DNA of 64,000 nt, from the NCBI RefSeq assembly GCF_023336935.1, contig NZ_JAMBLR010000002.1, positions 186,001-250,000 on the forward strand. The letters run 5' to 3'. Each line of letters opens with the position of its first letter. Positions within the stretch are counted from its first letter, which is position 1. The notes under the pieces are model-generated. The model did no database searches. It saw only the letters and a program-made list of their open reading frames with translations, and was not told the origin of the DNA. The stretch is from Phascolarctobacterium sp. ET69 (GTDB taxonomy: Bacteria; Bacillota; Negativicutes; Acidaminococcales; Acidaminococcaceae). Below are positions 1 to 64,000 of this stretch, in pieces. Made by a program: the position numbers and the translations under genes.

Positions 1-979
1 GATGACCTGCAAATGCGCAGTTGCCAATCTGCCTTACGGCGGCGGCAAAGGCGGCATTATTGTTGACCCGTCCAAACTTTCGCAGGCAGAACTTGAACGT
101 TTGACCCGCGGCTACATTGACAGAATCGCTCCCATTATCGGCGAAAAAATGGATATTCCTGCCCCTGATATGAATACCAACGCTCAGATTATGGGCTGGA
201 TGATGGATGAATACAGCAAGCTGAAAGGCCAGTATGAACCGGGATTCATTACCGGCAAACCGATTTGCATCGGCGGCTCTTTGGGCCGTACCGCAGCTAC
301 CGGCCGCGGCGTAATGGTTGCAGCAGGCGAAGCAATTAAAGCCATGGGCATTAAACCCGAAGAAGCAACCTGCGCAGTACAGGGCTTCGGCAACGTAGGC
401 AGCTGGACTGCTAAACTGATTCACGACCTTGGCGTTAAAATTGTGGCTTTAAGCGATGTTTACGGCGCTATTATGAATGAAGACGGACTTGACCCGTACG
501 AAGTTGAAAAACACGTACAGGCAACCGGCAGCGTAGTAAACTTCCCGGGCAGCAAAGCAATCAGCAACGCCGACCTTCTGGCAATGGAAGTTACCGTGCT
601 TGCTCCGTGCGCAATGGAACTTCAGATTACAAAAGACAATGCGGCTGATGTTAAGGCAAAAATTATCGTTGAAGGCGCTAATGGCCCGACAACTCCGGAA
701 GCTGACGAAATCCTTGATAAGAATGGCATTCTGGTTGTGCCGGATATTCTCGCCAACGGCGGCGGCGTAACCGTAAGCTACTTTGAATGGGTTCAGTGCC
801 TGTACCGTTACTTCTGGACTGAAGAAGAAGTTATTGATAAACAGACCCAGTTGATGATTGGCGCGTTTAAACAGGTATATGACACCGCTAAAAAATACGA
901 AGTTAACATGCGTACCGCAGCTTATATCGTAGCCCTTAACCGTCTGGACGAAGCTATGAAATTCCGCGGCGCATATTAA
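1..979 (+). CDS. gdhA: NAD(P)-dependent glutamate dehydrogenase, 5'-partial
   Basis: Glu/Leu/Phe/Val dehydrogenase family. It interconverts glutamate and 2-oxoglutarate plus ammonia in the cytoplasm and is a central step for a glutamate-fermenting organism. The window opens inside the gene: the first codons read [18 protein letters not shown], a motif that normally lies about 90 residues into a roughly 415-residue enzyme, so the ATG at base 2 is an internal Met and not the start. The visible part carries the substrate-binding lysines (MTCK and GGGKGG), the catalytic lysine of VDPSK, the Rossmann motif QGFGNVGS and the NGGGV segment. An intrinsic terminator follows 50 bases after the stop. Glutamate dehydrogenase fits better than leucine or phenylalanine dehydrogenase from the [14 protein letters not shown] segment, but cofactor choice cannot be read from this part. 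Confidence 0.93.
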
Positions 980-1029
980 TAAGCGTTTTAAACTTCATTA
1001 AAATTTAATTGATTAATGGCAGTATTAAA

Positions 1030-1057
1030 CCCCGGCAGCCGTTACTGCCGGGGTTTT
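1030..1057 (+). terminator. Intrinsic terminator after glutamate dehydrogenase
   Basis: A perfect 9-bp stem CCCCGGCAG/CTGCCGGGG with a 6-base loop is followed by TTTT. It separates the dehydrogenase from the nitrilase, so the nitrilase probably has its own promoter or depends on read-through. Confidence 0.9.
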
Positions 1058-1080
1058 GTGTGAATGCAGAGGGAGGATTT

Positions 1081-2001
1081 ATGAAAGATTGGCAAAAGAG
1101 CTGCAAGATTGCTGTGGTACAGGCTGCTCCTGTATTGTTTGATAAAAAAGCCTGTGTGGAAAAGGCAGTGGCACTCATTAAAGAATGTGCTGAAAACAAG
1201 GCTGAATTAATTGTATTTCCGGAATTGTTTATACCGGGATATCCTTACGGAATGACTTTTGGTTTTACTGTTGGCAGCAGAAATGAAGCGGGGCGTAAAG
1301 ATTGGCTGCGGTATTATGAAAACAGCATTGTTGTACCTGGACCTGAAACGGCGCTTTTGGCAAAAGCGGCAAAAGACGCAGGTGCCTGGCTCAGTATTGG
1401 CGTATCTGAACGTGATGCCGTAACGGCAACGCTGTATAATACTAATTTGTTCTTTTCACCGGAAGGTGAAATTATTGTACACCGCAAATTAAAACCTACC
1501 GGTTCGGAACGCGTGGTATGGGGTGATGCCGACAAAAACTATTTCCCGGTTGCCGAAACGCCGTGGGGGCCAATGGGCAGTATGATTTGCTGGGAAAGCT
1601 ATATGCCGCTGGCAAGGGCTGCGCTTTATCAAAAAGGCATTACTCTGTATATTTCGCCAAATACCAATGATAATGATGAATGGCAAAGCACAATTAAGCA
1701 TATAGCTATTGAAGGCCACTGCTATTTTATAAACTGCGATATGTATTTTACACGTGATACTTACCCGGCAGATTTGCAGGCGCAGGATGAAATTGCTAAA
1801 CTGCCTGAAAAAGTGTGCCGCGGCGGCAGCTGCATTGTTGACCCTTATGGGCATTACCTGACAGAACCGGTATGGGACAAAGAAGCTGTTATTTATGCCG
1901 AGCTTGATATGAGCAAAGTGGCTGCAAGCCGTATGGAATTTGATGTATGCGGCCATTATGCAAGGCCTGATGTTTTAAAACTGGTTGTTGAAGATAAATA
2001 A
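1081..2001 (+). CDS. Nitrilase (carbon-nitrogen hydrolase family)
   Basis: A 306-residue cytoplasmic hydrolase of the nitrilase branch, expected to convert an organic nitrile to the acid plus ammonia. The catalytic triad is readable: Glu in FPELFIPGYP (about residue 46), Lys in HRKLKPT (about 134) and Cys in ICWESYMPLAR (about 170). The CWE-YMPLAR block is typical of true nitrilases (plant and bacterial aliphatic or arylaceto- type) rather than of amidases or carbamoylases. The reading frame is open upstream to 1009, but the ATG at 1081 is preceded by GAGGGAGG at the right distance and begins the conserved beta strand, so it is taken as the start. It lies alone between two terminators. The actual nitrile substrate is unknown. 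Confidence 0.9.
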   Translation: MKDWQKSCKIAVVQAAPVLFDKKACVEKAVALIKECAENKAELIVFPELFIPGYPYGMTFGFTVGSRNEAGRKDWLRYYENSIVVPGPETALLAKAAKDAGAWLSIGVSERDAVTATLYNTNLFFSPEGEIIVHRKLKPTGSERVVWGDADKNYFPVAETPWGPMGSMICWESYMPLARAALYQKGITLYISPNTNDNDEWQSTIKHIAIEGHCYFINCDMYFTRDTYPADLQAQDEIAKLPEKVCRGGSCIVDPYGHYLTEPVWDKEAVIYAELDMSKVAASRMEFDVCGHYARPDVLKLVVEDK

Positions 2002-2006
2002 AACCA

Positions 2007-2042
2007 AAATACCTTCCGCCGCGTTTGGCAGAAGGTATTTTT
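2007..2042. terminator. Bidirectional terminator between convergent genes
   Basis: AAAATACCTTC and GAAGGTATTTTT form an inverted repeat extended inward by GCC/GGC. A-run and T-run flank both sides, so it can stop the nitrilase transcript on the plus strand and the yjiHG transcript on the minus strand. Confidence 0.85.
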
Positions 2043-2066
2043 GCTTTATACCGTATTATTAAATTA

Positions 2067-2546
2067 TCAAGCAAAGAATAAATTCATGATAATCATAGCG
2101 CAGAGTGCGTTGAGAAGGCTGGCAAGCATTAAAAGCGGCCAGTATTTTTTTGGTACATCGGCTACGCCTAAAAGCCTGCCCATATATTGCAGTTGTGCCC
2201 CAAGCAAAAAGAAGCAGGGCATCAGAATCGTAATGTGGCGTGAGTCAAGCATGCCGTTTGCTGCCATGTTAGCTGCAAGCCCTACAGAAGCAGAACTGGA
2301 AAGCCAAGCAGTAAGCACTACCGTAACGGCTTCGCCTGGCAGTCCAAACAGTGTCATTGCCGGTCCGAAGACATTGCCTAAAAAACTCATAACACCAAGC
2401 AAATTGAGTATTTCTGCAACGGCATAAGCCATTAAGATGTTAGGTACAAGATTGTTGATTGCTATATTAAAACCCTTGCGGGCACCGATAACGAAAATAT
2501 CAAACGGATTGCCGGATACGTTTTTTGCTTGAACGCCGTTACTCAT
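2067..2546 (-). CDS. yjiG: YjiG-family inner-membrane protein (copy 1)
   Basis: A 159-residue hydrophobic protein with a nucleoside-recognition/Gate-type domain. It matches E. coli YjiG in length and in motifs such as GARKGFNIAINN near the N-terminus and the GLPGEAVTVVLTAW segment. It is translated just after yjiH with an 8-bp overlap; its AAGGAGG ribosome site lies inside the end of yjiH, so the two products are probably made in equal amounts and form one complex. Gate-domain proteins are related to transporter halves, but no substrate is established. The neighbouring divergent gene is an M20 amidohydrolase, and a second yjiHG pair at 38.7-39.8 kb also sits with M20 peptidases, which suggests transport of acyl-amino acids or small peptides (inference). 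Confidence 0.88.
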   Translation of the reverse strand: MSNGVQAKNVSGNPFDIFVIGARKGFNIAINNLVPNILMAYAVAEILNLLGVMSFLGNVFGPAMTLFGLPGEAVTVVLTAWLSSSASVGLAANMAANGMLDSRHITILMPCFFLLGAQLQYMGRLLGVADVPKKYWPLLMLASLLNALCAMIIMNLFFA

Positions 2547-3216
2547 TTTTAAAATCCTCCTTGTAAACAGTATTTAAAACAAAGCGCACAAACATGGCGC
2601 CGACAAATTTAAAAACAAACATCAGTAAAAAAGGTACAAGCAGCGGCACGGTTAAATAAGAAAACAGAGCAGAACCGATAGCAAAATAGTTGTTGATAAG
2701 TCCTGCACCGGAATATTGCCATGAGCCGATGATTGTAAGCTCTTTTTTTGTTATCAGGTCCTGGTCGTATAGTTCTTTGGTTAATGCCGCACCGGCATCT
2801 GTGCTTTGCAGGTCGGTAATCAGTGCTAGCCCGGTTAAACCCGGTACGCCGAGCAATGGTCGCAGCAATGGTGTTAAAAGTTTGTGGGCAGCTTTAATAG
2901 CTCCGTAGTGCGATAAAACTTCAAGACAGCCGATTGCCAGCATTACGCTTGGCACAAGTGACAGCGCAAACATAAAACCGCCGCGTGCACCCAGCCCGCC
3001 GGTGCCGACAAATGTATCCTTGCCAAGCGTTTTAACGGTGCCGAATTTGCCTATCAGTGTACTGAAGTCAAATGCGCTGAGCCATTTCATACCGTCAAAG
3101 CCGGTCATTATTCCGGAAAAGAATAAAATTGCAGCGGCTAAGGAAATAAAAGCCTTTGGCCCTACACGCCATTCTTCGGAATCAAAGTTAGTGAGTTTTT
3201 TCTCATTTTTCTCCAT
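2539..3216 (-). CDS. yjiH: YjiH-family inner-membrane protein (copy 1)
   Basis: A 225-residue membrane protein of the YjiH family (Gate/nucleoside-recognition domain), with a short charged N-terminus followed by several hydrophobic segments and the conserved GVPGLTGLALITDLQSTDAGA block. The ATG at 3216 has a strong GGAGGG site. It is the first gene of a two-gene operon with yjiG, read from a consensus promoter at 3268-3296 that faces away from the M20 gene at 3431. In E. coli yjiGH lies next to iadA, an isoaspartyl dipeptidase, so the peptidase association is seen elsewhere. Role as a two-subunit transporter is inferred. Confidence 0.88.
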   Translation of the reverse strand: MEKNEKKLTNFDSEEWRVGPKAFISLAAAILFFSGIMTGFDGMKWLSAFDFSTLIGKFGTVKTLGKDTFVGTGGLGARGGFMFALSLVPSVMLAIGCLEVLSHYGAIKAAHKLLTPLLRPLLGVPGLTGLALITDLQSTDAGAALTKELYDQDLITKKELTIIGSWQYSGAGLINNYFAIGSALFSYLTVPLLVPFLLMFVFKFVGAMFVRFVLNTVYKEDFKNE

Positions 3217-3259
3217 AATACCCTCCTATCAAACAACAAAAACAAATAATGCAACAAAT

Positions 3260-3281
3260 TTGTCTTTATTATATTGACAAA
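3260..3281. promoter_or_regulatory. Inverted repeat overlapping the yjiHG -10 box, candidate operator
   Basis: TTTGTC and GACAAA arms flank ten A/T bases and cover the -10 hexamer of the yjiHG promoter. A regulator bound here would block yjiHG directly and could also affect the divergent M20 gene. No regulator is identified for it. Confidence 0.4.
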
Positions 3282-3296
3282 AATGCGCAATGTCAA
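3268..3296 (-). promoter_or_regulatory. Sigma-70-type promoter for yjiHG
   Basis: On the minus strand TTGACA, a 17-base spacer and TATAAT, both hexamers perfect. Transcription would start about 45 bases before the yjiH ATG. Confidence 0.85.
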
Positions 3297-3344
3297 GACG
3301 AAGTTGAAAATTTATTTTTAGAATTTTTAAAATAAATTTTAGTG

Positions 3345-3373
3345 TTGCTATTTAAAAAACGATGTGTTATAAT
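3345..3373 (+). promoter_or_regulatory. Sigma-70-type promoter for the M20 gene at 3431
   Basis: TTGCTA, 17 bases, TATAAT, ending about 57 bases before the start codon. It is divergent from the yjiHG promoter with about 50 bases between the two -35 boxes. Confidence 0.75.
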
Positions 3374-3430
3374 TTTTTCAAATTTTGGTAAAATAATTGT
3401 TGTTGGTTGTTGTTTTTAGAGGAGGATAAT

Positions 3431-4534
3431 ATGGCTATTTTAAATGTAAAAGATATTTTTCATGATTTACACCAAATTCCGGAAATAGGCTTTCAAGAAT
3501 TTAAAACTTCTGCTTATCTTGCAGATAAATTAAGAGAACTTGGTTACAAAGTTACAACGAATGTTGGCGGAACCGGCGTTGTAGGTGTAGTAAAGGGTGC
3601 GGAACCAGGACCAGTAATGCTTTTGCGTGCAGATATGGATGCGCTGCCGTTTGTTATTAACGGCGAGCATAAAGCAATACACGCCTGTGGGCATGATGCG
3701 CACTGCTCTATGGTTTTGGCAGCGGCTTCTAACTTAAAAGATAAAATAAAAAAAGGAACTTTAAAAATTTTGTTTCAACAGGGCGAGGAAACTTTAAAAG
3801 GCGCGCTGGCTGTAATTGACGCTGGTGTGCTAGAAGACGTCGATATTGCTGTCGGGCTGCATATCCGTCCAGTGCAGGATTTGCCGTTTGGCAAATTATC
3901 GCCTGCTGTAAGGCATGCTTCAAGCACCTTTGCCAAAGTAAAAATTACAGGGCAAAGCTGTCACGGTTCGCGCCCGCATTTGGGTGTTAACGCTGTTGAA
4001 GCAGCAGCGGCGGTTATCAATGCGGCGTCTGGGGTTAGAATTAATCCGGTAATTTCCTGGTCTTGCAAAGCTACAGCCGTTAATGGTGGCGGCAATGCGT
4101 ATAATATTATTCCAGACCATGCGGAGATAACTTTTGACGTGCGCTGCCAGGAAAATGAAGGTATGACAGAATTGCTTGGCAAACTGCAGAAAGCTGCAGA
4201 AAATGTTGCCGCTGCTTACGGGGCAACGGCAGAATTTAGCTTACCGGGCGGAGTTATTCCAGCAGCAGTGCTTGATAAAGAGCTTACTGCCGAAGTTGCA
4301 GAGTGCATTAAAGAAGTCGTGGGTGAAGAAAATCTCGGCGAAGAACTTGTAAATCCCGGCGGTGAAGATTTCCATTACTTTGCTAAAACATATCCTAAAT
4401 TAAAATCGGCTTATTTTGGCGTCGGCGTTGCTGCCGAACCTGGGCTGCACGACCCTAATATGCATTTTAATATCGATGGTTTACAGGCTGGCGTGGAAGT
4501 TTTGGAAAAAATTACACTGAAAAAGCTTGGGTGA
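3431..4534 (+). CDS. M20-family amidohydrolase (N-acyl-amino-acid hydrolase type)
   Basis: A 367-residue cytoplasmic zinc hydrolase of the M20D type, related to aminoacylases such as AmhX. Visible metal and catalytic motifs are DMDALP, HACGHDAH, QQGEET and the dimerisation/substrate motif HGSRPHLGVNAVEAA. A late His in LHDPNMHF completes the site. The frame is open from 3407, but the ATG at 3431 follows AGAGGAGG by an ideal spacing. It probably removes an acyl group from an amino acid or cleaves a small amide; the substrate is not readable. Divergent from yjiHG and convergent with a second M20D gene, with a long hairpin between them. QQGEE replaces the more usual QPAEE of the family, which keeps the catalytic Glu. 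Confidence 0.85.
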   Translation: MAILNVKDIFHDLHQIPEIGFQEFKTSAYLADKLRELGYKVTTNVGGTGVVGVVKGAEPGPVMLLRADMDALPFVINGEHKAIHACGHDAHCSMVLAAASNLKDKIKKGTLKILFQQGEETLKGALAVIDAGVLEDVDIAVGLHIRPVQDLPFGKLSPAVRHASSTFAKVKITGQSCHGSRPHLGVNAVEAAAAVINAASGVRINPVISWSCKATAVNGGGNAYNIIPDHAEITFDVRCQENEGMTELLGKLQKAAENVAAAYGATAEFSLPGGVIPAAVLDKELTAEVAECIKEVVGEENLGEELVNPGGEDFHYFAKTYPKLKSAYFGVGVAAEPGLHDPNMHFNIDGLQAGVEVLEKITLKKLG

Positions 4535-4585
4535 TTGCAGGTTGCTAACGGTATATTTTAAATAAAATAATTGACTTAGATATAA

Positions 4586-4655
4586 AAAATCCACCTGTTA
4601 TGGAAGGTTTAAAGATTGCTTAACCTTTGAGTCCAAACAGGTGGATTTTGTTTTT
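4586..4655. terminator. Long bidirectional terminator hairpin
   Basis: AAATCCACCTGTT pairs with AACAGGTGGATTT over a distance of about 35 bases, and the interior adds GGTTTAAG/CTTAACC around an ATTG loop. A-rich and T-rich flanks let it work for both of the convergent M20 genes. Confidence 0.8.
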
Positions 4656-4659
4656 TATC

Positions 4660-5850
4660 TTACTCCAGCATAGAAAAATCCGAGCCGGTAAACAGGAAAA
4701 CAATGCCGCAGAATGTTACAGCCCCGGCTGAAATAGCGTCCTCGCTGAAAAGCAGCTTTCCGTTATGCAGGGCAAGATGCGAGTTTGGGTCTGCCATGCC
4801 AGTGCCGATACGGAAAAATGCCCCCGGTTTTTTAGCAAGATAGAAGGAAAAATCTTCCGAACCCATAGACGCGGAGGGGAGAATACTTACTTTATCGTTG
4901 CCTAAAAGTTTTGCAGCGGAAGTTTCTATCATACCTACAAGATTATCTGCTCCTATAACAGGCCCGCAGCCGGGTATAATTTCCGTTTCGGCGTGTACGC
5001 GCAGTGCCAGCGCCGTGCCGTCGGCAATGCGTTTAATGCTTTCGTGTATTTGCCTGCGTGTTTCCGGCACCAGATAGCGCATGGAACCTTCAAGCACTAC
5101 TTCTGAAGGAATGATATTGGCTGCAGTGCCTGCCGTCATTTTGCCTACGGTAATAACAGCGGAATCGAGCGGATTAAGTTCGCGCGAAACTATGGTTTGA
5201 AGCTGAGTAATCATATAAGCAGCTGCAGCAATCGGGTCCGGTGTTTTATGCGGGTGCGCTGCATGGCCGCCGGGAGCGGTAATTGTAATTTTAAAACTGT
5301 CGGAACCGGCCATCATCGGGCCGTATTTAATGCCGATTGAACCGCCGGGAACATCCGGCCAGGTATGTACGCCGAAAACAGCGTCAACATCATCTAAAAA
5401 TCCGTTGTTAATAATGGTTTCAGAACCGCCGAGTTTTTCTTCCGCCGGCTGGAAAAAGAATTTTACTGTACCGTGCAGGTGCTGGCGGTATTTGCTCAAA
5501 AGCCGGGCTGCCGCAAGCAGTGAAGTCATATGCAAATCGTGTCCGCAGGCATGGCAGCATCCTTCGTTTACGGATGCAAATTCCAACCCTGTATTTTCCT
5601 TAACCGGCAGCGCGTCGATATCGGCCCTTAATGCGATTGTTTTTCCGGGCATTGCACCATGTAAAACGCCGACAGCACCGGTAAAACCTTTGTTGTCATA
5701 AACTTCGATACCGTATTTATTTAATTCGTCTTTTATGAATTTTGTGGTATTTTCTTCCTGAAAGCTTAATTCCGGATGCTGGTGCAGGTAGCGCCTGATT
5801 TTTATATATTCAGGTTCAAGTTCCTGCATCATTTTTTGAATGGCTGACAT
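4660..5850 (-). CDS. M20D-family amidohydrolase (hippurate/IAA-amino-acid hydrolase type)
   Basis: A 396-residue cytoplasmic amidohydrolase of the HipO/ILR1-like group. Motifs seen are DIDALP, CCHACGHDLHM, FQPAEEKLGG, GGHAAHPH and the C-terminal MGSEDFSFYL, which together supply the two-metal site, catalytic Glu and substrate-binding His. Usual length for the group is about 390. The frame extends to 5868, but the Met at 5850 is chosen because GGGAGG lies 8 bases before it. Upstream at 5872-5890 is a pair of ATTATAAT-like palindromes also found before the creatininase-family gene at 6782, so both are probably controlled by the GntR regulator encoded between them. Likely substrates are N-acyl or N-aroyl amino acids. 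Confidence 0.88.
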   Translation of the reverse strand: MSAIQKMMQELEPEYIKIRRYLHQHPELSFQEENTTKFIKDELNKYGIEVYDNKGFTGAVGVLHGAMPGKTIALRADIDALPVKENTGLEFASVNEGCCHACGHDLHMTSLLAAARLLSKYRQHLHGTVKFFFQPAEEKLGGSETIINNGFLDDVDAVFGVHTWPDVPGGSIGIKYGPMMAGSDSFKITITAPGGHAAHPHKTPDPIAAAAYMITQLQTIVSRELNPLDSAVITVGKMTAGTAANIIPSEVVLEGSMRYLVPETRRQIHESIKRIADGTALALRVHAETEIIPGCGPVIGADNLVGMIETSAAKLLGNDKVSILPSASMGSEDFSFYLAKKPGAFFRIGTGMADPNSHLALHNGKLLFSEDAISAGAVTFCGIVFLFTGSDFSMLE

Positions 5851-5871
5851 ATTATTACCTCCCAACAAAAG

Positions 5872-5890
5872 ATTATAATATTATGATATT
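5872..5890. promoter_or_regulatory. Candidate GntR operator, copy in M20D promoter
   Basis: Two tandem 8-bp palindromes, ATTATAAT and ATTATGAT, lie 22 bases before the M20D start. The same element appears as three perfect copies at 6733-6756. Confidence 0.5.
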
Positions 5891-5924
5891 CAATCTCACA
5901 AAAATACTAATTGATAAGATTTGC

Positions 5925-6647
5925 TTATAATTCTCCGGCGCTGTACTGCACGCGGTAATCCCAAACATCGGAATTTACATAATATTCGCCGAAAATAATC
6001 GGTTCGTAGTTTTCGTTAAGCTCTTTGCGGACGATTTTTAAAAGCGGAAAGCCGAACGGAACGGAAAAGAGATTGCCAAGTTCTTTATCGGCAGCCACTG
6101 CTTTAACGCGTTCCTGTACATAAGCAGTTTTTAAGCCGTGTTTTGATAAAAAGCTGCGTATGGATTTTATTTCACCGGCAGCAATTACTTCTTCCGGTTC
6201 CGGTTTTTCAAAATAATGGTTAAGGAAAAATAACGGTTTTCCATCGACATAACGAACGCGGGCAACGTATGTAAAAAGTTTTGCCGGGTCGGTTTTAAAT
6301 ACGCTGCATTGCTGTTCGTCCATCGCTTTTTTGCAGCATTTTAATGTTTGGCAGTGTACGGAATCACTATCTACCTTTTTGTCTATAAAGTGTACGCCAA
6401 AACCGCTCATTAAAAGCATATTTTCCCATGGTAAAGAGCTGGAAACAAAAGTGCCTTTGCCTGGCATGCGTACAATAAGCTGCTCGCTTTCCAGTTTTCC
6501 TAATGCCTGGCGTATGGGAGAGAGGCTGGTGCTATAACGCTCTGCCAGCGCGCTTTCGGTAGGCAGCTGTTCGCCCGGTTTATAAAAATGGCTGCGTATT
6601 TTGTTGTATAAATCCTGATAAATTTTAAAATTAAGTGTTTGTCTCAT
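5925..6647 (-). CDS. GntR-family transcriptional regulator, HutC/UTRA type
   Basis: A 240-residue DNA-binding regulator. Residues 1-70 are a GntR winged helix (LYNKIRSHFYKPGEQLPTE, then IRQALGKLESEQLI and GKGTFV); the remainder is a UTRA effector-binding domain ending in VNSDVWDYRVQ. The frame opens at 6653 with a TTG, but that codon sits only two bases from the AAAGGGA ribosome site, while ATG at 6647 has an 8-base spacing. It lies between an M20D gene on the same strand and a divergent creatininase-family/CitMHS operon, and both flanking promoters carry tandem ATTATAAT elements, so it probably controls both in response to a small acid or amide (inference). Confidence 0.9.
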   Translation of the reverse strand: MRQTLNFKIYQDLYNKIRSHFYKPGEQLPTESALAERYSTSLSPIRQALGKLESEQLIVRMPGKGTFVSSSLPWENMLLMSGFGVHFIDKKVDSDSVHCQTLKCCKKAMDEQQCSVFKTDPAKLFTYVARVRYVDGKPLFFLNHYFEKPEPEEVIAAGEIKSIRSFLSKHGLKTAYVQERVKAVAADKELGNLFSVPFGFPLLKIVRKELNENYEPIIFGEYYVNSDVWDYRVQYSAGEL

Positions 6648-6677
6648 TATCAAGTTCCCTTTATTATTGATACTTTA

Positions 6678-6707
6678 ATAATACCACATTGCCTGCACAG
6701 TTGCCAA
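6678..6707 (-). promoter_or_regulatory. Promoter of the GntR regulator
   Basis: On the minus strand TTGGCA, 18 bases, TATTAT, placed about 30 bases before the regulator start codon. Confidence 0.6.
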
Positions 6708-6732
6708 AAGGTTTTCTTGCTTTTTTCAGAAA

Positions 6733-6757
6733 ATTATAATATTATAATATTATAATA
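6733..6757. promoter_or_regulatory. Triple tandem palindrome ATTATAAT, candidate GntR operator
   Basis: Three perfect contiguous copies of the self-complementary octamer ATTATAAT lie 26-50 bases before the creatininase-family start. The copies also contain TATAAT hexamers, so operator and -10 box probably overlap. A two-copy version stands before the M20D gene at 5850. Confidence 0.55.
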
Positions 6758-6781
6758 AATTGATAAAAGGGAGTGGAGAAT

Positions 6782-7567
6782 ATGGAAAAACATGCTTTGT
6801 ATCATATGACCTGGAAAGAAATCGAAGAAGTATTTAAAAATGACCCGGTTGTTATTATTCCTATGGGTTCTACCGAACAGCAGGGAATACATTCTTTAAC
6901 CGGCGATTATCTGGCTGCTGAAGCTATTGCCAAACGTGTAGCGGAAAAAGCCGGTGCTTATTACGTCCCTGTTATTCCGTTTGGCTGCAGTGAATATTTC
7001 CGCTGTTTCCCGGGTACAATATCGCTCCGCCCTTCCACGGTAGAAGCCGTTATTACAGATGTTGTGGAAAGCCTTACCGAGCACGGTATTACAAAAATCT
7101 TTTTCATTAACGGCCATGCTGGAAATACACCCACTATTGAAGATGTGGCAAGAAAATTACGCCGCGAAAAGGGAATTGTATGTTTTTCGATAGATTTATG
7201 GCAGGGCTTAACTCCTGAAGCAAAAAAAGAAATTTATGGTGAAGGCCCTGATTCTTCCGGCCATGGCGGAGATCCTCTGACATCGGTAATGCTTTATTTA
7301 TATCCGGAAGATATGCGTATGGATTTGCTTAATCCGGTTGAAAACATTAAAGAGTATAAAGGCGTTCCTGTAAACGGCCTTAAAAAGGGTATGGTTAAAG
7401 GTGTTCCGTTCAATCTTTATATGGATATGATTGACGTTACCAAGCAGGGTGTAATGGGTAATCCGTTTGCATCCAGCGCAGAACGCGGAGAAAAAATAGT
7501 TAACCATTTGGTTGATGCGTGCTGTGAGATGGTAAAAATTATAAAAGAAAACGATACCCATATTTAA
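6782..7567 (+). CDS. Creatininase-family amidohydrolase
   Basis: A 261-residue protein of the creatininase/FAPy-hydrolase family, metal-dependent hydrolases of cyclic amides and related compounds. Recognised by IPMGSTEQQGIHS, LTGDYLAAE, FINGHAGN and SGHGGDPLTS in the family order. Two positions differ from creatininase: the usual EQHG reads EQQG, and the NGHYEN-type motif reads NGHAGN, so the second metal site appears altered while Glu, Asp and His of the first remain. GTG at 6773 is in frame, but it overlaps the AAGGGAG ribosome site that fits ATG 6782. It is followed after 39 bases by a CitMHS transporter, which suggests uptake and hydrolysis of one compound under GntR control. Substrate unknown. 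Confidence 0.82.
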   Translation: MEKHALYHMTWKEIEEVFKNDPVVIIPMGSTEQQGIHSLTGDYLAAEAIAKRVAEKAGAYYVPVIPFGCSEYFRCFPGTISLRPSTVEAVITDVVESLTEHGITKIFFINGHAGNTPTIEDVARKLRREKGIVCFSIDLWQGLTPEAKKEIYGEGPDSSGHGGDPLTSVMLYLYPEDMRMDLLNPVENIKEYKGVPVNGLKKGMVKGVPFNLYMDMIDVTKQGVMGNPFASSAERGEKIVNHLVDACCEMVKIIKENDTHI

Positions 7568-7606
7568 TTGTTGATTTATTTGGTTTTATAACGGGGAGGT
7601 AGAATT

Positions 7607-8896
7607 ATGATAGCTGTTTTAGGCTTTGCTACCATTATCATATTTTTGTATGTTACAATGACCAAAAAATTGTCAATTCAGTCGGCGCTGATTGGCATAC
7701 CTGTTATTGCAGCAATAATTGGCGGTTTTGGTTTTGATATAGGCAAAATGATGATTGCCGGTGTAATTAAGGTTACTCCTTCGGCAATGATACCTATTTT
7801 TGCTGTAATTTATTTCGGCATTATGATTGATGCAGGGTTATTTGATCCCATGGTCAACAGAATTTTAAAACTTGTAAAGGGCGACCCTGTAAAGATTACA
7901 ATTGGTGCGGCGGTTCTGGCTATGCTTGTTTCGCTGGACGGCGACGGTACGACTACTTTTATTATTTCCGTTTCTGCCATGCTGCCGATTACCACTAAAT
8001 TAAAAATGAATCCTCTTATTTTGCCGTTTGCAGTAGGTATGGCGGCAGGCGTTATGAATCCGCTTCCGTGGAGCGGGCCGACAACGCGTGTTATGGCGGT
8101 TTTGCATGCTGATTCTTCTGCAATTTTTACTCCGATTGTACCTGCCATGGCTGTTGGCATTGCCTGGGTATTGTTTGCCTGCTACTATGTTGGAAAAAAG
8201 GAACGCAAAAGACTCGGAGTTATGCATATTGACGAGCATACTTTTGATGGCCTCGGCGAAGACCAGAGTGCCAAAAGGCCGCAGCTTTTCTGGTTTAACT
8301 GCATTTTGACTGTTTTGATGATTGTGGTACTGCTGATGGATATTATGCCGATGGCGACTATTTTTATGATAGGTTTTGCATTGGCAATTACGGTAAACTA
8401 TCCTAATCTTGAAGAACAGACAAAACGTTTGAAAGCATATGCCGGTGAAGTTTTGATGATAGTAACTTTAATTTTCTCGGCAGGGTGTTTTACCGGTATT
8501 CTTTCCGAAACCAAAATGATTACGGAAATGGCTAAGACTCTTGTTTCGTTAATTCCTGAACATATGGGCAGCCTGCTGCCGCTTTCCGTAGCAGTAACGA
8601 GTATGCCTTTAAGCCTTGTATTTCCTACGGATGCTTATTACTTCGGTGTGCTGCCGGTTATTTATGAAATGGCAGCTTCTCTTGGCATCGATCCGGTGCA
8701 AATCGGCCGTGCAGCTGTGCTTGGGCAGATGACGGTAGGTTTCCCGGTAAGCCCGCTGGCAGCGGCAACATTGGTTTTAATCAGCGTATCGCGTGTTAAT
8801 TTAATTGACCACCAGAAATTTATGTTCTTCTGGGCTTTTGGCACTACGCTGATTATGACAGTTGTATGCTACCTTACCGGTGCGCTGACGTTTTGA
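7607..8896 (+). CDS. CitMHS-family citrate/dicarboxylate-type transporter
   Basis: A 429-residue integral membrane protein with about 11-12 hydrophobic segments. The motif SLDGDGTTTF near residue 105 and the paired PLPWSGPTTRVM near 150 are hallmarks of the CitMHS family (metal-citrate:proton symporters), and the length is typical. It starts with ATG after GGGGAGG. As the second gene of the creatininase-family operon it probably imports the organic anion that the hydrolase or the M20D enzyme acts on; citrate itself is possible but not implied by the neighbours. Confidence 0.88.
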   Translation: MIAVLGFATIIIFLYVTMTKKLSIQSALIGIPVIAAIIGGFGFDIGKMMIAGVIKVTPSAMIPIFAVIYFGIMIDAGLFDPMVNRILKLVKGDPVKITIGAAVLAMLVSLDGDGTTTFIISVSAMLPITTKLKMNPLILPFAVGMAAGVMNPLPWSGPTTRVMAVLHADSSAIFTPIVPAMAVGIAWVLFACYYVGKKERKRLGVMHIDEHTFDGLGEDQSAKRPQLFWFNCILTVLMIVVLLMDIMPMATIFMIGFALAITVNYPNLEEQTKRLKAYAGEVLMIVTLIFSAGCFTGILSETKMITEMAKTLVSLIPEHMGSLLPLSVAVTSMPLSLVFPTDAYYFGVLPVIYEMAASLGIDPVQIGRAAVLGQMTVGFPVSPLAAATLVLISVSRVNLIDHQKFMFFWAFGTTLIMTVVCYLTGALTF

Positions 8897-8925
8897 ATTT
8901 ATAGCTGAAAACTTTATGGAGAAAT

Positions 8926-8958
8926 AAAAAAGCTGGCGTTAACTTAACGTCAGCTTTT
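8926..8958. terminator. Bidirectional terminator between CitMHS and EamA genes
   Basis: AGCTGGCGTTAA pairs with TTAACGTCAGCT (one G-T pair), flanked by AAAAA and TTTT. Confidence 0.85.
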
Positions 8959-8976
8959 GTGTGTTTATGATATGTT

Positions 8977-9876
8977 TTATTTTCTTTCGGGCATCTGCGC
9001 GAGCAGGATTGCGGCAAAAACGAGCACGCAGCCGCTGATTTCGCGCATGGAGAGCGTTTCGCCGAGGAACATCCACCCGGCGAGTACGGAAAAGACGGAT
9101 TCCAGGCTCAGCAGGATAGAAGCAAGGATTACGTTAACATATTTTTGCCCGGCGATTTGCAGGGTATAGGCAATGCCGCAGCTCATAATTCCGGCGTGTG
9201 CCAGCGGCAGCCAGGCCGCGGTGATGGCGGAAAGCTCCGGCTGTTCGGCCCAGATTATAACCGGCAGGCTTAACATGCCGCAGACGAAAAACTGAATGGC
9301 TGACATTCGCACCGGGTCAACAAGCTGGGTAAAACGCTCAATGGCCATGATGTGCACGGCAAAAACTACGGCACAGGCAAGTACGATTAAATCTCCTTTG
9401 TTGATGGAAAAGCCTTCGTTAATGCAGATGAAATACATACCGGCAGCGGCAACGGCAACGGCAGTCCACTGCATAAAAGTTACATGTTTTTTTACAAGCA
9501 GCCCTAAAATCGGGATTATAACAATATACAGCGCCGTTATAAACCCGGCTTTGCCTGCGGATGTGTAAGCGATGCCGGTTTGCTGCAAAGTGCTGGCAAT
9601 GGTTAAAAGCACGCCGCAGCAGAGACCGCCGGTAATAAGGTCGCCGCGCTTGTGGCTGTCATCAGTTCCCCAGAAGGAAAGCGGTTTGCCGGAAAGCCTG
9701 TCGATTACGGCAATGCAGGGAACAAGAAAAAATGCGCCTAAAAAAGAACGTATGCCGTTAAAACTAAACGGGCCGAGCAAATCGGCACCGACGCTTTGGG
9801 CAACAAAGGCCGTGCCCCAGATAAACGAACATAATAACAGCATAACAATGCCTTTAAAACTATTGGTTTGCTGCAT
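8977..9876 (-). CDS. EamA/DMT-superfamily transporter
   Basis: A 299-residue inner-membrane protein with ten predicted hydrophobic segments arranged as two EamA halves. Typical signatures are SFIWGTAFVAQ in helix 1, RSFLGAFFLVP, and the second-half FLGETLSMREISGC. Members export amino acids or metabolites. ATG 9876 is chosen over an upstream in-frame start at 9939 because GAGGGG lies 7 bases before it and the helix begins soon after. It is monocistronic and convergent with the CitMHS gene. The substrate cannot be told. Confidence 0.88.
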   Translation of the reverse strand: MQQTNSFKGIVMLLLCSFIWGTAFVAQSVGADLLGPFSFNGIRSFLGAFFLVPCIAVIDRLSGKPLSFWGTDDSHKRGDLITGGLCCGVLLTIASTLQQTGIAYTSAGKAGFITALYIVIIPILGLLVKKHVTFMQWTAVAVAAAGMYFICINEGFSINKGDLIVLACAVVFAVHIMAIERFTQLVDPVRMSAIQFFVCGMLSLPVIIWAEQPELSAITAAWLPLAHAGIMSCGIAYTLQIAGQKYVNVILASILLSLESVFSVLAGWMFLGETLSMREISGCVLVFAAILLAQMPERK

Positions 9877-9960
9877 GTTAAAACCCCTCGCTGCATAAAA
9901 TTTTAAACAGATAATATAATTATAGCATTTCTGTGCCATAATGTTTTCTGAAAATAATAT

Positions 9961-10007
9961 AAAAACTGCACCTGCAAAAGCCAGGTATCGCTTTTGAGGC
10001 GCAGTTA
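9961..10007 (-). terminator. Terminator of the zinc-ribbon protein gene
   Basis: AACTGC-CCT-CAAAAGC and GCTTTTG-GG-GCAGTT arms pair around CAGGTATC; read on the minus strand the hairpin is followed by a T-run. Confidence 0.75.
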
Positions 10008-10033
10008 ATAACGCTGTAAGTTTAAATATTTAG

Positions 10034-10603
10034 TTATTGTTTGTCAGCCGGTTTTGCTTCTTCGGCAGCTTCGGTTTCCGGTTTAGCTTCTTCCGGCTTT
10101 GTTTCTTCGGTAATAACTTCAACTTCTGCTTCCGCTTCGGTTTTATGTTCGGCACTTTCGGAAACTACTTCAGCTTCCACTGTTTTTGCAGTTTCAACTG
10201 GTTCCATTTTGCTGCCGCATTCGCTGCAGAATTTGGCGCTGATGCCTACGGCTGCACCACAGTTAGGGCAGGTGGTTTTGGGTTCGTCGCCGTTAAAGGC
10301 AGTTGCCTTAATGTTGGCAATTTTAAATTTCAAATCATCTATTGCGGCAAGGCTTGCTTTAATTGCTTCACATTCTTCTTTAAATTCATCGGGCAGGCAA
10401 TCGCAGTTTTGTGATTTTTCCCAAACCATTTTGCCCATTTTTTTGTAGGTGCTTTCAATTTTGCTTTCTTCTTTCCCTACGAGGGAGGTTAATTTTTGGA
10501 TCTCCAGAGCGGCTTCTGCTTTTTCACCGATGGTTTTGGTAATTTCTTCGGTTTTATTAGCCGCAATTTTAGCGAATTCGCCAATTTTATCAAGTAATGC
10601 CAT
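10034..10603 (-). CDS. Zinc-ribbon protein with helical N-terminus and acidic tail
   Basis: A 189-residue protein of unknown function. Residues 1-105 are charged and probably helical or coiled coil (IGEFAKIAANKTEEITK repeated helices), residues 110-135 form a zinc ribbon with two cysteine pairs (TTCPNCG and KFCSECG), and the last 45 residues are low-complexity Glu/Ala/Lys/Pro. A good GGAGG site precedes the ATG. No membrane segment is present. Such zinc-ribbon proteins are common in Firmicutes genomes as uncharacterised single genes; here it is followed by its own terminator. No function is proposed. Confidence 0.8.
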   Translation of the reverse strand: MALLDKIGEFAKIAANKTEEITKTIGEKAEAALEIQKLTSLVGKEESKIESTYKKMGKMVWEKSQNCDCLPDEFKEECEAIKASLAAIDDLKFKIANIKATAFNGDEPKTTCPNCGAAVGISAKFCSECGSKMEPVETAKTVEAEVVSESAEHKTEAEAEVEVITEETKPEEAKPETEAAEEAKPADKQ

Positions 10604-10663
10604 AGTAAGATCCTCCTTTATGCTTTGTTAAGTTTATTATAACACAGAATTGTGAAATCGCCA

Positions 10664-11554
10664 TTAATTTACGGCGCTTACGGTTACTTCGGTTCCTTCT
10701 TTTAAATCGAGCGAAGTGTTGTCGATATTTATTTCTGCAAGGCCGTTTTCTATTTTGGCAATGCTGCCGTTAAAGGTTTTATTTATGCCTTGGGCATGGG
10801 CGGTTACTTTTTGCCCCGTTTTAAGGCTTTGCGCCGCCTGTGCGGATATTTTGATGTTTACGCTGCAATTTTCCAAATCGCGGATGCTGAGGATTTTTTC
10901 TCCGGCAGCGGCGGTTTCGCCCGCATTATGGTATTTTTCTTCAACAATGCCGGTACAGGGGCTTTCGGTTTCCAGTGCCAGCTGTTTTTGCATAAGGGCG
11001 TTATATTGCTTCTTTAAAGTTTTAAGTTCTTCCTGTTTTTGGGCAATGGCTTCGGCTGATGCCTTAACAAGGCTGCCGGCATTTTGAGCGGCGTTTAAAG
11101 CTGCCAGTGCCGCTGATTTTTCGGCAGAAGCCGCTTCATACTGCCTGCGGGCAATGGCGCCTATTTTATAAAGTGATGCCATTTTTGCTTCTGTGGCGCT
11201 GGCCTGTTCGTATTGCTGCTGCGCTGCGGCAAGTGCTGCGCCGTTATTGGGGCTGCTTTGCCCGTTCTGCATTATTTTCAGTTCTGCTTCGGCGCGGGCT
11301 GCATTGGCGTCTGCCTGTTTTATTTCTTCCGCAAGCTGCTTGTCGTCTATGGCAAACAGGGGCTGCTCTTTGCCGATGCGGTCGCCTTTTTCTAGAATAA
11401 GCCCCAAAATCTGCCCTTCGGCAGGCGCCGTAATATCGTACACGGTAAAATAAACTGAGCCGCTGCCAAGTGCAGGGGCTTTGGTTTCGTTTTTGCAGGC
11501 AGCAGAAAACAGCATTATTAAAATTGTAAAAATAATAAATGTAAACCTTTTCAT
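10664..11554 (-). CDS. HlyD-like periplasmic adaptor, putative lipoprotein
   Basis: A 296-residue membrane-fusion/adaptor protein. An N-terminal hydrophobic segment ends in LFSAAC, a near-lipobox, so it is probably lipid-anchored. Next come a biotinyl-lipoyl-like half (APAEGQILGLILEKGDRIGK), a long Ala/Gln/Glu-rich coiled-coil hairpin (about residues 75-195), the second lipoyl half (SPCTGIVEEKYHNAGE) and a beta-barrel domain. This is the domain order of ABC or RND efflux adaptors. The codon before ATG 11554 series is TTG, but the GAGG site supports 11554. No ATPase, permease or outer-membrane channel lies beside it, so its partners are elsewhere or it acts alone. Confidence 0.82.
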   Translation of the reverse strand: MKRFTFIIFTILIMLFSAACKNETKAPALGSGSVYFTVYDITAPAEGQILGLILEKGDRIGKEQPLFAIDDKQLAEEIKQADANAARAEAELKIMQNGQSSPNNGAALAAAQQQYEQASATEAKMASLYKIGAIARRQYEAASAEKSAALAALNAAQNAGSLVKASAEAIAQKQEELKTLKKQYNALMQKQLALETESPCTGIVEEKYHNAGETAAAGEKILSIRDLENCSVNIKISAQAAQSLKTGQKVTAHAQGINKTFNGSIAKIENGLAEINIDNTSLDLKEGTEVTVSAVN

Positions 11555-11770
11555 TTTAAACAAACCTCGTTTTTAGTGTAGCACAAACATAGTGGCGGTG
11601 CAATTTGCTGGAATGTAAATTTTTAAAGGCGCGGCATTTTGCCGGCTGTAAATTTTACAGATTTTTATACATATGCTGCTAAAAATATCAATCATTTTTA
11701 AAACGGCGGATAATTGATGGGCTGCGGATTATTTTTTACACTGAGAAAGCACAAAGTTGTTAAAAAAGAT

Positions 11771-11799
11771 TTTTCAAAAACTGTTAAATGCGTTATAAT
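11771..11799 (+). promoter_or_regulatory. Promoter before the NlpC/P60 gene
   Basis: TTTTCA, 17 bases, TATAAT within the 360-base intergenic stretch 11555-11914. The rest of that stretch shows no gene or clear hairpin. The leader of about 110 bases is longer than needed. Confidence 0.5.
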
Positions 11800-11914
11800 A
11801 TACTCGAAAAGTGTATTATAAGTTGCTTATTTGCAAAGCGTTTTTCCCGTTGTGTAATATTTTGAAAAATTTATTTTATTAAAAAGCCGTTTTAGGAATG
11901 AAGGGAGGACTGTT

Positions 11915-12607
11915 ATGCGCAAAAAAAGCTGGCTGACAGTTATTTGCTGCCTTTTATTGGTGTGCCTGCTGCCGTCTCTGGCAATGGCCAAAAATAAAAC
12001 CAAGGCGCCTGCCCGTGACTGGAAGTTGACGGTGGCGCAGCAAAAGCTGGAACTTTTAGGGTATGATGTTGACCGCAAGGACGGGCGTATCAGCAAAGAT
12101 ACAACCGAAGCCATTAAAAAATTTCAGAAGGAACATGGGCTGAAAAAAAGCGGCAAGCTTGATACCAAAACTTATAATAAAATTTCGTGGGAAGCCTTTA
12201 AAATGGAAGGCATAGCCGATGTACGCGGCAAAGATATTGTAAAAACTGCCGCCAAATACAAGGGCGTGCCTTATAAATTCGGCGGCACAACGCCGAAGGG
12301 GTTTGACTGCAGTGCTTATGTGCAGTATGTTTTCGGCAGGCATGATGCCAAGCTGCCGCGCACGGCCGATGCGCAGGTGCTGGACGGTATTTTTGTGCTG
12401 AAAAGCAAACTTAAACCTGGAGATTTGGTGTTCTTTTCCACATATGCCAGCGGCGCTTCGCATGTGGGGATTTATGCCGGCAGCGGCAAGTTCTGGAGCG
12501 CGTCCACTTCGCGCGGGGTGGTGCTTGATTCGCTTGATACCGGTTACTGGAAAGAACATTATTATGGGGCCCGCCGTGTTTTGATTGAAAACGGCGAAAC
12601 GGCTTAA
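11915..12607 (+). CDS. Secreted NlpC/P60 peptidoglycan endopeptidase with peptidoglycan-binding domain
   Basis: A 230-residue exported protein: signal peptide (MRKKSW, hydrophobic core, cleavage near AMA-K at about residue 26), a PG_binding_1 domain (residues 38-90, VAQQKLELLGYDVDRKDG and IKKFQKEHGL), and an NlpC/P60 catalytic domain (about 110-225) with Cys in FDCSAYV and His in SHVGIYAG. The usual activity is cleavage of D-glutamyl-meso-diaminopimelate bonds in cell-wall peptides in the periplasm. Start supported by GGGAGG. The next gene begins 22 bases downstream, so the two may be cotranscribed. Confidence 0.9.
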   Translation: MRKKSWLTVICCLLLVCLLPSLAMAKNKTKAPARDWKLTVAQQKLELLGYDVDRKDGRISKDTTEAIKKFQKEHGLKKSGKLDTKTYNKISWEAFKMEGIADVRGKDIVKTAAKYKGVPYKFGGTTPKGFDCSAYVQYVFGRHDAKLPRTADAQVLDGIFVLKSKLKPGDLVFFSTYASGASHVGIYAGSGKFWSASTSRGVVLDSLDTGYWKEHYYGARRVLIENGETA

Positions 12608-12629
12608 ATATATTTAAGGGGGAGCTTTA

Positions 12630-14519
12630 ATGATTCGCGAAAGGCGCAATAAGGAAAAACTGGCGTTATATTATAAAAAATTTATGGAAGAAGGCATTGT
12701 CGACCCCAACGTACATCCGTGGGTGGCAGAATCGTGGCAGCGCTGCCGCAAAATGAAACTGCCTCATGAAACAATGCCGAAAATCAACAAGCTGAGCCGC
12801 GAGGAAATCGTCGAGCATCAGCGCACGCATGAATTTATTGTAAAATATGTTGACGGGCTTTATGAGCAGAGCAAGCAGCATTTTAACATTCATAATTTAA
12901 GCATGCTGCTGATAGACGAGGATGGCTATGTTATTAAAAACTATGCCCTGCCGTTCTTTCAGCGCGTAATTGAAGATATTCAGGGCATGCGCGTGCTTGA
13001 AGAAGATGTTGGTACTTCCAGCATCAGCATTGCGCGTGAACATAATGTGCCGTTTTTAATGTTCGGACCGGAAATGTGGATTAAGGACAGCCATTCCGGC
13101 GATGCCTGCAGCGCACCGATTTGTGTTGACGGCAAAATCCGCTATATCATTTCGTTCTTCTCGCTGGACCAGAACGACTTGCCGTACGACCTTCTGCTTT
13201 CGCTGCTTTTAACAATGAAATATGCCATTGAGCAGCATTTGAAGATGCTTGAATACTGGAGTATCCAGAAAATGATGATGGAAGAACTGCCGGTTGCCGT
13301 TTACTGGATTGGGCAGGACGAGAAGCTGAAATACTGCAACAGCAATGCTAAAAAGCGCCTTGAAGGCAGGGAAAACCTTGAGGATATTTTCCTTAATTAT
13401 GAGCATATTCCCATTAAAAAGGCTTTGCAGGGTACGCCTACGCACCGCCGCGAAATTACCTGGATTACGCAGGACCGCACTTATGAAGATATTACCACCG
13501 TTATGCCGGTAAAAGTTGGCAGCGAGGTTGAAAGCGCGCTGGTTATGAGCATGTCGATTGAAGACTTGAAAACGACCATTGCCCATGCAACGGGTTACAG
13601 CTCCCGCTACAGCCTGTACAGCATGGTTGGCGAAACGAGCGAGTTCCTTGCTTTGCAGCATAAGGCTTCGCGCATTGCCCGCAGCGACAACAATATTCTT
13701 TTGCAGGGCGAACCGGGCACCGGTAAGCAGCGCTTGGCACACGGCATTCATCAGGCCAGCCCGCGCGCAGCCGCACCGCTGATTGTTGTTAAATGTTCCA
13801 ATGCGCCTATAAGCACGCTGGAAGAAGAATTTTTCGGCAGCGAGGACGGCGACCATCAGCCGACGGCAGGCAAGCTGGAGCTTTCCATGGGCGGCACGCT
13901 GTTTTTGGACGAAGTGGAGAAACTGCCGGTTGAAATGGGCGACAAACTGGCAGACGCTTTGAAAAACGGCCTTTTAAATAAAGAAACGGGCATGCGCAAA
14001 AAACTTAATGTGCGCGTAATTGCTGCCTGCGATTCCAACCTTAAACGCCTGGCAGACAAGGGCCTGTTCAGCCGTTCTTTGTATGAGCTGGTACTTGATA
14101 CTACTATCCGCGTTCCGCCTCTGCGCGAGCGCAGCAAGGATATTGAAGTTATTGCAGCACATATTCTGGCGGAAATGTCGGCGCAGCATAATCTTTCCCC
14201 GAAACGCCTTTCACCGGAAGCATTGGAGCTTTTAAAGAGCTGCAGCTGGCCGGGCAATATCAAGCAGTTGCAGGGCGTTATTGAGCAGGCTTTCTTCCAT
14301 ACACCGGGAAGCATTATCGAAGCGGAAAATATCAAACTGCCCGGCGATAAAACTCTGGAAAAATCGTGGAAGTACGACAAAGACGCCTTTATTGCGGCTT
14401 GGAAATCCTCCGGCGGCAATATCAGCAAGCTGGCAGGCATGCTGGATGTCAGCCGCGTAACCTTGTACCGTTACCTTAAAAAATATGATTTGACTCCGAA
14501 AACAGGAAAAAATAATTAA
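12630..14519 (+). CDS. AcoR/DhaR-like regulator with degenerate sigma-54 activator domain
   Basis: A 629-residue regulator. Residues 1-200 resemble the AcoR-type N-terminus with a GAF sensor, about 210-315 is PAS-like, 330-560 is an AAA+ domain of the sigma-54-activator class and the C-terminus is a Fis-type HTH (ISKLAGMLDVSRVTLYRYL). Walker A (GEPGTGKQ) and Walker B (GGTLFLDEVEKLP) are intact. The GAFTGA loop that contacts sigma-54 is absent: FFGSEDGDHQPTAGKLE stands where the loop should be. The arginine-finger segment reads SRSLYELVLD instead of the DLYYRL type, and sensor II reads GNIKQL instead of GN-REL. It therefore probably acts without sigma-54, as reported for DhaR and TyrR. Target genes are unknown. 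Confidence 0.85.
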   Translation: MIRERRNKEKLALYYKKFMEEGIVDPNVHPWVAESWQRCRKMKLPHETMPKINKLSREEIVEHQRTHEFIVKYVDGLYEQSKQHFNIHNLSMLLIDEDGYVIKNYALPFFQRVIEDIQGMRVLEEDVGTSSISIAREHNVPFLMFGPEMWIKDSHSGDACSAPICVDGKIRYIISFFSLDQNDLPYDLLLSLLLTMKYAIEQHLKMLEYWSIQKMMMEELPVAVYWIGQDEKLKYCNSNAKKRLEGRENLEDIFLNYEHIPIKKALQGTPTHRREITWITQDRTYEDITTVMPVKVGSEVESALVMSMSIEDLKTTIAHATGYSSRYSLYSMVGETSEFLALQHKASRIARSDNNILLQGEPGTGKQRLAHGIHQASPRAAAPLIVVKCSNAPISTLEEEFFGSEDGDHQPTAGKLELSMGGTLFLDEVEKLPVEMGDKLADALKNGLLNKETGMRKKLNVRVIAACDSNLKRLADKGLFSRSLYELVLDTTIRVPPLRERSKDIEVIAAHILAEMSAQHNLSPKRLSPEALELLKSCSWPGNIKQLQGVIEQAFFHTPGSIIEAENIKLPGDKTLEKSWKYDKDAFIAAWKSSGGNISKLAGMLDVSRVTLYRYLKKYDLTPKTGKNN

Positions 14520-14525
14520 TAGCGG

Positions 14526-14575
14526 CGGCAGCCTGCGTTGAATTTTTATATCGGCGCAGCCTGCCGTTTGTTTTT
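14526..14575 (+). terminator. Terminator after the AcoR-like regulator
   Basis: CGGCAGCCTGCG pairs with CGCAGCCTGCCG (one mismatch) around a 17-base loop and is followed by TTTGTTTTT. Confidence 0.7.
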
Positions 14576-14652
14576 AGGCATATCAGGCGGTAAATATAAG
14601 AGCGCCGTCAGCAAATGTTGCAATTATTTAAAAAGTGCGGCGGCCGTGCGTC

Positions 14653-14681
14653 TTTAACAGCATAGCACAATGTGTTATAAT
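14653..14681 (+). promoter_or_regulatory. Possible promoter of the LptD-heptose operon
   Basis: A perfect TATAAT with a weak -35 TTTAAC at 17 bases, about 60 bases before the LptD-like gene. Confidence 0.45.
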
Positions 14682-14742
14682 TATACTGTTATAGAATGTT
14701 TTAAATTAAATTTGTGAAAATATACCAGCAAGGAGCGGAGCA

Positions 14743-16257
14743 ATGAATAAAAAACTTTTGGCAGCCGTATGCCTGGCGGCAGCAGCAACTTTAAACACTG
14801 CCTGGGCAGAAAACTATACCAGCGGTGACGGGCGTTATGCCGAGCCGGATTTTGACAGGCAGATGACGCAGGCGGAAGCCGAAAACGTAAAAGCCGACGG
14901 CAAAACAAGAAGCGGCGAAGAAATTGATGCCGCGCAGTCGGAGCCTTTGCCGATAACCATGACCGGCGATTATGCAAGTTATGATTCCGTAAGCGGTGAT
15001 TTTGTTGCCGAAGGCAATGTTGTAATTACACAGGGCAACGAAACTTTAAAAACCGTGCGTGCCGAAGGCAACATGAAAACCGGCGATGTATGGCTGAAAC
15101 AGGGCGGCACGCTGGTTGAACCCAAAAGTGTAATGAACGGGGAATGGGCTTATTATAACTTTAACACCAAAACCGGCGAAATTAAAAAAATTGATGGGCA
15201 GGGCGGCAAAGACTTTTTCCGCGCTCCGCATGCCACAATATATCCTGATAAAATGGTAATGGACGAAGGCGGCGAAATGACGCGCTGCCCGGCGGTAGAA
15301 CATTCTCCGTGCCTTTTGATTACGGCTAAGACCTTTGAAATTTACCCGAAAGAAAAAATGGTAGCGCATGATGTAAAGGTTTATGTTAAAGGCACTCACG
15401 TTTATTCGCGTGACACATGGGTAAATGAACTCGGTGATGAAGGCGCATCGCGCTTGATGCCTACCATCGGCTATGACGGCGACGATGACAAAGGTATGTA
15501 TATCCGCCTGCGCTATGATTATAACATTGACCAGAACACAACTTTAAAGGCTGATTTGCCGTACTACAGCCAGGGGCATTTTAAACCGGTTGCCGAAGTA
15601 AAGCACGACCAGCGCAATTACTACCTTACTTACCAGAGCGGCTGGTTTGAAGAAGACGATGAATGGGTAGATAAAAAGAACGATATTGGTTTTTACTATA
15701 AACCGCATTATTTTATTGACGGTATTCCTGTAACTTACAGGGTTTATGCTCACAGAGGCCTGTGGAAAAATGAAGAAACAGGCAGGCAAAGCTGGCATAC
15801 AGAATACGGGGCTTTTTTGACGCATGACCGTATTTACCTGTTTAACAGCAAAAATACCTTCCTTGATTTATCGGTAGGCAAAAAGTGGGTTGATGAAAGT
15901 TATACCGATGAAACCACTAATACCATGGCATATTATGGCACTTTAGGCCAGAAAATAAGCGATAAATGGTATACATGGGCAGGATATTACAGAGAAAAAT
16001 ATACGAGCAACCTGTTTGATTATGACCAGCCTGATATGGAGCGCGAACTGCGCAACGGCATCAGCTATAAGCCTGATGACAAGAATACTTTTACTATTGT
16101 TAACCGTTACGATATGGGCCAGCATGAAAATTATGAAACTACTTATACATGGACGCACCGTTTCTGCTGCTGGGCAATCAGTTTTGAATATCAGCAGGAG
16201 CATTTTGACGGCGGCGACAGACAGTTGAATATTAAGTATGAATTCCTGAACTGGTAA
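14743..16257 (+). CDS. lptD: LptD-like outer-membrane LPS-assembly protein (short form)
   Basis: A 504-residue exported protein. It has a signal peptide (cleavage near AWA-E, residue 22), then an OstA/LptA-like domain (about 70-220, with DYASYDSVSGDFVAEGNV and the FRAPHATIYPDKMVMDEGG strand repeat), then alternating amphipathic strands rich in Tyr/Trp ending in YEFLNW, as expected for an outer-membrane barrel with a C-terminal aromatic. E. coli LptD is nearly 800 residues, so this barrel is much shorter, as in Negativicutes. Cysteines CPAVEHSPC near residue 185 might form a disulfide. It heads the ADP-heptose/LPS-core operon, ending 10 bases before gmhA, which supports a role in LPS delivery to the outer leaflet. 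Confidence 0.8.
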   Translation: MNKKLLAAVCLAAAATLNTAWAENYTSGDGRYAEPDFDRQMTQAEAENVKADGKTRSGEEIDAAQSEPLPITMTGDYASYDSVSGDFVAEGNVVITQGNETLKTVRAEGNMKTGDVWLKQGGTLVEPKSVMNGEWAYYNFNTKTGEIKKIDGQGGKDFFRAPHATIYPDKMVMDEGGEMTRCPAVEHSPCLLITAKTFEIYPKEKMVAHDVKVYVKGTHVYSRDTWVNELGDEGASRLMPTIGYDGDDDKGMYIRLRYDYNIDQNTTLKADLPYYSQGHFKPVAEVKHDQRNYYLTYQSGWFEEDDEWVDKKNDIGFYYKPHYFIDGIPVTYRVYAHRGLWKNEETGRQSWHTEYGAFLTHDRIYLFNSKNTFLDLSVGKKWVDESYTDETTNTMAYYGTLGQKISDKWYTWAGYYREKYTSNLFDYDQPDMERELRNGISYKPDDKNTFTIVNRYDMGQHENYETTYTWTHRFCCWAISFEYQQEHFDGGDRQLNIKYEFLNW

Positions 16258-16267
16258 GAGGTGAGTT

Positions 16268-16828
16268 ATGGATATCATCAAAACACGTTTTGAAGAACAT
16301 ATTGCTTTGGCGCAGCTTGTTGCACAAAGCGGTATAATGCAGCAGGTGGCTGATGCCGCTGCCATTATAAAAAATGCACTGGCCGGCGGGCACAAGGTTC
16401 TGTTTTGCGGTAATGGCGGCAGTGCGGCAGACAGCCAGCACCTGGCAGCCGAATTTGTAGGGCGCTTTCAAAAAGAACGCAAAGGCATTGCCGGTATTGC
16501 ACTTACCGTTGATACTTCCATCTTAACAGCAGTTGCCAACGACTACGGCTATGACCGCGTGTTTTCCCGTCAGGTGGAAGCGCTCGGTCAGCAGGGCGAC
16601 GTGCTGGTTGGCATTTCTACCAGCGGCAACAGCAAAAACGTGCTGGCGGCTATTGCCGAAGCCAAGGCCAGAGGCATGCAGTGCATTGGCATGACGGCGC
16701 AGGGCGGCGGCAAAATGAAGGACGAATGTGACATCTGCATCGCCATTCCCTGCCCGGTAACGGCGCGCGCACAGGAAATGCACATTTTAATCGGCCATAT
16801 AATCTGCGAACTGGTGGATGGTGAATAA
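16268..16828 (+). CDS. gmhA: Sedoheptulose-7-phosphate isomerase
   Basis: A 186-residue SIS-domain isomerase that makes D-glycero-D-manno-heptose 7-phosphate from sedoheptulose 7-phosphate, the first step to ADP-heptose for LPS core. The active-site loop [16 protein letters not shown], the SIS motif [10 protein letters not shown] and the late Glu/His of QEMHILIGH are all present, and length is standard. An AAGAGGTGAG site precedes the ATG. It overlaps the next gene by 11 bases. Confidence 0.97.
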
Positions 16829-18311
16829 ATTGTCACAACTCAGCTGCACAAAATTTTTAGCAGAAAAAATACAACAGTTAAAAATTGCCGTTATCGGCGA
16901 TGTAATGCTGGACCGTTATTTTTACGGCGATGTAAAACGCATTTCGCCGGAAGCGCCGGTGCCTGTAAATAAGGTAACGCGTATTACTTCCGTGCTGGGC
17001 GGTGCAGCAAATGTAGCAGCCAACCTGGCGCATCTGGAATGTAAGGTTTATGTGGGCGGCGTTACCGGCGATGACGAAAACCGCCGCCTGCTGGAAGGCA
17101 TGATGGCAGAAGCCGGCATTGATTACAGCGGGCTGATAAAATCGGACAAGCGTTCTACCATTACCAAAATGCGTATTTTGGGCGCCAAGCAGCAAATGCT
17201 GCGCCTTGATTTTGAAGAGGTCGGAGACCTGTTTGAAGATGAAACGGAGCGCCTTTCAGAGTGGCTGTTAAACCTTATTGACAGCGGGCTTGATGGCATC
17301 GCTGTTTCGGACTATGCCAAAGGAGTATGCTCGCATAACTTTCTGCAGTGGGTAATTAAAACGGCAGGAGAGTATAAAGTACCTGTGCTGGTTGACCCCA
17401 AGGGTGCAGACTGGACGAAATACAGCGGCTGCGATTTTATTACGCCGAACTTAAAGGAAATGTGCGAAGCAGCACATGAAACCGTGCCTAACGAGGATGA
17501 ACCGGTATTGCGTCTGGCGCGTGCCGCTGCGGCGCAGTATGATATAAAAAATGTAGTTGTAACCCGCAGCGAAAAAGGCATGACGCTGGCAGGCCGTGAC
17601 GGGCTTATTATTAACGCCCCTGCGACTGCGCTTGATGTGTTCGATGTTTCCGGTGCAGGCGACACGGTTGCGGCAACACTGCTTGCCGGTGCGGCAGGAG
17701 GGCTGGCACTTGAAGATGCCGTTTACATGGCAAACCGTGCGGCGGGCATTGTTGTTGGCAAAGTTGGCACCTACCCCGTACACCGCGACGAACTTTTAAA
17801 GGATTTGCTTGCCGAGCAGCGTAAGGACGGTTACGGTTACCGTACGCTCAGCTGGCAGGAAATCGAATCGCTGGCCAATACCTGGCGTGCCTGTGGTGAA
17901 AAAATTGTTTTCACCAACGGCTGCTTTGATATTCTGCATGTCGGGCATGTTTCGTATCTGGAGCAGGCGGCACGACTCGGCAGGCATTTAATAGTCGGGC
18001 TTAACACGGATGCTTCCGTAAAACGTTTGAAAGGCGCAACGCGCCCGCTGAACCACGAGCTTGACCGTGCACGCGTGCTGGCGGCTTTGGCCTGCGTTGA
18101 CGCCGTAGTTCTGTTTGACGAAGACACGCCAACGGAACTTGTGAAAAAAATCCGCCCCGATATTTTGGTTAAGGGCGGCGATTATAAACCTGAAGAAGTA
18201 GCCGGGCGCGAATACGCCGGTGAAGTACAGATTATAAAATTTGAGGACGGTTATTCCACAACCGGGTTATTAGAAAAAGTAGCGCAGCTTGTAAAGGAGG
18301 GCAAATTATGA
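16818..18311 (+). CDS. hldE: Bifunctional heptose-7-phosphate kinase/heptose-1-phosphate adenylyltransferase
   Basis: A 497-residue two-domain enzyme (RfaE). The N-terminal PfkB/ribokinase domain (about 1-325) has IGDVMLDRY, the [11 protein letters not shown] sugar-binding motif and the catalytic DVSGAGDT. The C-terminal nucleotidyltransferase domain (about 350-495) has [17 protein letters not shown] with the HxGH motif. It performs steps two and four of ADP-heptose synthesis, with GmhB doing step three. It overlaps gmhA by 11 bases and hldD by 4. The ribosome site for 16818 is weak, so translation is probably coupled; the in-frame TTG at 16830 is an alternative start. Confidence 0.96.
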
Positions 18312-19282
18312 TTATTGTAACCGGCGGTGCCGGCTTTATCGGCAGCAACATCGTTAAAGGCCTTAACGAACGCGGACGCGACGATATCCTTATCGTTGAT
18401 AACCTTACCAACATGGTAAAATTCAAAAACATTCAGGGCTTAAAGGCTTTGGATTATATGGATAAAATTGATTTTGCCGAAGCACTGAAAGCAGGCAAAT
18501 TCAATCATGAAAAAATTGACGTTATTTTCCACGAGGGCGCATGCAGCGATACCATGGAATACAACGGCAAATACATGATGCAGAATAACTTTGAATATAC
18601 CAAAAACCTGATGCACTTTGCAGCAGATAGGAAAATTCAGATGATTTACGCTTCTTCCGCTTCTACCTACGGCAGCGGTGCGCACGGCTTTACCGAAAAA
18701 CCGGAGTGCGAGGAAGCGCTGAACGTTTATGCGTTCTCCAAACTTTTCTTTGATAATTATGCCCGCCGTTATTTTGGCAAAACCGGCAGCCAGCTTGTTG
18801 GCCTGCGTTACTTTAACGTTTACGGCCCGCAGGAAAACCACAAAGGCAAAATGGCATCCATGGTGTTCCAGATGTACAACCAGTGGAAAGCCGAAGGCAA
18901 GGTTAAACTGTTTGAAGGCATCGACGGCTATGGCAACGGCGAACAGACTCGTGACTTCATTTATGTAAAAGACGTTGTAAAAGTAAACTTCTTCTTCTGG
19001 GACCATCCGGAGCTGAGCGGCGTTTACAACTGCGGCACCGGCCATGCGCATACTTTCAACACGCTTGCCAAAGGCGTGCTTAAGCATTTCGGCAGCGGTA
19101 CGCTGGAATACATTCCGTTCCCGGATGTTCTGCGTGGAAAATACCAGAGCTATACGCAGGCAGATACCACGAAACTTCTGGAAGCAGGCTACGACGGCGG
19201 CTTTACCGATATTGACGATGCGGTAGCCGAATACTGCGCACTTTTGGATAAGACCGGCGGGTATTACAAATATGAAGCTTAA
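18308..19282 (+). CDS. hldD: ADP-L-glycero-D-manno-heptose 6-epimerase
   Basis: A 324-residue short-chain dehydrogenase-type epimerase that converts ADP-D,D-heptose to ADP-L,D-heptose. NADP-binding GGAGFIGSN lies at the N-terminus, the catalytic Ser/Tyr/Lys set is in ASSASTYG and NVYAFSK, and QTRDFIYVKDVV is the family signature. Strong AAGGAGG ribosome site inside the end of hldE. Overlaps gmhB by 11 bases. Confidence 0.97.
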   Translation: MIIVTGGAGFIGSNIVKGLNERGRDDILIVDNLTNMVKFKNIQGLKALDYMDKIDFAEALKAGKFNHEKIDVIFHEGACSDTMEYNGKYMMQNNFEYTKNLMHFAADRKIQMIYASSASTYGSGAHGFTEKPECEEALNVYAFSKLFFDNYARRYFGKTGSQLVGLRYFNVYGPQENHKGKMASMVFQMYNQWKAEGKVKLFEGIDGYGNGEQTRDFIYVKDVVKVNFFFWDHPELSGVYNCGTGHAHTFNTLAKGVLKHFGSGTLEYIPFPDVLRGKYQSYTQADTTKLLEAGYDGGFTDIDDAVAEYCALLDKTGGYYKYEA

Positions 19283-19769
19283 GGCTGCATTTTTTGACCG
19301 CGACGGCGTTTTAAACATTGATAAATCTTACTTATACAAAATTGAAGACCTGGAGTGGATTGACGGCGCCAAAGAAGCGTTGGCCTATCTTACCAAAAAA
19401 GGTTACACAGTTTTTGTTGTTACCAATCAGAGCGGCATAGCCCGCGGCTATTATACCGTCGGCGATATGCATAAGCTGCATAATTATATGGCGCAGCAGA
19501 TTGCAGAAGCAGGCGGCAAAATAGAAAAATTTTATTACTGCCCGCATCTTCCCGGCGGCGCCGTGGCAGAGTTTGCCGTGGAGTGCGATTGCCGCAAACC
19601 GAAGCCGGGGTTGATTCTGCGTGCTTTTGAAGAATACGATATTGATAAGGATACTGCCTTTTTAATCGGCGATAAGCCGCGTGATGTGGAATCCGCGGAA
19701 GCGGCAGGTATTAAAGGATACCTGTTTGAAGGCGGCAGTTTACTTGATTTTGTTAAAGAGATAGCGTGA
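19272..19769 (+). CDS. gmhB: D-glycero-beta-D-manno-heptose-1,7-bisphosphate 7-phosphatase
   Basis: A 165-residue HAD-superfamily phosphatase. DRDGVLN is motif I with the nucleophilic Asp, VTNQSGIARG is motif II, and KPKPG plus IGDKPRDVESA are motifs III and IV. The zinc-binding cysteines YYCPH and ECDCRKP are present as in GmhB. Removes the 7-phosphate between the two HldE reactions. Placed in the middle of the heptose operon. Confidence 0.95.
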   Translation: MKLKAAFFDRDGVLNIDKSYLYKIEDLEWIDGAKEALAYLTKKGYTVFVVTNQSGIARGYYTVGDMHKLHNYMAQQIAEAGGKIEKFYYCPHLPGGAVAEFAVECDCRKPKPGLILRAFEEYDIDKDTAFLIGDKPRDVESAEAAGIKGYLFEGGSLLDFVKEIA

Positions 19770-19770
19770 G

Positions 19771-20808
19771 ATGGAATACAAAAATATTTTACTTATTAAA
19801 ATGAGCTCGCTGGGCGACATACTGCACTCGCTGCCGTTTGCGGACGCGCTGCGCAGGCGTTACCCAAAAGCAAAAATAACGTGGCTGGTACACCCGCAGT
19901 TTGCAGGCTTTTTGCCTGATCCGCCCGTTATTGACGAGGTTATTTATTTTGATAAGGTAAAATTTAATAAAATGGGCCTTTGCGATAAGCTGCATTATTT
20001 CAGGGAAATGCGTGCGCTGCTGCACTCCAGGCACTTTGATTTGGTGATTGATTTGCAGGGGCTGTTTAAAAGCGCCGTGCTGGCGGCAATAAGCGGCTGC
20101 AAGAGCCGTATAGGCTACTGCGAAATGCGCGAAGGCAGCAGGTTCGTCAGCCGCCCAATCTGCGGCAGTCACAGCAAAGACCATGTTATCGAGCGTTATC
20201 TTGACGTTGCGCGTTATCTTGGCGCAGAGGTAAATGGAATACATTTTCCGCTGCCGGATTTGACCAAAGAAAGCAAATCCGTGGCGGAAAAACTTAAAAA
20301 TAAAGGCCTGCGCGGCGAATACGTTGTAATGGTGCCAGGTGCGCGCTGGGAAACCAAAGTGTGGCCGCCGGAAAATTACGCCAAGCTGGCGCAGATGATT
20401 ATTAAAGGCGGCGCAAGCGTAGTGCTGGCAGGCGGAGCGGATGACGCACCGAAGGGCGAAGAAATCGTCAAAGGATGCCAATCGGAAAAGCTGATTAATT
20501 TAATCGGGCAAACCTCGCTGCGCGAACTGGCAGCGCTGATTAAAGGCAGCGTGTTTTATATCAGCGGCGATACAGGGCCGCTCCACTTTGCGGCGGCGCT
20601 TAAAAAGCCGCTTATAGCCATGTACGGGCCTACCAAGGCAGACCGCACAGGCCCATACGGCAGCAAAAACAGTACAGTAATTATCAGCCCGGCCAAATGC
20701 GCAGGCTGCTTAAAAAAGCATTGCAGCGACTGGCACTGCATGTACGATATTACACCGGAAATGGTGTACGGGCATTATATAAAAAAGCGTGGTGAAACAA
20801 ATGGTTGA
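19771..20808 (+). CDS. GT9 heptosyltransferase, WaaC-like
   Basis: A 345-residue glycosyltransferase family 9 enzyme, expected to add L,D-heptose from ADP-heptose to the Kdo-lipid A inner core on the cytoplasmic face. The N-terminal KMSSLGDILHSLPFADALRR motif resembles WaaC (heptosyltransferase I), and the C-terminal ISGDTGPLHFAAALKKP contains the nucleotide-heptose pocket. Near the end are four cysteines (CAGCLKKHCSDWHC), a cluster also found in the following GT9. It begins one base after gmhB ends and overlaps the next gene by 8. Confidence 0.9.
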   Translation: MEYKNILLIKMSSLGDILHSLPFADALRRRYPKAKITWLVHPQFAGFLPDPPVIDEVIYFDKVKFNKMGLCDKLHYFREMRALLHSRHFDLVIDLQGLFKSAVLAAISGCKSRIGYCEMREGSRFVSRPICGSHSKDHVIERYLDVARYLGAEVNGIHFPLPDLTKESKSVAEKLKNKGLRGEYVVMVPGARWETKVWPPENYAKLAQMIIKGGASVVLAGGADDAPKGEEIVKGCQSEKLINLIGQTSLRELAALIKGSVFYISGDTGPLHFAAALKKPLIAMYGPTKADRTGPYGSKNSTVIISPAKCAGCLKKHCSDWHCMYDITPEMVYGHYIKKRGETNG

Positions 20809-21832
20809 ACTTAACGGCAAAAAAATACTGGTTACCTTTTTAATGCATCTTGGCGATTTGACGCTGACGACGCCGTTTATTCATACGCTGCGTAAGGCTG
20901 CGCCGGACAGCCATATTGCCATGCTGGTGGATGAAAAGTTAAAAGACGTAGTGCTTTTTAATCCATATCTTGATGAAGTAATTACAATCGACAAAAAAGG
21001 GCGCGACAACAGTATTCTGGCATTAATTGCCTGCGCGCGCCATTTAAGCAAGCATAAATTTGACGTATTGATAAACCTGCATCCTAACGAAAGATGCTCT
21101 TTTATTGATGCGCTGACCAGTGTTAAACTGCGTACCGGCACAACTCATACTATTTTTAAATGGCGCTGGGATGTGTTTACGCCGCTTGACCGTACTATGC
21201 ACGCGGCAGATATGTATCTGGACGTGTTGAAGCAGCTTGGCGTAAAAGACCTGACAAATAACGGGCTGGAAATTTTCCCGGGTGAACGCCATGTTAAAGA
21301 AGCGGCAGATTTCTGGCAGGCGCACGGCGTAACGGATAAAGATAAACTGATAGGCTTTAATATAGGCAGCGCGGTTGTTACCAAGCGCTGGGCACCGGAA
21401 CGCTTTGCCGAAGTTGCCGACCATTTTGCAAATAATGGCTATAAAGTTGTGTACTTTGGCGGTGCCATGGATGAAGAAATGGTGCAGGAGGCCGTAAGCC
21501 ATATGAAAACTGTGCCTGTTATTGCAACTGGTGCGTTCGGCATCGGTGGGCTGGCAGCAGCCATGCGCAGGTGCAGCCTTATTATAACCAACGACAGCGG
21601 CCCAATGCATGTTGCCATCAGCCAAAAAGTTCCTATTGTGGCAATGTATGGCCCAAGCAACCCTAAACTTTATGGCCCTTATACTAAAGATGCCATTATT
21701 GTAACCGCACAGCCGCCATGTCAGGGCTGTGCCGGCGGTATGAAGCACAAATGCAGCGATATGCAGTGCATGACGCGCCTTACGGTAACGCAGGTTATCG
21801 AAGCGGCAGAGAAAATGTTGGAAAATAGATAG
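20801..21832 (+). CDS. GT9 heptosyltransferase, WaaF/WaaQ-like
   Basis: A 343-residue GT9 enzyme, the second in the operon, likely adding a second heptose. It has the FLMHLGDLTLTTPFIHTLR N-terminal motif and TNDSGPMHVAISQKVPIVAMYG at the donor site, with a cysteine cluster CQGCAGGMKHKC at the C-terminus as in its neighbour. The frame opens at a GTG at 20789, but ATG 20801 follows GTGGTG at the right distance and gives the normal start of strand 1. Last gene of the well-conserved core operon; base composition becomes more AT-rich immediately after. Confidence 0.88.
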   Translation: MVELNGKKILVTFLMHLGDLTLTTPFIHTLRKAAPDSHIAMLVDEKLKDVVLFNPYLDEVITIDKKGRDNSILALIACARHLSKHKFDVLINLHPNERCSFIDALTSVKLRTGTTHTIFKWRWDVFTPLDRTMHAADMYLDVLKQLGVKDLTNNGLEIFPGERHVKEAADFWQAHGVTDKDKLIGFNIGSAVVTKRWAPERFAEVADHFANNGYKVVYFGGAMDEEMVQEAVSHMKTVPVIATGAFGIGGLAAAMRRCSLIITNDSGPMHVAISQKVPIVAMYGPSNPKLYGPYTKDAIIVTAQPPCQGCAGGMKHKCSDMQCMTRLTVTQVIEAAEKMLENR

Positions 21833-21872
21833 GCAGTTAGTTTTAATTTTGCTAGGTCAGTAGGAGTAAAAA

Positions 21873-22898
21873 ATGAAAGTACAAATTAATGAAGAATCTG
21901 CTAAAAAATTTACACGGCAGTATTTTGAAAAACAAAAAATTGTACAAAAAACATATGAATATAAATATGCCTCCGGCGATAAGCCTATGATGCATATAGC
22001 TTTTAATATAGATATTAATTTTTTTATGCCGACAGGCGTAACTATTACTTCTATTTTGGAAAATAATAAAGATATGAATTTTACTTTTCATATTTTTACG
22101 GATGAGGCAGACGAAAAAGATTTACAAAAAGTAAAACAAACTGCTGAAAAATATAAACAAAACTGCATTGTCTATATTATGGATATGGAACCTTTCAGCC
22201 ATTTTCATATTAAACATGCGCGTTTCAAACGCGTAAGTTTTTTCCGTTTATATATGCCTAAGGTTTTAAAGAAAGTAACAGATAAGTTCTTATATATTGA
22301 TGCTGATTTGATTTGCATTAACAGTATGCGTCCTTTTATGGAAATAGATTTAGGTGATAAAATTTTAGCTGCAGCAGCTGATTTACCTGAAGCTTCACAT
22401 ATGCGCAGCACTTATCTTGGATTAAATAGCGGTAAATATCTTAATTCCGGTGCATTATGGATTGATGTAAATAAGTGGGAAGCCAATAATATAACAGAGA
22501 AATGTTTTGCTTATCAGGGAGTCCCGGCTGAGAAATTTACTTGTCATGACCAGGATGTTTTAAATCTTGTTATGGATGGGGATATAAAATTTATTGATGA
22601 CAGATTTAATCATTTGGGGTTTGATGGCAGTAAAGTTCCCGAAGGATGCATTATTTATCATTTCTTCGGACGCGAAAAACCATGGGATATTGCTTTAACA
22701 GAATATGATAAATTATGGCGTAAATATTTGGAAATTTCTTTCTGGGATAATATTGATGATCCTTTGCCGCCTAAAAAGCCTAAAAATTACCATAATTATA
22801 AACAAGCAGGTAAATTTTATTCCAAGCATGGCGAAACTATGAAAGCAATAAAATGCTATTTCTGGTATACGATACTAAAAATTAGATTTAAATTATAA
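21873..22898 (+). CDS. GT8 family LPS glycosyltransferase
   Basis: A 341-residue glycosyltransferase of family 8, the RfaI/RfaJ group that adds glucose or galactose to the LPS outer core. Conserved parts are IAFNIDINFFMPTGVTITSI, the metal-binding DxD in YIDADLI, YLNSGALWIDV and HDQDVLN, and the C-terminal HFFGREKPW. Start supported by AGGAG 8 bases before. It is the first gene of the AT-rich region, 40 bases after the heptosyltransferases, followed by a strong terminator. Sugar specificity cannot be read. Confidence 0.88.
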   Translation: MKVQINEESAKKFTRQYFEKQKIVQKTYEYKYASGDKPMMHIAFNIDINFFMPTGVTITSILENNKDMNFTFHIFTDEADEKDLQKVKQTAEKYKQNCIVYIMDMEPFSHFHIKHARFKRVSFFRLYMPKVLKKVTDKFLYIDADLICINSMRPFMEIDLGDKILAAAADLPEASHMRSTYLGLNSGKYLNSGALWIDVNKWEANNITEKCFAYQGVPAEKFTCHDQDVLNLVMDGDIKFIDDRFNHLGFDGSKVPEGCIIYHFFGREKPWDIALTEYDKLWRKYLEISFWDNIDDPLPPKKPKNYHNYKQAGKFYSKHGETMKAIKCYFWYTILKIRFKL

Positions 22899-22937
22899 AA
22901 AATGGAGCATATCAACTATTGATATGCTCCATTTTTT
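22897..22937. terminator. Strong bidirectional terminator
   Basis: A perfect 18-bp inverted repeat, AAAAAATGGAGCATATCA and its complement, with a 5-base loop, between the convergent GT8 and nucleotide-sugar dehydrogenase genes. Confidence 0.95.
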
Positions 22938-22947
22938 CTTAATAATT

Positions 22948-24270
22948 TTATAAACGCCAGAAACGGTATCCTTTTGTATGCAATTCTTCAATATTGCAAA
23001 GATTTTTTATATCAATAATTACTTTTTCACCGTTTGGCATTTCTCTAAAGAAAGTATTGATTTTATCTAAACCGAGTTCGGCAAATTCTTTATGGGCAAC
23101 AGCTAAAACAATACAGTCAAGTTCTTTTATTTCGCCCATGGTATTTAATCTAATTTTGTATTCCCGTTCAACTTCTGCTGCATCAGCCCATGGGTCAACA
23201 ACGAGAGGGTCAATACCATATTCATGTAACCGTTTGATGATATCTACAACTTTTGAATTACGGACATCCGGGCAGTTTTCTTTAAAAGTAATACCTAAAA
23301 TGGCAATTTTTGCATTTTTTACAACTTTACCGGCTAAAACAAGCTGTTTAATAATTGCATCAGCGACGAAGCTTCCCATACCATCATTTACCTGACGCCC
23401 TGAAAGTATAATCTGGCTGTGGTAACCAAGTTTTTCTGCTTCATAAACAAAATAATATGGGTCAACGCCAATGCAGTGGCCGCCAACTAAACCGGGGCGG
23501 AATCCTAAAGCATTCCATTTTGTATTCATAGCATCAACAACTTCGTTTGTATCAATACCCATTTTGTCAAAAGCCATAGCCAGTTCATTCATGAAAGCAA
23601 TATTTATATCACGCTGGCTGTTTTCAGCAACTTTAGCAGCTTCGGCAACTTTGATGCTTGATGCTTTGTGTACTCCGGCTTTTATTACAAGTTCGTAAAC
23701 AGAAGCAATTGCTTCAAGAGTGTCTTTATCCATGCCGGAAACAATTTTTTTAATGTTTTCCAAACGATGAAGTTTATCACCAGGGTTAATACGTTCCGGC
23801 GAATAGCCGATTTTAAAATCCACACCGCATTTTAAGCCGGATTCTTTTTCCAAAATAGGTATGCAAATATCTTCCGTAACACCCGGATAAACGGTAGATT
23901 CATAAACTACAACAGAGCCTTTGGTTAAGTTTTGCCCCAAAATAGTACTTGAACCGATAATAGGTTTAAAATCAGGAGTTTTATCCTGATTAATAGGCGT
24001 AGGTACGGCGATAATATGAAATTTGGCTTTGCGCAAATCTTCCGGATTAGTAGTAAATTGAATAGTTGTATTTTTTATTGCATCGTCGCCGACTTCTTTA
24101 GTGGGGTCAATGCCTGATTTGTATAAATCAATTTTAGCGCTGTTTAAATCGTAGCCAATTACATTTAAATGTTTGGCAAAAGCAACAGCTAATGGCATGC
24201 CAACATAGCCAAGGCCAATAACAGAAAGATTTGCTTTTTTATTCACTAAATCGTCATAAATTTTAAGCAT
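22948..24270 (-). CDS. Nucleotide-sugar (UDP-HexNAc) 6-dehydrogenase, TviB/WbpO-like
   Basis: A 440-residue UDP-glucose/UDP-N-acetylhexosamine dehydrogenase family enzyme that oxidises C6 to a uronate with two NAD. It has VIGLGYVGMPLAVAF (NAD site), the ESTVYPGVTED strand, YSPERINPGD and the catalytic Cys in GGHCIGVDPYY, plus the C-terminal domain with GITFKENCPDVRNS. The sequence pattern fits the TviB/WbpO group (UDP-GlcNAc or UDP-GalNAc) better than plain UDP-glucose dehydrogenases. It overlaps the deacetylase-like gene upstream by 8 bases, so the two are translationally coupled and probably supply a charged HexNAc-uronate for the surface glycan. Confidence 0.88.
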   Translation of the reverse strand: MLKIYDDLVNKKANLSVIGLGYVGMPLAVAFAKHLNVIGYDLNSAKIDLYKSGIDPTKEVGDDAIKNTTIQFTTNPEDLRKAKFHIIAVPTPINQDKTPDFKPIIGSSTILGQNLTKGSVVVYESTVYPGVTEDICIPILEKESGLKCGVDFKIGYSPERINPGDKLHRLENIKKIVSGMDKDTLEAIASVYELVIKAGVHKASSIKVAEAAKVAENSQRDINIAFMNELAMAFDKMGIDTNEVVDAMNTKWNALGFRPGLVGGHCIGVDPYYFVYEAEKLGYHSQIILSGRQVNDGMGSFVADAIIKQLVLAGKVVKNAKIAILGITFKENCPDVRNSKVVDIIKRLHEYGIDPLVVDPWADAAEVEREYKIRLNTMGEIKELDCIVLAVAHKEFAELGLDKINTFFREMPNGEKVIIDIKNLCNIEELHTKGYRFWRL

Positions 24271-25015
24271 TGGTAAAATCTCCTTTTATTCCCCATCTGT
24301 TGATGGCTTCTTTTTCAGTAATAAATTCTTCAGGATTTCGTATATTTTTAGTTAAATAAGTATAACGTTCCCAACTTGCTTTATCAATTAACCTGCGATA
24401 AGTATACCCGGCGGGAAAATCACTACTATGCCATGCAAATGCATGGGTCAAAATTTGCAGTTTGTCATATTTATTGCTTTTTATAGTATCAATAGGATTA
24501 TCACGCCAAAAGAAGCGTGAATCTGAACAGTACTTAAATTCCTTAAAAAATACATTTGAGTAAGCGTTTATCATACCATCAAAAGTGAGATTGTTTTCTA
24601 AAACTTCCGGAGCAGGGCGGTGAAAGGACAATAAATCAACAGGAGCATCCAGAATATTTTCCAAAATGCTTTTTTCTTTTTGAATTGAAGCTGCCATATC
24701 ACCTTCGTAGGCTGTAGTGTCGTAATGCAGTCCAATGCTGAAACCGCGTTTTAGCATATCTTTAAGCATAATCCGGTTTTCTTTCAGCATCGGGTTATAA
24801 AAACCGGTTGCCAAAAGTACAAAGTAGGTTGATTTTACGCCGAGCGAATCTTCAAACAGCGAAAAATTATAACTGTCTTCAATAGAAAAATCAATATCAT
24901 GCCTTAAAATTGCCGGTCGTTTAAATTGTTTGTAATTTTTAAAATCAGCAATTTCGTAATGATTTTCATGTAACAAATCAATGATATTTTTATATGTTGC
25001 ATAACTAAAGTCCAT
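24263..25015 (-). CDS. Polysaccharide-deacetylase-like protein
   Basis: A 250-residue protein with a NodB-like fold pattern: LRHDIDFS (metal Asp), GLHYDTT (His), LSFHRPAPE and LTHAFAW. This is the atypical group found in polysaccharide clusters in which the HxxxH motif of classical chitin deacetylases is replaced by GLHYD. Probably deacetylates a sugar of the cell-surface glycan or a lipid-linked intermediate. ATG 25015 is supported by AAGGAGC; an upstream in-frame GTG at 25036 is less likely. Coupled to the downstream dehydrogenase by overlap. Confidence 0.7.
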   Translation of the reverse strand: MDFSYATYKNIIDLLHENHYEIADFKNYKQFKRPAILRHDIDFSIEDSYNFSLFEDSLGVKSTYFVLLATGFYNPMLKENRIMLKDMLKRGFSIGLHYDTTAYEGDMAASIQKEKSILENILDAPVDLLSFHRPAPEVLENNLTFDGMINAYSNVFFKEFKYCSDSRFFWRDNPIDTIKSNKYDKLQILTHAFAWHSSDFPAGYTYRRLIDKASWERYTYLTKNIRNPEEFITEKEAINRWGIKGDFTNA

Positions 25016-25088
25016 GTCAAAGCTCCTTAAACACACTTTAAATAAATTATATAACTAAATTTGCTTATTGGCAATTATTGAAATAAGC

Positions 25089-25118
25089 AAAAAAGCATCT
25101 TATATCAAAGATGCTTTT
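25089..25118 (-). terminator. Terminator of the YrbL-like gene
   Basis: AAAAGCATCTT pairs with AAGATGCTTTT around 6 bases; on the minus strand it ends in a T-run. It separates the YrbL-like gene from the deacetylase/dehydrogenase pair. Confidence 0.85.
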
Positions 25119-25130
25119 GTAAAAGTTTTG

Positions 25131-25751
25131 TTATTTGATTTCTTCAATAAGTTTTTCAGATAAATGAGATGCGTATTTATTACGCAAAACATCTAAAAAC
25201 ATTTTCCAGCGGCGGAGAATTTTTGTATGGGCAAAATATTTAAAATGATATTCTAATGGTATTAAAACAGCACTGCCCATATCGTTTACAATACGTACAC
25301 GGTAAGTATTTTCATCTGTTTTTTGAAATAAAATATTTTCGGGAAATAAAACCATTGTTATGATTTCGTTTTTATATAGTTCATCTTTTAGATTTTTTAA
25401 AAGATGAACTATTAAATCAAAATTTTCGGCAAAAAGAGTTGGTGAAGTTATAAAATCTTCTAAAGTTTGAGTTTTATTACCATTATAGTCACGAATTATC
25501 TCAAATACATAGCCTGTGCCTAAATTTGTATTAACTTTTCCAAAATACTGTGGCAAAATACTATAATCTTTATGCCGTCTGTTTAAAACATCAATATAAT
25601 TTATTTCACGAAGTAGGTCTTTCTGTCCCCCTTTATTGTACGCGAGTTTGATGCACAGATTCTTATTATGGGGATGTAAAAAACATTTTTTATGAGAACC
25701 TTGACCATAAAGCAAAGTGTCATCGAGTTGAAGAATTTGTTTATCTAACAT
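25131..25751 (-). CDS. YrbL-family (PhoP-network) kinase-like protein
   Basis: A 206-residue protein of the YrbL/PhoP_reg family. Seen are LYGQGSHKKCFLHPHN, CIKLAYNKGGQKDLLREI (a kinase-like beta3 Lys region), GTGYVFEIIRDYNG, FPENILFQ and IVNDMGS, in the order expected of a small protein-kinase-like fold. E. coli yrbL is PhoP-regulated and its biochemical role is not settled; related folds include Kdo and heptose kinases. Its position among LPS genes suggests phosphorylation of an LPS sugar (inference). It has its own terminator. Confidence 0.78.
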   Translation of the reverse strand: MLDKQILQLDDTLLYGQGSHKKCFLHPHNKNLCIKLAYNKGGQKDLLREINYIDVLNRRHKDYSILPQYFGKVNTNLGTGYVFEIIRDYNGNKTQTLEDFITSPTLFAENFDLIVHLLKNLKDELYKNEIITMVLFPENILFQKTDENTYRVRIVNDMGSAVLIPLEYHFKYFAHTKILRRWKMFLDVLRNKYASHLSEKLIEEIK

Positions 25752-25895
25752 AAAAATACCCCAATTTTAAAAATTTGTTAATTATAAATAAAAACTATTT
25801 AAATTAATATATTTTTATTGTAAATCTAAAAATAGAAAAAAGCAAATATTTTCGTAGATGTTTTGATTTTATGTTATAATTAAATGGGTGTTATA

Positions 25896-26660
25896 ATGAA
25901 AAATAATTTAACAGTAATAATTTTAACTAAAAATGAAGAAAAAACAATAAGGCAAGTTATACAAAATGCACAAAAATGTGCTGATAACGTTTTAATTGTT
26001 GATTCCGGCAGTACGGATAAAACTGTTGAATTTGCTGAAAGCTGCGGAGCAAAAGTAGTTTACCGTGCGTGGGATAATGACTTTGCAGCGCAGCGTAATT
26101 TTGCTTTGCAGCATGTAACAACGCCGTGGGTTTTGTACATGGATGCTGATGAATTTTTAGATGCGCAGCTTATTTCTAATATAGAAAATGTACTTACTAA
26201 AAATGAAGAAAAGCAGTATTCTATGCTGCGGCGTATACATGCTTTTGGCTTTGAATATAAGCATGGCATTTTTAAGCCGGATGAAGTTATAAGAATGTTC
26301 CGTACCGATAGTGTACATTGGGAGGGCAAAGTGCACGAACGGCCTGTTTGTGATATGCCTAAAGAAGGCTTAAAAGGTTATATTGAACATTACACCTATG
26401 AAAATTGGCAGGACTGGTGGGAAAAAGCCGGGCATTATACATCTATCTGGGCGGAAGATGCGTATAAGCGAAATAAAAAATCCAGTGTAGGCAGTGCATT
26501 CTTTCATGCAGCATACGGATTTTTTAGGGCATATATTGTAGAAGTTGGTTTTATTGATGGCTGGAGCGGATTGTATTCGAGTATGTTGCATTTTATATAT
26601 ACAGTGATGAAATATTTAAAATTGAATGAACTTTATAGAAAAAACGGTAAGGCTAATTAA
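25896..26660 (+). CDS. GT2 family glycosyltransferase, WaaE/KdtX-like
   Basis: A 254-residue family 2 glycosyltransferase of the LPS-core WaaE group: ILTKNEEKTI at the N-terminus, VDSGSTDKT, DFAAQRNFAL, the metal-binding MDADEFL and a C-terminal segment with amphipathic helices. An in-frame ATG at 25884 is rejected because a TATAAT box at 25875-25880 would put the transcript start beyond it; ATG 25896 then has a very short leader with GGGTG as weak ribosome site. The WaaE group adds beta-glucose to heptose I. Convergent with the phosphoethanolamine transferase. Confidence 0.85.
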   Translation: MKNNLTVIILTKNEEKTIRQVIQNAQKCADNVLIVDSGSTDKTVEFAESCGAKVVYRAWDNDFAAQRNFALQHVTTPWVLYMDADEFLDAQLISNIENVLTKNEEKQYSMLRRIHAFGFEYKHGIFKPDEVIRMFRTDSVHWEGKVHERPVCDMPKEGLKGYIEHYTYENWQDWWEKAGHYTSIWAEDAYKRNKKSSVGSAFFHAAYGFFRAYIVEVGFIDGWSGLYSSMLHFIYTVMKYLKLNELYRKNGKAN

Positions 26661-26678
26661 AAGCCTTACCGTTTTTTT
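26639..26678. terminator. Bidirectional terminator overlapping a gene end
   Basis: AAAAACGGTAAGGCT and AGCCTTACCGTTTTT pair around 7 bases; the left arm lies inside the last codons of the GT2 gene and the right arm reaches the stop codon of the minus-strand phosphoethanolamine transferase. Confidence 0.9.
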
Positions 26679-28452
26679 AGTTGTTATCATCTTTAATAGC
26701 AATTTTTCCAAGATTGGTCTTTAATGTTTCGCGTGTAAATTTATATAGCGGCGATGAAAAGCAATTGCTTTCATCAAAATGATTGGATTTTATATTAAAA
26801 ATACCACACATTAAGTCATAGGCAAGATCATTGGTAAAATATTGCTTTTCGTTTTGCCGCAGGGTATTAACTGTTTGCGGAAATTTGATTATATATTCAT
26901 CAGAAAAATAAGTAAACATTGGTATGCGGACGGTACCAAAACCACCAAAATCAGGCGCACGGCGCTTATCAGGTATGGTTGCATGATCTGAAAAATACAA
27001 CATTGCCTGCAAATTTAATTTTTGCGTGCTGTATTCCCAAATTTTTTGCAGAATATAATCCGTGTAACGAATAGAATCGATGTAATTAGGTATTAAATCA
27101 TATTTCCCAGGCTTGCTGAATTTGGCAAAGCTTTGCGGATAACGGTTTATAAAGTTAAAGTGGTTACCTTTTAAATGGATGACTACAAAATTATTCTTTG
27201 TTGGGTCAACTTCGTCCAAATAATCGAGCAAAGCTTCATCATATTGCACTTGGTTTAAATTTTGTTTTGTCCATTTAGCTGTACCGGAGGTGTTGGCAAC
27301 TAAAGTTACAGGCGTATCAGCACTTCCCAAATGGCCCTGATTACTGTACCAATGCGTTGTGTAACCGGCTTTATGTGCAATATCAATAATAGAACATGAA
27401 GTATAAAATTGTTTGTTGTTATACTGATTGAATTCCGTTAAAGCACGTTCTAAACACCGTACTGTATTTGCCTCGCAGGAATATGCATTTGGATATAAAA
27501 TAAAATGTTCGTCATCCTTTTTTGCTGAAAGCCATGGTGTTGTTTCTACCAGGTAATCGGTAAAGGCGCTCATATAATCGCGCGAAGCAGATTCGCCAAT
27601 AACCATAATAATTGTAGAAGGCTTGCTGAATTGCGGCTGTGAAGGTGTAACAGTTAAATCTTTAATACGTTCCTGCATATTGGTTTGATACAGTAATGTA
27701 GTCGCCATATATTCTTTTACATCAAGCCACAATTCTACAAAGCCGGTCCGGCGAAAAGCTGCTCTTTCCGAAAGCCAAAGGTAAACCGTTAAAAAGGCAA
27801 ATACACCGGCGATAAGCCCTGCCTGCCATAGCTCCATGCTAACAGCAGGATATTGTAGGTTAGCGTATACCATAAAGGCGTAAATTAAAATTGCCAGCGC
27901 AAAAATGCAAATGTTAAAGATGATGGAAAACGATTTAAAGAACTCAATAATTTCATTGTAATGGGTGTCCTGAATCATACTCATACCGTCCTCGCTGACG
28001 CAGGAGCCGTATAAATAATAATATACCCACTGCGCAACCGGAACAGCGCAAATTAAAAATTCGACAGTTGCAATAACCGGTAAAACAAGCTGCGGAAGCA
28101 GGTTAAAGTTAATTACTAAAACCTTTAGCGACATCAGCCAACCAATAATATACAGACCGAATACAATATCAAAATGAAAGCCAAAATCGGATGACACCTT
28201 GCGGTTAGTTAAAAAATAAAATAATGGGTAAGTAATAATCCACATAATGCCTGTTATAAGGCTGGTAATAAATATAGGGCTTGTTACAGGCAAGCCAGTA
28301 CAGTAAAGTGGCAGTACAGGCAGCACAGCACAAGGGAAAAAGCGTCTTAATTGCAAATATTCGGCTTTGTGACCAAGCCCGTGCGAAACTTTCAGATAAA
28401 ACAAGTACGGAAGTATATATAAAATTAGTCCTAAAATAAGGTATTCGTTCAT
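26677..28452 (-). CDS. Phosphoethanolamine transferase, CptA/EptC-like
   Basis: A 591-residue inner-membrane enzyme: several transmembrane segments over residues 1-235, then a periplasmic sulfatase-type domain. Metal and catalytic motifs are VIGESASRDYM (Glu ligand), the nucleophilic Thr in CEANTVRCLERALTEF, LKGNHFNF and FSDHATIP. The Thr context resembles CptA/EptC, which modify the LPS core heptose, more than EptA, which modifies lipid A. It transfers phosphoethanolamine from phosphatidylethanolamine, lowering the negative charge of LPS. ATG 28452 with GGAGTG is chosen over a TTG one codon before. Conversely, lipid A as acceptor cannot be excluded. Confidence 0.85.
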   Translation of the reverse strand: MNEYLILGLILYILPYLFYLKVSHGLGHKAEYLQLRRFFPCAVLPVLPLYCTGLPVTSPIFITSLITGIMWIITYPLFYFLTNRKVSSDFGFHFDIVFGLYIIGWLMSLKVLVINFNLLPQLVLPVIATVEFLICAVPVAQWVYYYLYGSCVSEDGMSMIQDTHYNEIIEFFKSFSIIFNICIFALAILIYAFMVYANLQYPAVSMELWQAGLIAGVFAFLTVYLWLSERAAFRRTGFVELWLDVKEYMATTLLYQTNMQERIKDLTVTPSQPQFSKPSTIIMVIGESASRDYMSAFTDYLVETTPWLSAKKDDEHFILYPNAYSCEANTVRCLERALTEFNQYNNKQFYTSCSIIDIAHKAGYTTHWYSNQGHLGSADTPVTLVANTSGTAKWTKQNLNQVQYDEALLDYLDEVDPTKNNFVVIHLKGNHFNFINRYPQSFAKFSKPGKYDLIPNYIDSIRYTDYILQKIWEYSTQKLNLQAMLYFSDHATIPDKRRAPDFGGFGTVRIPMFTYFSDEYIIKFPQTVNTLRQNEKQYFTNDLAYDLMCGIFNIKSNHFDESNCFSSPLYKFTRETLKTNLGKIAIKDDNN

Positions 28453-28570
28453 CAAATTAAATCACTCCAATAAAAATATCCTGTTAAATTATAGCACAGA
28501 ACGGCAAAAAATAGTACCGCCAATAATGTAGTGTGGTATAATTATAAAAGAATAAAATGGGAGAGTAGCG

Positions 28571-29851
28571 ATGAAAAACCTGTATTTATGCTTAACGGAT
28601 TTTCAAATTTTAAATGCTTTAAATTTGCAGCTTACCATATTTAAAAATAAAAAATCGGATTTATTTTTTATTACCAATAAAGAAGGTAATGAGCAGCTTG
28701 CACAAAGACTTAAAGAAACCGGCCTTTTTGAAAATGTTTATTTATTTAATAATTCACGCATAAAAGGCTTGCATCAGTATGCCCGTTCAACCGTAGAGGG
28801 CAAACATAATAATGGATTTTTTTCGGCGTTAACAACTTCTGTTAATGAAGTTATTTATAAAATACGCTGCAAAACAAGCGGTGAAGCGTATGCCATTAAT
28901 GCGAAGCTTGTTTTAGGCGGCAAGATGGATTTTAGTTCTTATGATGAAGTATTCTGCCTTGATAAGCGTCAGCTTGTTGTTACCTGTGTTAAGCAGATTT
29001 TAAAAGAAACCAGCGGAAAATGTAAAATAAACCTTTTAGATGAAGGTACAAGCACTTACTGGAGGTCTATTTTAACTAAAAATTTTCCGGTTAGCGACAT
29101 TTATTTATACGCACCTGAACTTGCTAATTATTATAATGAAGGATGGAAAGAAAAAGTTTATAAAATACCTGCAATAGACTATAATGATGCTCAATTCCGC
29201 GAAATTATTAATGCTGTATTTGGATTTTATGATGATGGCAATTATCCTCATAATGACAACGGCAGCCTGCTCTTAAAAAATAAAATAATCTTTTTTGACC
29301 AGAATTGGGACCCGATGCCGGAATATTTTAAGCATCTTAATAAATTTATGATGTTGCTTTTGCATAATCCATATAAAAAGCATAAAAAAGAAAGTGCTTT
29401 TTATGAACGAAAGATGGAAATGTTCCGCATAACTGCGGATAACAGTAGTGGCAATGAGGTTATTGTTAAGCTGCATCCTCGCAGTCCCCTCAGTTTTGTT
29501 GCGGATTATCAGAAAAGCAAGTGTACAATGGCGCCTAATTTAAAAACTCCGTGGGAAGTTTTTATGGATAATTGCTTGTTTACAAACAACATTTGGGTAA
29601 CGGTAAGTTCTACCGCTTTATGTACCTATAAAATGATTTTTGCCGATTCTCGTGAAGATATACCGATGATTTTCTTGTATAAAATTGTCTACGACGGCAA
29701 CAAAAGTTATCAGGAAGATGACCAATTCTTTAGAAGTTTTCAGAAAAAATATCCGCAGTCGGTATTTATACCAGAAACCACCGAAGAATTTACCCAAATT
29801 TACAAAAAACTTATTAATAAAATGAATGATAAACGGAAAGATAATAGATGA
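28571..29851 (+). CDS. Sialyltransferase-like glycosyltransferase (GT52-like)
   Basis: A 426-residue GT-B type protein. Three short motifs shared by bacterial sialyltransferase families are present in order: acidic-acidic-Gly in LLDEGTSTY (residues 157-159), His-Pro in VKLHPRSP (302-303) and paired Ser in VTVSSTAL (346-347). The N-terminus YLCLTDFQILNALNL also resembles the lipooligosaccharide sialyltransferase group GT52. Known members use CMP-sialic acid, but no CMP-sugar genes are in the window, so the donor may differ. GGGAGAG precedes the ATG. It overlaps the next GT4 gene by ATGA and heads the long rightward glycan operon. Confidence 0.65.
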   Translation: MKNLYLCLTDFQILNALNLQLTIFKNKKSDLFFITNKEGNEQLAQRLKETGLFENVYLFNNSRIKGLHQYARSTVEGKHNNGFFSALTTSVNEVIYKIRCKTSGEAYAINAKLVLGGKMDFSSYDEVFCLDKRQLVVTCVKQILKETSGKCKINLLDEGTSTYWRSILTKNFPVSDIYLYAPELANYYNEGWKEKVYKIPAIDYNDAQFREIINAVFGFYDDGNYPHNDNGSLLLKNKIIFFDQNWDPMPEYFKHLNKFMMLLLHNPYKKHKKESAFYERKMEMFRITADNSSGNEVIVKLHPRSPLSFVADYQKSKCTMAPNLKTPWEVFMDNCLFTNNIWVTVSSTALCTYKMIFADSREDIPMIFLYKIVYDGNKSYQEDDQFFRSFQKKYPQSVFIPETTEEFTQIYKKLINKMNDKRKDNR

Positions 29852-30945
29852 AAGATTTCTGCGTTTTAAACATAGTAATTGCAAAAGTGTGGGGCGGCGG
29901 CGAGCAGTATGTTTATGATACCGCCAAAGCAATGAAAAAGCTTGGCGTAAAAGTTTACATCGCTGTTGATAAAACCAACACAGCTATGCAGCAGCGCTTT
30001 GCCGAAGTCGCAGAAGTGGTAACTTTTAATTTGTATTCTGCCGCTGGGCTTTGTGCTGTAAACGGGCTTGCAAATTTTATAAAAAAGCAGCGCGTGGATA
30101 TTATTAACTGCCATAGCGGGCATGCCATGCAGCTGTGTCTGCTGCTTAAATTTTTAACAGACGCTAAAGTAGTTATGTTTAAACATAATGCCCTGCCTGC
30201 TAAGCATGATTTTTACCATAACTGGCAGCGTAAAAACACAGATGCTTTTATTTGTGTATCGCGTTTGGTATATGATTTGCAAATACAAGGTCTTGCAGAA
30301 GCCGAAAAACAAAAATATCATCTTGTTTATAACGGTATTGATACAGAAAAATTTGACAAATATAAAAATATAAAAAAAGATCCCGATAAATTTGTCATCG
30401 GCTATGCCGGGCGTATTGCTGGTGATAAAGGCATAGATATATTGCTGCAGGCATTTGAAAAATTATCGGAAAAGTACGATAATATATATTTGCAGCTGGC
30501 TGGCACGGATGAAAAAGGCTACCTGCAAAAAGTGCAGCAGTTTATCGTTGAGCGTAACCTGCAAAAGCGCATAGAATATTTAGGCAATCAAAAAGATATG
30601 GAGCGCTATTATAAAAAACTGAACCTTTTTGTATTGCCTTCTGTTGTAAAAGAAGCCTTTGGGCTTGTGTTGTGCGAGGCCATGTACTGCGGCGTACCTG
30701 TAATAACCACTAACAGCGGTGCCCAGGGCGAGATTATAACAAACGGAAGCGACGGTACAATAGTGCAGGCAGGAGATGCTAAAGTACTGGCACAAAGTAT
30801 TGAAGATGTCTATAATAATTGCCAGGAATATTTAATAATGGCAGCGAAAGCCAAAAAAAAAGTAAAAGAAAAGTTTAGCGTAATAAAGTGTGCAGAAGAA
30901 TTGATGAAAATTAATGAAAATATTTGCGCCAAGAAGGTGAAATGA
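29848..30945 (+). CDS. GT4 family glycosyltransferase
   Basis: A 365-residue family 4 enzyme with a GT-B fold. N-terminal VWGGGEQYVYDTAKAMKKLG, then VSRLVYDLQIQ, FVIGYAGRIAGDKGID at the start of the nucleotide domain and the donor-binding VKEAFGLVLCEAMYCGVPVITT (EX7E). Coupled to the sialyltransferase-like gene by ATGA overlap and to the next GT8 by TGATG. Probably adds hexose to the outer core or to a repeating unit; specificity is not readable. Confidence 0.87.
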   Translation: MKDFCVLNIVIAKVWGGGEQYVYDTAKAMKKLGVKVYIAVDKTNTAMQQRFAEVAEVVTFNLYSAAGLCAVNGLANFIKKQRVDIINCHSGHAMQLCLLLKFLTDAKVVMFKHNALPAKHDFYHNWQRKNTDAFICVSRLVYDLQIQGLAEAEKQKYHLVYNGIDTEKFDKYKNIKKDPDKFVIGYAGRIAGDKGIDILLQAFEKLSEKYDNIYLQLAGTDEKGYLQKVQQFIVERNLQKRIEYLGNQKDMERYYKKLNLFVLPSVVKEAFGLVLCEAMYCGVPVITTNSGAQGEIITNGSDGTIVQAGDAKVLAQSIEDVYNNCQEYLIMAAKAKKKVKEKFSVIKCAEELMKINENICAKKVK

Positions 30946-31964
30946 TGAGCTACGTTAGTAAAGTTATTAAATTTGAAAATAATAAAGAAAATACAAAACA
31001 CATACTACTTTGCGGTGATAAAAATTATATAAAATACTGCGGTGTAACACTTACATCAATTTTATTAAGCAATCAAAACGAAAGTTTTACCTTTCATATT
31101 TTTTGCGATGATATAAGTGAGCAGGATATTGCAAAAGTTAAAGCGACAACTGAAAAGTTTAATATAAATATTTTAATTCATATTTTTAATAAAGAATTTA
31201 TTGAAGAATTTTTACAACAACTATCAAAAACAAGAAGTGGTATCGATAAAAGTGTTTCGTTTTATCAGTGCTTTAGGTTTTTAGCATATGAAGCATTAGC
31301 AGATGATAATATTGATTATGTTTTATATTTGGATTCAGATATTTTAGTTAATGGTAACATAGATGAATTTTGGGCCTATAAAAACACAGAATATGTTGCA
31401 GTAGTAATAGCAGACAAAGCGGAAAAAGAAAATGCTCCAAGGGTTAATACACAAAAATACTTTAATTCTGGTGTGATGTTTGTTAATTTGAAAAAATGGA
31501 AAAATGGTGATTATACACGTTTATCCATACAAAAAGCAAGTGAAAAAAAGTGGTATTATATTGACCAGGACTCAATGAATATTTTATTAGATAATAAATG
31601 TTTATACATATCGGAAAATTATAATTATTACTATAATCTATCAAGAGTATCAGACACATCAGATAAGCCAAGTTTAGTACAAATACCAAAAGAAGCAAAA
31701 ATATTACATTTTGTTGGCATTAGCAAACCGTGGCATTCATGGGTACAGGATTTGCAGGTAATAAAAAAATATAATGAAGTAAAAGCTGTTTCACCATGGT
31801 TTGATAACGGTATAATAAAACCTGATGAAATGAAAACTAATCAGCATAAATATTTCCATAAACTTGCAAGAATCAGCAAAAAAGAAGGTAACTATTTACA
31901 AATGACAGAAGCATATTTTTCATATGGGTTAGCTAAACTAAAATACTTGATAAAGGGTGAATAA
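30945..31964 (+). CDS. GT8 family glycosyltransferase
   Basis: A 339-residue family 8 enzyme, similar in design to the one at 21873 (ILLCGDKNYIKYCGVTLTSI, LYLDSDILVNG with DxD, YFNSGVMFVNL, IDQDSMNILL, LHFVGISKPW). Two ATGs at 30942 and 30945 are possible; 30945 gives a 7-base spacing from GAAGG and a TGATG junction with the previous gene. Very AT-rich coding. Likely a glucosyl- or galactosyltransferase of the outer core. Confidence 0.86.
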   Translation: MSYVSKVIKFENNKENTKHILLCGDKNYIKYCGVTLTSILLSNQNESFTFHIFCDDISEQDIAKVKATTEKFNINILIHIFNKEFIEEFLQQLSKTRSGIDKSVSFYQCFRFLAYEALADDNIDYVLYLDSDILVNGNIDEFWAYKNTEYVAVVIADKAEKENAPRVNTQKYFNSGVMFVNLKKWKNGDYTRLSIQKASEKKWYYIDQDSMNILLDNKCLYISENYNYYYNLSRVSDTSDKPSLVQIPKEAKILHFVGISKPWHSWVQDLQVIKKYNEVKAVSPWFDNGIIKPDEMKTNQHKYFHKLARISKKEGNYLQMTEAYFSYGLAKLKYLIKGE

Positions 31965-31970
31965 TTTAAA

Positions 31971-32942
31971 ATGAATGATAAAGTTAGTGTAATTGTTCCA
32001 GTTTATAATGTAGAAAAATATATAGGTCGTTGTATAGAAAGTATTATTAAGCAAAGTTATAAAAATTTAGAAATTATTTTAATAGACGACGGCTCAAAAG
32101 ACAACAGTGGCAAAATTTGTGATGAATATGCAGAAAAAGATAATAGAATTAAAGTAATACATAAGAAAAATGGTGGGGTAAGCGATGCAAGAAATACTGG
32201 CTTAAACATAGTTAACGGAGAATATATTTGTTTTATTGATAGTGATGATTATATTCATAAAGACTTACTTAAAGATAATTTAGAAAAATTAATTCAGCAA
32301 AAAGCTGATATGATTTGTTTTAATCGTTTTGTAGTAAATGGTGAAAAAATAATTGAGAAGCCTCAGCTTTATAATGAAAATATGAATACCTATGATGTAA
32401 TTTCTGGGATATGGAAGAAAAAATTATCTAATGTAGTTTGGGATAAACTGTATAAAAAATCGTTATGGGAAAATGTAAGGTTTGTTAAAGGCCAAATATT
32501 TGAAGATTTGTATGCAATGCCATATATATTAGAAAATGTAAATAAAATTATTTGTAATAACCAAGCCTATTACTATTATGAACGTGGTAATGTTTCGTCA
32601 ATATCTCATAATGTTGGAATGAAGTTTTATATTTTGGAGTTCATAGGCGCATGTATAAAAATAGAAGTTGCCAAAAATAAATGGCAAGATTTATACAAAT
32701 ATTCGATAGATAAGGCCTATGAATATGGCTTTAAAGCTTATCAGTATAATATTTTTACAAAATATTTATCAGATGAACAAAACAAAAAAATTCAAGAGTT
32801 TTTCCGGGGGGGACATAGATATGTACCCACGGAAGTAAAATATAGAATTTTTTTATGGGATTTTCATCATGGAAATATAATTAATAAAATTAAGGGATTT
32901 TTTTATTACTGGAAAAGTAAAAAGAATGGGTGGATTGAATAA
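31971..32942 (+). CDS. GT2 family glycosyltransferase
   Basis: A 323-residue family 2 (GT-A) enzyme. SVIVPVYNVEKYIGRCIES, IDDGSKDNSG, NGGVSDARNTG and the DxD-like FIDSDDYI are the standard donor and metal motifs, and WDKLYKKSLW with FEDLYAMPY follows as in the CpsJ/WcaA group. It starts 6 bases after the GT8 stop and ends 3 bases before the ligase gene. Confidence 0.88.
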   Translation: MNDKVSVIVPVYNVEKYIGRCIESIIKQSYKNLEIILIDDGSKDNSGKICDEYAEKDNRIKVIHKKNGGVSDARNTGLNIVNGEYICFIDSDDYIHKDLLKDNLEKLIQQKADMICFNRFVVNGEKIIEKPQLYNENMNTYDVISGIWKKKLSNVVWDKLYKKSLWENVRFVKGQIFEDLYAMPYILENVNKIICNNQAYYYYERGNVSSISHNVGMKFYILEFIGACIKIEVAKNKWQDLYKYSIDKAYEYGFKAYQYNIFTKYLSDEQNKKIQEFFRGGHRYVPTEVKYRIFLWDFHHGNIINKIKGFFYYWKSKKNGWIE

Positions 32943-32945
32943 GTG

Positions 32946-34136
32946 ATGAATATATCGGAGAAATGGATTAAGTGTTTACCAATATTACTTTTACCTTTAG
33001 GTTGCAGCGGATTGTCTAGTGTTTTTCAAGCAGTTGGAATAATTGTATTTTTATATCTGTATTTTAAAAGGAGAGAAGAATTTGATTTTAAAATATTTTT
33101 TCAAAATAAACTTGTTAAATATAGTTTAATATGTTTTATAGTTTGGATTATGGGAATGATGCTATCAGATTTTGTTTCTCGTGGTAATATTAAAGAAAGT
33201 TGGAATTGGTGCCAACGAATACTGCCGTTTTTTTTAGCAGGTTTATTTACTATAAAAAATAATAAGTACTTTAAAGCAGTTTGGATTGGTTTGACATTAA
33301 GCTTATTGATTGTTAGCTGCAATGTATTGTATAGTCTTTTTATTCAGGAACATTGGCGTCCTATTACAATGTTTAATAGCCCTAATAAGTTGGGCGGCTT
33401 TTTAATTTTACTGATACCTTTTGTATTTGGCGGTATATATACATTTAAAAATAACTTTAGATTAAAGGTATACGGAATGATAGTATTGACATTGGGAATC
33501 GTTTCATTAATTATCTCTGGCTGCCGCGGTGCGATGCTGGGATTGTTGCTTGGTTCATTTATTTGTTTTATCATGATTGAATATAAAAAATTGCCGACCC
33601 GTAAATTTGCTTTAAATATATTTAAGGCTGCGTGTATAATAATTATTGGTTTGATTATTGTATATTTTGTATTCCCTGTAATGATTAGCAGGTCTTATGA
33701 TATGGAGCGAGTTTATTTATGGAACTCTGCCATAAAAATGTTTTGTGATTATCCTGTTTTTGGCGTTGGTGTTGGTAATTTTAATGAATATTACATTAAT
33801 AATGGATACATTAATCCTTTGGCTAAAGAGGCAAATTTAGATACACCTCATAATATGTTTTTGTGGTTTTTAGCTGAAAGAGGTATTATTGTAGGACTTC
33901 CGTTTGTTATTATGCTCATGTTTCAAGCATATATGTTGTTACGGAATGTGTTAACAGATTATAAAAAAATTAATATTTGGTGCTGTTGTGGTGCTGTTGT
34001 AGTTGTAGGAATGATAGTTCATAGTATGGTTGATACGGTGCCTAATAATCGTACATATCAATTAATGTATTGGTTGTTATATGGAGTTTCGTGTTATAGT
34101 ATTATTTATAATAAAAAGATAAATAATACTATATAA
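32946..34136 (+). CDS. O-antigen ligase/polymerase family membrane protein
   Basis: A 396-residue inner-membrane protein with about ten hydrophobic segments and one larger loop, the topology of WaaL/Wzy. The loop holds the family pattern: [27 protein letters not shown] and [15 protein letters not shown]. The central [13 protein letters not shown] motif is the conserved Arg region. It could ligate a glycan to lipid A-core or polymerise O-units; only one such gene is visible here and no Wzx flippase is seen. GTG 32943 directly before ATG 32946 is an alternative start. Confidence 0.82.
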
Positions 34137-34146
34137 GGAATTAAAA

Positions 34147-34809
34147 ATGGAAATGCTATATATTAATGTGAAATGGCAATATTTTATTAAATTTATTAGA
34201 TTTATACGTGGAAGTAATAAATGTCCTAAATTTATATATAAATTATCGAAAAAATATTTTGGAACTCGTGATGATTTAGCGAGATATTGGCTTTATAAGT
34301 ATAATAATATTTATATAGGCAAATATACCTATGGTTATACGCAGTTGCCATATACATATATAAAGAAAGTAGGTTCTTTTACATCAATAGCATCAGGGGT
34401 AAGCATAGCTACAAATACACATAACTATAACTTTGTTACAACAAGTCCTATTTTATTTGATAAAAAATATAAATTCCCTTGCAAAGAAAATATTTTAAGT
34501 TCATATTGCCCTAATTTATATCATTCCGTTGAAATAGGAAATGATGTGTGGATTGGTGCAAATGTTACTATATTTAATGGTGTAAAAATCGGGGATGGAG
34601 CAGTTATTGCGGCTGGCAGTATAATAAGAAATGATGTCCCTCCCTATGCGATTGTTGTTGGTGTTGATAGGATTATAAAATATAGATTTAAACAAGATGA
34701 AAGAGAAAAATTGTTAAAAATAAAATGGTGGGAATGGGATGAAACAAAAATAAAAGAAAAAGTTAATGAATTTTATAAGATTGATGAATTTTTAGGAAAG
34801 TATAATTAA
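34147..34809 (+). CDS. CatB-type hexapeptide O-acetyltransferase
   Basis: A 220-residue left-handed beta-helix acyltransferase. Hexapeptide repeats are clear in [18 protein letters not shown] and [19 protein letters not shown], and the catalytic His lies in TNTHNYN. The end [12 protein letters not shown] matches the xenobiotic acetyltransferase (CatB/Vat) family, which in glycan clusters O-acetylates sugars. Weak AAGGA ribosome site. Between the ligase and a GT4 it probably decorates the same glycan. Confidence 0.82.
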
Positions 34810-34837
34810 AATTTTTACATAGGGAGCTGTATTATCA

Positions 34838-36025
34838 ATGAGAATATTTTTATTTGATTTTTGGAATGTTGTAAATTCGAGCGGTGGCTCTGAGCGAGTT
34901 TTAAGTAATATGGCAAATGAATTAACTAAAAGAGGTTATGATATTACGGTAGTTTGTTGCGATCCTAAAAACGGCAGTATGTTTTTTCCGCTTAATGAAA
35001 AAGTAAAATTTATAAATTTAAATGGCAGTGGTAAGTTTGATGATGGAACAATTTTATTAAAAGTTAAAGGTGAAATTTTAAGAGCTTTTAAAAAATTAGA
35101 TAAAGATAAACTGCGTATTGAAAAAAGATATACTAATATTTTGGGAAAACTAAAATATTTAATAGTAAAAGAAAAGCCTGATGTAATAATAACGTATGAC
35201 CCTAATTCTTTAATGGTGCTTAAAAGCTTGCTGCATGAAAATACGCCGACAATCGCAATGCTGCATATGCAGGCTGAGTTCTTTTTCTATCCTTCAATGA
35301 GTAAAACATTACTAAAGTCTTTTAAAAACGTGGAATGTATTCAGACTTTAACAAAGAAAGATATTGAACTTGTAAGAAACTATTCGCCTGATAATATAGT
35401 TAAATTTATTCCTAATTGTGTTTATTCTGTAAATAATGATATTGATAGAGCAGAATGCAAGTTTAATATAATTAATGTAGGGAGAATAGATAAAAATCAG
35501 AAACGTCAATTAAATTTAATTCAAGCTTTCAATAAAATAAAAAATACAGACAAAAAGTGGAAGGTAACTATTATCGGCGGTTGTTATTCTGAATCGCATT
35601 TTGCATATAAAAATGAAATTTTAAAATATATAAGTGATAATAATCTTGATGATAGAGTGGCATTACTTGGTGAAGTAAAAAATATATCAAAAATGTACCA
35701 AACGGCAGAAATATTCGTATTTCCAAGTGCTTACGAAGGAATGCCATTAGCTTTAACTGAAGCTATGGCTGCTGGATTACCTGTAATTGGTTATAAATCC
35801 TGCCCATCTGTTAATGAATTAATTGTTGATGGAGTTAATGGATTTTTATGCGAAGATGGCATAGATGATTTTGCAGAAAAGCTTAAAATTTTAATGCAGG
35901 ATGCAGAGTTGCGTAAGAAGATGGGACAAAATGCGCGGGAAAGTATGAAACAGTTTGCTCCTAAAAAAATTTGGGATGAATGGGAAGATTTAATTAACAA
36001 AGTTGTAGAAGAAAGTAAAAAATAA
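34838..36025 (+). CDS. GT4 family glycosyltransferase
   Basis: A 395-residue GT-B enzyme: N-terminal NSSGGSERVLSNMANELTKRGY, INVGRIDKNQKRQLNLIQAF at the domain junction, and PSAYEGMPLALTEAMAAGLPVIG as the EX7E donor site. Resembles enzymes adding N-acetylgalactosamine or galactose in capsule and O-antigen clusters, but specificity is unknown. AGGGAG supports the ATG. It is the last gene of the AT-rich plus-strand operon. Confidence 0.87.
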   Translation: MRIFLFDFWNVVNSSGGSERVLSNMANELTKRGYDITVVCCDPKNGSMFFPLNEKVKFINLNGSGKFDDGTILLKVKGEILRAFKKLDKDKLRIEKRYTNILGKLKYLIVKEKPDVIITYDPNSLMVLKSLLHENTPTIAMLHMQAEFFFYPSMSKTLLKSFKNVECIQTLTKKDIELVRNYSPDNIVKFIPNCVYSVNNDIDRAECKFNIINVGRIDKNQKRQLNLIQAFNKIKNTDKKWKVTIIGGCYSESHFAYKNEILKYISDNNLDDRVALLGEVKNISKMYQTAEIFVFPSAYEGMPLALTEAMAAGLPVIGYKSCPSVNELIVDGVNGFLCEDGIDDFAEKLKILMQDAELRKKMGQNARESMKQFAPKKIWDEWEDLINKVVEESKK

Positions 36026-36071
36026 TTTAATTTATAAAGTTATCAAATGTTATAAATTCCGGAGCCTAACC

Positions 36072-36263
36072 ATGCCGATAAAAATAATTAAAATTCTTCT
36101 TGCCGGGATGTTTGCCGGGCATTTGTTAAAAGCGAATAGAGTGCGTTCTGTGACGCGGTTCAACCGGGCAGGATGGGTTATGTTTTTTACGGCGGTTAAA
36201 TTTTTCTGGCTGGTTTTTAAATATGCGCGGCAGCGTGATAAGGAGTTAAATAAAAAGCTTTAA
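36072..36263 (+). CDS. Small hypothetical protein with hydrophobic segments
   Basis: A 63-residue open frame with a good ribosome site (GGAG, 7-base spacing). The product has a hydrophobic N-terminus (IIKILLAGMFAGHLL) and a second hydrophobic stretch (WVMFFTAVKFFWLVF), with basic ends, so it may be a small membrane protein. No family is recognised. Base composition is less AT-rich than the glycan genes before it, so it marks the return to the chromosomal background. Confidence 0.5.
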   Translation: MPIKIIKILLAGMFAGHLLKANRVRSVTRFNRAGWVMFFTAVKFFWLVFKYARQRDKELNKKL

Positions 36264-36359
36264 TGATTAACCTTATTTTAAATTTTTTACACTGGTAAGT
36301 TATAGTTAAGCAAAAGATAGTTGAGCAATATAAAATAAAATCATCTAAAGGAACACATC

Positions 36360-37100
36360 ATGCAAATTATAATTTCGCCGGCGAAGAAGATGCGTGTCGA
36401 TAATGACGATATTGGCGCGGCACGTTTGCCGGTATTTTTAACCAAAACTGAAGAACTTTTAACTGCCCTGCGTGCGCTGGATTACACGGGCCTGCAAAAG
36501 TTGTGGCAGTGCAACAACGCTATTGCGGAGCTTAATTACAACCGCTTGCAGCGTATGGATTTGCGCCGCAGTTTAACGCCTGCCGTTTTCAGTTATGACG
36601 GTTTGCAGTACCAGCATATTGCGCCGAATGTTTTGGATGAAGCCGCGTTAAAATATCTGGAAGGGCATCTAAAAATACTCAGTGGCTTTTACGGAATTTT
36701 AAGTGCGTTTGACGGTGTTGTGCCTTACCGGCTTGAGATGCAGGCGCGGCTTGCCTGCGGCGGAGCAAAGAACCTGTATGCTTTTTGGGGCAGCAGCCTG
36801 TATGATGAACTTGTTAAGGACGATAACGAAGTTTTAAACCTGGCTTCCAAAGAATACAGCAAAGCGGTAGAGCCTTACGTTACGGATAAAATCCGTTTTG
36901 TAACCTGCGTGTTTGGCAGCCTGCAAAACGGCAAAATTAAAGTTAAGGCAACGGAGGCCAAAATGGCGCGGGGCGAGATGGTGCGCCGCTGTGCGGAAGA
37001 TAACGTGCAGCACATTGATGAAGTGAAAAATTTTACCGTTAACGGTTACAGTTTTGCCGGAGAATTATCCTGTGCAAACGAGTTTGTTTTCTTAAAATAA
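36360..37100 (+). CDS. yaaA: Peroxide-stress protein YaaA (DUF328/UPF0246)
   Basis: A 246-residue cytoplasmic protein of the YaaA family. Characteristic blocks are IIISPAKKM at the N-terminus, FSYDGLQYQHI, LSGFYGIL, PYRLEMQARL and the C-terminal FTVNGYSF. In E. coli YaaA lowers free iron under peroxide stress and has a DNA-binding fold. It begins after an AAAGGAAC site and is followed by its own terminator. Confidence 0.94.
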   Translation: MQIIISPAKKMRVDNDDIGAARLPVFLTKTEELLTALRALDYTGLQKLWQCNNAIAELNYNRLQRMDLRRSLTPAVFSYDGLQYQHIAPNVLDEAALKYLEGHLKILSGFYGILSAFDGVVPYRLEMQARLACGGAKNLYAFWGSSLYDELVKDDNEVLNLASKEYSKAVEPYVTDKIRFVTCVFGSLQNGKIKVKATEAKMARGEMVRRCAEDNVQHIDEVKNFTVNGYSFAGELSCANEFVFLK

Positions 37101-37113
37101 AAATGTTTAATCT

Positions 37114-37145
37114 GCCTGCGGCAAATGCTGCGGGCTTTTTTATTT
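37114..37145 (+). terminator. Terminator of yaaA
   Basis: GCCTGCGGC and GCTGCGGGC pair (two wobble pairs) around AAAT, followed by TTTTTTATTT. Confidence 0.8.
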
Positions 37146-37345
37146 ATGTGGGTTTAAAAGAAAGTGCTGACGGTATAAAACAGATTTAAGACGTTATCTG
37201 TTCCTTTACTAATAGCATAGTTTACAATAATAATAGCATAGCATAAATGCACAGAAACCGGCATAAAATAAATACTTTTGCAGAAAAACAACTCAAAGTA
37301 CAATATAAAAGAACAAAAATACACTAAAATTCAAAACAATTATAC

Positions 37346-37374
37346 AAAACTTCTTAACAGAAATGTGAAGTTTT
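37346..37374. repeat. AT-rich inverted repeat in the yaaA-M20 intergenic region
   Basis: AAAACTTC and GAAGTTTT, 8-bp arms 13 bases apart, in the 385-base gap 37101-37485. It could be a weak hairpin or a binding site. Apart from this, the yaaA terminator and the palindrome at 37433 the gap shows only AT-rich sequence. Confidence 0.35.
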
Positions 37375-37432
37375 GCTATTTTATTAATAAAGTAAAGCAA
37401 AAAAGTAAACTAATTTGCTTGAAAACGGTATT

Positions 37433-37446
37433 TGTCTGCGCAGACA
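37433..37446. promoter_or_regulatory. 14-bp perfect palindrome, candidate operator
   Basis: TGTCTGCGCAGACA ends 39 bases before the M20 start codon at 37486 and stands out as GC-rich in an AT-rich upstream region. It is likely a regulator site or the base of a leader hairpin for the M20-yjiHG-M20 operon. Confidence 0.45.
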
Positions 37447-37485
37447 GATGAATACTGTTTTATTTTAATTTTATGAGGAGGAAAA

Positions 37486-38646
37486 ATGATGGGTATTAAG
37501 GAAAATGCGTTTGCGTATATTGATGCGCACCGCAGTGAGATGCTGAAAATGTGGGAAGAACTTGTCAGCATAGACAGCGGCTCTGACTATAAACCCGGCG
37601 TAGACAAAGTTGTTGCCAAAGTAGCAGGAATTTTAACGGATATGGGCGGCAAAACAGGTATTGTGGAACATGAAAATGCCGGTAATGCCGTTGTAAGCGA
37701 ATTTGGCGACTGCAAAACCAGGCCTTTTATTGTTTTAACAGGCCATCTGGATACTGTTTTCAGCGACCCGGAAACGACTAAGAAGCGTCCGTTTACCATT
37801 AAAGAGGGCAGGGCTTACGGCCCGGGTGCGCTGGATATGAAGGGCGGCGTTACGCTTGCCATTCACGGGCTGCAGGCCTTGCAGAATGCCGGATTTGACA
37901 AATATGCCTTTAAAGTTGTTTTTGCCGGTTACGAAGAAACGGGGCATAAAAACAGCGATTTGGCAGAAACCATGATGGCAGAATTTAAGGGTGCATTAGC
38001 GGCGTTTGATTTTGAAACCGGCTTTATGAACGATAACGTAGTTGTAGAGCGCAAAGGGTTTTACCGTTTCATTATGGAAACCTTCGGACGCAGCGTGCAT
38101 GCAGGCAATGAGCCTGAAAACGGCCGCAATGCTATCGTGGAACTGGCGCGCAAGGCTGTTGATATCGACGCTTTAACCGATTGGAACACCGGCACAACAA
38201 TTAATGTCGGTACTATCGAAGGCGGCACGGTTGCCAATGCTGTTCCGGCTTATGCCAGAATGGAAGTGGATGTGCGTTACCTTGACCCGGCGGATTTTGA
38301 AAAGAAGAAAGAGCAGTTTGAAGTTATTGTCGGCAAGGTTTACATTAAAGATGTAACTACCAAAATGACGCCGGTAGCAGGGCTTGAGCCGATGGTTCGC
38401 CTTGACGGCAATATGAAACTGTTTGATGTGTATAAATCGGTTTACGAAGAAGAAGGCTTCGGCAGCCCGGAACCGATTTTAGTCGGCGGCGGCAGCGATG
38501 CTACTTACACCACCAAAGTTGGTGTACCTACCGTTTGCGCTGTTGGCGTAAAAGGCGGTTTGAACCATACGGTTGATGAATTTGCCGATGTGGAATCGCT
38601 GTTTATGCGTGCCAAAGTATTTATCGGCACGGTTTTGAAATTATAA
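37486..38646 (+). CDS. M20-family peptidase, carboxypeptidase G2-like (copy A)
   Basis: A 386-residue zinc metallopeptidase of the M20A/CPG2 type. Metal ligands: His and Asp in TGHLDTVF, Asp in ALDMKGGV, Glu-Glu in YEETGH, and Asp in FDFETGF; the dimerisation domain follows (about 180-290) with the HAGNEPENGRNA motif, and the final His is in GGLNHTVDEF. CPG2-type enzymes release C-terminal glutamate from folate or acyl-glutamates. Strong GAGGAGG site. It starts an operon with yjiH, yjiG and a close paralogue at 39826; the pair look like products of duplication. YEE replaces the DEE of the paralogue. Confidence 0.88.
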   Translation: MMGIKENAFAYIDAHRSEMLKMWEELVSIDSGSDYKPGVDKVVAKVAGILTDMGGKTGIVEHENAGNAVVSEFGDCKTRPFIVLTGHLDTVFSDPETTKKRPFTIKEGRAYGPGALDMKGGVTLAIHGLQALQNAGFDKYAFKVVFAGYEETGHKNSDLAETMMAEFKGALAAFDFETGFMNDNVVVERKGFYRFIMETFGRSVHAGNEPENGRNAIVELARKAVDIDALTDWNTGTTINVGTIEGGTVANAVPAYARMEVDVRYLDPADFEKKKEQFEVIVGKVYIKDVTTKMTPVAGLEPMVRLDGNMKLFDVYKSVYEEEGFGSPEPILVGGGSDATYTTKVGVPTVCAVGVKGGLNHTVDEFADVESLFMRAKVFIGTVLKL

Positions 38647-38661
38647 TCAGGGGGGATTACT

Positions 38662-39321
38662 GTGGCTGAAAAAGATGTAACTGCGGTAGAAGAAAAAGAT
38701 TACGAGCATCATTTAACCTGGCGCGGCTGGCTGTCTTTTATAGTTGTTGCATTGTCGTTTTCGGGTGTTTTAAAAGATATGGGCCCGCTGAGCGCCTTTG
38801 ATTTTACGGTGCTGACAGGTAAATTCGGCAAAATCGAAGGGCTGAGCTTTATCGGCAAAGGCGGCGTTGGTGCTGCCGAAGGCTTTATGTTTGCCTTAAC
38901 GCTGTTCCCAACCGTTATTCTGGCTTTGGGCTTTGTGCGTGCGGTTGAATCGCAGGGCGGCCTGCTTGCGGCAGAACGCATTATCCGCCCGTTTTTAAAA
39001 CCGCTGATGGGCTTGCCCGGCTATGTAGGTTTGGCGTTAATCAGCAGCTTTACCACCACCGATGTTGGCGCTGTACTTACGCGCGACCTTGTTGAAGAAG
39101 GTAAAATTACAGATGACGAGCGTTCTATTTTCGTTGCTTACCAGTACGCTGCTTCCGGCACGCTGGCCAACACCATTAACTGCGGCGCGCCGCTGATTCC
39201 GATTTCGCTACTTTCTTTCGGCGTAATTTTTATGGTGGAAATTTTTGTAAAAATCGTCGGCGCAAACATTGTAAGGTTTTACCTGATGTTTAAACGTAAA
39301 AAAGCTGGGGGTGCTGCATAA
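38662..39321 (+). CDS. yjiH: YjiH-family inner-membrane protein (copy 2)
   Basis: A 219-residue Gate-domain membrane protein, paralogous to the product of 2539-3216: the same start of the membrane region (SAFDFTVLTGKFG against SAFDFSTLIGKFG) and the same block LMGLPGYVGLALISSFTTTDVGA. The GTG start at 38662 follows GGGGGGA by 5-6 bases. It lies 15 bases after the M20 gene and its stop overlaps the likely ATA start of yjiG, so the two gate proteins are again coupled. Confidence 0.87.
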   Translation: MAEKDVTAVEEKDYEHHLTWRGWLSFIVVALSFSGVLKDMGPLSAFDFTVLTGKFGKIEGLSFIGKGGVGAAEGFMFALTLFPTVILALGFVRAVESQGGLLAAERIIRPFLKPLMGLPGYVGLALISSFTTTDVGAVLTRDLVEEGKITDDERSIFVAYQYAASGTLANTINCGAPLIPISLLSFGVIFMVEIFVKIVGANIVRFYLMFKRKKAGGAA

Positions 39322-39809
39322 TAGCTGAGGCTGCTGCTAAAAAGAAAACTTTACTGGAAGAATTTATGTCCGGCTGTAAAAAAGGCTTTTACATCGGCGC
39401 AGAAAATATTATGCCGGCCATGGTTCTGGCTTATTCGCTGATTTTGTTTTTGAATATTACCGGTTTGATGGATATTATTGCCAATGCCGTTGCACCTGTT
39501 ATGGCGCTGTTTGGTTTGCCCGGCGGGGCGATTGTGGCGCTGATTTCCGCGTTTTTTGCCAAGGCTGCGGGAGCTGCTACGGCTGCTTCGCTTTATGCAG
39601 AAGGCGTTATTAACGCGGCACAGGCAACTATTTTGTTCCCGGCAACGATTACCATGGGCACGCTGGTTGGCCATTTTGCACGCTGCGTATTAACTTCCGG
39701 CGCCAATCCGAAGCACCATGCGCTGCTTTTGGCAATTCCCGTTATCGACGCTTTGCTGTCGATGATTATTGTAAGAGTTATACTTAATTTTATGGGCATT
39801 TCCTGCTAA
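39321..39809 (+). CDS. yjiG: YjiG-family inner-membrane protein (copy 2), probable ATA start
   Basis: A Gate-domain membrane protein of 162 residues if started at ATA 39321, or 147 if started at ATG 39366. The longer form is preferred for three reasons: GGGGGTG lies 7 bases before the ATA; TAATA overlaps the yjiH stop exactly as TAATG does in coupled genes; and the extra residues restore the N-terminal length of the first YjiG, which has 16 residues before the shared F--G--KGF block. ATG 39366 has its own weaker GGAAG site, so a shorter product is possible. Motifs LFGLPGGAIVALISAFFAKAAGAAT match copy 1. No alternative ATG, GTG or TTG exists in frame between 39318 and 39366. Confidence 0.8.
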   Translation: MAEAAAKKKTLLEEFMSGCKKGFYIGAENIMPAMVLAYSLILFLNITGLMDIIANAVAPVMALFGLPGGAIVALISAFFAKAAGAATAASLYAEGVINAAQATILFPATITMGTLVGHFARCVLTSGANPKHHALLLAIPVIDALLSMIIVRVILNFMGISC

Positions 39810-39825
39810 CTGGAGGAGAACTATC

Positions 39826-40983
39826 TTGGATATAAAAGAAAAGGCTTTTGGCTATATTGATGAACATCGTGACGGCATGATGAAAATGTGGGAAGAACTT
39901 GTTATGATGGACAGCGGCTCCGGCAATAAGCCGGGCGTTGATGCCATTGTGGCAAAGGTTGCCGGCATTTTGGAAGGCATGGGCGGCAAAACCCGCATTA
40001 TTGAACACGAAAATGCAGGTAATATGCTGGTAAGCGAGTTTGGCGACTGCAAAAATAAACCTTTTGTAATTTTTACAGGCCATCTGGATACCGTTTTTGA
40101 CGACCCGGAAACCACTAAAAAACGCCCTTTTACCATTAAAGACGGCACTGCTTACGGTCCGGGCGCGCTGGATATGAAGGGCGGCGTAACGCTTGCCATT
40201 CATGCTTTGCAGGCCTTGCAGAGCGTTGGTTTTGACAAATACGGCGTTAAGGTTATTTTGGCAGGCGACGAAGAAGTTGGGCACAAGCACAGCGATTTTG
40301 CCGGTAAGATGATGGAAGAAGCCAAAGGCGCGGCTTATGCTTTTAACTTTGAAACCGGCTTTATGGACGACAGCCTGGTGCTGGCGCGCAAAGGCGTGTA
40401 CTGTTTTGCCATGGAAGCCTTCGGCCGCGGCGCGCATGTAGGCAATGCGCCAGAAGAAGGGCGCAGCGCCATTAAAGAACTGGCGTACAAAATTCTGGAT
40501 ATTGAAGCGTTAACCGACTGGAGCAAGGGGCTTAATTTAAACGTCGGCGTTATTGAAGGCGGCACTGTGCATAACTCCGCACCGGCGTATGCCAAAATGA
40601 TTGTGGATATGCGCTTTACCGACCCGGCAATGCTGGAAGCAATGAAAGCCAAATTCCAGGAAATTAACGATAAAGTTTACGTTGACGGCGTAACCTGCAA
40701 AATGACGCCGGTATCTTTAATGCAGCCGATGGTAGAACTGGAAAGCAGCAAAGAATTGTTTGAGCTTGTTAAAAAAGTTTATGAAGAAGAAGGCTTTGGC
40801 AGCCCGAAAGCAATTACCGTTGGCGGCGGCAGCGATTCTGCCTACACAACCATGGTTGGCGTGCCTACCGTGTGTGCTATGGGCGTAAAAGGCGGCCGCA
40901 ACCATACGGTTGACGAGTTTGCCAATGTGGAATCGCTGTTTATGCGTGCCAAATTAATGTGTGCCGTAATGCTGGCGCTGTAA
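39826..40983 (+). CDS. M20-family peptidase, carboxypeptidase G2-like (copy B), TTG start
   Basis: A 385-residue M20 metallopeptidase very close in sequence to the one at 37486 through its whole length, e.g. TGHLDTVFDDPETTKKRPF, ALDMKGGVTLAIH and GGGSDSAYTTMVGVPT. The active-site Glu pair is in DEEVGHKHSD. The start is TTG at 39826, supported by GGAGGAG with a 7-base spacing and by alignment with copy A (MDIKEKAF against MGIKENAF). Closing gene of the M20-yjiH-yjiG-M20 operon. Substrate probably an acyl-glutamate or small peptide (inference from the family and context). Confidence 0.88.
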   Translation: MDIKEKAFGYIDEHRDGMMKMWEELVMMDSGSGNKPGVDAIVAKVAGILEGMGGKTRIIEHENAGNMLVSEFGDCKNKPFVIFTGHLDTVFDDPETTKKRPFTIKDGTAYGPGALDMKGGVTLAIHALQALQSVGFDKYGVKVILAGDEEVGHKHSDFAGKMMEEAKGAAYAFNFETGFMDDSLVLARKGVYCFAMEAFGRGAHVGNAPEEGRSAIKELAYKILDIEALTDWSKGLNLNVGVIEGGTVHNSAPAYAKMIVDMRFTDPAMLEAMKAKFQEINDKVYVDGVTCKMTPVSLMQPMVELESSKELFELVKKVYEEEGFGSPKAITVGGGSDSAYTTMVGVPTVCAMGVKGGRNHTVDEFANVESLFMRAKLMCAVMLAL

Positions 40984-40990
40984 TTTGCGG

Positions 40991-41019
40991 TTGACAACGG
41001 CGGCGCAAAACTTTATACT
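40991..41019 (+). promoter_or_regulatory. Promoter of the thiamin operon
   Basis: TTGACA, 17 bases, TATACT; the predicted transcript start is a few bases before the TPP riboswitch. Confidence 0.85.
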
Positions 41020-41033
41020 TAATTTAACTGAAC

Positions 41034-41118
41034 AGGGGAGCTTACAGATAGGCTGAGAGGAAGCTGTGCGCTTCGACCCTAAACCTGATTTGGATAATGC
41101 CAACGTAGGGAATGTTTG
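41034..41118 (+). promoter_or_regulatory. TPP riboswitch (THI element)
   Basis: The conserved THI-box parts are present in order: AGGGGAGC, GGCTGAGAGG, CGACCCT, ACCTGATTTGGATAATGCC, and AACGTAGGGAATG. Binding of thiamin pyrophosphate is expected to favour the terminator that follows at 41126 and shut off thiSFGHE. Confidence 0.97.
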
Positions 41119-41125
41119 CAGATAG

Positions 41126-41159
41126 CGGCAAGTGCCTTGTTGGTGCTTGCCGTTTCTTT
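41126..41159 (+). terminator. Attenuator terminator of the TPP riboswitch
   Basis: CGGCAAGTGCC pairs with GGTGCTTGCCG (two wobble pairs) around TTGTT, followed by TTTCTTT. Confidence 0.85.
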
Positions 41160-41196
41160 ATATCAGGCAGTTGCAATTTAATATGCCGTTAGAGTG

Positions 41197-41256
41197 AGCA
41201 AAGCTCATGAAGGGGTGCACCACCGCGGGTGCAGGCTTCTTCATGGGCTTTTTTAA
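41197..41256 (+). promoter_or_regulatory. Probable HMP-PP riboswitch (thiS motif) embedded in a second terminator
   Basis: A 12-bp stem AAGCTCATGAAG/CTTCATGGGCTT (41201-41250) carries an asymmetric internal loop (GGG against GGCTT) and an inner hairpin TGCACC/GGTGCA with loop ACCGCG, and runs straight into TTTTTT. Position directly before thiS, small size, aptamer inside the terminator and tandem placement after a TPP riboswitch are what is known of the thiS-motif riboswitch for the thiamin pyrimidine precursor HMP-PP. A plain terminator or a truncated T-box (it contains ACCGCGGG) would be the alternatives, but no T-box stem I is present. Confidence 0.72.
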
Positions 41257-41277
41257 TTGCGGCGGAAAGGAGAAAAG

Positions 41278-41472
41278 ATGCGCGTTAACGGAAAAGACAT
41301 TGAACTTAAACGCGGTATGACGCTGGCGGAATTTTTGGCGGCGCATAACTACCGCGCAGAACTGGTGGCGGTGGAGCGCAACGGGCAGATTGTGCCGCGT
41401 GCGGAATTTGGTGCAGCCGTTTTAACAGACGGCGACGAACTGGAAATTGTAAGTTTTGTGGGAGGAGGTTAA
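41278..41472 (+). CDS. thiS: Sulfur carrier protein ThiS
   Basis: A 64-residue ubiquitin-like protein ending in VGGG, whose C-terminal Gly is adenylated by ThiF and converted to the thiocarboxylate that gives sulfur to the thiazole ring. N-terminal [20 protein letters not shown] is typical. ATG 41278 follows AAAGGAG; an upstream in-frame start at 41257 lies before that site and is rejected. First gene after the two riboswitches. Confidence 0.95.
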
Positions 41473-41476
41473 AGCC

Positions 41477-42064
41477 GTGGCAGATGATTTTAAAAACCAG
41501 CTTGCGCAAGTGAGTGTAGGCATTGCCGGGCTGGGCGGTTTGGGCTCGCACATAGCGGTGTTTTTGGCGCGTGCGGGCGTGCAGCACCTGCACCTTGTTG
41601 ATTTTGACCGCGTGGACGAAAGCAATTTAAACCGCCAGCATTACTTTTTGCGCGACATTGGCAGGCTTAAAACAGAAGCGCTGGCGGAGCAGCTTTTGAA
41701 AATTAACCCCGCGCTTAAAATTAAAACGGAAAATATAAAACTTACGGAAACAAACGCCGCCGCTGTTTTTAAAGCTGACGGCATTATCTGCGAAGCGGTG
41801 GATAAGCCGGAAACCAAAGCCATGCTTGTAAACGCGCTGTTTGCCGCTTATGCGGATAAAACGCTTATTGCGTGCAGCGGGCTTGCAGGCGCAGGACGCA
41901 GCAACGCCATTAAAACGCGGCGCATAAGCAAAAACTTTTATTTGTGCGGCGATGGCGAAAGCGGCATAGAAACCTGCGGGCGGCTTTCGGCACCGCGGGC
42001 AGCCCTATGCGCGGCGCACGCGGCAAACCTTGCTGTGGCGCTTATTTTAGGATTGGAGGAATAA
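41477..42064 (+). CDS. thiF: Sulfur carrier adenylyltransferase ThiF
   Basis: A 195-residue E1-like enzyme of the short ThiF form. ATP site [20 protein letters not shown], then [16 protein letters not shown] with the catalytic Arg and Asp, and a Cys-containing segment [12 protein letters not shown]. It adenylates the C-terminus of ThiS. GTG 41477 is chosen because GGAGGAGG, overlapping the end of thiS, lies 8 bases before it; a TTG at 41456 would start inside thiS. No zinc-binding CxxC pairs, as expected for the short form. Confidence 0.92.
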
Positions 42065-42066
42065 CA

Positions 42067-42831
42067 ATGGAAGATGCACTTATTTTAGGCGGGCATAAAT
42101 TTACCAGCCGCTTTATTTTGGGCAGCGGCAAATATTCTTTGGAGCTTATTAAGGCGGCAGTGGAAAACGCCGGTGCGGAAATTTTAACACTGGCTCTGCG
42201 CCGCGTAAACGACGGCGGCATGGCCAATATTTTAGATTATATACCCAAAGGCATTACGCTTTTGCCCAACACCAGCGGCGCACGCACCGCGCAGGAAGCT
42301 GTGCGCATTGCCCGCCTGGCGCGCGAGGTATGCGGCAGCGATTTTGTAAAAATAGAAGTAATCCGCGACAGCAAATACCTGCTGCCCGATAATTACGAAA
42401 CAATTAAGGCAACGGAAATTTTGGCGGCAGAGGGCTTTGTGGTAATGCCCTATATGTACCCCGATTTAAATGCCGCACGCGACCTGGCAAATGCTGGTGC
42501 TGCCTGCGTAATGCCGCTTGGCGCGCCTATCGGCAGCAACATGGGGCTGGTAACAAAAGAGTTTATACAGATTTTGATTGATGAAATTGACCTGCCAGTT
42601 ATCGTCGATGCCGGTATCGGTTCTCCTTCGCAGGCGTGCGAAGCAATGGAAATGGGCGCGGCGGCAGTAATGGCCAACACTGCCCTTGCCACCAGCGGCG
42701 ATATTCCCGCCATGGCGGAAGCGTTTAAGCTGGCCATTAACGCCGGGCGCAAAGCCTACCTTGCCGGCCTTGGCGCAGTAACCGGGCGCGCGTCGGCAAG
42801 CAGCCCGCTGACTGGCTTTATAGGGGAGTGA
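42067..42831 (+). CDS. thiG: Thiazole synthase ThiG
   Basis: A 254-residue TIM-barrel enzyme that condenses deoxyxylulose phosphate, dehydroglycine and ThiS thiocarboxylate into the thiazole. Seen are [29 protein letters not shown], the Schiff-base Lys in [19 protein letters not shown] and [11 protein letters not shown]. Start ATG 42067 has GGAGGAA before it and sits 3 bases after thiF; the open frame upstream to 41944 is antisense-like noise within thiF. Confidence 0.97.
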
Positions 42832-42836
42832 CGCAG

Positions 42837-44015
42837 ATGAAGGAAAAACAAAACCTTGCGGCAGCTGCGCAGGACTGCATGGCCTACCTGCCGGGAATGG
42901 AAATAATAGAATCGGATATTTTGCGCGAAGTGCAGCACGCGGCTGACAGCGTGGATTTTAACGCTTTTACGGAGCGGGACATAAAGGCCGCGCTTATGCG
43001 CAAACACAAAACGGTACAGGATTTTGCGGCGCTTCTTTCACCGGCGGCGCTGCCGTTTTTGGAAGAAATGGCGCAGCAGGCAAGGCAGCTTACCTTTAAA
43101 TGGTTCGGCGCGGCACGCAGCATTTTTACGCCGCTGTACCTTGCCAATTACTGCGAAAATTACTGCGTGTACTGCGGCTTTAACTGCCATAACAAAATTA
43201 ACCGCTTAAAACTGGACGAAGACGGCATGGAACGCGAAATGCAGGCCATTGCCGCCACCGGCCTGCGTGAAATTTTACTTTTAACCGGCGAAAGCCGCAG
43301 CATGAGCGGCGTGGAATATATTGCTTCTGCCGTAAGGCTGGCGCGCAAGTATTTTGCCGTTGTAGGGCTTGAGGTATACCCGCTGAACAGTGATGAATAC
43401 GCGTACCTGCATGAATGCGGCGCGGATTATGTAACGGTGTTTCAGGAAACTTATGACGTTGACGCTTACGCCAAACTGCATCTGGCGGGGCATAAGCGTG
43501 TGTTTCCGTACCGTTTTTACACGCAGGAGCGCGCGTTAAAAGGCGGCATGCGCGGTGTGGCGTTTGCGCCGCTGATGGGGCTGAGCGGCTTTTGCCGCGA
43601 TATTTTTGCCTGCGGTCTGCACGCATATTTGGTGCAGCGCAAATACCCGGCTGCGGAAATCAGCTTTTCGTGCCCTCGCCTGCGCCCGGCGGAAGGCAAC
43701 GAACTGCCGCCCGAAGCCAACGGCACTGATTTGCGGCATTTAGTGCAGGCGGTGTGCGCTTACCGCCTGTTTATGCCGCAGGCAGGCATTACCGTTTCCA
43801 GCCGCGAAGGCGCCGGAGTGCGCGATAATCTTTTGCAGATTGTGGCAACGAAAATTTCCGCAGGCGTAAGCACGGGCATCGGTACGCACAGCAAGCAGGA
43901 GCGCGAAGGCGACGAGCAGTTTGAAATTGACGATAACCGCAGCGTGGACGAGGTGTTTAACAGCATAAAAAAAGCCGGCTTACAGCCGGTGCTTACGGAT
44001 GGCAGTTATGTATAA
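42837..44015 (+). CDS. thiH: 2-iminoacetate synthase ThiH
   Basis: A 392-residue radical-SAM enzyme that cleaves tyrosine to dehydroglycine and p-cresol. The [4Fe-4S] motif is CENYCVYC (residues about 105-112) in NYCENYCVYCGFNC, followed by EILLLTGESRS and VFQETYD. This oxygen-sensitive route fits an anaerobe; aerobes use ThiO. ATG 42837 is preferred over GTG 42828 because GGGGAG lies 8 bases before it, overlapping the thiG stop region. Confidence 0.96.
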   Translation: MKEKQNLAAAAQDCMAYLPGMEIIESDILREVQHAADSVDFNAFTERDIKAALMRKHKTVQDFAALLSPAALPFLEEMAQQARQLTFKWFGAARSIFTPLYLANYCENYCVYCGFNCHNKINRLKLDEDGMEREMQAIAATGLREILLLTGESRSMSGVEYIASAVRLARKYFAVVGLEVYPLNSDEYAYLHECGADYVTVFQETYDVDAYAKLHLAGHKRVFPYRFYTQERALKGGMRGVAFAPLMGLSGFCRDIFACGLHAYLVQRKYPAAEISFSCPRLRPAEGNELPPEANGTDLRHLVQAVCAYRLFMPQAGITVSSREGAGVRDNLLQIVATKISAGVSTGIGTHSKQEREGDEQFEIDDNRSVDEVFNSIKKAGLQPVLTDGSYV

Positions 44016-44574
44016 AAATTTTGTTTGCGTTACGGACAGAAAAATAAGCCGCGCGCCATTTTTGCAGCAGATAGAAACCATCTGCGCATTGTGCCCCAAG
44101 GCACTTATTTTGCGCGAAAAAGATTTAACCGAAGCGGAATACACGCAGCTTGCACAGAAAGTACAGGCAGTTTGCAGAACCTGCGGCGTTAAATTTATTG
44201 TGCATACCTTCTGGCGGGTAGGGCTGGCTCTCGGCGCGGACGGAGTGCACCTGCCGCTAACAGTATGCTCTGCAATGACAGCGGCAGAGCGTTTGCAGGC
44301 AGGGCGCTTTGGCGTTTCCGTACACGGTGCGGAAGAAGCAAAGGCGGCGCTTGCTTTGGGCGCGGCATATTTAACAGCCGGGCATATTTACGCAAGCAGC
44401 TGCAAGCAGGGCTTGCCGCCGCGCGGCCCGGCGTTTTTAAAGGAAATCTGCACGCTGAGCCCGGTGCCTGTTTATGCCATTGGCGGCATCGGGCTTAATA
44501 AGGCGCAGCTTGAAGAAGTGCTGGCATGCGGCGCTGCCGGAGCGTGCGTGCGCAGTGCGTTTATGCGGTTTTAA
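44008..44574 (+). CDS. thiE: Thiamine-phosphate synthase ThiE/TenI family
   Basis: A 188-residue TIM-barrel protein, somewhat shorter than the usual 210. It has LILREKDLTEAEY (phosphate-binding Arg/Lys), FIVHTFW, GVHLPL, SVHGAEEAKAALALGAAYL, GHIYASSCKQGLPPRG and AIGGIG. ThiE joins HMP-PP and thiazole phosphate to thiamin phosphate; some members (TenI) are thiazole tautomerases instead, and the HLPLTV segment in place of the ThiE HLGQ-D pattern keeps that open. Overlaps thiH by 8 bases. Its stop shares bases with the stop of the convergent methyltransferase. Confidence 0.8.
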   Translation: MYKNFVCVTDRKISRAPFLQQIETICALCPKALILREKDLTEAEYTQLAQKVQAVCRTCGVKFIVHTFWRVGLALGADGVHLPLTVCSAMTAAERLQAGRFGVSVHGAEEAKAALALGAAYLTAGHIYASSCKQGLPPRGPAFLKEICTLSPVPVYAIGGIGLNKAQLEEVLACGAAGACVRSAFMRF

Positions 44575-45320
44575 AACTTAACGGCCTTAACGCAGAACAT
44601 GGGCACGGGAATATAAAAAATATCTTCGGCGGCGTAAATGCGGCTGCCTACCGTTGTATCCGTGCTGACGCAGCACAGCCCGGTGCTTTGCAGAAATTCT
44701 TCGTCCCACTGCGGGCGGTTATAGGCGCTGATGTCCAGCATATGGTAAATATTGTGGCATTCGTCCAAAAGCTCCGGCGCAATATCCGCATGGGCGTTTT
44801 TGGCAGGCAGCTTCTGGCTGTGGTGCGCGCGGGCATATTCGGCATCGTAATTTAAAAGCAGGCCGCCCGGTTTAAGTACGCGCAGCCACTCGCAGTAGGC
44901 GGTTTCCGGGTGGGGCAGGTTCCACATTACGTTGCGGCTTATTATAGCGTCAAAACTTGCGTCATCAAAGTCCAGCGCTTCGGCGTCCATAACCATAAAT
45001 TCTGCATTGCTGCGTTCTGCGGCGGCAAGTGCCCTGGCGGCTTCAATCATTTCCGGGGTCAGGTCAATGCCGGTAACGTGGTGCTTCTGCCCCAGCAAAA
45101 TGCCAAAAAAGCCTGCGCCGCAGCCAATGTCCAAAATTTTTAGCCTGCGGTTCTGCGGCAGGTGGCGCGTAATTTCCTGCTGCCATAAAAGCTGTTTTTC
45201 GCTGTGCAGCTCTGCCTTGCGCAGATTGGCAAAGCCTGTGCTGCGTTTTTGCCAGTAGCCTGTTATATATTCTTTTTCGTCTGTGCGGTGGATGATGCTT
45301 GCTGCGGAAATTTCACTCAT
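44571..45320 (-). CDS. Class I SAM-dependent methyltransferase
   Basis: A 249-residue Rossmann-type methyltransferase: motif I ILDIGCGAGFFGILLGQ, GIDLTPEMI, MDAEALDFDDASFDAIISRN and the post-motif WLRVLKPGGLLLNYDAEY. The N-terminus YWQKRSTGFANLRKAEL resembles methyltransferases found next to metal or metallophore transport genes. It lies 12 bases after a NikA-like binding protein on the same strand and shares its attenuated leader, so it probably acts on a compound linked to that uptake. Acceptor unknown. Its stop overlaps that of thiE, with no terminator between. Confidence 0.85.
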   Translation of the reverse strand: MSEISAASIIHRTDEKEYITGYWQKRSTGFANLRKAELHSEKQLLWQQEITRHLPQNRRLKILDIGCGAGFFGILLGQKHHVTGIDLTPEMIEAARALAAAERSNAEFMVMDAEALDFDDASFDAIISRNVMWNLPHPETAYCEWLRVLKPGGLLLNYDAEYARAHHSQKLPAKNAHADIAPELLDECHNIYHMLDISAYNRPQWDEEFLQSTGLCCVSTDTTVGSRIYAAEDIFYIPVPMFCVKAVKF

Positions 45321-45332
45321 AATAATGCTCCT

Positions 45333-46862
45333 TTAATCTATGCTTAAATCTTTGGTAATTTCGTAATAATCGCAGGGGTGGGCGCTAAAACCCTGAACCG
45401 TGCTTTTCATGGCCAGCGTCATTTTTAAATGGGCAATGTAAGCAAAGGCACTGCCGTCAACCAGTTTCTGGCTGATAGCTGCCGCAAGTTCTGTGCGCCT
45501 TTCGGGTCTGAACTCGCTGCCGAGCTGCCCTATGAGGTTTTCGGTATCAGGGTTATAGTAATTGCCGCTGTTGTAGGCGCTTTCCTTCAGCACGTGGGTG
45601 GTAAAATAATACTGCGCGTCACCGGTGGGCGCGGTAACAAAGGCTTTGGCGTAAATATCCCACTCGCCGCGGCGCAGAAAGTCGGCATAACCGTCCGTCG
45701 GGTTAATTTCAAGGCGTATGCCGCTGCCTTTAAGCCAGCTTTGCGCAGCTTCTGCCAAAAGCGGCAGCTCCTGGCGGAAGCTGTAAGTAAGCCAGCGCAG
45801 GGTCAGCGGTTGGCCGTCCTTATCCACATAACCGTCGCCGTCGGTATCTGTCCAGCCTGCTTCGGCAAGCAGCTGGCGTGCGCCTTGGGGGTTATATTCC
45901 GGCGCATGCACTTTAGCGCCGCCAAAAGGCAGGTTCGGCGGAAACGGTCCGGCTGCGGCAATGCCGTTGCCCATCAGCTGCACTCTGGCAAAAGTTTCCT
46001 TGTCGAGGCTCATAACAACGGCGCGCCTTACGCGTTCATCCTGCAGGGCAGGCGTGTTAAAGTTAAAGGCTGCCAAAAACGTGCGCGAGGTATCGGTGCT
46101 GCTGGTTTTATAAGCCGCGCTGTCTTTAAAAAGCGGCAGCGAAGCATAGGGCAGGCCCTGCGCAGCGTCAATTTCGCCGTTTTGCAGCGCCAGTGCCAGC
46201 GTGTTGCCGTCGGTAATGCTGCTGACGATAATTCTGTCTGTTTTCGGCACGCCGCCGTAGTAAGCGGGGTTTTTAACCAGCACAACTTCTTTCGGCGTCA
46301 GGCTTTCTACCATAAAGGGGCCTGTGCCACTTATTTTTGTATCGTCGCCGGTGCCGCGGCTCATGTCAATAATGCAGCCGTAGGGGTCGCACAGGTAGTT
46401 AATCAGCACCGGCACTTTGGCGGCCGATGTAATGGTTACGGTCTGCCCTTCGGCGGTAATGCCCGTTATTTTTAAATCAACCCTGGCGCGGTTGTGGCGG
46501 CTTATTAAATCCTCCAGGCAGGCTTTAACGGCTGCGCCTGTCATTTTGTTGCCGCTGGTAAAGTAAATATTGTCTTTTAAGGTAATTTTAACTGTGTTTT
46601 CGTTAATAAATTCGTACTTTTCGGCCAGCCACGGCTGAGGCTGCATGGCATCGTCAAATTTAAAAAGCGTTTCGCCTACGCCGTAGCGGATGGCGCTCCA
46701 GCCCTGATAGGCTTCGTGCGGGTCCATACCGGCATTTTCGTTGGCAATGCCGTAGGCAGGCGTGCCGTAGCGGAATACCTTTTCGCCGCCAGTGGCAGCG
46801 TTGTTGCCGCAGGCGGATGTTAAAAGCGCGGCGGAAAGTACAAGCAAAGCTAAAAATTTCAT
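45333..46862 (-). CDS. ABC substrate-binding lipoprotein, peptide/nickel (NikA/DppA) type
   Basis: A 509-residue SBP_bac_5 protein. N-terminal lipoprotein signal with cysteine in LLTSAC (residue about 18), then GMDPHEAYQGWSAIRYGVGETL, LKDNIYFTSGNKMTGAAVKACLEDLI, GTGPFMVES and ALQDERVRRAVVMSLDKE in the usual order. Family members deliver peptides, nickel or metal chelates to ABC permeases; no permease genes lie here, so it must use one encoded elsewhere. ATG 46862 with GGGTGA is chosen over a TTG 12 bases before. Transcribed from 47006-47036 through a leader containing a terminator (46873-46930), so expression is probably controlled by attenuation. The next gene is a methyltransferase. Confidence 0.88.
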   Translation of the reverse strand: MKFLALLVLSAALLTSACGNNAATGGEKVFRYGTPAYGIANENAGMDPHEAYQGWSAIRYGVGETLFKFDDAMQPQPWLAEKYEFINENTVKITLKDNIYFTSGNKMTGAAVKACLEDLISRHNRARVDLKITGITAEGQTVTITSAAKVPVLINYLCDPYGCIIDMSRGTGDDTKISGTGPFMVESLTPKEVVLVKNPAYYGGVPKTDRIIVSSITDGNTLALALQNGEIDAAQGLPYASLPLFKDSAAYKTSSTDTSRTFLAAFNFNTPALQDERVRRAVVMSLDKETFARVQLMGNGIAAAGPFPPNLPFGGAKVHAPEYNPQGARQLLAEAGWTDTDGDGYVDKDGQPLTLRWLTYSFRQELPLLAEAAQSWLKGSGIRLEINPTDGYADFLRRGEWDIYAKAFVTAPTGDAQYYFTTHVLKESAYNSGNYYNPDTENLIGQLGSEFRPERRTELAAAISQKLVDGSAFAYIAHLKMTLAMKSTVQGFSAHPCDYYEITKDLSID

Positions 46863-46872
46863 ACAATCACCC

Positions 46873-46930
46873 AAATAAAAAAGCCATGAAGAAACTGCCG
46901 CTTATCGAAGCGGTTACAGCCTTCATGGCT
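46873..46930 (-). terminator. Attenuator hairpin in the leader of the binding-protein operon
   Basis: AGCCATGAAG/CTTCATGGCT outer arms with an inner CTGCCGCTT/AAGCGGTTACAG stem; read on the minus strand it ends in TTTTTTATTT and lies immediately before the ribosome site of the binding-protein gene. A terminator here would block the gene it precedes, so it should be conditional. Confidence 0.85.
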
Positions 46931-46959
46931 TTGGTTTATGTTTTAAAAGAATAATTTTA

Positions 46960-47000
46960 ACAGCTGCTCCGGCAGCCCGGCGGTTGCTCCTGCAACCTGT
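46960..47000 (-). promoter_or_regulatory. Leader RNA element with twin GGA-loop hairpins (riboswitch-like)
   Basis: On the minus strand the first transcribed bases form a compact three-part structure: closing arms ACAG/CTGT, hairpin 1 GGTTGC-AGGA-GCAACC and hairpin 2 GCTGC-CGGA-GCAGC joined by GCCGG. It lies between the promoter and the attenuator of the binding-protein/methyltransferase operon. I do not recognise it as a known riboswitch class. It could be a metabolite sensor or a protein-binding site (CsrA prefers GGA in hairpin loops). Confidence 0.5.
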
Positions 47001-47005
47001 AATTT

Positions 47006-47036
47006 ATTATAAAACTTAAAGCGGACTCTATGTCAA
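47006..47036 (-). promoter_or_regulatory. Promoter of the binding-protein/methyltransferase operon
   Basis: TTGACA, 19 bases, TATAAT on the minus strand (18 if TTATAA is used). The -35 box overlaps the end of the YczE-like gene. The leader before the first start codon is about 140 bases. Confidence 0.65.
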
Positions 47037-47692
47037 GCCCTGCTGCTTAAAAAAGAAACAAATTTTACGTGTTTATCCATGTATTCGCCAATGCTGCCAA
47101 TAACTTTGCCCATGGTAAAGGCGGCAAGTATTGTGCCGAAGCCCAGCCCGTCCACACGGCCCAGAAAGAAAAAGGTCATGGCGGCGGTAATGGCAAGGCA
47201 GATAACGTCAAAACCTATTTTAATGCGCGCATAGCTCCAGCCGGTAATGGCGGCAAGCTCGCGCGGAAAAAGGTCGGTTGGTATAATTGGCAGCTGGCAG
47301 CGGTTGGCAAGCGCCACGCCAAAGCAAATAACAATGTAGCTGATGATAAAATAAATAATATCAAGCGTCAGGCTCTGCGGCAGCTGCTTAATCCACATTT
47401 CGTGCACGTCAATCATGGCGCTGAAGGCCGAGCCGACAACGAAACTGAACAGGTATACCGGCACAAAGCGTTTGCTTAAAAGCATCAGGCTGAGCACCAG
47501 CGAAACCTGAAAAACCTCCGTCCACGCGCCGAGCGTTATAACCGGCAGCACATCGGCAAAAGCGTAAGGCACACTGGAAATTGCCGAAATGCCGGAACCG
47601 GAATGCAGCATTAAAACAACGCCCAGGCTGTTGATGATAATGACCAGAAGCAGCGACAGTTCGCCGCGGACGGTAAGTTTGTTTTCCTGCAT
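47033..47692 (-). CDS. YczE/YitT-like integral membrane protein (DUF6198 type)
   Basis: A 219-residue protein with about six hydrophobic segments. LGVVLMLHSGSGISAISSVPYAF, FGVALANRCQLPIIPTDLFPREL and GFDVICLAITAAM are typical of the YczE group, uncharacterised membrane proteins of Firmicutes. GGGGA precedes the ATG at 6-base spacing. Not obviously linked in function to its neighbours. Confidence 0.8.
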   Translation of the reverse strand: MQENKLTVRGELSLLLVIIINSLGVVLMLHSGSGISAISSVPYAFADVLPVITLGAWTEVFQVSLVLSLMLLSKRFVPVYLFSFVVGSAFSAMIDVHEMWIKQLPQSLTLDIIYFIISYIVICFGVALANRCQLPIIPTDLFPRELAAITGWSYARIKIGFDVICLAITAAMTFFFLGRVDGLGFGTILAAFTMGKVIGSIGEYMDKHVKFVSFLSSRA

Positions 47693-47808
47693 AAAAAATC
47701 CCCATCAAAACAAAAATACATTATATAATTATAAAACTCTGCCTTGCTCAGCGCAAGAAGTGAATTGCCGGTCAGTAAAATTTTGCGGGAATTTAACACG
47801 GTGAGTTA

Positions 47809-49023
47809 TCAGTTAAAGGTTTCTTTGGTTAAAAAATTGCGGATATTGCAGTGCTTTATGCCGTTACGGCTCATATCAAATTCATCAAGCGACACTACAT
47901 ATTTGGGGAAATTATCATTCACATTATCATAAACGTCAAACTCCCGCTCAATAGTTTCCTGCGAAGCCAGCAGGTAACAAACCTGAACATAAATTTTTTC
48001 ACCGTGTTTTTCGGCAATAAAATCAATTTCTAAATTGCCGGTTTTGCCAACGGTAACATTATAGCCGCGCCGCAAAAGTTCCATAAACACAATGTTTTCC
48101 AAAATCAAATTAATATCGCGCATATTGCCGCCAAAAACGGCTTCACGCACACCGTGGTCGGCAATATAGTATTTTTCGGAAGAAGCAAGTATTTGTTTCC
48201 CTTGTAAATCCTGCCTTTTTACCGGATAGAACAAATAGGCATCAGTGCAGTGCCTGATATAGTTAAGAATGGTTTCCGGCGCGACATTGCGTTTTTCGCT
48301 TTTAAAAAATTTAGAGATGGACGTTGCTGAAAAGGTAGTGCCTACATTAGCAATAATATAAGAAAGAATGCGTTCCAATAAATCAACATCGCGTATTTTA
48401 TTGCGCTTTACAATATCTTTTAACTGTACTGAATTGAATACATCCGTTAAATATTGGCGGCACGGTTCTTCGGCATAGCGCAGGTTGGCAAGGTATGGCA
48501 TGCCGCCGAACAGCAGATATTTTTGAAAACATTCCTGCGGCTGCGCACCGGGGAAAATCCCCTTATAAAGTTCGGTAAATTCTGAGAAAGAAAAGGGGTA
48601 AATGGTAAATTCTACATAACGCCCGCCAAGATTGGTGGCAAGTTCGCCGGAAAGCAGTTTGGCATTAGAGCCTGTAATGTAAATATCACAGTCAAATTCT
48701 ACCCGGAAAGAGTTAATGCATTTTTCCCAGTCTGCAACTTCCTGTATTTCATCAAAAAATAAGTACACCTTGCCGCTGATATTCTGTGCCCGCATGATTA
48801 TTTCATCGTGCAAAGCTTTAGCCGTCAGCAAATGGGCATAGCGCATATCTTCAAAATTAATGGAGATAATGTTGGCTTCTGGCACGCCGCTGTTTTTTAA
48901 TTCTTCTTTTATGAGTTCAAGCATTACAGATTTACCGCAGCGGCGGATACCTGTCATAACTTTTACTAATTCACTGCCGATAAATGGGCGTATGCGGCGC
49001 ATATAGGTTTCGCGTTTAATCAT
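47809..49023 (-). CDS. AAA_14/DUF4143 ATP-binding protein
   Basis: A 404-residue ATPase of the AAA_14-DUF4143 type. N-terminal Walker A in GIRRCGKSVML, Walker B in YLFFDEIQEV, sensor-like ITGSNAKLLS, then a winged-helix region (about 225-290) and a C-terminal restriction-endonuclease-like domain with LEIDFIAEK and YVQVCYLL (D-x-QVCY nuclease-like core). Many strains carry several such genes, often strain-variable; function is unknown. Strong AAGGAGG site. Three palindromic operators lie upstream at 49064-49168, so expression is tightly controlled. Confidence 0.88.
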   Translation of the reverse strand: MIKRETYMRRIRPFIGSELVKVMTGIRRCGKSVMLELIKEELKNSGVPEANIISINFEDMRYAHLLTAKALHDEIIMRAQNISGKVYLFFDEIQEVADWEKCINSFRVEFDCDIYITGSNAKLLSGELATNLGGRYVEFTIYPFSFSEFTELYKGIFPGAQPQECFQKYLLFGGMPYLANLRYAEEPCRQYLTDVFNSVQLKDIVKRNKIRDVDLLERILSYIIANVGTTFSATSISKFFKSEKRNVAPETILNYIRHCTDAYLFYPVKRQDLQGKQILASSEKYYIADHGVREAVFGGNMRDINLILENIVFMELLRRGYNVTVGKTGNLEIDFIAEKHGEKIYVQVCYLLASQETIEREFDVYDNVNDNFPKYVVSLDEFDMSRNGIKHCNIRNFLTKETFN

Positions 49024-49063
49024 CGTCAGCGCCTCCTTATGTTTATTTTATTTCTATGATTAG

Positions 49064-49168
49064 TTTATCACAGTCATAACTGATAAACAACGCTGAAAAT
49101 ATAATTTTATCAGTTATAACTTACAAAATGCGTAAAATTATCAATCTTATCAGTTATAACTGATGAAA
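49064..49168. promoter_or_regulatory. Three palindromic operators spaced exactly 40 bp
   Basis: Variants of TTATCAGTTATAACTGATAA occur with cores at 49071-49080, 49111-49120 and 49151-49160. The outer two keep both half-sites nearly intact; the middle one has a decayed right arm (ACTTACAA). They lie 41-145 bases before the DUF4143 ATPase gene on one side and over 130 bases before pcrA on the other, so the ATPase is the more likely target. Confidence 0.75.
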
Positions 49169-49305
49169 TTTTAAAAGAATGCCTGCGAAAATTACATTAA
49201 AGATTTACGGCAAAGCGGCAGGAAAATTTCAGGAAGGGGAGAATAATAATAAAGTTATGCTGGTATAGAATGAATGTTTTTAGTTAGTGTTTTATGGAGG
49301 AAAGA

Positions 49306-51537
49306 ATGACTGTTGATTGTACTTACGGACTGAATCCGCAGCAGGCGGAAGCTGTTATTAATACCGAAGGGCCGATGCTGATTATGGCAGGCGCAGGCAG
49401 CGGCAAAACAAAAGTGCTTACCTGCCGCGTGGCCAACCTTTTGCAAAAGGGCGTGCGCCCGTACCGCATTTTGGCAATTACCTTTACCAACAAGGCTGCC
49501 GCCGAAATGCGCGAGCGCGTAAACAATATGAGCGGCCCGGCTGCCAAGGATGTGTGGCTGTTTACCTTCCACGCTTTCTGCGCACGCTTTTTGCGTATGG
49601 AAATAGATAAGCTGCCCGGGTACGGCGGCAATTTTGCCATTTATGATACAGCCGACAGCCAGAACCTGATTAAGCAGATTTTAAAGGAAATGAACCTTGA
49701 CGATAAACGCTTTCAGCCTTCGGGCATTTTGTCGCGCATCAGCAATGCCAAAAACGCCTTGCAGGACGCAGCGTCTTTTGCACGCCAGGCAGGCGATTTT
49801 TACGAGCAGAAAGTGGCGGATATTTACAGCCGTTACGAGCAGAAATTGCAGTTAAACAACGCGCTTGATTTTGACGACCTTTTAATGCTTTCCATTAAAC
49901 TTTTGCAGGAAAACAAAGAAGTGCGCGAAAAATATCAGGACCGTTTTGATTATCTTTTGGTGGACGAGTATCAGGATACCAACCATGCACAGTACCTTTT
50001 AACAAAGTTTCTGGCTGCCAAGCACCGCAATATATGCGTTGTGGGTGATGCCGACCAGAGCATTTACGGCTGGCGCGGTGCCGATATTCAAAACATTCTG
50101 GACTTTGAAAAAGATTACCCCGACGCCAAAGTAATTAAGCTGGAACAGAACTACCGCAGCACGCAGATTATTCTGGACGCTGCCAACGCAGTTATAGAAA
50201 ACAATACCGGCCGCAAGCCGAAAAATTTGTGGACGGAAAATAAAAGCGGCGCCGATATTATTTATTTTCAGGCGGTGGACGAGCGCGATGAGGCACGCTT
50301 TGTAATTGAGCAGCTGCAGAATTTGCAGCGCACCGAAAATAAAAAACTGGGCGATATGGTAATTTTGTACCGTACCAACACTCAGAGCCGTATTTTTGAA
50401 GAAATGCTGATTAAAAGCGGCATCAGCTACAATATGGTAGGCGGGCTTAAATTCTACGAGCGCAAGGAAATTAAAGACATCATTGCCTATCTGCGCGTAA
50501 TTTTTAACCCGGCCGATTCGCTGAGCCTGCTGCGCATTATCAACGTGCCGAAGCGCGGTATTGGCGACGCTTCGCTGGCAAAAATTCAGGCTTATGCCGC
50601 TGCCAACAATGTAAGTTTGTTTGAGGCTGTTTCCAATGCGGCGGCAATTGACGGTTTAAGCAGCCGCTTTGTAAGCAAGCTGGACGATTTGGCAGGCATT
50701 ATTTTTGAACTGATGAATCTTGCTAATGAAGCGCCGGTTGAAGATTTGATTGACCGCGTGCTGCGCGATACCGGCTATCTTGAAGAACTGGAGAACGAGC
50801 GTACGCCGCAGGCGCAGAGCCGTATTGACAACCTGCACGAATTGATCAGCGTGGCGCAGGAATTTGCGGCATCCGAAGAAGAAAATAATCTGGAAAACTT
50901 TTTGGCGCATGTTGCGCTGGTAAGCGATATTGACGATACGGAACTGGGCGAGGACGCCATTACCTTAATGACGCTGCATTCTTCCAAGGGGCTGGAGTTT
51001 CCGGTAGTGTTCCTTGTGGGCATGGAAGAAGGGCTGTTCCCGCATGCGCGCACGCTGATGGACGAAACGGAAATTGAAGAAGAACGCCGCCTGTGCTATG
51101 TAGGCATTACGCGCGCCAAAGAAAAACTGTTTTTAAGCAGCACCAAAATGCGCACCATTTACGGCAACACGGTAACTTATCCGCCTTCCCGCTTTTTGCA
51201 GGAAATTCCCGCGCGTTTGGTGAAAACCATTAAAAGGCAGGAACGTTTCAGCGCGCTGGAGAACTTTAAACAGGTAAGCGAAAAATACAGCGCAAGGCCG
51301 CAGAAGCCTGCAAGCACTTTTAACCCGCACAGTTTTATGCCGCAAAAACCGGCTGCCGCCGCAGGAGGCACGGGCACGCGCTTTAACACCGGCGATAGGG
51401 TAAGCCACAGCAAATGGGGCGAAGGCATGGTTGTAAGCGTTAAAGACAGTCCGGACGGGCAGGAAGTAAAGGTTGCCTTTGCCGGTGCCGGTGTGCGCAG
51501 CCTGCTTACCAAATATGCGGTGCTGAAAAAATTGTAA
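49306..51537 (+). CDS. pcrA: ATP-dependent DNA helicase PcrA (UvrD family)
   Basis: A 743-residue superfamily 1A helicase. Walker A in AGAGSGKTKVL, motif Ia FTNKAAAEM, motif II DEYQDTN, motif III GDADQSIYGWRGAD, motif IV YRSTQIILDAAN, motif V LMTLHSSKGLEFPVVF, and motif VI YVGITRAKEKL. The C-terminal tail ends in NTGDRVSHSKWGEGMVVSV, the Tudor-like domain of PcrA. Roles are nucleotide excision repair and removal of protein-DNA and RecA complexes. An ATG at 49294 is in frame, but GGAGG falls between it and ATG 49306. Followed by ligA after 19 bases, a common Firmicutes order. Confidence 0.96.
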   Translation: MTVDCTYGLNPQQAEAVINTEGPMLIMAGAGSGKTKVLTCRVANLLQKGVRPYRILAITFTNKAAAEMRERVNNMSGPAAKDVWLFTFHAFCARFLRMEIDKLPGYGGNFAIYDTADSQNLIKQILKEMNLDDKRFQPSGILSRISNAKNALQDAASFARQAGDFYEQKVADIYSRYEQKLQLNNALDFDDLLMLSIKLLQENKEVREKYQDRFDYLLVDEYQDTNHAQYLLTKFLAAKHRNICVVGDADQSIYGWRGADIQNILDFEKDYPDAKVIKLEQNYRSTQIILDAANAVIENNTGRKPKNLWTENKSGADIIYFQAVDERDEARFVIEQLQNLQRTENKKLGDMVILYRTNTQSRIFEEMLIKSGISYNMVGGLKFYERKEIKDIIAYLRVIFNPADSLSLLRIINVPKRGIGDASLAKIQAYAAANNVSLFEAVSNAAAIDGLSSRFVSKLDDLAGIIFELMNLANEAPVEDLIDRVLRDTGYLEELENERTPQAQSRIDNLHELISVAQEFAASEEENNLENFLAHVALVSDIDDTELGEDAITLMTLHSSKGLEFPVVFLVGMEEGLFPHARTLMDETEIEEERRLCYVGITRAKEKLFLSSTKMRTIYGNTVTYPPSRFLQEIPARLVKTIKRQERFSALENFKQVSEKYSARPQKPASTFNPHSFMPQKPAAAAGGTGTRFNTGDRVSHSKWGEGMVVSVKDSPDGQEVKVAFAGAGVRSLLTKYAVLKKL

Positions 51538-51544
51538 GTTTTAA

Positions 51545-53653
<2,109 letters not shown>

Positions 53654-53665
53654 AGCGGTGATATT

Positions 53666-54352
53666 ATGAAGATATTTTATAAATTTTTAGCTGTTGCGGC
53701 AGTGCTTTTGTGCTTTGCAGGTACGGCGCTGGCGGCAGAAAAAGAAGTAAGCAGCATTGACGCTATCGATATGGGCGTTGCCGATACCGGCGAGACGCAT
53801 TTTACCAACACCGATGCTGAGATTACCGAATGCACGCAGCCCTATACCGTGGCTGTGCTGCCGTATGTTGATGTATCCGGCCTTGAAGGGCGCAGCCGCG
53901 AAATGGCGGTGAACGCCGTTAAAGAAGCGCTGGAAACCAAATACCCCGGCAAAAAGAAAAGCGTTACAAAAATCATAGGCAATAACGCCGTGCAGAAGGC
54001 GCTTTTGGCGCATCCGTTTGAAAACGCCGAAGTGCCGACGCTTGAAGAACTTGTTGCCGTTGGCAAAGCCTGCGGTGCGGACAGGGTGCTGTTTATCAGC
54101 CTGCTGCCGGTGCGCGAAAAGGAAACCGGCTTTATGGTTATTGTAGGCTCGCAAACCTACAGCGCCGTGGTAACGATGAAATTAAAATGCGTTGATGTTA
54201 ACGAAGAACGCTTTTTGTTTAACCAGAACGTGGAAAGCATCGGCTCGTCCAGCTCCATTAACTTCTGGAAAATCGGCGAACCGAGCCGAGCCAAAGCTGT
54301 TAAACGCGGCGTTGAGGACTGCATGCGCAACTTTTTAACGTCATTTGAATAA
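53666..54352 (+). CDS. Secreted protein of unknown function, CsgG-like fold suspected
   Basis: A 228-residue exported protein with a clear signal peptide (cleavage near ALA-A, residue 23). The mature part has VAVLPYVDVSG, EMAVNAVKEALETKYPG, LVAVGKACGADRVLFISLLPV and VTMKLKCVDVNEERFLF. This order (VAVLP strand, helix, then a GADRVLF strand) resembles the N-terminal fold shared by CsgG and other periplasmic lipoproteins, but no lipobox is present and the family is not recognised. It starts 12 bases after ligA and ends before a terminator, so it belongs to the pcrA-ligA transcript. Confidence 0.75.
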   Translation: MKIFYKFLAVAAVLLCFAGTALAAEKEVSSIDAIDMGVADTGETHFTNTDAEITECTQPYTVAVLPYVDVSGLEGRSREMAVNAVKEALETKYPGKKKSVTKIIGNNAVQKALLAHPFENAEVPTLEELVAVGKACGADRVLFISLLPVREKETGFMVIVGSQTYSAVVTMKLKCVDVNEERFLFNQNVESIGSSSSINFWKIGEPSRAKAVKRGVEDCMRNFLTSFE

Positions 54353-54358
54353 ACAATC

Positions 54359-54390
54359 TGCCTCCGTAAAGGTTTTGCGGGGGCATTTTT
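54359..54390 (+). terminator. Terminator of the pcrA-ligA operon
   Basis: TGCCTCCG pairs with CGGGGGCA (one wobble pair) around 11 bases and is followed by TTTTT. Confidence 0.85.
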
Positions 54391-54454
54391 GCTGTTTGGC
54401 AGCATTAAGCATTTATTTTACGCAATTTTATTTAGCTAAGGCTTACCAAAATAC

Positions 54455-54483
54455 TGCACAAGACTGGTACTGTGTGGTATAAT
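54455..54483 (+). promoter_or_regulatory. Promoter of gatCAB
   Basis: TGCACA, 17 bases, TATAAT, with the start codon of gatC 51 bases further on. Confidence 0.6.
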
Positions 54484-54533
54484 AAAACAGGTTATTGATA
54501 AAATTCATCATAAATTTTTTAGGAGGCGTACTA

Positions 54534-54821
54534 ATGAAGGTAACAGTAAAAGATGTTGAACACATCGCCGGGCTTTCCCGTTTAACGATTCCGGAAAGCG
54601 AAATGGAAAAATTTACCGAACAGTTTAACCAAATCCTCAATTATGCCGATATTCTGGAAAAGATTGATACGGAAGGCATTGAGCCGACCCCGTACGTACT
54701 GCCGATAAGCAACGCATTCCGCGAGGATGTTGTAAAACCGGGCGTATCCCATGAGGACGCGCTGAAAAACGCGCCTGCCGTATACAACGACGGCTTTAAA
54801 GTACCGCGCGTAATCGAATAA
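54534..54821 (+). CDS. gatC: Asp/Glu-tRNA amidotransferase subunit C
   Basis: A 95-residue subunit that clamps GatA and GatB together. [23 protein letters not shown] and the [15 protein letters not shown] helix are typical, as is the proline-rich linker ending in [17 protein letters not shown] 54534 follows AGGAGG by 7 bases; the frame is open upstream to 54495 but without a ribosome site. Confidence 0.95.
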
Positions 54822-54838
54822 CAGAAGGAGGAACAACT

Positions 54839-56305
54839 GTGGATTTATATAAATTAACAGCCCACGAACTGCATGACAAGCTGGTTAAAAAAGAAATCAG
54901 CTCCGTGGAGCTTACCGAAAACGTATACAGCCGCATTGACGAAGTTGAAGATAAAGTACAGGCTTATGTAACTTTAGATAAAGAAAACGCACTGGCACAG
55001 GCTGCCAAGGTTGATGCCAAAATTGCCGCAGGCGAAGAAATCGCTCCGCTGGCAGGCATTCCCGGTGCAATTAAAGACAATATCTGCACAAAAGGCCTTT
55101 TAACCACCTGCTCCAGCAAAATGCTGGCTAATGTTGTGCCTATTTATGATGCGCACGTTATCAGCAAACTGCGTGCGGATGACGCCATTTTTACCGGCAA
55201 AACCAATATGGACGAATTTGCAATGGGCTCTACCACCGAAAGCTCTTACTTCCATAAAACCTATAATCCGTGGAATCTTGACCGCGTGCCGGGCGGTTCT
55301 TCCGGCGGCAGCGCAGCTGCTATTGCCGCAGGCGAGGCAATCTGGAGCCTGGGCTCCGATACCGGCGGTTCCATCCGCCAGCCGGCTTCTTTTAACGGCT
55401 GCGTTGGCATTAAACCGACTTACGGCCGCGTAAGCCGTTACGGCTGCGTTGCGTTTGCGTCCTCTCTTGACCAGATTGGGCCTATTACCCGCGACGTTAC
55501 CGACGCTGCAACCGTTTTGAACTGCATCTGCGGCAAGGATGAACACGATTCCACCTCCCTGCCGGTTGATGTGCCCGACTTTACCAAAGCGCTGCGCGCC
55601 GACGTTAAAGGCCTGCGTATCGGCCTGCCGAAAGAATACTACGGCGAAGGCGTTGACGCCAAAGTTAAAGCCGAAATTGAAAAAGCCGTTAAAAAATACG
55701 AAGAACTCGGCGCTGAAATTGTTGATGTTTCGCTGCCGCATACCGAATATGCAGTAATTACTTACTATATCATTGCTCCGGCAGAAGCAAGCGCCAACCT
55801 TGCACGTTATGACGGCGTGCGCTACGGCTTCCGCGCTGCCAACGCCACCAGCGCTCCGGAAATGACAAGGCTGAGCCGTACCGAAGGTTTTGGCCCTGAA
55901 GTACGCCGCCGTATTATGCTTGGCACTTACGTTTTAAGCAGCGGTTACTATGACGCTTACTACAAAAAAGCAATGCAGGTACGTACCCTTATTCGCCGCG
56001 ACTTTAATGAAGCGTTTGAAAAATGCGACGTGCTGCTGACTCCGACTTCTCCGGTTGTTGCTTATCCGGTTGACGGCAAAATGGACCCGCTTTCCATTTA
56101 CATGCTGGACGTAACCACCATTCCCGTAAACATGGCAGGCCTGCCGGGTATTTCCATTCCGTGCGGCTTTGCAGACGGTATGCCTGTCGGCATGCAGCTT
56201 ATCGGCAAAGTTCTGGACGAAGAAACCGTGCTGCGCGCAGCCTACACCTTTGAACAGGCTACTGACTTCCATAAAGCAATGGCACCGCTGGGAGGTAACA
56301 AATAA
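54839..56305 (+). CDS. gatA: Asp/Glu-tRNA amidotransferase subunit A
   Basis: A 488-residue amidase-signature glutaminase that releases ammonia for transamidation of mischarged Glu-tRNA(Gln) or Asp-tRNA(Asn). Catalytic Ser-cisSer-Lys set: Lys in GAIKDNIC, Ser in [13 protein letters not shown] and [10 protein letters not shown]. The start is GTG at 54839, supported by AAGGAGG 8 bases before. Overlaps gatB by one base (TAATG). Confidence 0.98.
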
Positions 56306-57750
56306 TGAAAAACTATATTACAGTTATCGGCCTTGAAGTACATGCCGAATTAAAAACCAAAACCAAAGCCTTCTGCTCCTGCTCCACCGAGTTCGGCAGC
56401 ACGCCTAACACCCATGTTTGCCCCGTGTGCCTCGGCATGCCTGGCGCATTGCCGGTGCTGAACAAACAGGTTGTTGAATTTGCCATCCGTACGGGCCTTG
56501 CACTGGGCTGCGAAATTCAGAAATTCAATAAATTTGACCGTAAAAACTACTTTTACCCCGACCTTGCCAAAAATTATCAGATTTCTCAGTTTGACCAGCC
56601 GGTTTGCCTCGGCGGCCATATTGACATTGAAGTTGACGGTGTGCCCAAACGCCTTGGCATTACCCGCATTCACATGGAAGAAGACGCAGGCAAACTGAAC
56701 CACAGCGGCGCTACCATCAGCACTTCCGATTTTTCTTCCGTAGACTACAACCGTGCCGGCGTACCGCTTCTGGAAATCGTTTCCGAACCGGATATGCGCA
56801 GCGCCGAAGAAGCACGCGCTTATATGGAACAGCTGAAAGCAGTTTTGGAATACATTGACGTTTGCGACTGCAAAATGCAGGAAGGCAGCCTGCGCTGCGA
56901 CGCCAACATTTCCATCATGCCGGAAGGCGCCAAAGAATTCGGTACCCGCGCCGAAATTAAAAACCTTAACTCCTTCCGCGCACTGGTACGCGCTATTGAA
57001 TATGAAGTTGAACGCCAGAAAGCAATTCTTGAGGACGGCGGCCATGTAGTACAGGAAACCCGCACATGGGACGAAGCCAACGGCGTAACCCTTTCCATGC
57101 GCAGCAAGGAAGAAGCACACGACTATCGTTACTTCCCTGAACCTGACCTTGTACCGGTTGAAATTGACGACGCATGGATTGAACGCGTACGCGGCGAACT
57201 GCCGGAACTGCCGGCACAGCGTTTGCAGCGCCTTGTTGAAAAACACGGCCTACCGAAATATGACGCTTCCTTAATCGTTGCTACCAAAGCCATGGCAGAT
57301 TACTTTGACGCTGCCTGCGCAAACAGCAAGGATGACAAAGGTGTATCCAACTGGCTGCTGGGCGATGTTTCCGCATATCTTAATGCTGAAAACATTACCA
57401 TTGAACAGTTCCCGGTTAAACCGGAAAACCTTGGCGAACTGGTAACTTTAACCAAAGACGGCGTACTGAGCAGCAAGCTTGCTAAAAAAGTATTTGCCGA
57501 AATGCTGAAAAACAGCGATAAAACCCCGAAACAGCTTGTTAAAGAGCTTGGCCTTGAACAGGTTAGCGACGAAGGCGCCATTGCCGCTATCGTTGACGAA
57601 GTGCTGGCAGAAAATCCGCAGTCCGTTGCCGACTACAAAGCAGGCAAAGATAAAGCCATCGGCTTCCTTGTTGGTCAGGTAATGAAAAAATCCCGCGGCA
57701 AAGCTAACCCGGGCATGGTTAACAAACTGCTGAAAGAAAAAATGCAGTAA
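56305..57750 (+). CDS. gatB: Asp/Glu-tRNA amidotransferase subunit B
   Basis: A 481-residue subunit that binds tRNA and activates its carboxylate. Cradle domain signatures are [19 protein letters not shown] with [15 protein letters not shown] (zinc-binding cysteines), HMEEDAGKL and [13 protein letters not shown]; the last 150 residues form the YqeY tail domain. A presence of GatCAB implies missing GlnRS or AsnRS. Followed 9 bases later by a DUF898 gene. Confidence 0.98.
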
Positions 57751-57759
57751 GGAGCGCAC

Positions 57760-58068
57760 ATGAAACGCGATTTTGAATTTGACGGCAGCGGCTTCGGTTA
57801 TCTGTGGCTTTGCATATGGACAACCGTGCTGACCGTTATTACCTGCGGTTTGTTCTTTCCGTGGGCATACAGCGCGCAGCAGCGCTGGATTTGCAGCAAC
57901 ACCTACGTTAACGGCAGGCAGCTGCGCTTTGAAGGAACAGGTTTTGGCTTTTTCTTTCAGTGGCTGCTGATTATGGTGCTGACAACCATTACCTTCGGCA
58001 TTTACATTCCGTGGGGCTATTGCCAGTTTAAACGCTGGGAAACCCGCAACACCGTATTTGCGGACTGA
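57760..58068 (+). CDS. DUF898 (YjgN-type) small membrane protein with internal duplication
   Basis: A 102-residue protein made of two similar halves: FDGSGFGYLWLCIW...FFPWAYSAQQRW (residues 6-44) and FEGTGFGFFFQWLL...IPWGYCQFKRW (57-93), each with one long hydrophobic span. This matches the DUF898/YjgN family in miniature. The function of the family is unknown. It uses a GGAGCG site and is probably cotranscribed with gatCAB. Confidence 0.8.
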   Translation: MKRDFEFDGSGFGYLWLCIWTTVLTVITCGLFFPWAYSAQQRWICSNTYVNGRQLRFEGTGFGFFFQWLLIMVLTTITFGIYIPWGYCQFKRWETRNTVFAD

Positions 58069-58093
58069 AAACTAAAAAGTTATAACAAATATA

Positions 58094-58125
58094 AAAACGG
58101 CAGGCGTAAAAGCCTGCCGTTTTTG
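58094..58125. terminator. Terminator after gatCAB-DUF898
   Basis: ACGGCAGGC and GCCTGCCGT, 9-bp perfect arms with a 6-base loop, flanked by AAAA and TTTT. It also lies just beyond the stop of the minus-strand remnant at 58141, so it may originally have served that gene too. Confidence 0.9.
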
Positions 58126-58140
58126 CGTACGGGTGTTATT

Positions 58141-58236
58141 TTATTGTAAGTCCATGGCGTATTCCAGTTCCTTAATTTTTGCGCGTTCGCATTCGTCAGT
58201 ATAAGGCTGTATGCTATGCGTCAGTGGTTTTGTTAA
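58141..58236 (-). pseudogene. Remnant of a gene 3' end
   Basis: The minus strand reads an open stretch of 31 codons ending in ECERAKIKELEYAMDLQ and a TAA stop, with no start codon and a stop at its upstream end. Its amino-acid make-up and codon use look like the tail of a real protein, and it ends right before a terminator. Probably the leftover of a gene disrupted near the Fic cassette; the family is not recognised. Confidence 0.4.
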
Positions 58237-58294
58237 CTACCTTGCGTGTAGGCCTTTTAAAAGGTGCTGGTCGAGCAGGGTTAAAATAAAGACG

Positions 58295-58309
58295 GATTTT
58301 ACCGGCAAA
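58295..58309 (+). repeat. 15-bp bracket repeat, left copy
   Basis: GATTTTACCGGCAAA, repeated with one change directly after the fic stop at 59290-59304. Confidence 0.5.
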
Positions 58310-58355
58310 AAATATTTAAAATACAAAAGAATAAAATTGTAAATTTTGCCGGTAA
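58299..58355. promoter_or_regulatory. 12-bp inverted repeat around the fic promoter
   Basis: TTACCGGCAAAA (58299-58310) and its exact complement TTTTGCCGGTAA (58344-58355). The right arm lies between the -35 and -10 boxes of the fic promoter, so it is a DNA operator and not a leader hairpin. The HTH at the N-terminus of the Fic protein is the obvious candidate ligand. Confidence 0.6.
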
Positions 58356-58366
58356 TATGTTATACT
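58337..58366 (+). promoter_or_regulatory. Promoter of the fic gene
   Basis: TTGTAA, 18 bases, TATACT; 34 bases before the start codon. Confidence 0.65.
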
Positions 58367-58400
58367 TTAAATATAGTTAATTGAGTTGGGAGGCGGGAAA

Positions 58401-59291
58401 ATGCAGTATCTTTCGGCAGCAGAAGCGGCAAAAAAATGGAAAATTTCCGAGCGCAGCGTTCGTAATTACTGTGCTAAAGGGCGAGTAGAAGGCGCGGTTT
58501 TAAACGGCAAAACGTGGCAGATTCCCGCGGATGCGGAAAAGCCTCAGCGCAGCAACACTAAAACTGCAAAGCCGCAAACCTTGCTTGAAATTTTGCAGCG
58601 CGAAAAAGCTAATAAATACAGCGGCGGCATTTACCATAAAACGCAGATTGAAATGACGTATAATTCCAATCATATTGAAGGAAGCCGTTTAACGCATGAC
58701 CAGACCCGCTATATTTTTGAAACCAATACTATAGGTGTAACGGGCGAAGCGGTTAATGTAGATGATGTTATTGAAACAGCCAATCATTTCCGCTGTATTG
58801 ATTTAATTATTGATAAAGCCAAAGCAGTGCTTACGGAAAAATTTATAAAAGAACTGCACCTTATTTTAAAAAACGGCACCAGTGATGCGCGGCAGGATTG
58901 GTTTGCCGTTGGCGCCTACAAAAAAATGCCTAACGAAGTAGGCGGCATGGCTACAACATTGCCGGAAGATGTTGCTGCTGAAATGCAGGCGCTGCTGGCG
59001 GCGTATAGTGCCAAAAAAGTAAAAACGCTGGAAGATATTTTGGATTTTCACGTACGGTTTGAAAGGATACATCCGTTTCAGGATGGCAACGGCCGCGTCG
59101 GCAGGCTAATTATGTTTAAGGAATGCTTAAAATACGGCATTGTTCCGTTTATCATTGAAGATAATTTAAAAATGTTTTATTACCGTGGTTTAAAGGAATG
59201 GGGCAGGGAAAAAGGTTATCTTACCGATACCTGCCTTACAGCGCAGGACAGGTATAAAGCCTATCTTGATTATTTCAGAATTAAATATTGA
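58401..59291 (+). CDS. HTH-Fic family protein (probable AMPylase)
   Basis: A 296-residue protein: residues 1-45 are a MerR/excisionase-type HTH (YLSAAEAAKKWKISERSVRNYC and GAVLNGKTWQIP), then a Fic domain with the catalytic motif HPFQDGNGRVGRL. The inhibitory helix motif S-x-x-x-E-G is present before the Fic core as SNHIEG, so this is a class II Fic with the inhibition helix at its N-terminus. Fic proteins transfer AMP (or other phosphate groups) from nucleotides to protein hydroxyls. ATG 58401 follows GGGAGGCGGG. Single gene with its own operator and promoter, bracketed by repeats and remnants, which suggests it is a mobile or recently inserted unit. Confidence 0.9.
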   Translation: MQYLSAAEAAKKWKISERSVRNYCAKGRVEGAVLNGKTWQIPADAEKPQRSNTKTAKPQTLLEILQREKANKYSGGIYHKTQIEMTYNSNHIEGSRLTHDQTRYIFETNTIGVTGEAVNVDDVIETANHFRCIDLIIDKAKAVLTEKFIKELHLILKNGTSDARQDWFAVGAYKKMPNEVGGMATTLPEDVAAEMQALLAAYSAKKVKTLEDILDFHVRFERIHPFQDGNGRVGRLIMFKECLKYGIVPFIIEDNLKMFYYRGLKEWGREKGYLTDTCLTAQDRYKAYLDYFRIKY

Positions 59292-59304
59292 TTTTATCGG
59301 CAAA
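59290..59304 (+). repeat. 15-bp bracket repeat, right copy
   Basis: GATTTTATCGGCAAA beginning at the fic stop codon; one mismatch to the copy at 58295-58309, same orientation. Confidence 0.5.
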
Positions 59305-59307
59305 TAC

Positions 59308-59345
59308 AAAACGGCAGCAAGGTTTGAGCCTTACTGCCGTTTTTG
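59308..59345. terminator. Terminator after fic
   Basis: ACGGCAGCAAGG and CCTTACTGCCGT pair around TTTGAG and are followed by TTTTG. The outer arms ACGGCAG/CTGCCGT and the following GCGT are the same as in the terminator at 58094. Confidence 0.85.
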
Positions 59346-59359
59346 CGTGCTTGCGTTTA

Positions 59360-59482
59360 TTAAGCTGTCAGTTTTTCAAATACGGAAACTACGTGTTTGG
59401 GCTGCTGCGGTTTAAGCGCCGGTAAAAAATTCTGCCCGGCAGGATTAACGCCTGCGGCGGCGAATTTAATTAGTATAGCAAA
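59360..59482 (-). pseudogene. Remnant of a second gene 3' end
   Basis: The minus strand holds 40 sense codons ending in KPQQPKHVVSVFEKLTA and a stop, without a start codon and closed upstream by a stop. Composition rich in Ala/Pro/Lys and ordinary codon use suggest a real protein tail, placed just before the terminator at 59308-59345. It does not match the first remnant, so two genes have been cut on either side of fic. Family not recognised. The stretch 59292-59498 contains nothing else. Confidence 0.45.
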
Positions 59483-59498
59483 TTAAAGGAGGATAGCC

Positions 59499-60731
59499 AT
59501 GCGTAAATTTATTAAAGACTATCTGGCAAAAGAGTACGATAACTATGTGAAGGATTTGGAAGCGCTGACCAATATCGACAGCGGTAACGGCGATTTGGAA
59601 GGCACCACGGAAGCCAATAAATTTGTAGCCGCCAAAATGGAGGCGCTGGGGGCGGAGACGGAGTTCCGTTATAACGACCGCGCCTGCCATTTAATTTCGC
59701 GCCTTAAGGGCAAGGGCACGCAGACTGTGCTTTTGGTTGCGCATGTTGACACCGTGTTTAAACGCGGCGAAGCTGCCAAACGCCCCTTCCGCGTGGATGA
59801 AAACGGCTTTGCCTGGGGACCGGGCGTAGGCGACGACAAAGCAACGGTTATGGAAGTTATTTACGGCCTTGCGGCTTTAAAAGAAGCAGGCTTTGACGAT
59901 TATAAAGAAATTATTTATTACACCAACGCCGAAGAAGAAGGCGGCAGCCCGACTGCCGAAGGCATTGTGGCAGAGCTTTCGCAGCAGGCAGATTTTGCCG
60001 TTATTATGGACGTTGCGCGCCCGAACTGGGGCATTGTAACCCAGCGTAAAGGCAACGCGAAATACAAAATTACCGTTACCGGCAAAGGCGGGCACCACGG
60101 CAACGCTTCGCAGTGCTGCGCCAACGCCATTCACCAGCTGGCTTACACCATTACCGAGCTGCATAAGCTGGCAAGCCCCATGCCCGGCAAACCGGAAGAT
60201 TTTACCGCCAAAGCACTGGAAGCACGCGGTATTGTGGACAGCGGTCAGTTCATTCCGCCCAACACCGTTAACGTGGGCGTTATCGGCAGCACCAACGATA
60301 AAATCAGCGTTATCCCCGGCGACGCTTACTGCGAAGTAAACGTGCGCTGCTTTGAAGTGGCTGAGCAGAAACGTTTGGACGCAGCCATTAAAGCACTGGC
60401 AGATAAAATCGTTATCGACGGCACTAAAGTAGAAGTTACCGGCGGCATTGTAACCGGCCCGATGGAAAAAACTCCTGCCGTGCAGAAAATGATTGATGTA
60501 TACAGCAGCGTTGTTGCCGAAGAATTCGGCGGCAAGGTGAACGAATGGGTGGCAGGCGGCTTAACGGACGGCAACCGCACCGCTAAATTCATTCCGACTT
60601 TGGACGCTTTGGGCGTAGAAAACTATGACGAGCATACCGACCACGAATCGGTAGATTTAAAAACCGCCGTACCGCGCACCGCGGCGTTTGCCATTACCCT
60701 GGCAGAACTTTTAAAAACCGGCGTTAAATAA
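59499..60731 (+). CDS. M20-family peptidase (third CPG2-like type)
   Basis: A 410-residue M20 metallopeptidase. Metal and catalytic residues are in VAHVDTVFKRG, GPGVGDDKATV, NAEEEGGSPTAEG and VIMDVARPN; the lid domain has GKGGHHGNASQCCANAI, and the last ligand His is in DEHTDHESVDL. It differs from the pair at 37.5/39.8 kb (GDDK for DMKG, an EEE motif) and has no transporter beside it. It follows AAAGGAGG. Fifth M20 gene in the window. Confidence 0.88.
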   Translation: MRKFIKDYLAKEYDNYVKDLEALTNIDSGNGDLEGTTEANKFVAAKMEALGAETEFRYNDRACHLISRLKGKGTQTVLLVAHVDTVFKRGEAAKRPFRVDENGFAWGPGVGDDKATVMEVIYGLAALKEAGFDDYKEIIYYTNAEEEGGSPTAEGIVAELSQQADFAVIMDVARPNWGIVTQRKGNAKYKITVTGKGGHHGNASQCCANAIHQLAYTITELHKLASPMPGKPEDFTAKALEARGIVDSGQFIPPNTVNVGVIGSTNDKISVIPGDAYCEVNVRCFEVAEQKRLDAAIKALADKIVIDGTKVEVTGGIVTGPMEKTPAVQKMIDVYSSVVAEEFGGKVNEWVAGGLTDGNRTAKFIPTLDALGVENYDEHTDHESVDLKTAVPRTAAFAITLAELLKTGVK

Positions 60732-60756
60732 AATTAAGGCAATTTAGAACCAAAAT

Positions 60757-60792
60757 AAAAACGAGGTTAAGCGTCAGGCTTAGCCTCGTTTT
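60757..60792. terminator. Bidirectional terminator between M20 and DUF3842 genes
   Basis: AAAACGAGGTTAAGC and GCTTAGCCTCGTTTT pair with one wobble around 6 bases. Confidence 0.9.
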
Positions 60793-60825
60793 AACATATA
60801 ACCGTTTTGTGCGGCATATTAAGTT

Positions 60826-61245
60826 TTAATTTTTGTTTGACGCTATTTCCACAATTTTTTCGGCGGCTTCTTTTACAAGTACGCCGATGGATTTATTTTC
60901 CACGCCGATAAATTCAAAGTGGCTTTGCGATACCGGCAAAAGCAGTTTACGCGCTCGGCTTGAAGCAACCGCCTCTGCCATACGCGGAGTTACTTCGCCA
61001 AGCATGGCGTTTGGCAGTACAATGCCGATGGGGCCGACGATAATATCCGCCGTCTGTGCCGTTACGCACACCGCATTTTCGCCGGTGGCCACACGTTTAA
61101 GCCCTGCTTTAAGCATTGCCGCAGTGGCAAGCGCGTTGGTGCCAAGCCCGATAAGTTCCGTATCCGCCGGAAGGCGCCCTGCTGCCTGGCTGATAACCTG
61201 TGCAACAAGCCCGCCGCCCATGCCGTCTATAAAAACAATGCGCAT
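60826..61245 (-). CDS. DUF3842 family protein
   Basis: A 139-residue protein beginning MRIVFIDGMGGGLVAQVI, a nucleotide-binding-like strand-loop-helix, with LIGLGTNALATAAMLKAG and NAMLGEVTPRMAEAV. This is the DUF3842 family, small conserved proteins of anaerobic Firmicutes with unknown function. AGGAGG precedes the ATG. Single gene. Confidence 0.85.
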   Translation of the reverse strand: MRIVFIDGMGGGLVAQVISQAAGRLPADTELIGLGTNALATAAMLKAGLKRVATGENAVCVTAQTADIIVGPIGIVLPNAMLGEVTPRMAEAVASSRARKLLLPVSQSHFEFIGVENKSIGVLVKEAAEKIVEIASNKN

Positions 61246-61456
61246 AAAAACCTCCTGTAAACACCTTAAAACAAAATAAAACCCTGTTTATTATAACATA
61301 AATCCGTTTTGCCAAAAAGAACAGTATTTTTTACATTCGTTTTAAAGCGGCGTAAATTTTTTGTTAACTTTGCAATTTATCTGCCCGCGCAGTTGAATTT
61401 ATGATGATTTTACTGCATAATAAAAATAGAGTTTGGCACTGAAAGGAGTGTTTACA

Positions 61457-62245
61457 ATAGAAAATTTAGATGAAATCAGAAACAAAAAAGGCTTTATATG
61501 CGATATGGATGGTGTTATTTACCACGGCAACAGGCTGCTGCCCGGCGTTAAGGAGTTTGTGGAATGGCTGTACAAGGAAGACAAAAAGTTTTTGTTTTTA
61601 ACCAATTCCAGCGACCGTTCGCCGCGCGATTTGCAGCAGAAATTACAGCGCATGGGGCTTGATATTGACGAAACCCATTTTTACACCAGCGCACAGGCTA
61701 CGGCGCGTTTTTTAAACAGCCAGTCGCCAGGATGCAGCGCTTACGTTATGGGCGAAGCTGGTTTGATGAACGCTTTGTATGAAGTTGGCATTACCATGAA
61801 TGATTCTACGCCGGATTACGTTGTTATCGGCGAGCCTAAATCTTATAATTACGAGATGATTATTAAAGCCGTTAAGCTGATTCAAAACGGGGCAAAACTT
61901 GTTGCAACCAATTCCGATTTGACCGGCCCTACGGAAAACGGCATTATTCCGGCCTGCCGCGCTTTTGTTGCGCCGATTGAACTGGCAACGGGCAAAAGCG
62001 CCTACTTTGTTGGCAAGCCGAACCCGCTGATGATGCGCACCGGTCTGCGCCTTTTGGGTGTGCACAGCGACGAAGCTGCCATGATTGGCGACCGCATGGA
62101 CACCGATATTGTTGCCGGTATGGAAAGCGGACTGGAAACGGTGCTGGTGCTCAGCGGCGTAACCACGCGCGAAAACATGCAGGTGTTTGCTTACCGTCCG
62201 CGCCATATTTTAAACGGCGTCGGCGATATTGTACCGAAAGAATAA
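61457..62245 (+). CDS. HAD-IIA (NagD/4-nitrophenylphosphatase-like) phosphatase, probable ATA start
   Basis: A HAD-superfamily subclass IIA sugar-phosphatase-like enzyme of 262 residues if started at ATA 61457. Motif I ICDMDGVIYHG with the nucleophile, motif II FLTNSS, the NagD cap domain (about 85-190) with VIGEPKSYNYEM and VATNSDLTGPTENG, then GKPNPLMMRTGLR and MIGDRMDTDIVAG. The start is unusual: AAAGGAG at 61442-61448 points 8 bases on to ATA 61457. Other in-frame choices are GTG 61448, which overlaps the ribosome site, and TTG 61433, which has none; the first ATG lies inside motif I and cannot be used. Confidence 0.88.
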   Translation: MENLDEIRNKKGFICDMDGVIYHGNRLLPGVKEFVEWLYKEDKKFLFLTNSSDRSPRDLQQKLQRMGLDIDETHFYTSAQATARFLNSQSPGCSAYVMGEAGLMNALYEVGITMNDSTPDYVVIGEPKSYNYEMIIKAVKLIQNGAKLVATNSDLTGPTENGIIPACRAFVAPIELATGKSAYFVGKPNPLMMRTGLRLLGVHSDEAAMIGDRMDTDIVAGMESGLETVLVLSGVTTRENMQVFAYRPRHILNGVGDIVPKE

Positions 62246-62300
62246 CGCGTTCTAGTACTGCAAAAGCAATAAACGAAAAAGTAAATAACTCAACCTAAAC

Positions 62301-62341
62301 AACAGCCCTTCCGTGCCTTTATGGTGCGGAAGGGCTGGTTT
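62301..62341. terminator. Bidirectional terminator between HAD and GT39 genes
   Basis: CAGCCCTTCCGTGCC and GGTGCGGAAGGGCTG form a long stem around 5 bases, with T-rich sequence on both sides. The rest of 62246-62377 shows nothing further. Confidence 0.8.
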
Positions 62342-62377
62342 GCGTGTTTATACACTGAGATTCTTGATAAAACTGGT

Positions 62378-63814
62378 TTATTTTTGTTTTATTAAAACAA
62401 AGTTTGATGTCTGATTACAAATATCGTATTCAAATTTTAAATTAGAAAGTTCTTCTTTGTTAATTATGAGATAACTATTCTTATTTTTTATAAAAGCATC
62501 AATACCGCCATGTTCGCCTATCATATCTCCATAAAGTTCAATGGCTAAAAAACTGCTTTGAGGCCAATTGCCTTTAGTTTTTTTATCCCAGAAATATACA
62601 GTTTTCATATTATATTTTTCGTTTCTGCTTAACAAAACTTGGATATGATCTGCTGGAACATTATCTGTATGCACCTTTGCTATCATTTTAATATTTTTAA
62701 AAGAAAAAATTGAGATACAACATATAACAATTATTAATAAAGCAGTTCTTATCTTTGGTAACATTAATACCTTATTATATAATAAACTAAATCCATAACC
62801 AGCTAAAATACACATTAAAGGGTAAGTACCCCAAACATACCATGGAAATTTAGATTTAACAATGGAAAATAATATAAATGGAATTAAAATAGCGATTATG
62901 CACGGTTTTAAGTTTATTTTTTTGATATCATATTTTTTACAAAGAATTATAAAACTCATTAGAAAAGGAAAAATAACAAAAGCAAATTTACTATTAAAAA
63001 ATTGTCTTACGTAAAATAATGGCCCGCCGACATGCCCTTCAATAGTTTTAGTGCTTCTTGCTATTACATCATAAAAAATCATTTGTTCTAAAAATTTAGG
63101 CCCATCGGCTATATATCGTGAAACAGCCCATATTGCAATAGGCGTAACAGCAAAAATAAAACAAGTTAATATTTCTTTTATAGTAAGTTTTTTTATAAAA
63201 CTACTTCCAAAAATAACAATAAAAATGCATACAACAAATATTCCTGCATGAGTTGCTTTAGCCAAAAAACTTAAAGCACAACAGAAGCATGCTAAATATA
63301 GAAATTTTTTATTTTTCTCTATCATACATAAACTTAATGTAGCTATGACATAAAGCATTATGAAAAAGCTATCTGCATCGCCATACCTAACATAATGCGA
63401 ACCATAAAATGTTTTCCAAGCGACAAAAGCATATAAAGTAAAAATAGCAGAAAGTTTTCCTAAATACTTTTTAGAAAAAGAAAAACAGATAATAACAGTA
63501 ATGAGGTGAGATAACGCCGAATAAATTCTTAAACCTAAAGTGTTAAAACCAAAAATTTTATAACCTAATATGATTAACCATTCGCTTAAAGGCGGTTTTA
63601 AATTCCAATAATCATTTTTATAGCCATAAGTGGTTATAAGCCAATTATCATTTTTCAGGAGTTCATAAGCATTAACGCCGTGCCGCGCTTCATCCCAATC
63701 TTTTATAGAACTTACATCAAGTTTATAGAATGTTAAAAAGATAATGAGTAAAAAGCCAATTATACTTAGGACTTTAAATAATATTGGTTTATTATTTTCA
63801 ATAAAATATTTCAT
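62378..63814 (-). CDS. GT39/ArnT-like membrane glycosyltransferase
   Basis: A 478-residue polytopic membrane protein of the PMT/ArnT superfamily (GT-C). The catalytic first loop has DWDEARHGVNAYELL (Asp-Glu pair) and NLKPPLSEW, followed by about ten more hydrophobic segments and a short C-terminal periplasmic part. Such enzymes use lipid-linked sugars to decorate lipid A or LPS on the periplasmic face. The gene upstream on the same strand ends like a GtrB/ArnC enzyme, which would make the lipid-linked donor. AT-rich composition, like the glycan locus at 22-36 kb. Confidence 0.85.
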   Translation of the reverse strand: MKYFIENNKPILFKVLSIIGFLLIIFLTFYKLDVSSIKDWDEARHGVNAYELLKNDNWLITTYGYKNDYWNLKPPLSEWLIILGYKIFGFNTLGLRIYSALSHLITVIICFSFSKKYLGKLSAIFTLYAFVAWKTFYGSHYVRYGDADSFFIMLYVIATLSLCMIEKNKKFLYLACFCCALSFLAKATHAGIFVVCIFIVIFGSSFIKKLTIKEILTCFIFAVTPIAIWAVSRYIADGPKFLEQMIFYDVIARSTKTIEGHVGGPLFYVRQFFNSKFAFVIFPFLMSFIILCKKYDIKKINLKPCIIAILIPFILFSIVKSKFPWYVWGTYPLMCILAGYGFSLLYNKVLMLPKIRTALLIIVICCISIFSFKNIKMIAKVHTDNVPADHIQVLLSRNEKYNMKTVYFWDKKTKGNWPQSSFLAIELYGDMIGEHGGIDAFIKNKNSYLIINKEELSNLKFEYDICNQTSNFVLIKQK

Positions 63815-63835
63815 TTTAACAAAATCTCCAATATA

Positions 63836-64000
63836 TTATTTGTGCCCAGTTCTATCGCTGATAATATATCTTGGACGGCTTTTTACTTCCATATAGGTTT
63901 TACCAACATATTCTCCAATCATCCCTAAACAAATTAATTGGATACCGCCCATAAAGCAAACAATACAAATGGTGCTTGCCCAACCTGCTACAGTACGTCC
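63836..64000 (-). CDS. GtrB/ArnC-like GT2 polyprenyl-phosphate glycosyltransferase, 3' end only
   Basis: The last 54 codons of a gene that runs out of the window to the right. Translation gives a transmembrane segment followed by LGMIGEYVGKTYMEVKSRP, the hallmark end of GtrB/DPM1/ArnC-type enzymes, which move a sugar to undecaprenyl phosphate. It ends 22 bases before the GT39 gene and probably forms one operon with it. Confidence 0.85.
   Translation of the reverse strand, partial: GRTVAGWASTICIVCFMGGIQLICLGMIGEYVGKTYMEVKSRPRYIISDRTGHK

Follow-up and report, generated by a model that had tools for sequence, protein, structure and literature searches.

Near the start of the window, by which we mean the whole stretch of 64,000 nucleotides analysed here, the genome of Phascolarctobacterium sp. 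ET69 encoded two small Gate-domain membrane proteins, YjiH and YjiG, next to a hydrolase of the M20 family. The features of this locus (copy 1) were the following:

2067-2546, minus strand: yjiG, Gate-domain membrane protein of 159 aa (NF007811/PRK10519 and Pfam Gate models, AF2 model, charge pattern)
2539-3216, minus strand: yjiH, Gate-domain membrane protein of 225 aa with one extra N-terminal TM helix (Gate model, AF2 model, hhalign match to YjiG, charges)
3217-3430, no strand: divergent regulatory region of 214 nt common to yjiHG and the M20 gene (sequence and promoter scan)
3268-3296, minus strand: predicted sigma-70-like promoter of yjiHG, TTGACA-N17-TATAAT, a 12/12 match (promoter scan)
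3345-3373, plus strand: predicted sigma-70-like promoter of the M20 gene, TTGCTA-N17-TATAAT with a TG extended -10 (consensus match only)
3431-4534, plus strand: M20 amidohydrolase of the aminoacylase / IAA-amino-acid hydrolase type, 367 aa (TIGR01891, metal-site motifs)

YjiG scored 195.9 bits with the NF007811/PRK10519 model (cut-off 111), which places it in the YjiG family, and 38.1 bits with Pfam Gate (PF07670, cut-off 29.6), a cut-off that YjiH also exceeded (34.3 bits); the two ORFs overlapped by 8 nt. The M20 protein belonged to the TIGR01891 subfamily (262.1 bits, cut-off 153.75), its alignment contained the metal-site motifs ADMDA, CGHDAH and GEE, and the nearest solved structures were ILL2 (1xmb), 4ewt, YxeP (1ysj) and an N-alpha-acyl-glutamine aminoacylase (6slf). 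No signal peptide was recognised by eye, and the enzyme looks cytoplasmic. The ATG at 3431, which is preceded by GGAGG, is a better start for it than a TTG codon at 3407. An initial annotation had described yjiHG as divergent from the M20 gene with a common regulatory region, and the coordinates agree, with yjiHG running from 3216 to 2067 on the minus strand, the M20 start at 3431 and 214 nt in between. A TTGACA-N17/18-TATAAT element towards yjiHG recurred in all five of the closest relatives aligned, with differing flanks. The palindrome TTGACA-N11-TGTCAA at 3274-3296 is probably not a conserved operator, as it was present in this genome only and overlaps the -35 box. An Rfam search around the yjiHG locus gave no match; the sole match in the window was a TPP riboswitch elsewhere (41024-41130), upstream of thiamine-biosynthesis-like genes.

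The 1.88 Mb genome encoded 11 M20 genes and two YjiHG pairs, both adjoining M20 genes. The second pair (copy 2) also lay in the window, within the following module:

37486-38646, plus strand: M20 peptidase, carboxypeptidase G2 (CPG2)-like (Pfam M20 and M20_dimer; nearest solved structure CPG2, 1cg2)
38662-39321, plus strand: YjiH, 41% identical to copy 1 (Gate, 28.1 bits)
39366-39809, plus strand: YjiG (NF007811, 151.3 bits; alignment of starts)
39826-40983, plus strand: M20 peptidase, CPG2-like, 68% identical to the M20 at 37486

The flanking of this copy by M20 peptidases, as initially annotated, was confirmed: the pair spans 38662-39809 and has an M20 gene on either side, the two sharing 68% identity. 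Its YjiG exceeded the NF007811 cut-off of 111 and scored 45.4 bits with the Gate model, while YjiH lay just below the Gate cut-off of 29.6. Translation of this yjiG may begin at an ATA beside the yjiH stop or 45 nt downstream at 39366 (region 39318-39366); judged by the aligned relatives, which have an ATG where this genome has the ATA, the true start is probably at about 39321. Another M20 peptidase at 59499-60731, which shares about 27-29% identity with both CPG2-like enzymes, had no adjoining YjiHG.

We then compared the gene neighbourhoods of 126 YjiHG loci. Besides both window copies and three loci of close relatives, the set came from systematic genome searches in Negativicutes, other Bacillota and Pseudomonadota. 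The YjiG model was run against three sets of genomes: the window's phylum (399 genomes, 13 over the cut-off), the phylum to which Klebsiella michiganensis belongs (399 genomes, 14 over the cut-off) and the window's class (201 genomes, 68 over the cut-off). In the first of these searches true YjiG proteins scored above 150 bits versus less than 55 bits for other Gate proteins. About 11 kb was read around each of 124 loci, counting two Parasutterella loci and one from a Sulfurospirillum MAG that came from a separate search, in addition to the two window copies. ORFs were called by a simple picker that resolves overlaps, and were grouped into clusters without prior labels. As controls we used 16 loci of other Gate proteins that fell under the cut-off in the same search, with up to 11 kb read for each.

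An M20 or IadA (M38) gene was immediately adjacent to YjiHG in 115 of the 126 loci (91%). The commonest neighbour clusters were two of M20 enzymes and a third of IadA (TIGR01975, 518 bits), and by class the adjacent hydrolases across the 126 loci were 49 M20 of the aminoacylase type, 49 M20 of the CPG2 type and 24 IadA. Hydrolases made up 53% of the adjacent genes versus 0.8% (3/376) of those four or more genes away, the rate falling with growing gene distance from 53% to 9%, 4.5%, 1.6% and 0%, and no M20 or IadA gene was found near any of the 16 control loci within stretches of up to 11 kb. The link was kept in 24 of 24 pairs after dereplication at 60% identity (Fisher p 5e-15) and in 73 of 74 at 80%, where lone pairs were partly absorbed by close kin carrying the enzyme. 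By group, adjacency was seen in 92/98 loci of Negativicutes, 8/8 of other Bacillota and 11/15 of Pseudomonadota, and in 74/80 loci among close relatives. Of the adjacent hydrolase genes, 77 lay downstream and 29 upstream in the same orientation as yjiHG and 23 were divergent, whereas none was convergent (0 of the 77 downstream enzymes). Defining a module as YjiHG with a directly neighbouring, non-convergent M20 or IadA gene, we count both window copies as modules. In both of them and in nearly all of the 126 loci yjiH directly preceded yjiG on the same strand, and across loci the two genes mostly overlapped, usually by 1-14 nt. Some loci without an adjacent hydrolase were cut by contig ends, and two had broken or gapped M20 genes; true exceptions included Sutterellaceae and part of one pseudomonadotal clade. 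The neighbourhood statistic proposed in the initial annotation, for which a lack of peptidase enrichment beside yjiHG in other genomes would have refuted the proposal, thus yielded a clear enrichment.

The other window neighbours of copy 1 were considered as further parts of the module (GDH, nitrilase, GntR-UTRA, creatininase, CitMHS and a second M20 at 4660-5868) and rejected. They hardly recurred in YjiHG loci, the only exceptions being M20 and one other member of the creatininase cluster. Because of this near lack of recurrence, window neighbours other than M20 were left out of the module, and GDH, nitrilase, GntR, creatininase and CitMHS should not inform the function of YjiHG.

M20 and M38 enzymes have unrelated folds. 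A tree of YjiH and YjiG required at least nine label changes for each M20 class and at least four for IadA, versus 18-38 with shuffled labels, although the count is soft, given a quick tree with many open forks and long rows. Since YjiHG must have changed several times on this tree from one hydrolase family to an unrelated one, the link to hydrolases probably arose more than once; it is not a single frozen gene order. The repeated association with amidases and peptidases that the initial annotation had noticed is therefore strongly supported, by the 115 of 126 loci and by partnerships with hydrolases of two unrelated folds that apparently formed several times independently.

The same annotation had noted that the Escherichia coli pair lies next to iadA, and we read the order yjiH-yjiG-iadA directly in K-12. 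It was present in 5360 of 5426 complete E. coli genomes (98.8%). The E. coli locus resembles copy 1 in having the same pair in the same order (41% identity for YjiH and 41% for YjiG) adjoining an amide hydrolase, which in E. coli is directly downstream; it differs in that the partner is an M38 isoaspartyl dipeptidase instead of an M20 enzyme and is co-directional instead of divergent. Citrobacter plasmids also carried yjiH-yjiG-iadA, one copy between two IS26 elements and without another catabolic gene. In Klebsiella oxytoca, plasmid P4 has a yjiH frame ahead of yjiG and M20 that showed one internal stop within the part read; the record does not annotate this frame, and the plasmid copy may be broken.

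Several further genes recurred near the modules. In 13 Negativicutes loci a glycyl radical enzyme was encoded near a CPG2-type M20 and a YjiHG of the second type. The 12 copies compared were 69-96% identical to each other. The enzyme has an RVAGY loop and the active-site cysteine motif CGCVVP, and scored below the cut-offs of the choline lyase and hydroxyproline dehydratase models. It was usually accompanied by an activase and often by PFOR (pyruvate:ferredoxin oxidoreductase), RidA and a chemotaxis-receptor-like gene. The gene order suggests that uptake and hydrolysis are followed by radical elimination, then by imine hydrolysis and oxidation, in what may be a new degradation pathway. Sigma-54 regulators, for which the best models were PrdR/PrpR with scores under the cut-offs, were divergent from yjiHG in nine loci and others, mostly of the IadA type, and enterobacterial M20-type loci had a LysR regulator in place of the sigma-54 regulator. 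Six related pseudomonadotal loci showed an NhaD-like Na+/H+ antiporter (identified by eye) divergent from yjiHG, a possible hint of sodium coupling or only of shared descent.

Both proteins are built on one homologous Gate unit. The YjiH and YjiG profiles aligned over 130 columns in hhalign (probability 97.4, E 1.3e-11), and AF2 models of the halves, modelled apart and with good confidence (pLDDT 84 for YjiH and 88 for YjiG), showed the same helix series plus the extra N-terminal TM helix in YjiH. The distribution of lysine and arginine was opposite in the two proteins (means of 68 YjiH and 72 YjiG sequences), with 2.9 versus 0.6 residues at the second Gate helix (after the first Gate TM), 0.07 versus 2.3 in the last loop and 3.5 versus 0.9 in the C-terminal tail. 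YjiG is predicted to have its N-terminus inside and its C-terminus outside, and the Gate unit of YjiH is predicted to have the opposite membrane orientation. Because these charge patterns are opposite, the two units would, by the positive-inside rule, be antiparallel. A heterodimeric transporter would agree with the division into two genes, with their overlapping frames and with the inversion of the halves. The initial proposal of a two-subunit importer for acyl-amino acids or dipeptides is accordingly supported in its two-subunit part, since the Gate units are homologous, their predicted topologies opposite and the genes overlapping; the cargo, N-acyl amino acids or dipeptides, we infer from the enzyme specificities. 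Only few and weak positions in YjiH and YjiG separated the hydrolase classes.

The sequence data are best explained if YjiHG is an antiparallel two-subunit secondary transporter that imports amide-linked amino-acid conjugates for the neighbouring cytoplasmic hydrolase, and we consider this probable. YjiH and YjiG would form one transporter with one homologous Gate unit per chain, and the two units would run in opposite directions through the membrane, as the inverted halves do in Gate or CNT-type transporters made of a single chain. This transporter would take up small amide-linked amino-acid compounds such as N-acyl amino acids, dipeptides or isoaspartyl dipeptides, and the neighbouring metallo-hydrolase would then cut the imported conjugate in the cytoplasm, the partner being an M20 of the aminoacylase type for copy 1, an M20 of the CPG2 type for copy 2 and IadA in E. 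coli. Import of conjugates is the simplest reading since M20 and IadA look cytoplasmic and have amide-linked amino-acid substrates in common. That YjiHG transports at all, is a secondary transporter, imports rather than exports, has the substrate of the hydrolase as its cargo and is tuned clade by clade to the partner enzyme, we infer.

Export would account for the adjacency just as import does, and genomic context cannot separate the two. YjiHG might thus export what the hydrolase sets free (an amino acid or an acyl group) or swap it for the substrate, with another permease importing the conjugate, and transporters of the SLC1 or CitMHS type were indeed found near some YjiHG loci. However, no second transporter recurred with the module at nearly the rate of the hydrolase, and the three hydrolase classes free different products, yet the substrate type, an amide-linked amino acid, is common to all. 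We therefore regard export or exchange as unlikely.

Supply of a metal ion to the partner enzymes was considered too, since both M20 and IadA have a binuclear metal centre and FeoB, which transports iron, likewise contains a Gate domain; the FeoB model gave a weak match to YjiG. Polar residues invariant in the families (125/125 each) were D140, N176 and K203 in YjiH and R124 in YjiG, the conserved polar residue types were D, N, K, R, Q and E, and no conserved Cys or His was found in the family alignments of either subunit. Such a set of conserved residues points to a charged organic cargo rather than to a metal. Moreover, none of the recurrent neighbours was recognised as a metal-uptake gene or regulator, and metal transporters do not as a rule serve one catabolic enzyme alone, so that a metal-supplying role seems very improbable. 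Still harder to sustain is transport of nucleosides with an incidental amidase link, as suggested by the Pfam name of Gate ('Nucleoside recognition') and by a nucleoside transporter as the best, non-significant fold match of YjiH, given that amidase enrichment was far beyond chance, that no nucleoside-metabolism gene was among the identified recurrent neighbour clusters and that Gate is also found in non-nucleoside proteins such as FeoB and YlbJ.

On a broader and more tentative reading, to which we give somewhat less than even weight, YjiHG might be an unrecognised heterodimeric antiparallel Gate family of general conjugate importers with clades tuned to their hydrolase, delivering isoaspartyl dipeptides to IadA in E. 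coli and feeding the glycyl radical enzyme pathway in some Negativicutes. Although yjiH and yjiG are near-universal in E. coli, no function is assigned to them in the open-access papers to which our search was limited; few of these name yjiH or yjiG, and those read gave only expression changes and the Gate annotation. We found in these papers neither a transport assay for YjiHG nor an earlier recognition of the hydrolase linkage. A paper on isoaspartyl dipeptidases mentions transporters near these enzymes in cyanophycin loci without naming YjiHG (PMC10206079). If true, import by YjiHG would be the route by which gut bacteria such as Phascolarctobacterium take in isoaspartyl dipeptides or N-acyl amino acids, and the pair would represent a natural two-gene inverted-repeat transporter with halves open to separate study.

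Among known systems, FeoB and CNT transporters share the Gate domain with YjiHG, and inverted Gate repeats occur within one transporter. Only the Gate part matched, and the YjiHG halves are on separate genes. The FeoB model scored 20.4 bits on YjiG (cut-off 315.65) over the Gate part only, and CNT-specific flanking domains were absent by Pfam, with Gate alone found. We do not claim membership in either family. Foldseek gave no significant match to solved structures for either half, the top matches being CNTnw for YjiH (E 2.0, TM 0.29) and 9x2m, 'Gut transporter with sorbitol', for YjiG (E 1.1, probability 0.63), both non-significant, and profile searches of solved structures with YjiH or YjiG gave no match. 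The control Gate proteins, which from size and sequence we take to be SpmA/SpmB-like, are likewise small, split Gate-domain membrane proteins, but scored 48-54 bits with the YjiG model (cut-off 111) and had M20 or IadA nearby in 0/16 cases. YlbJ and other single-chain Gate proteins of about 450 aa are a plausible fused counterpart of YjiHG with different neighbours. Two such proteins were encoded at one locus (L266, 3090-6836) beside, by eye, an IclR-like regulator and 2-oxoacid:ferredoxin oxidoreductase subunits, and these could possibly be fused counterparts with another cargo. A functional parallel might be AbgT with AbgAB, which take up and cleave aminobenzoyl-glutamate; an aminobenzoyl-glutamate utilization protein (3io1) was among the structure matches of the M20 at 3431-4534. 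As in the YjiHG-M20 modules, a dedicated permease adjoins a cytoplasmic M20 amidohydrolase. AbgT, however, is a single chain of another family, whereas YjiHG consists of two Gate chains and has three hydrolase classes as partners.
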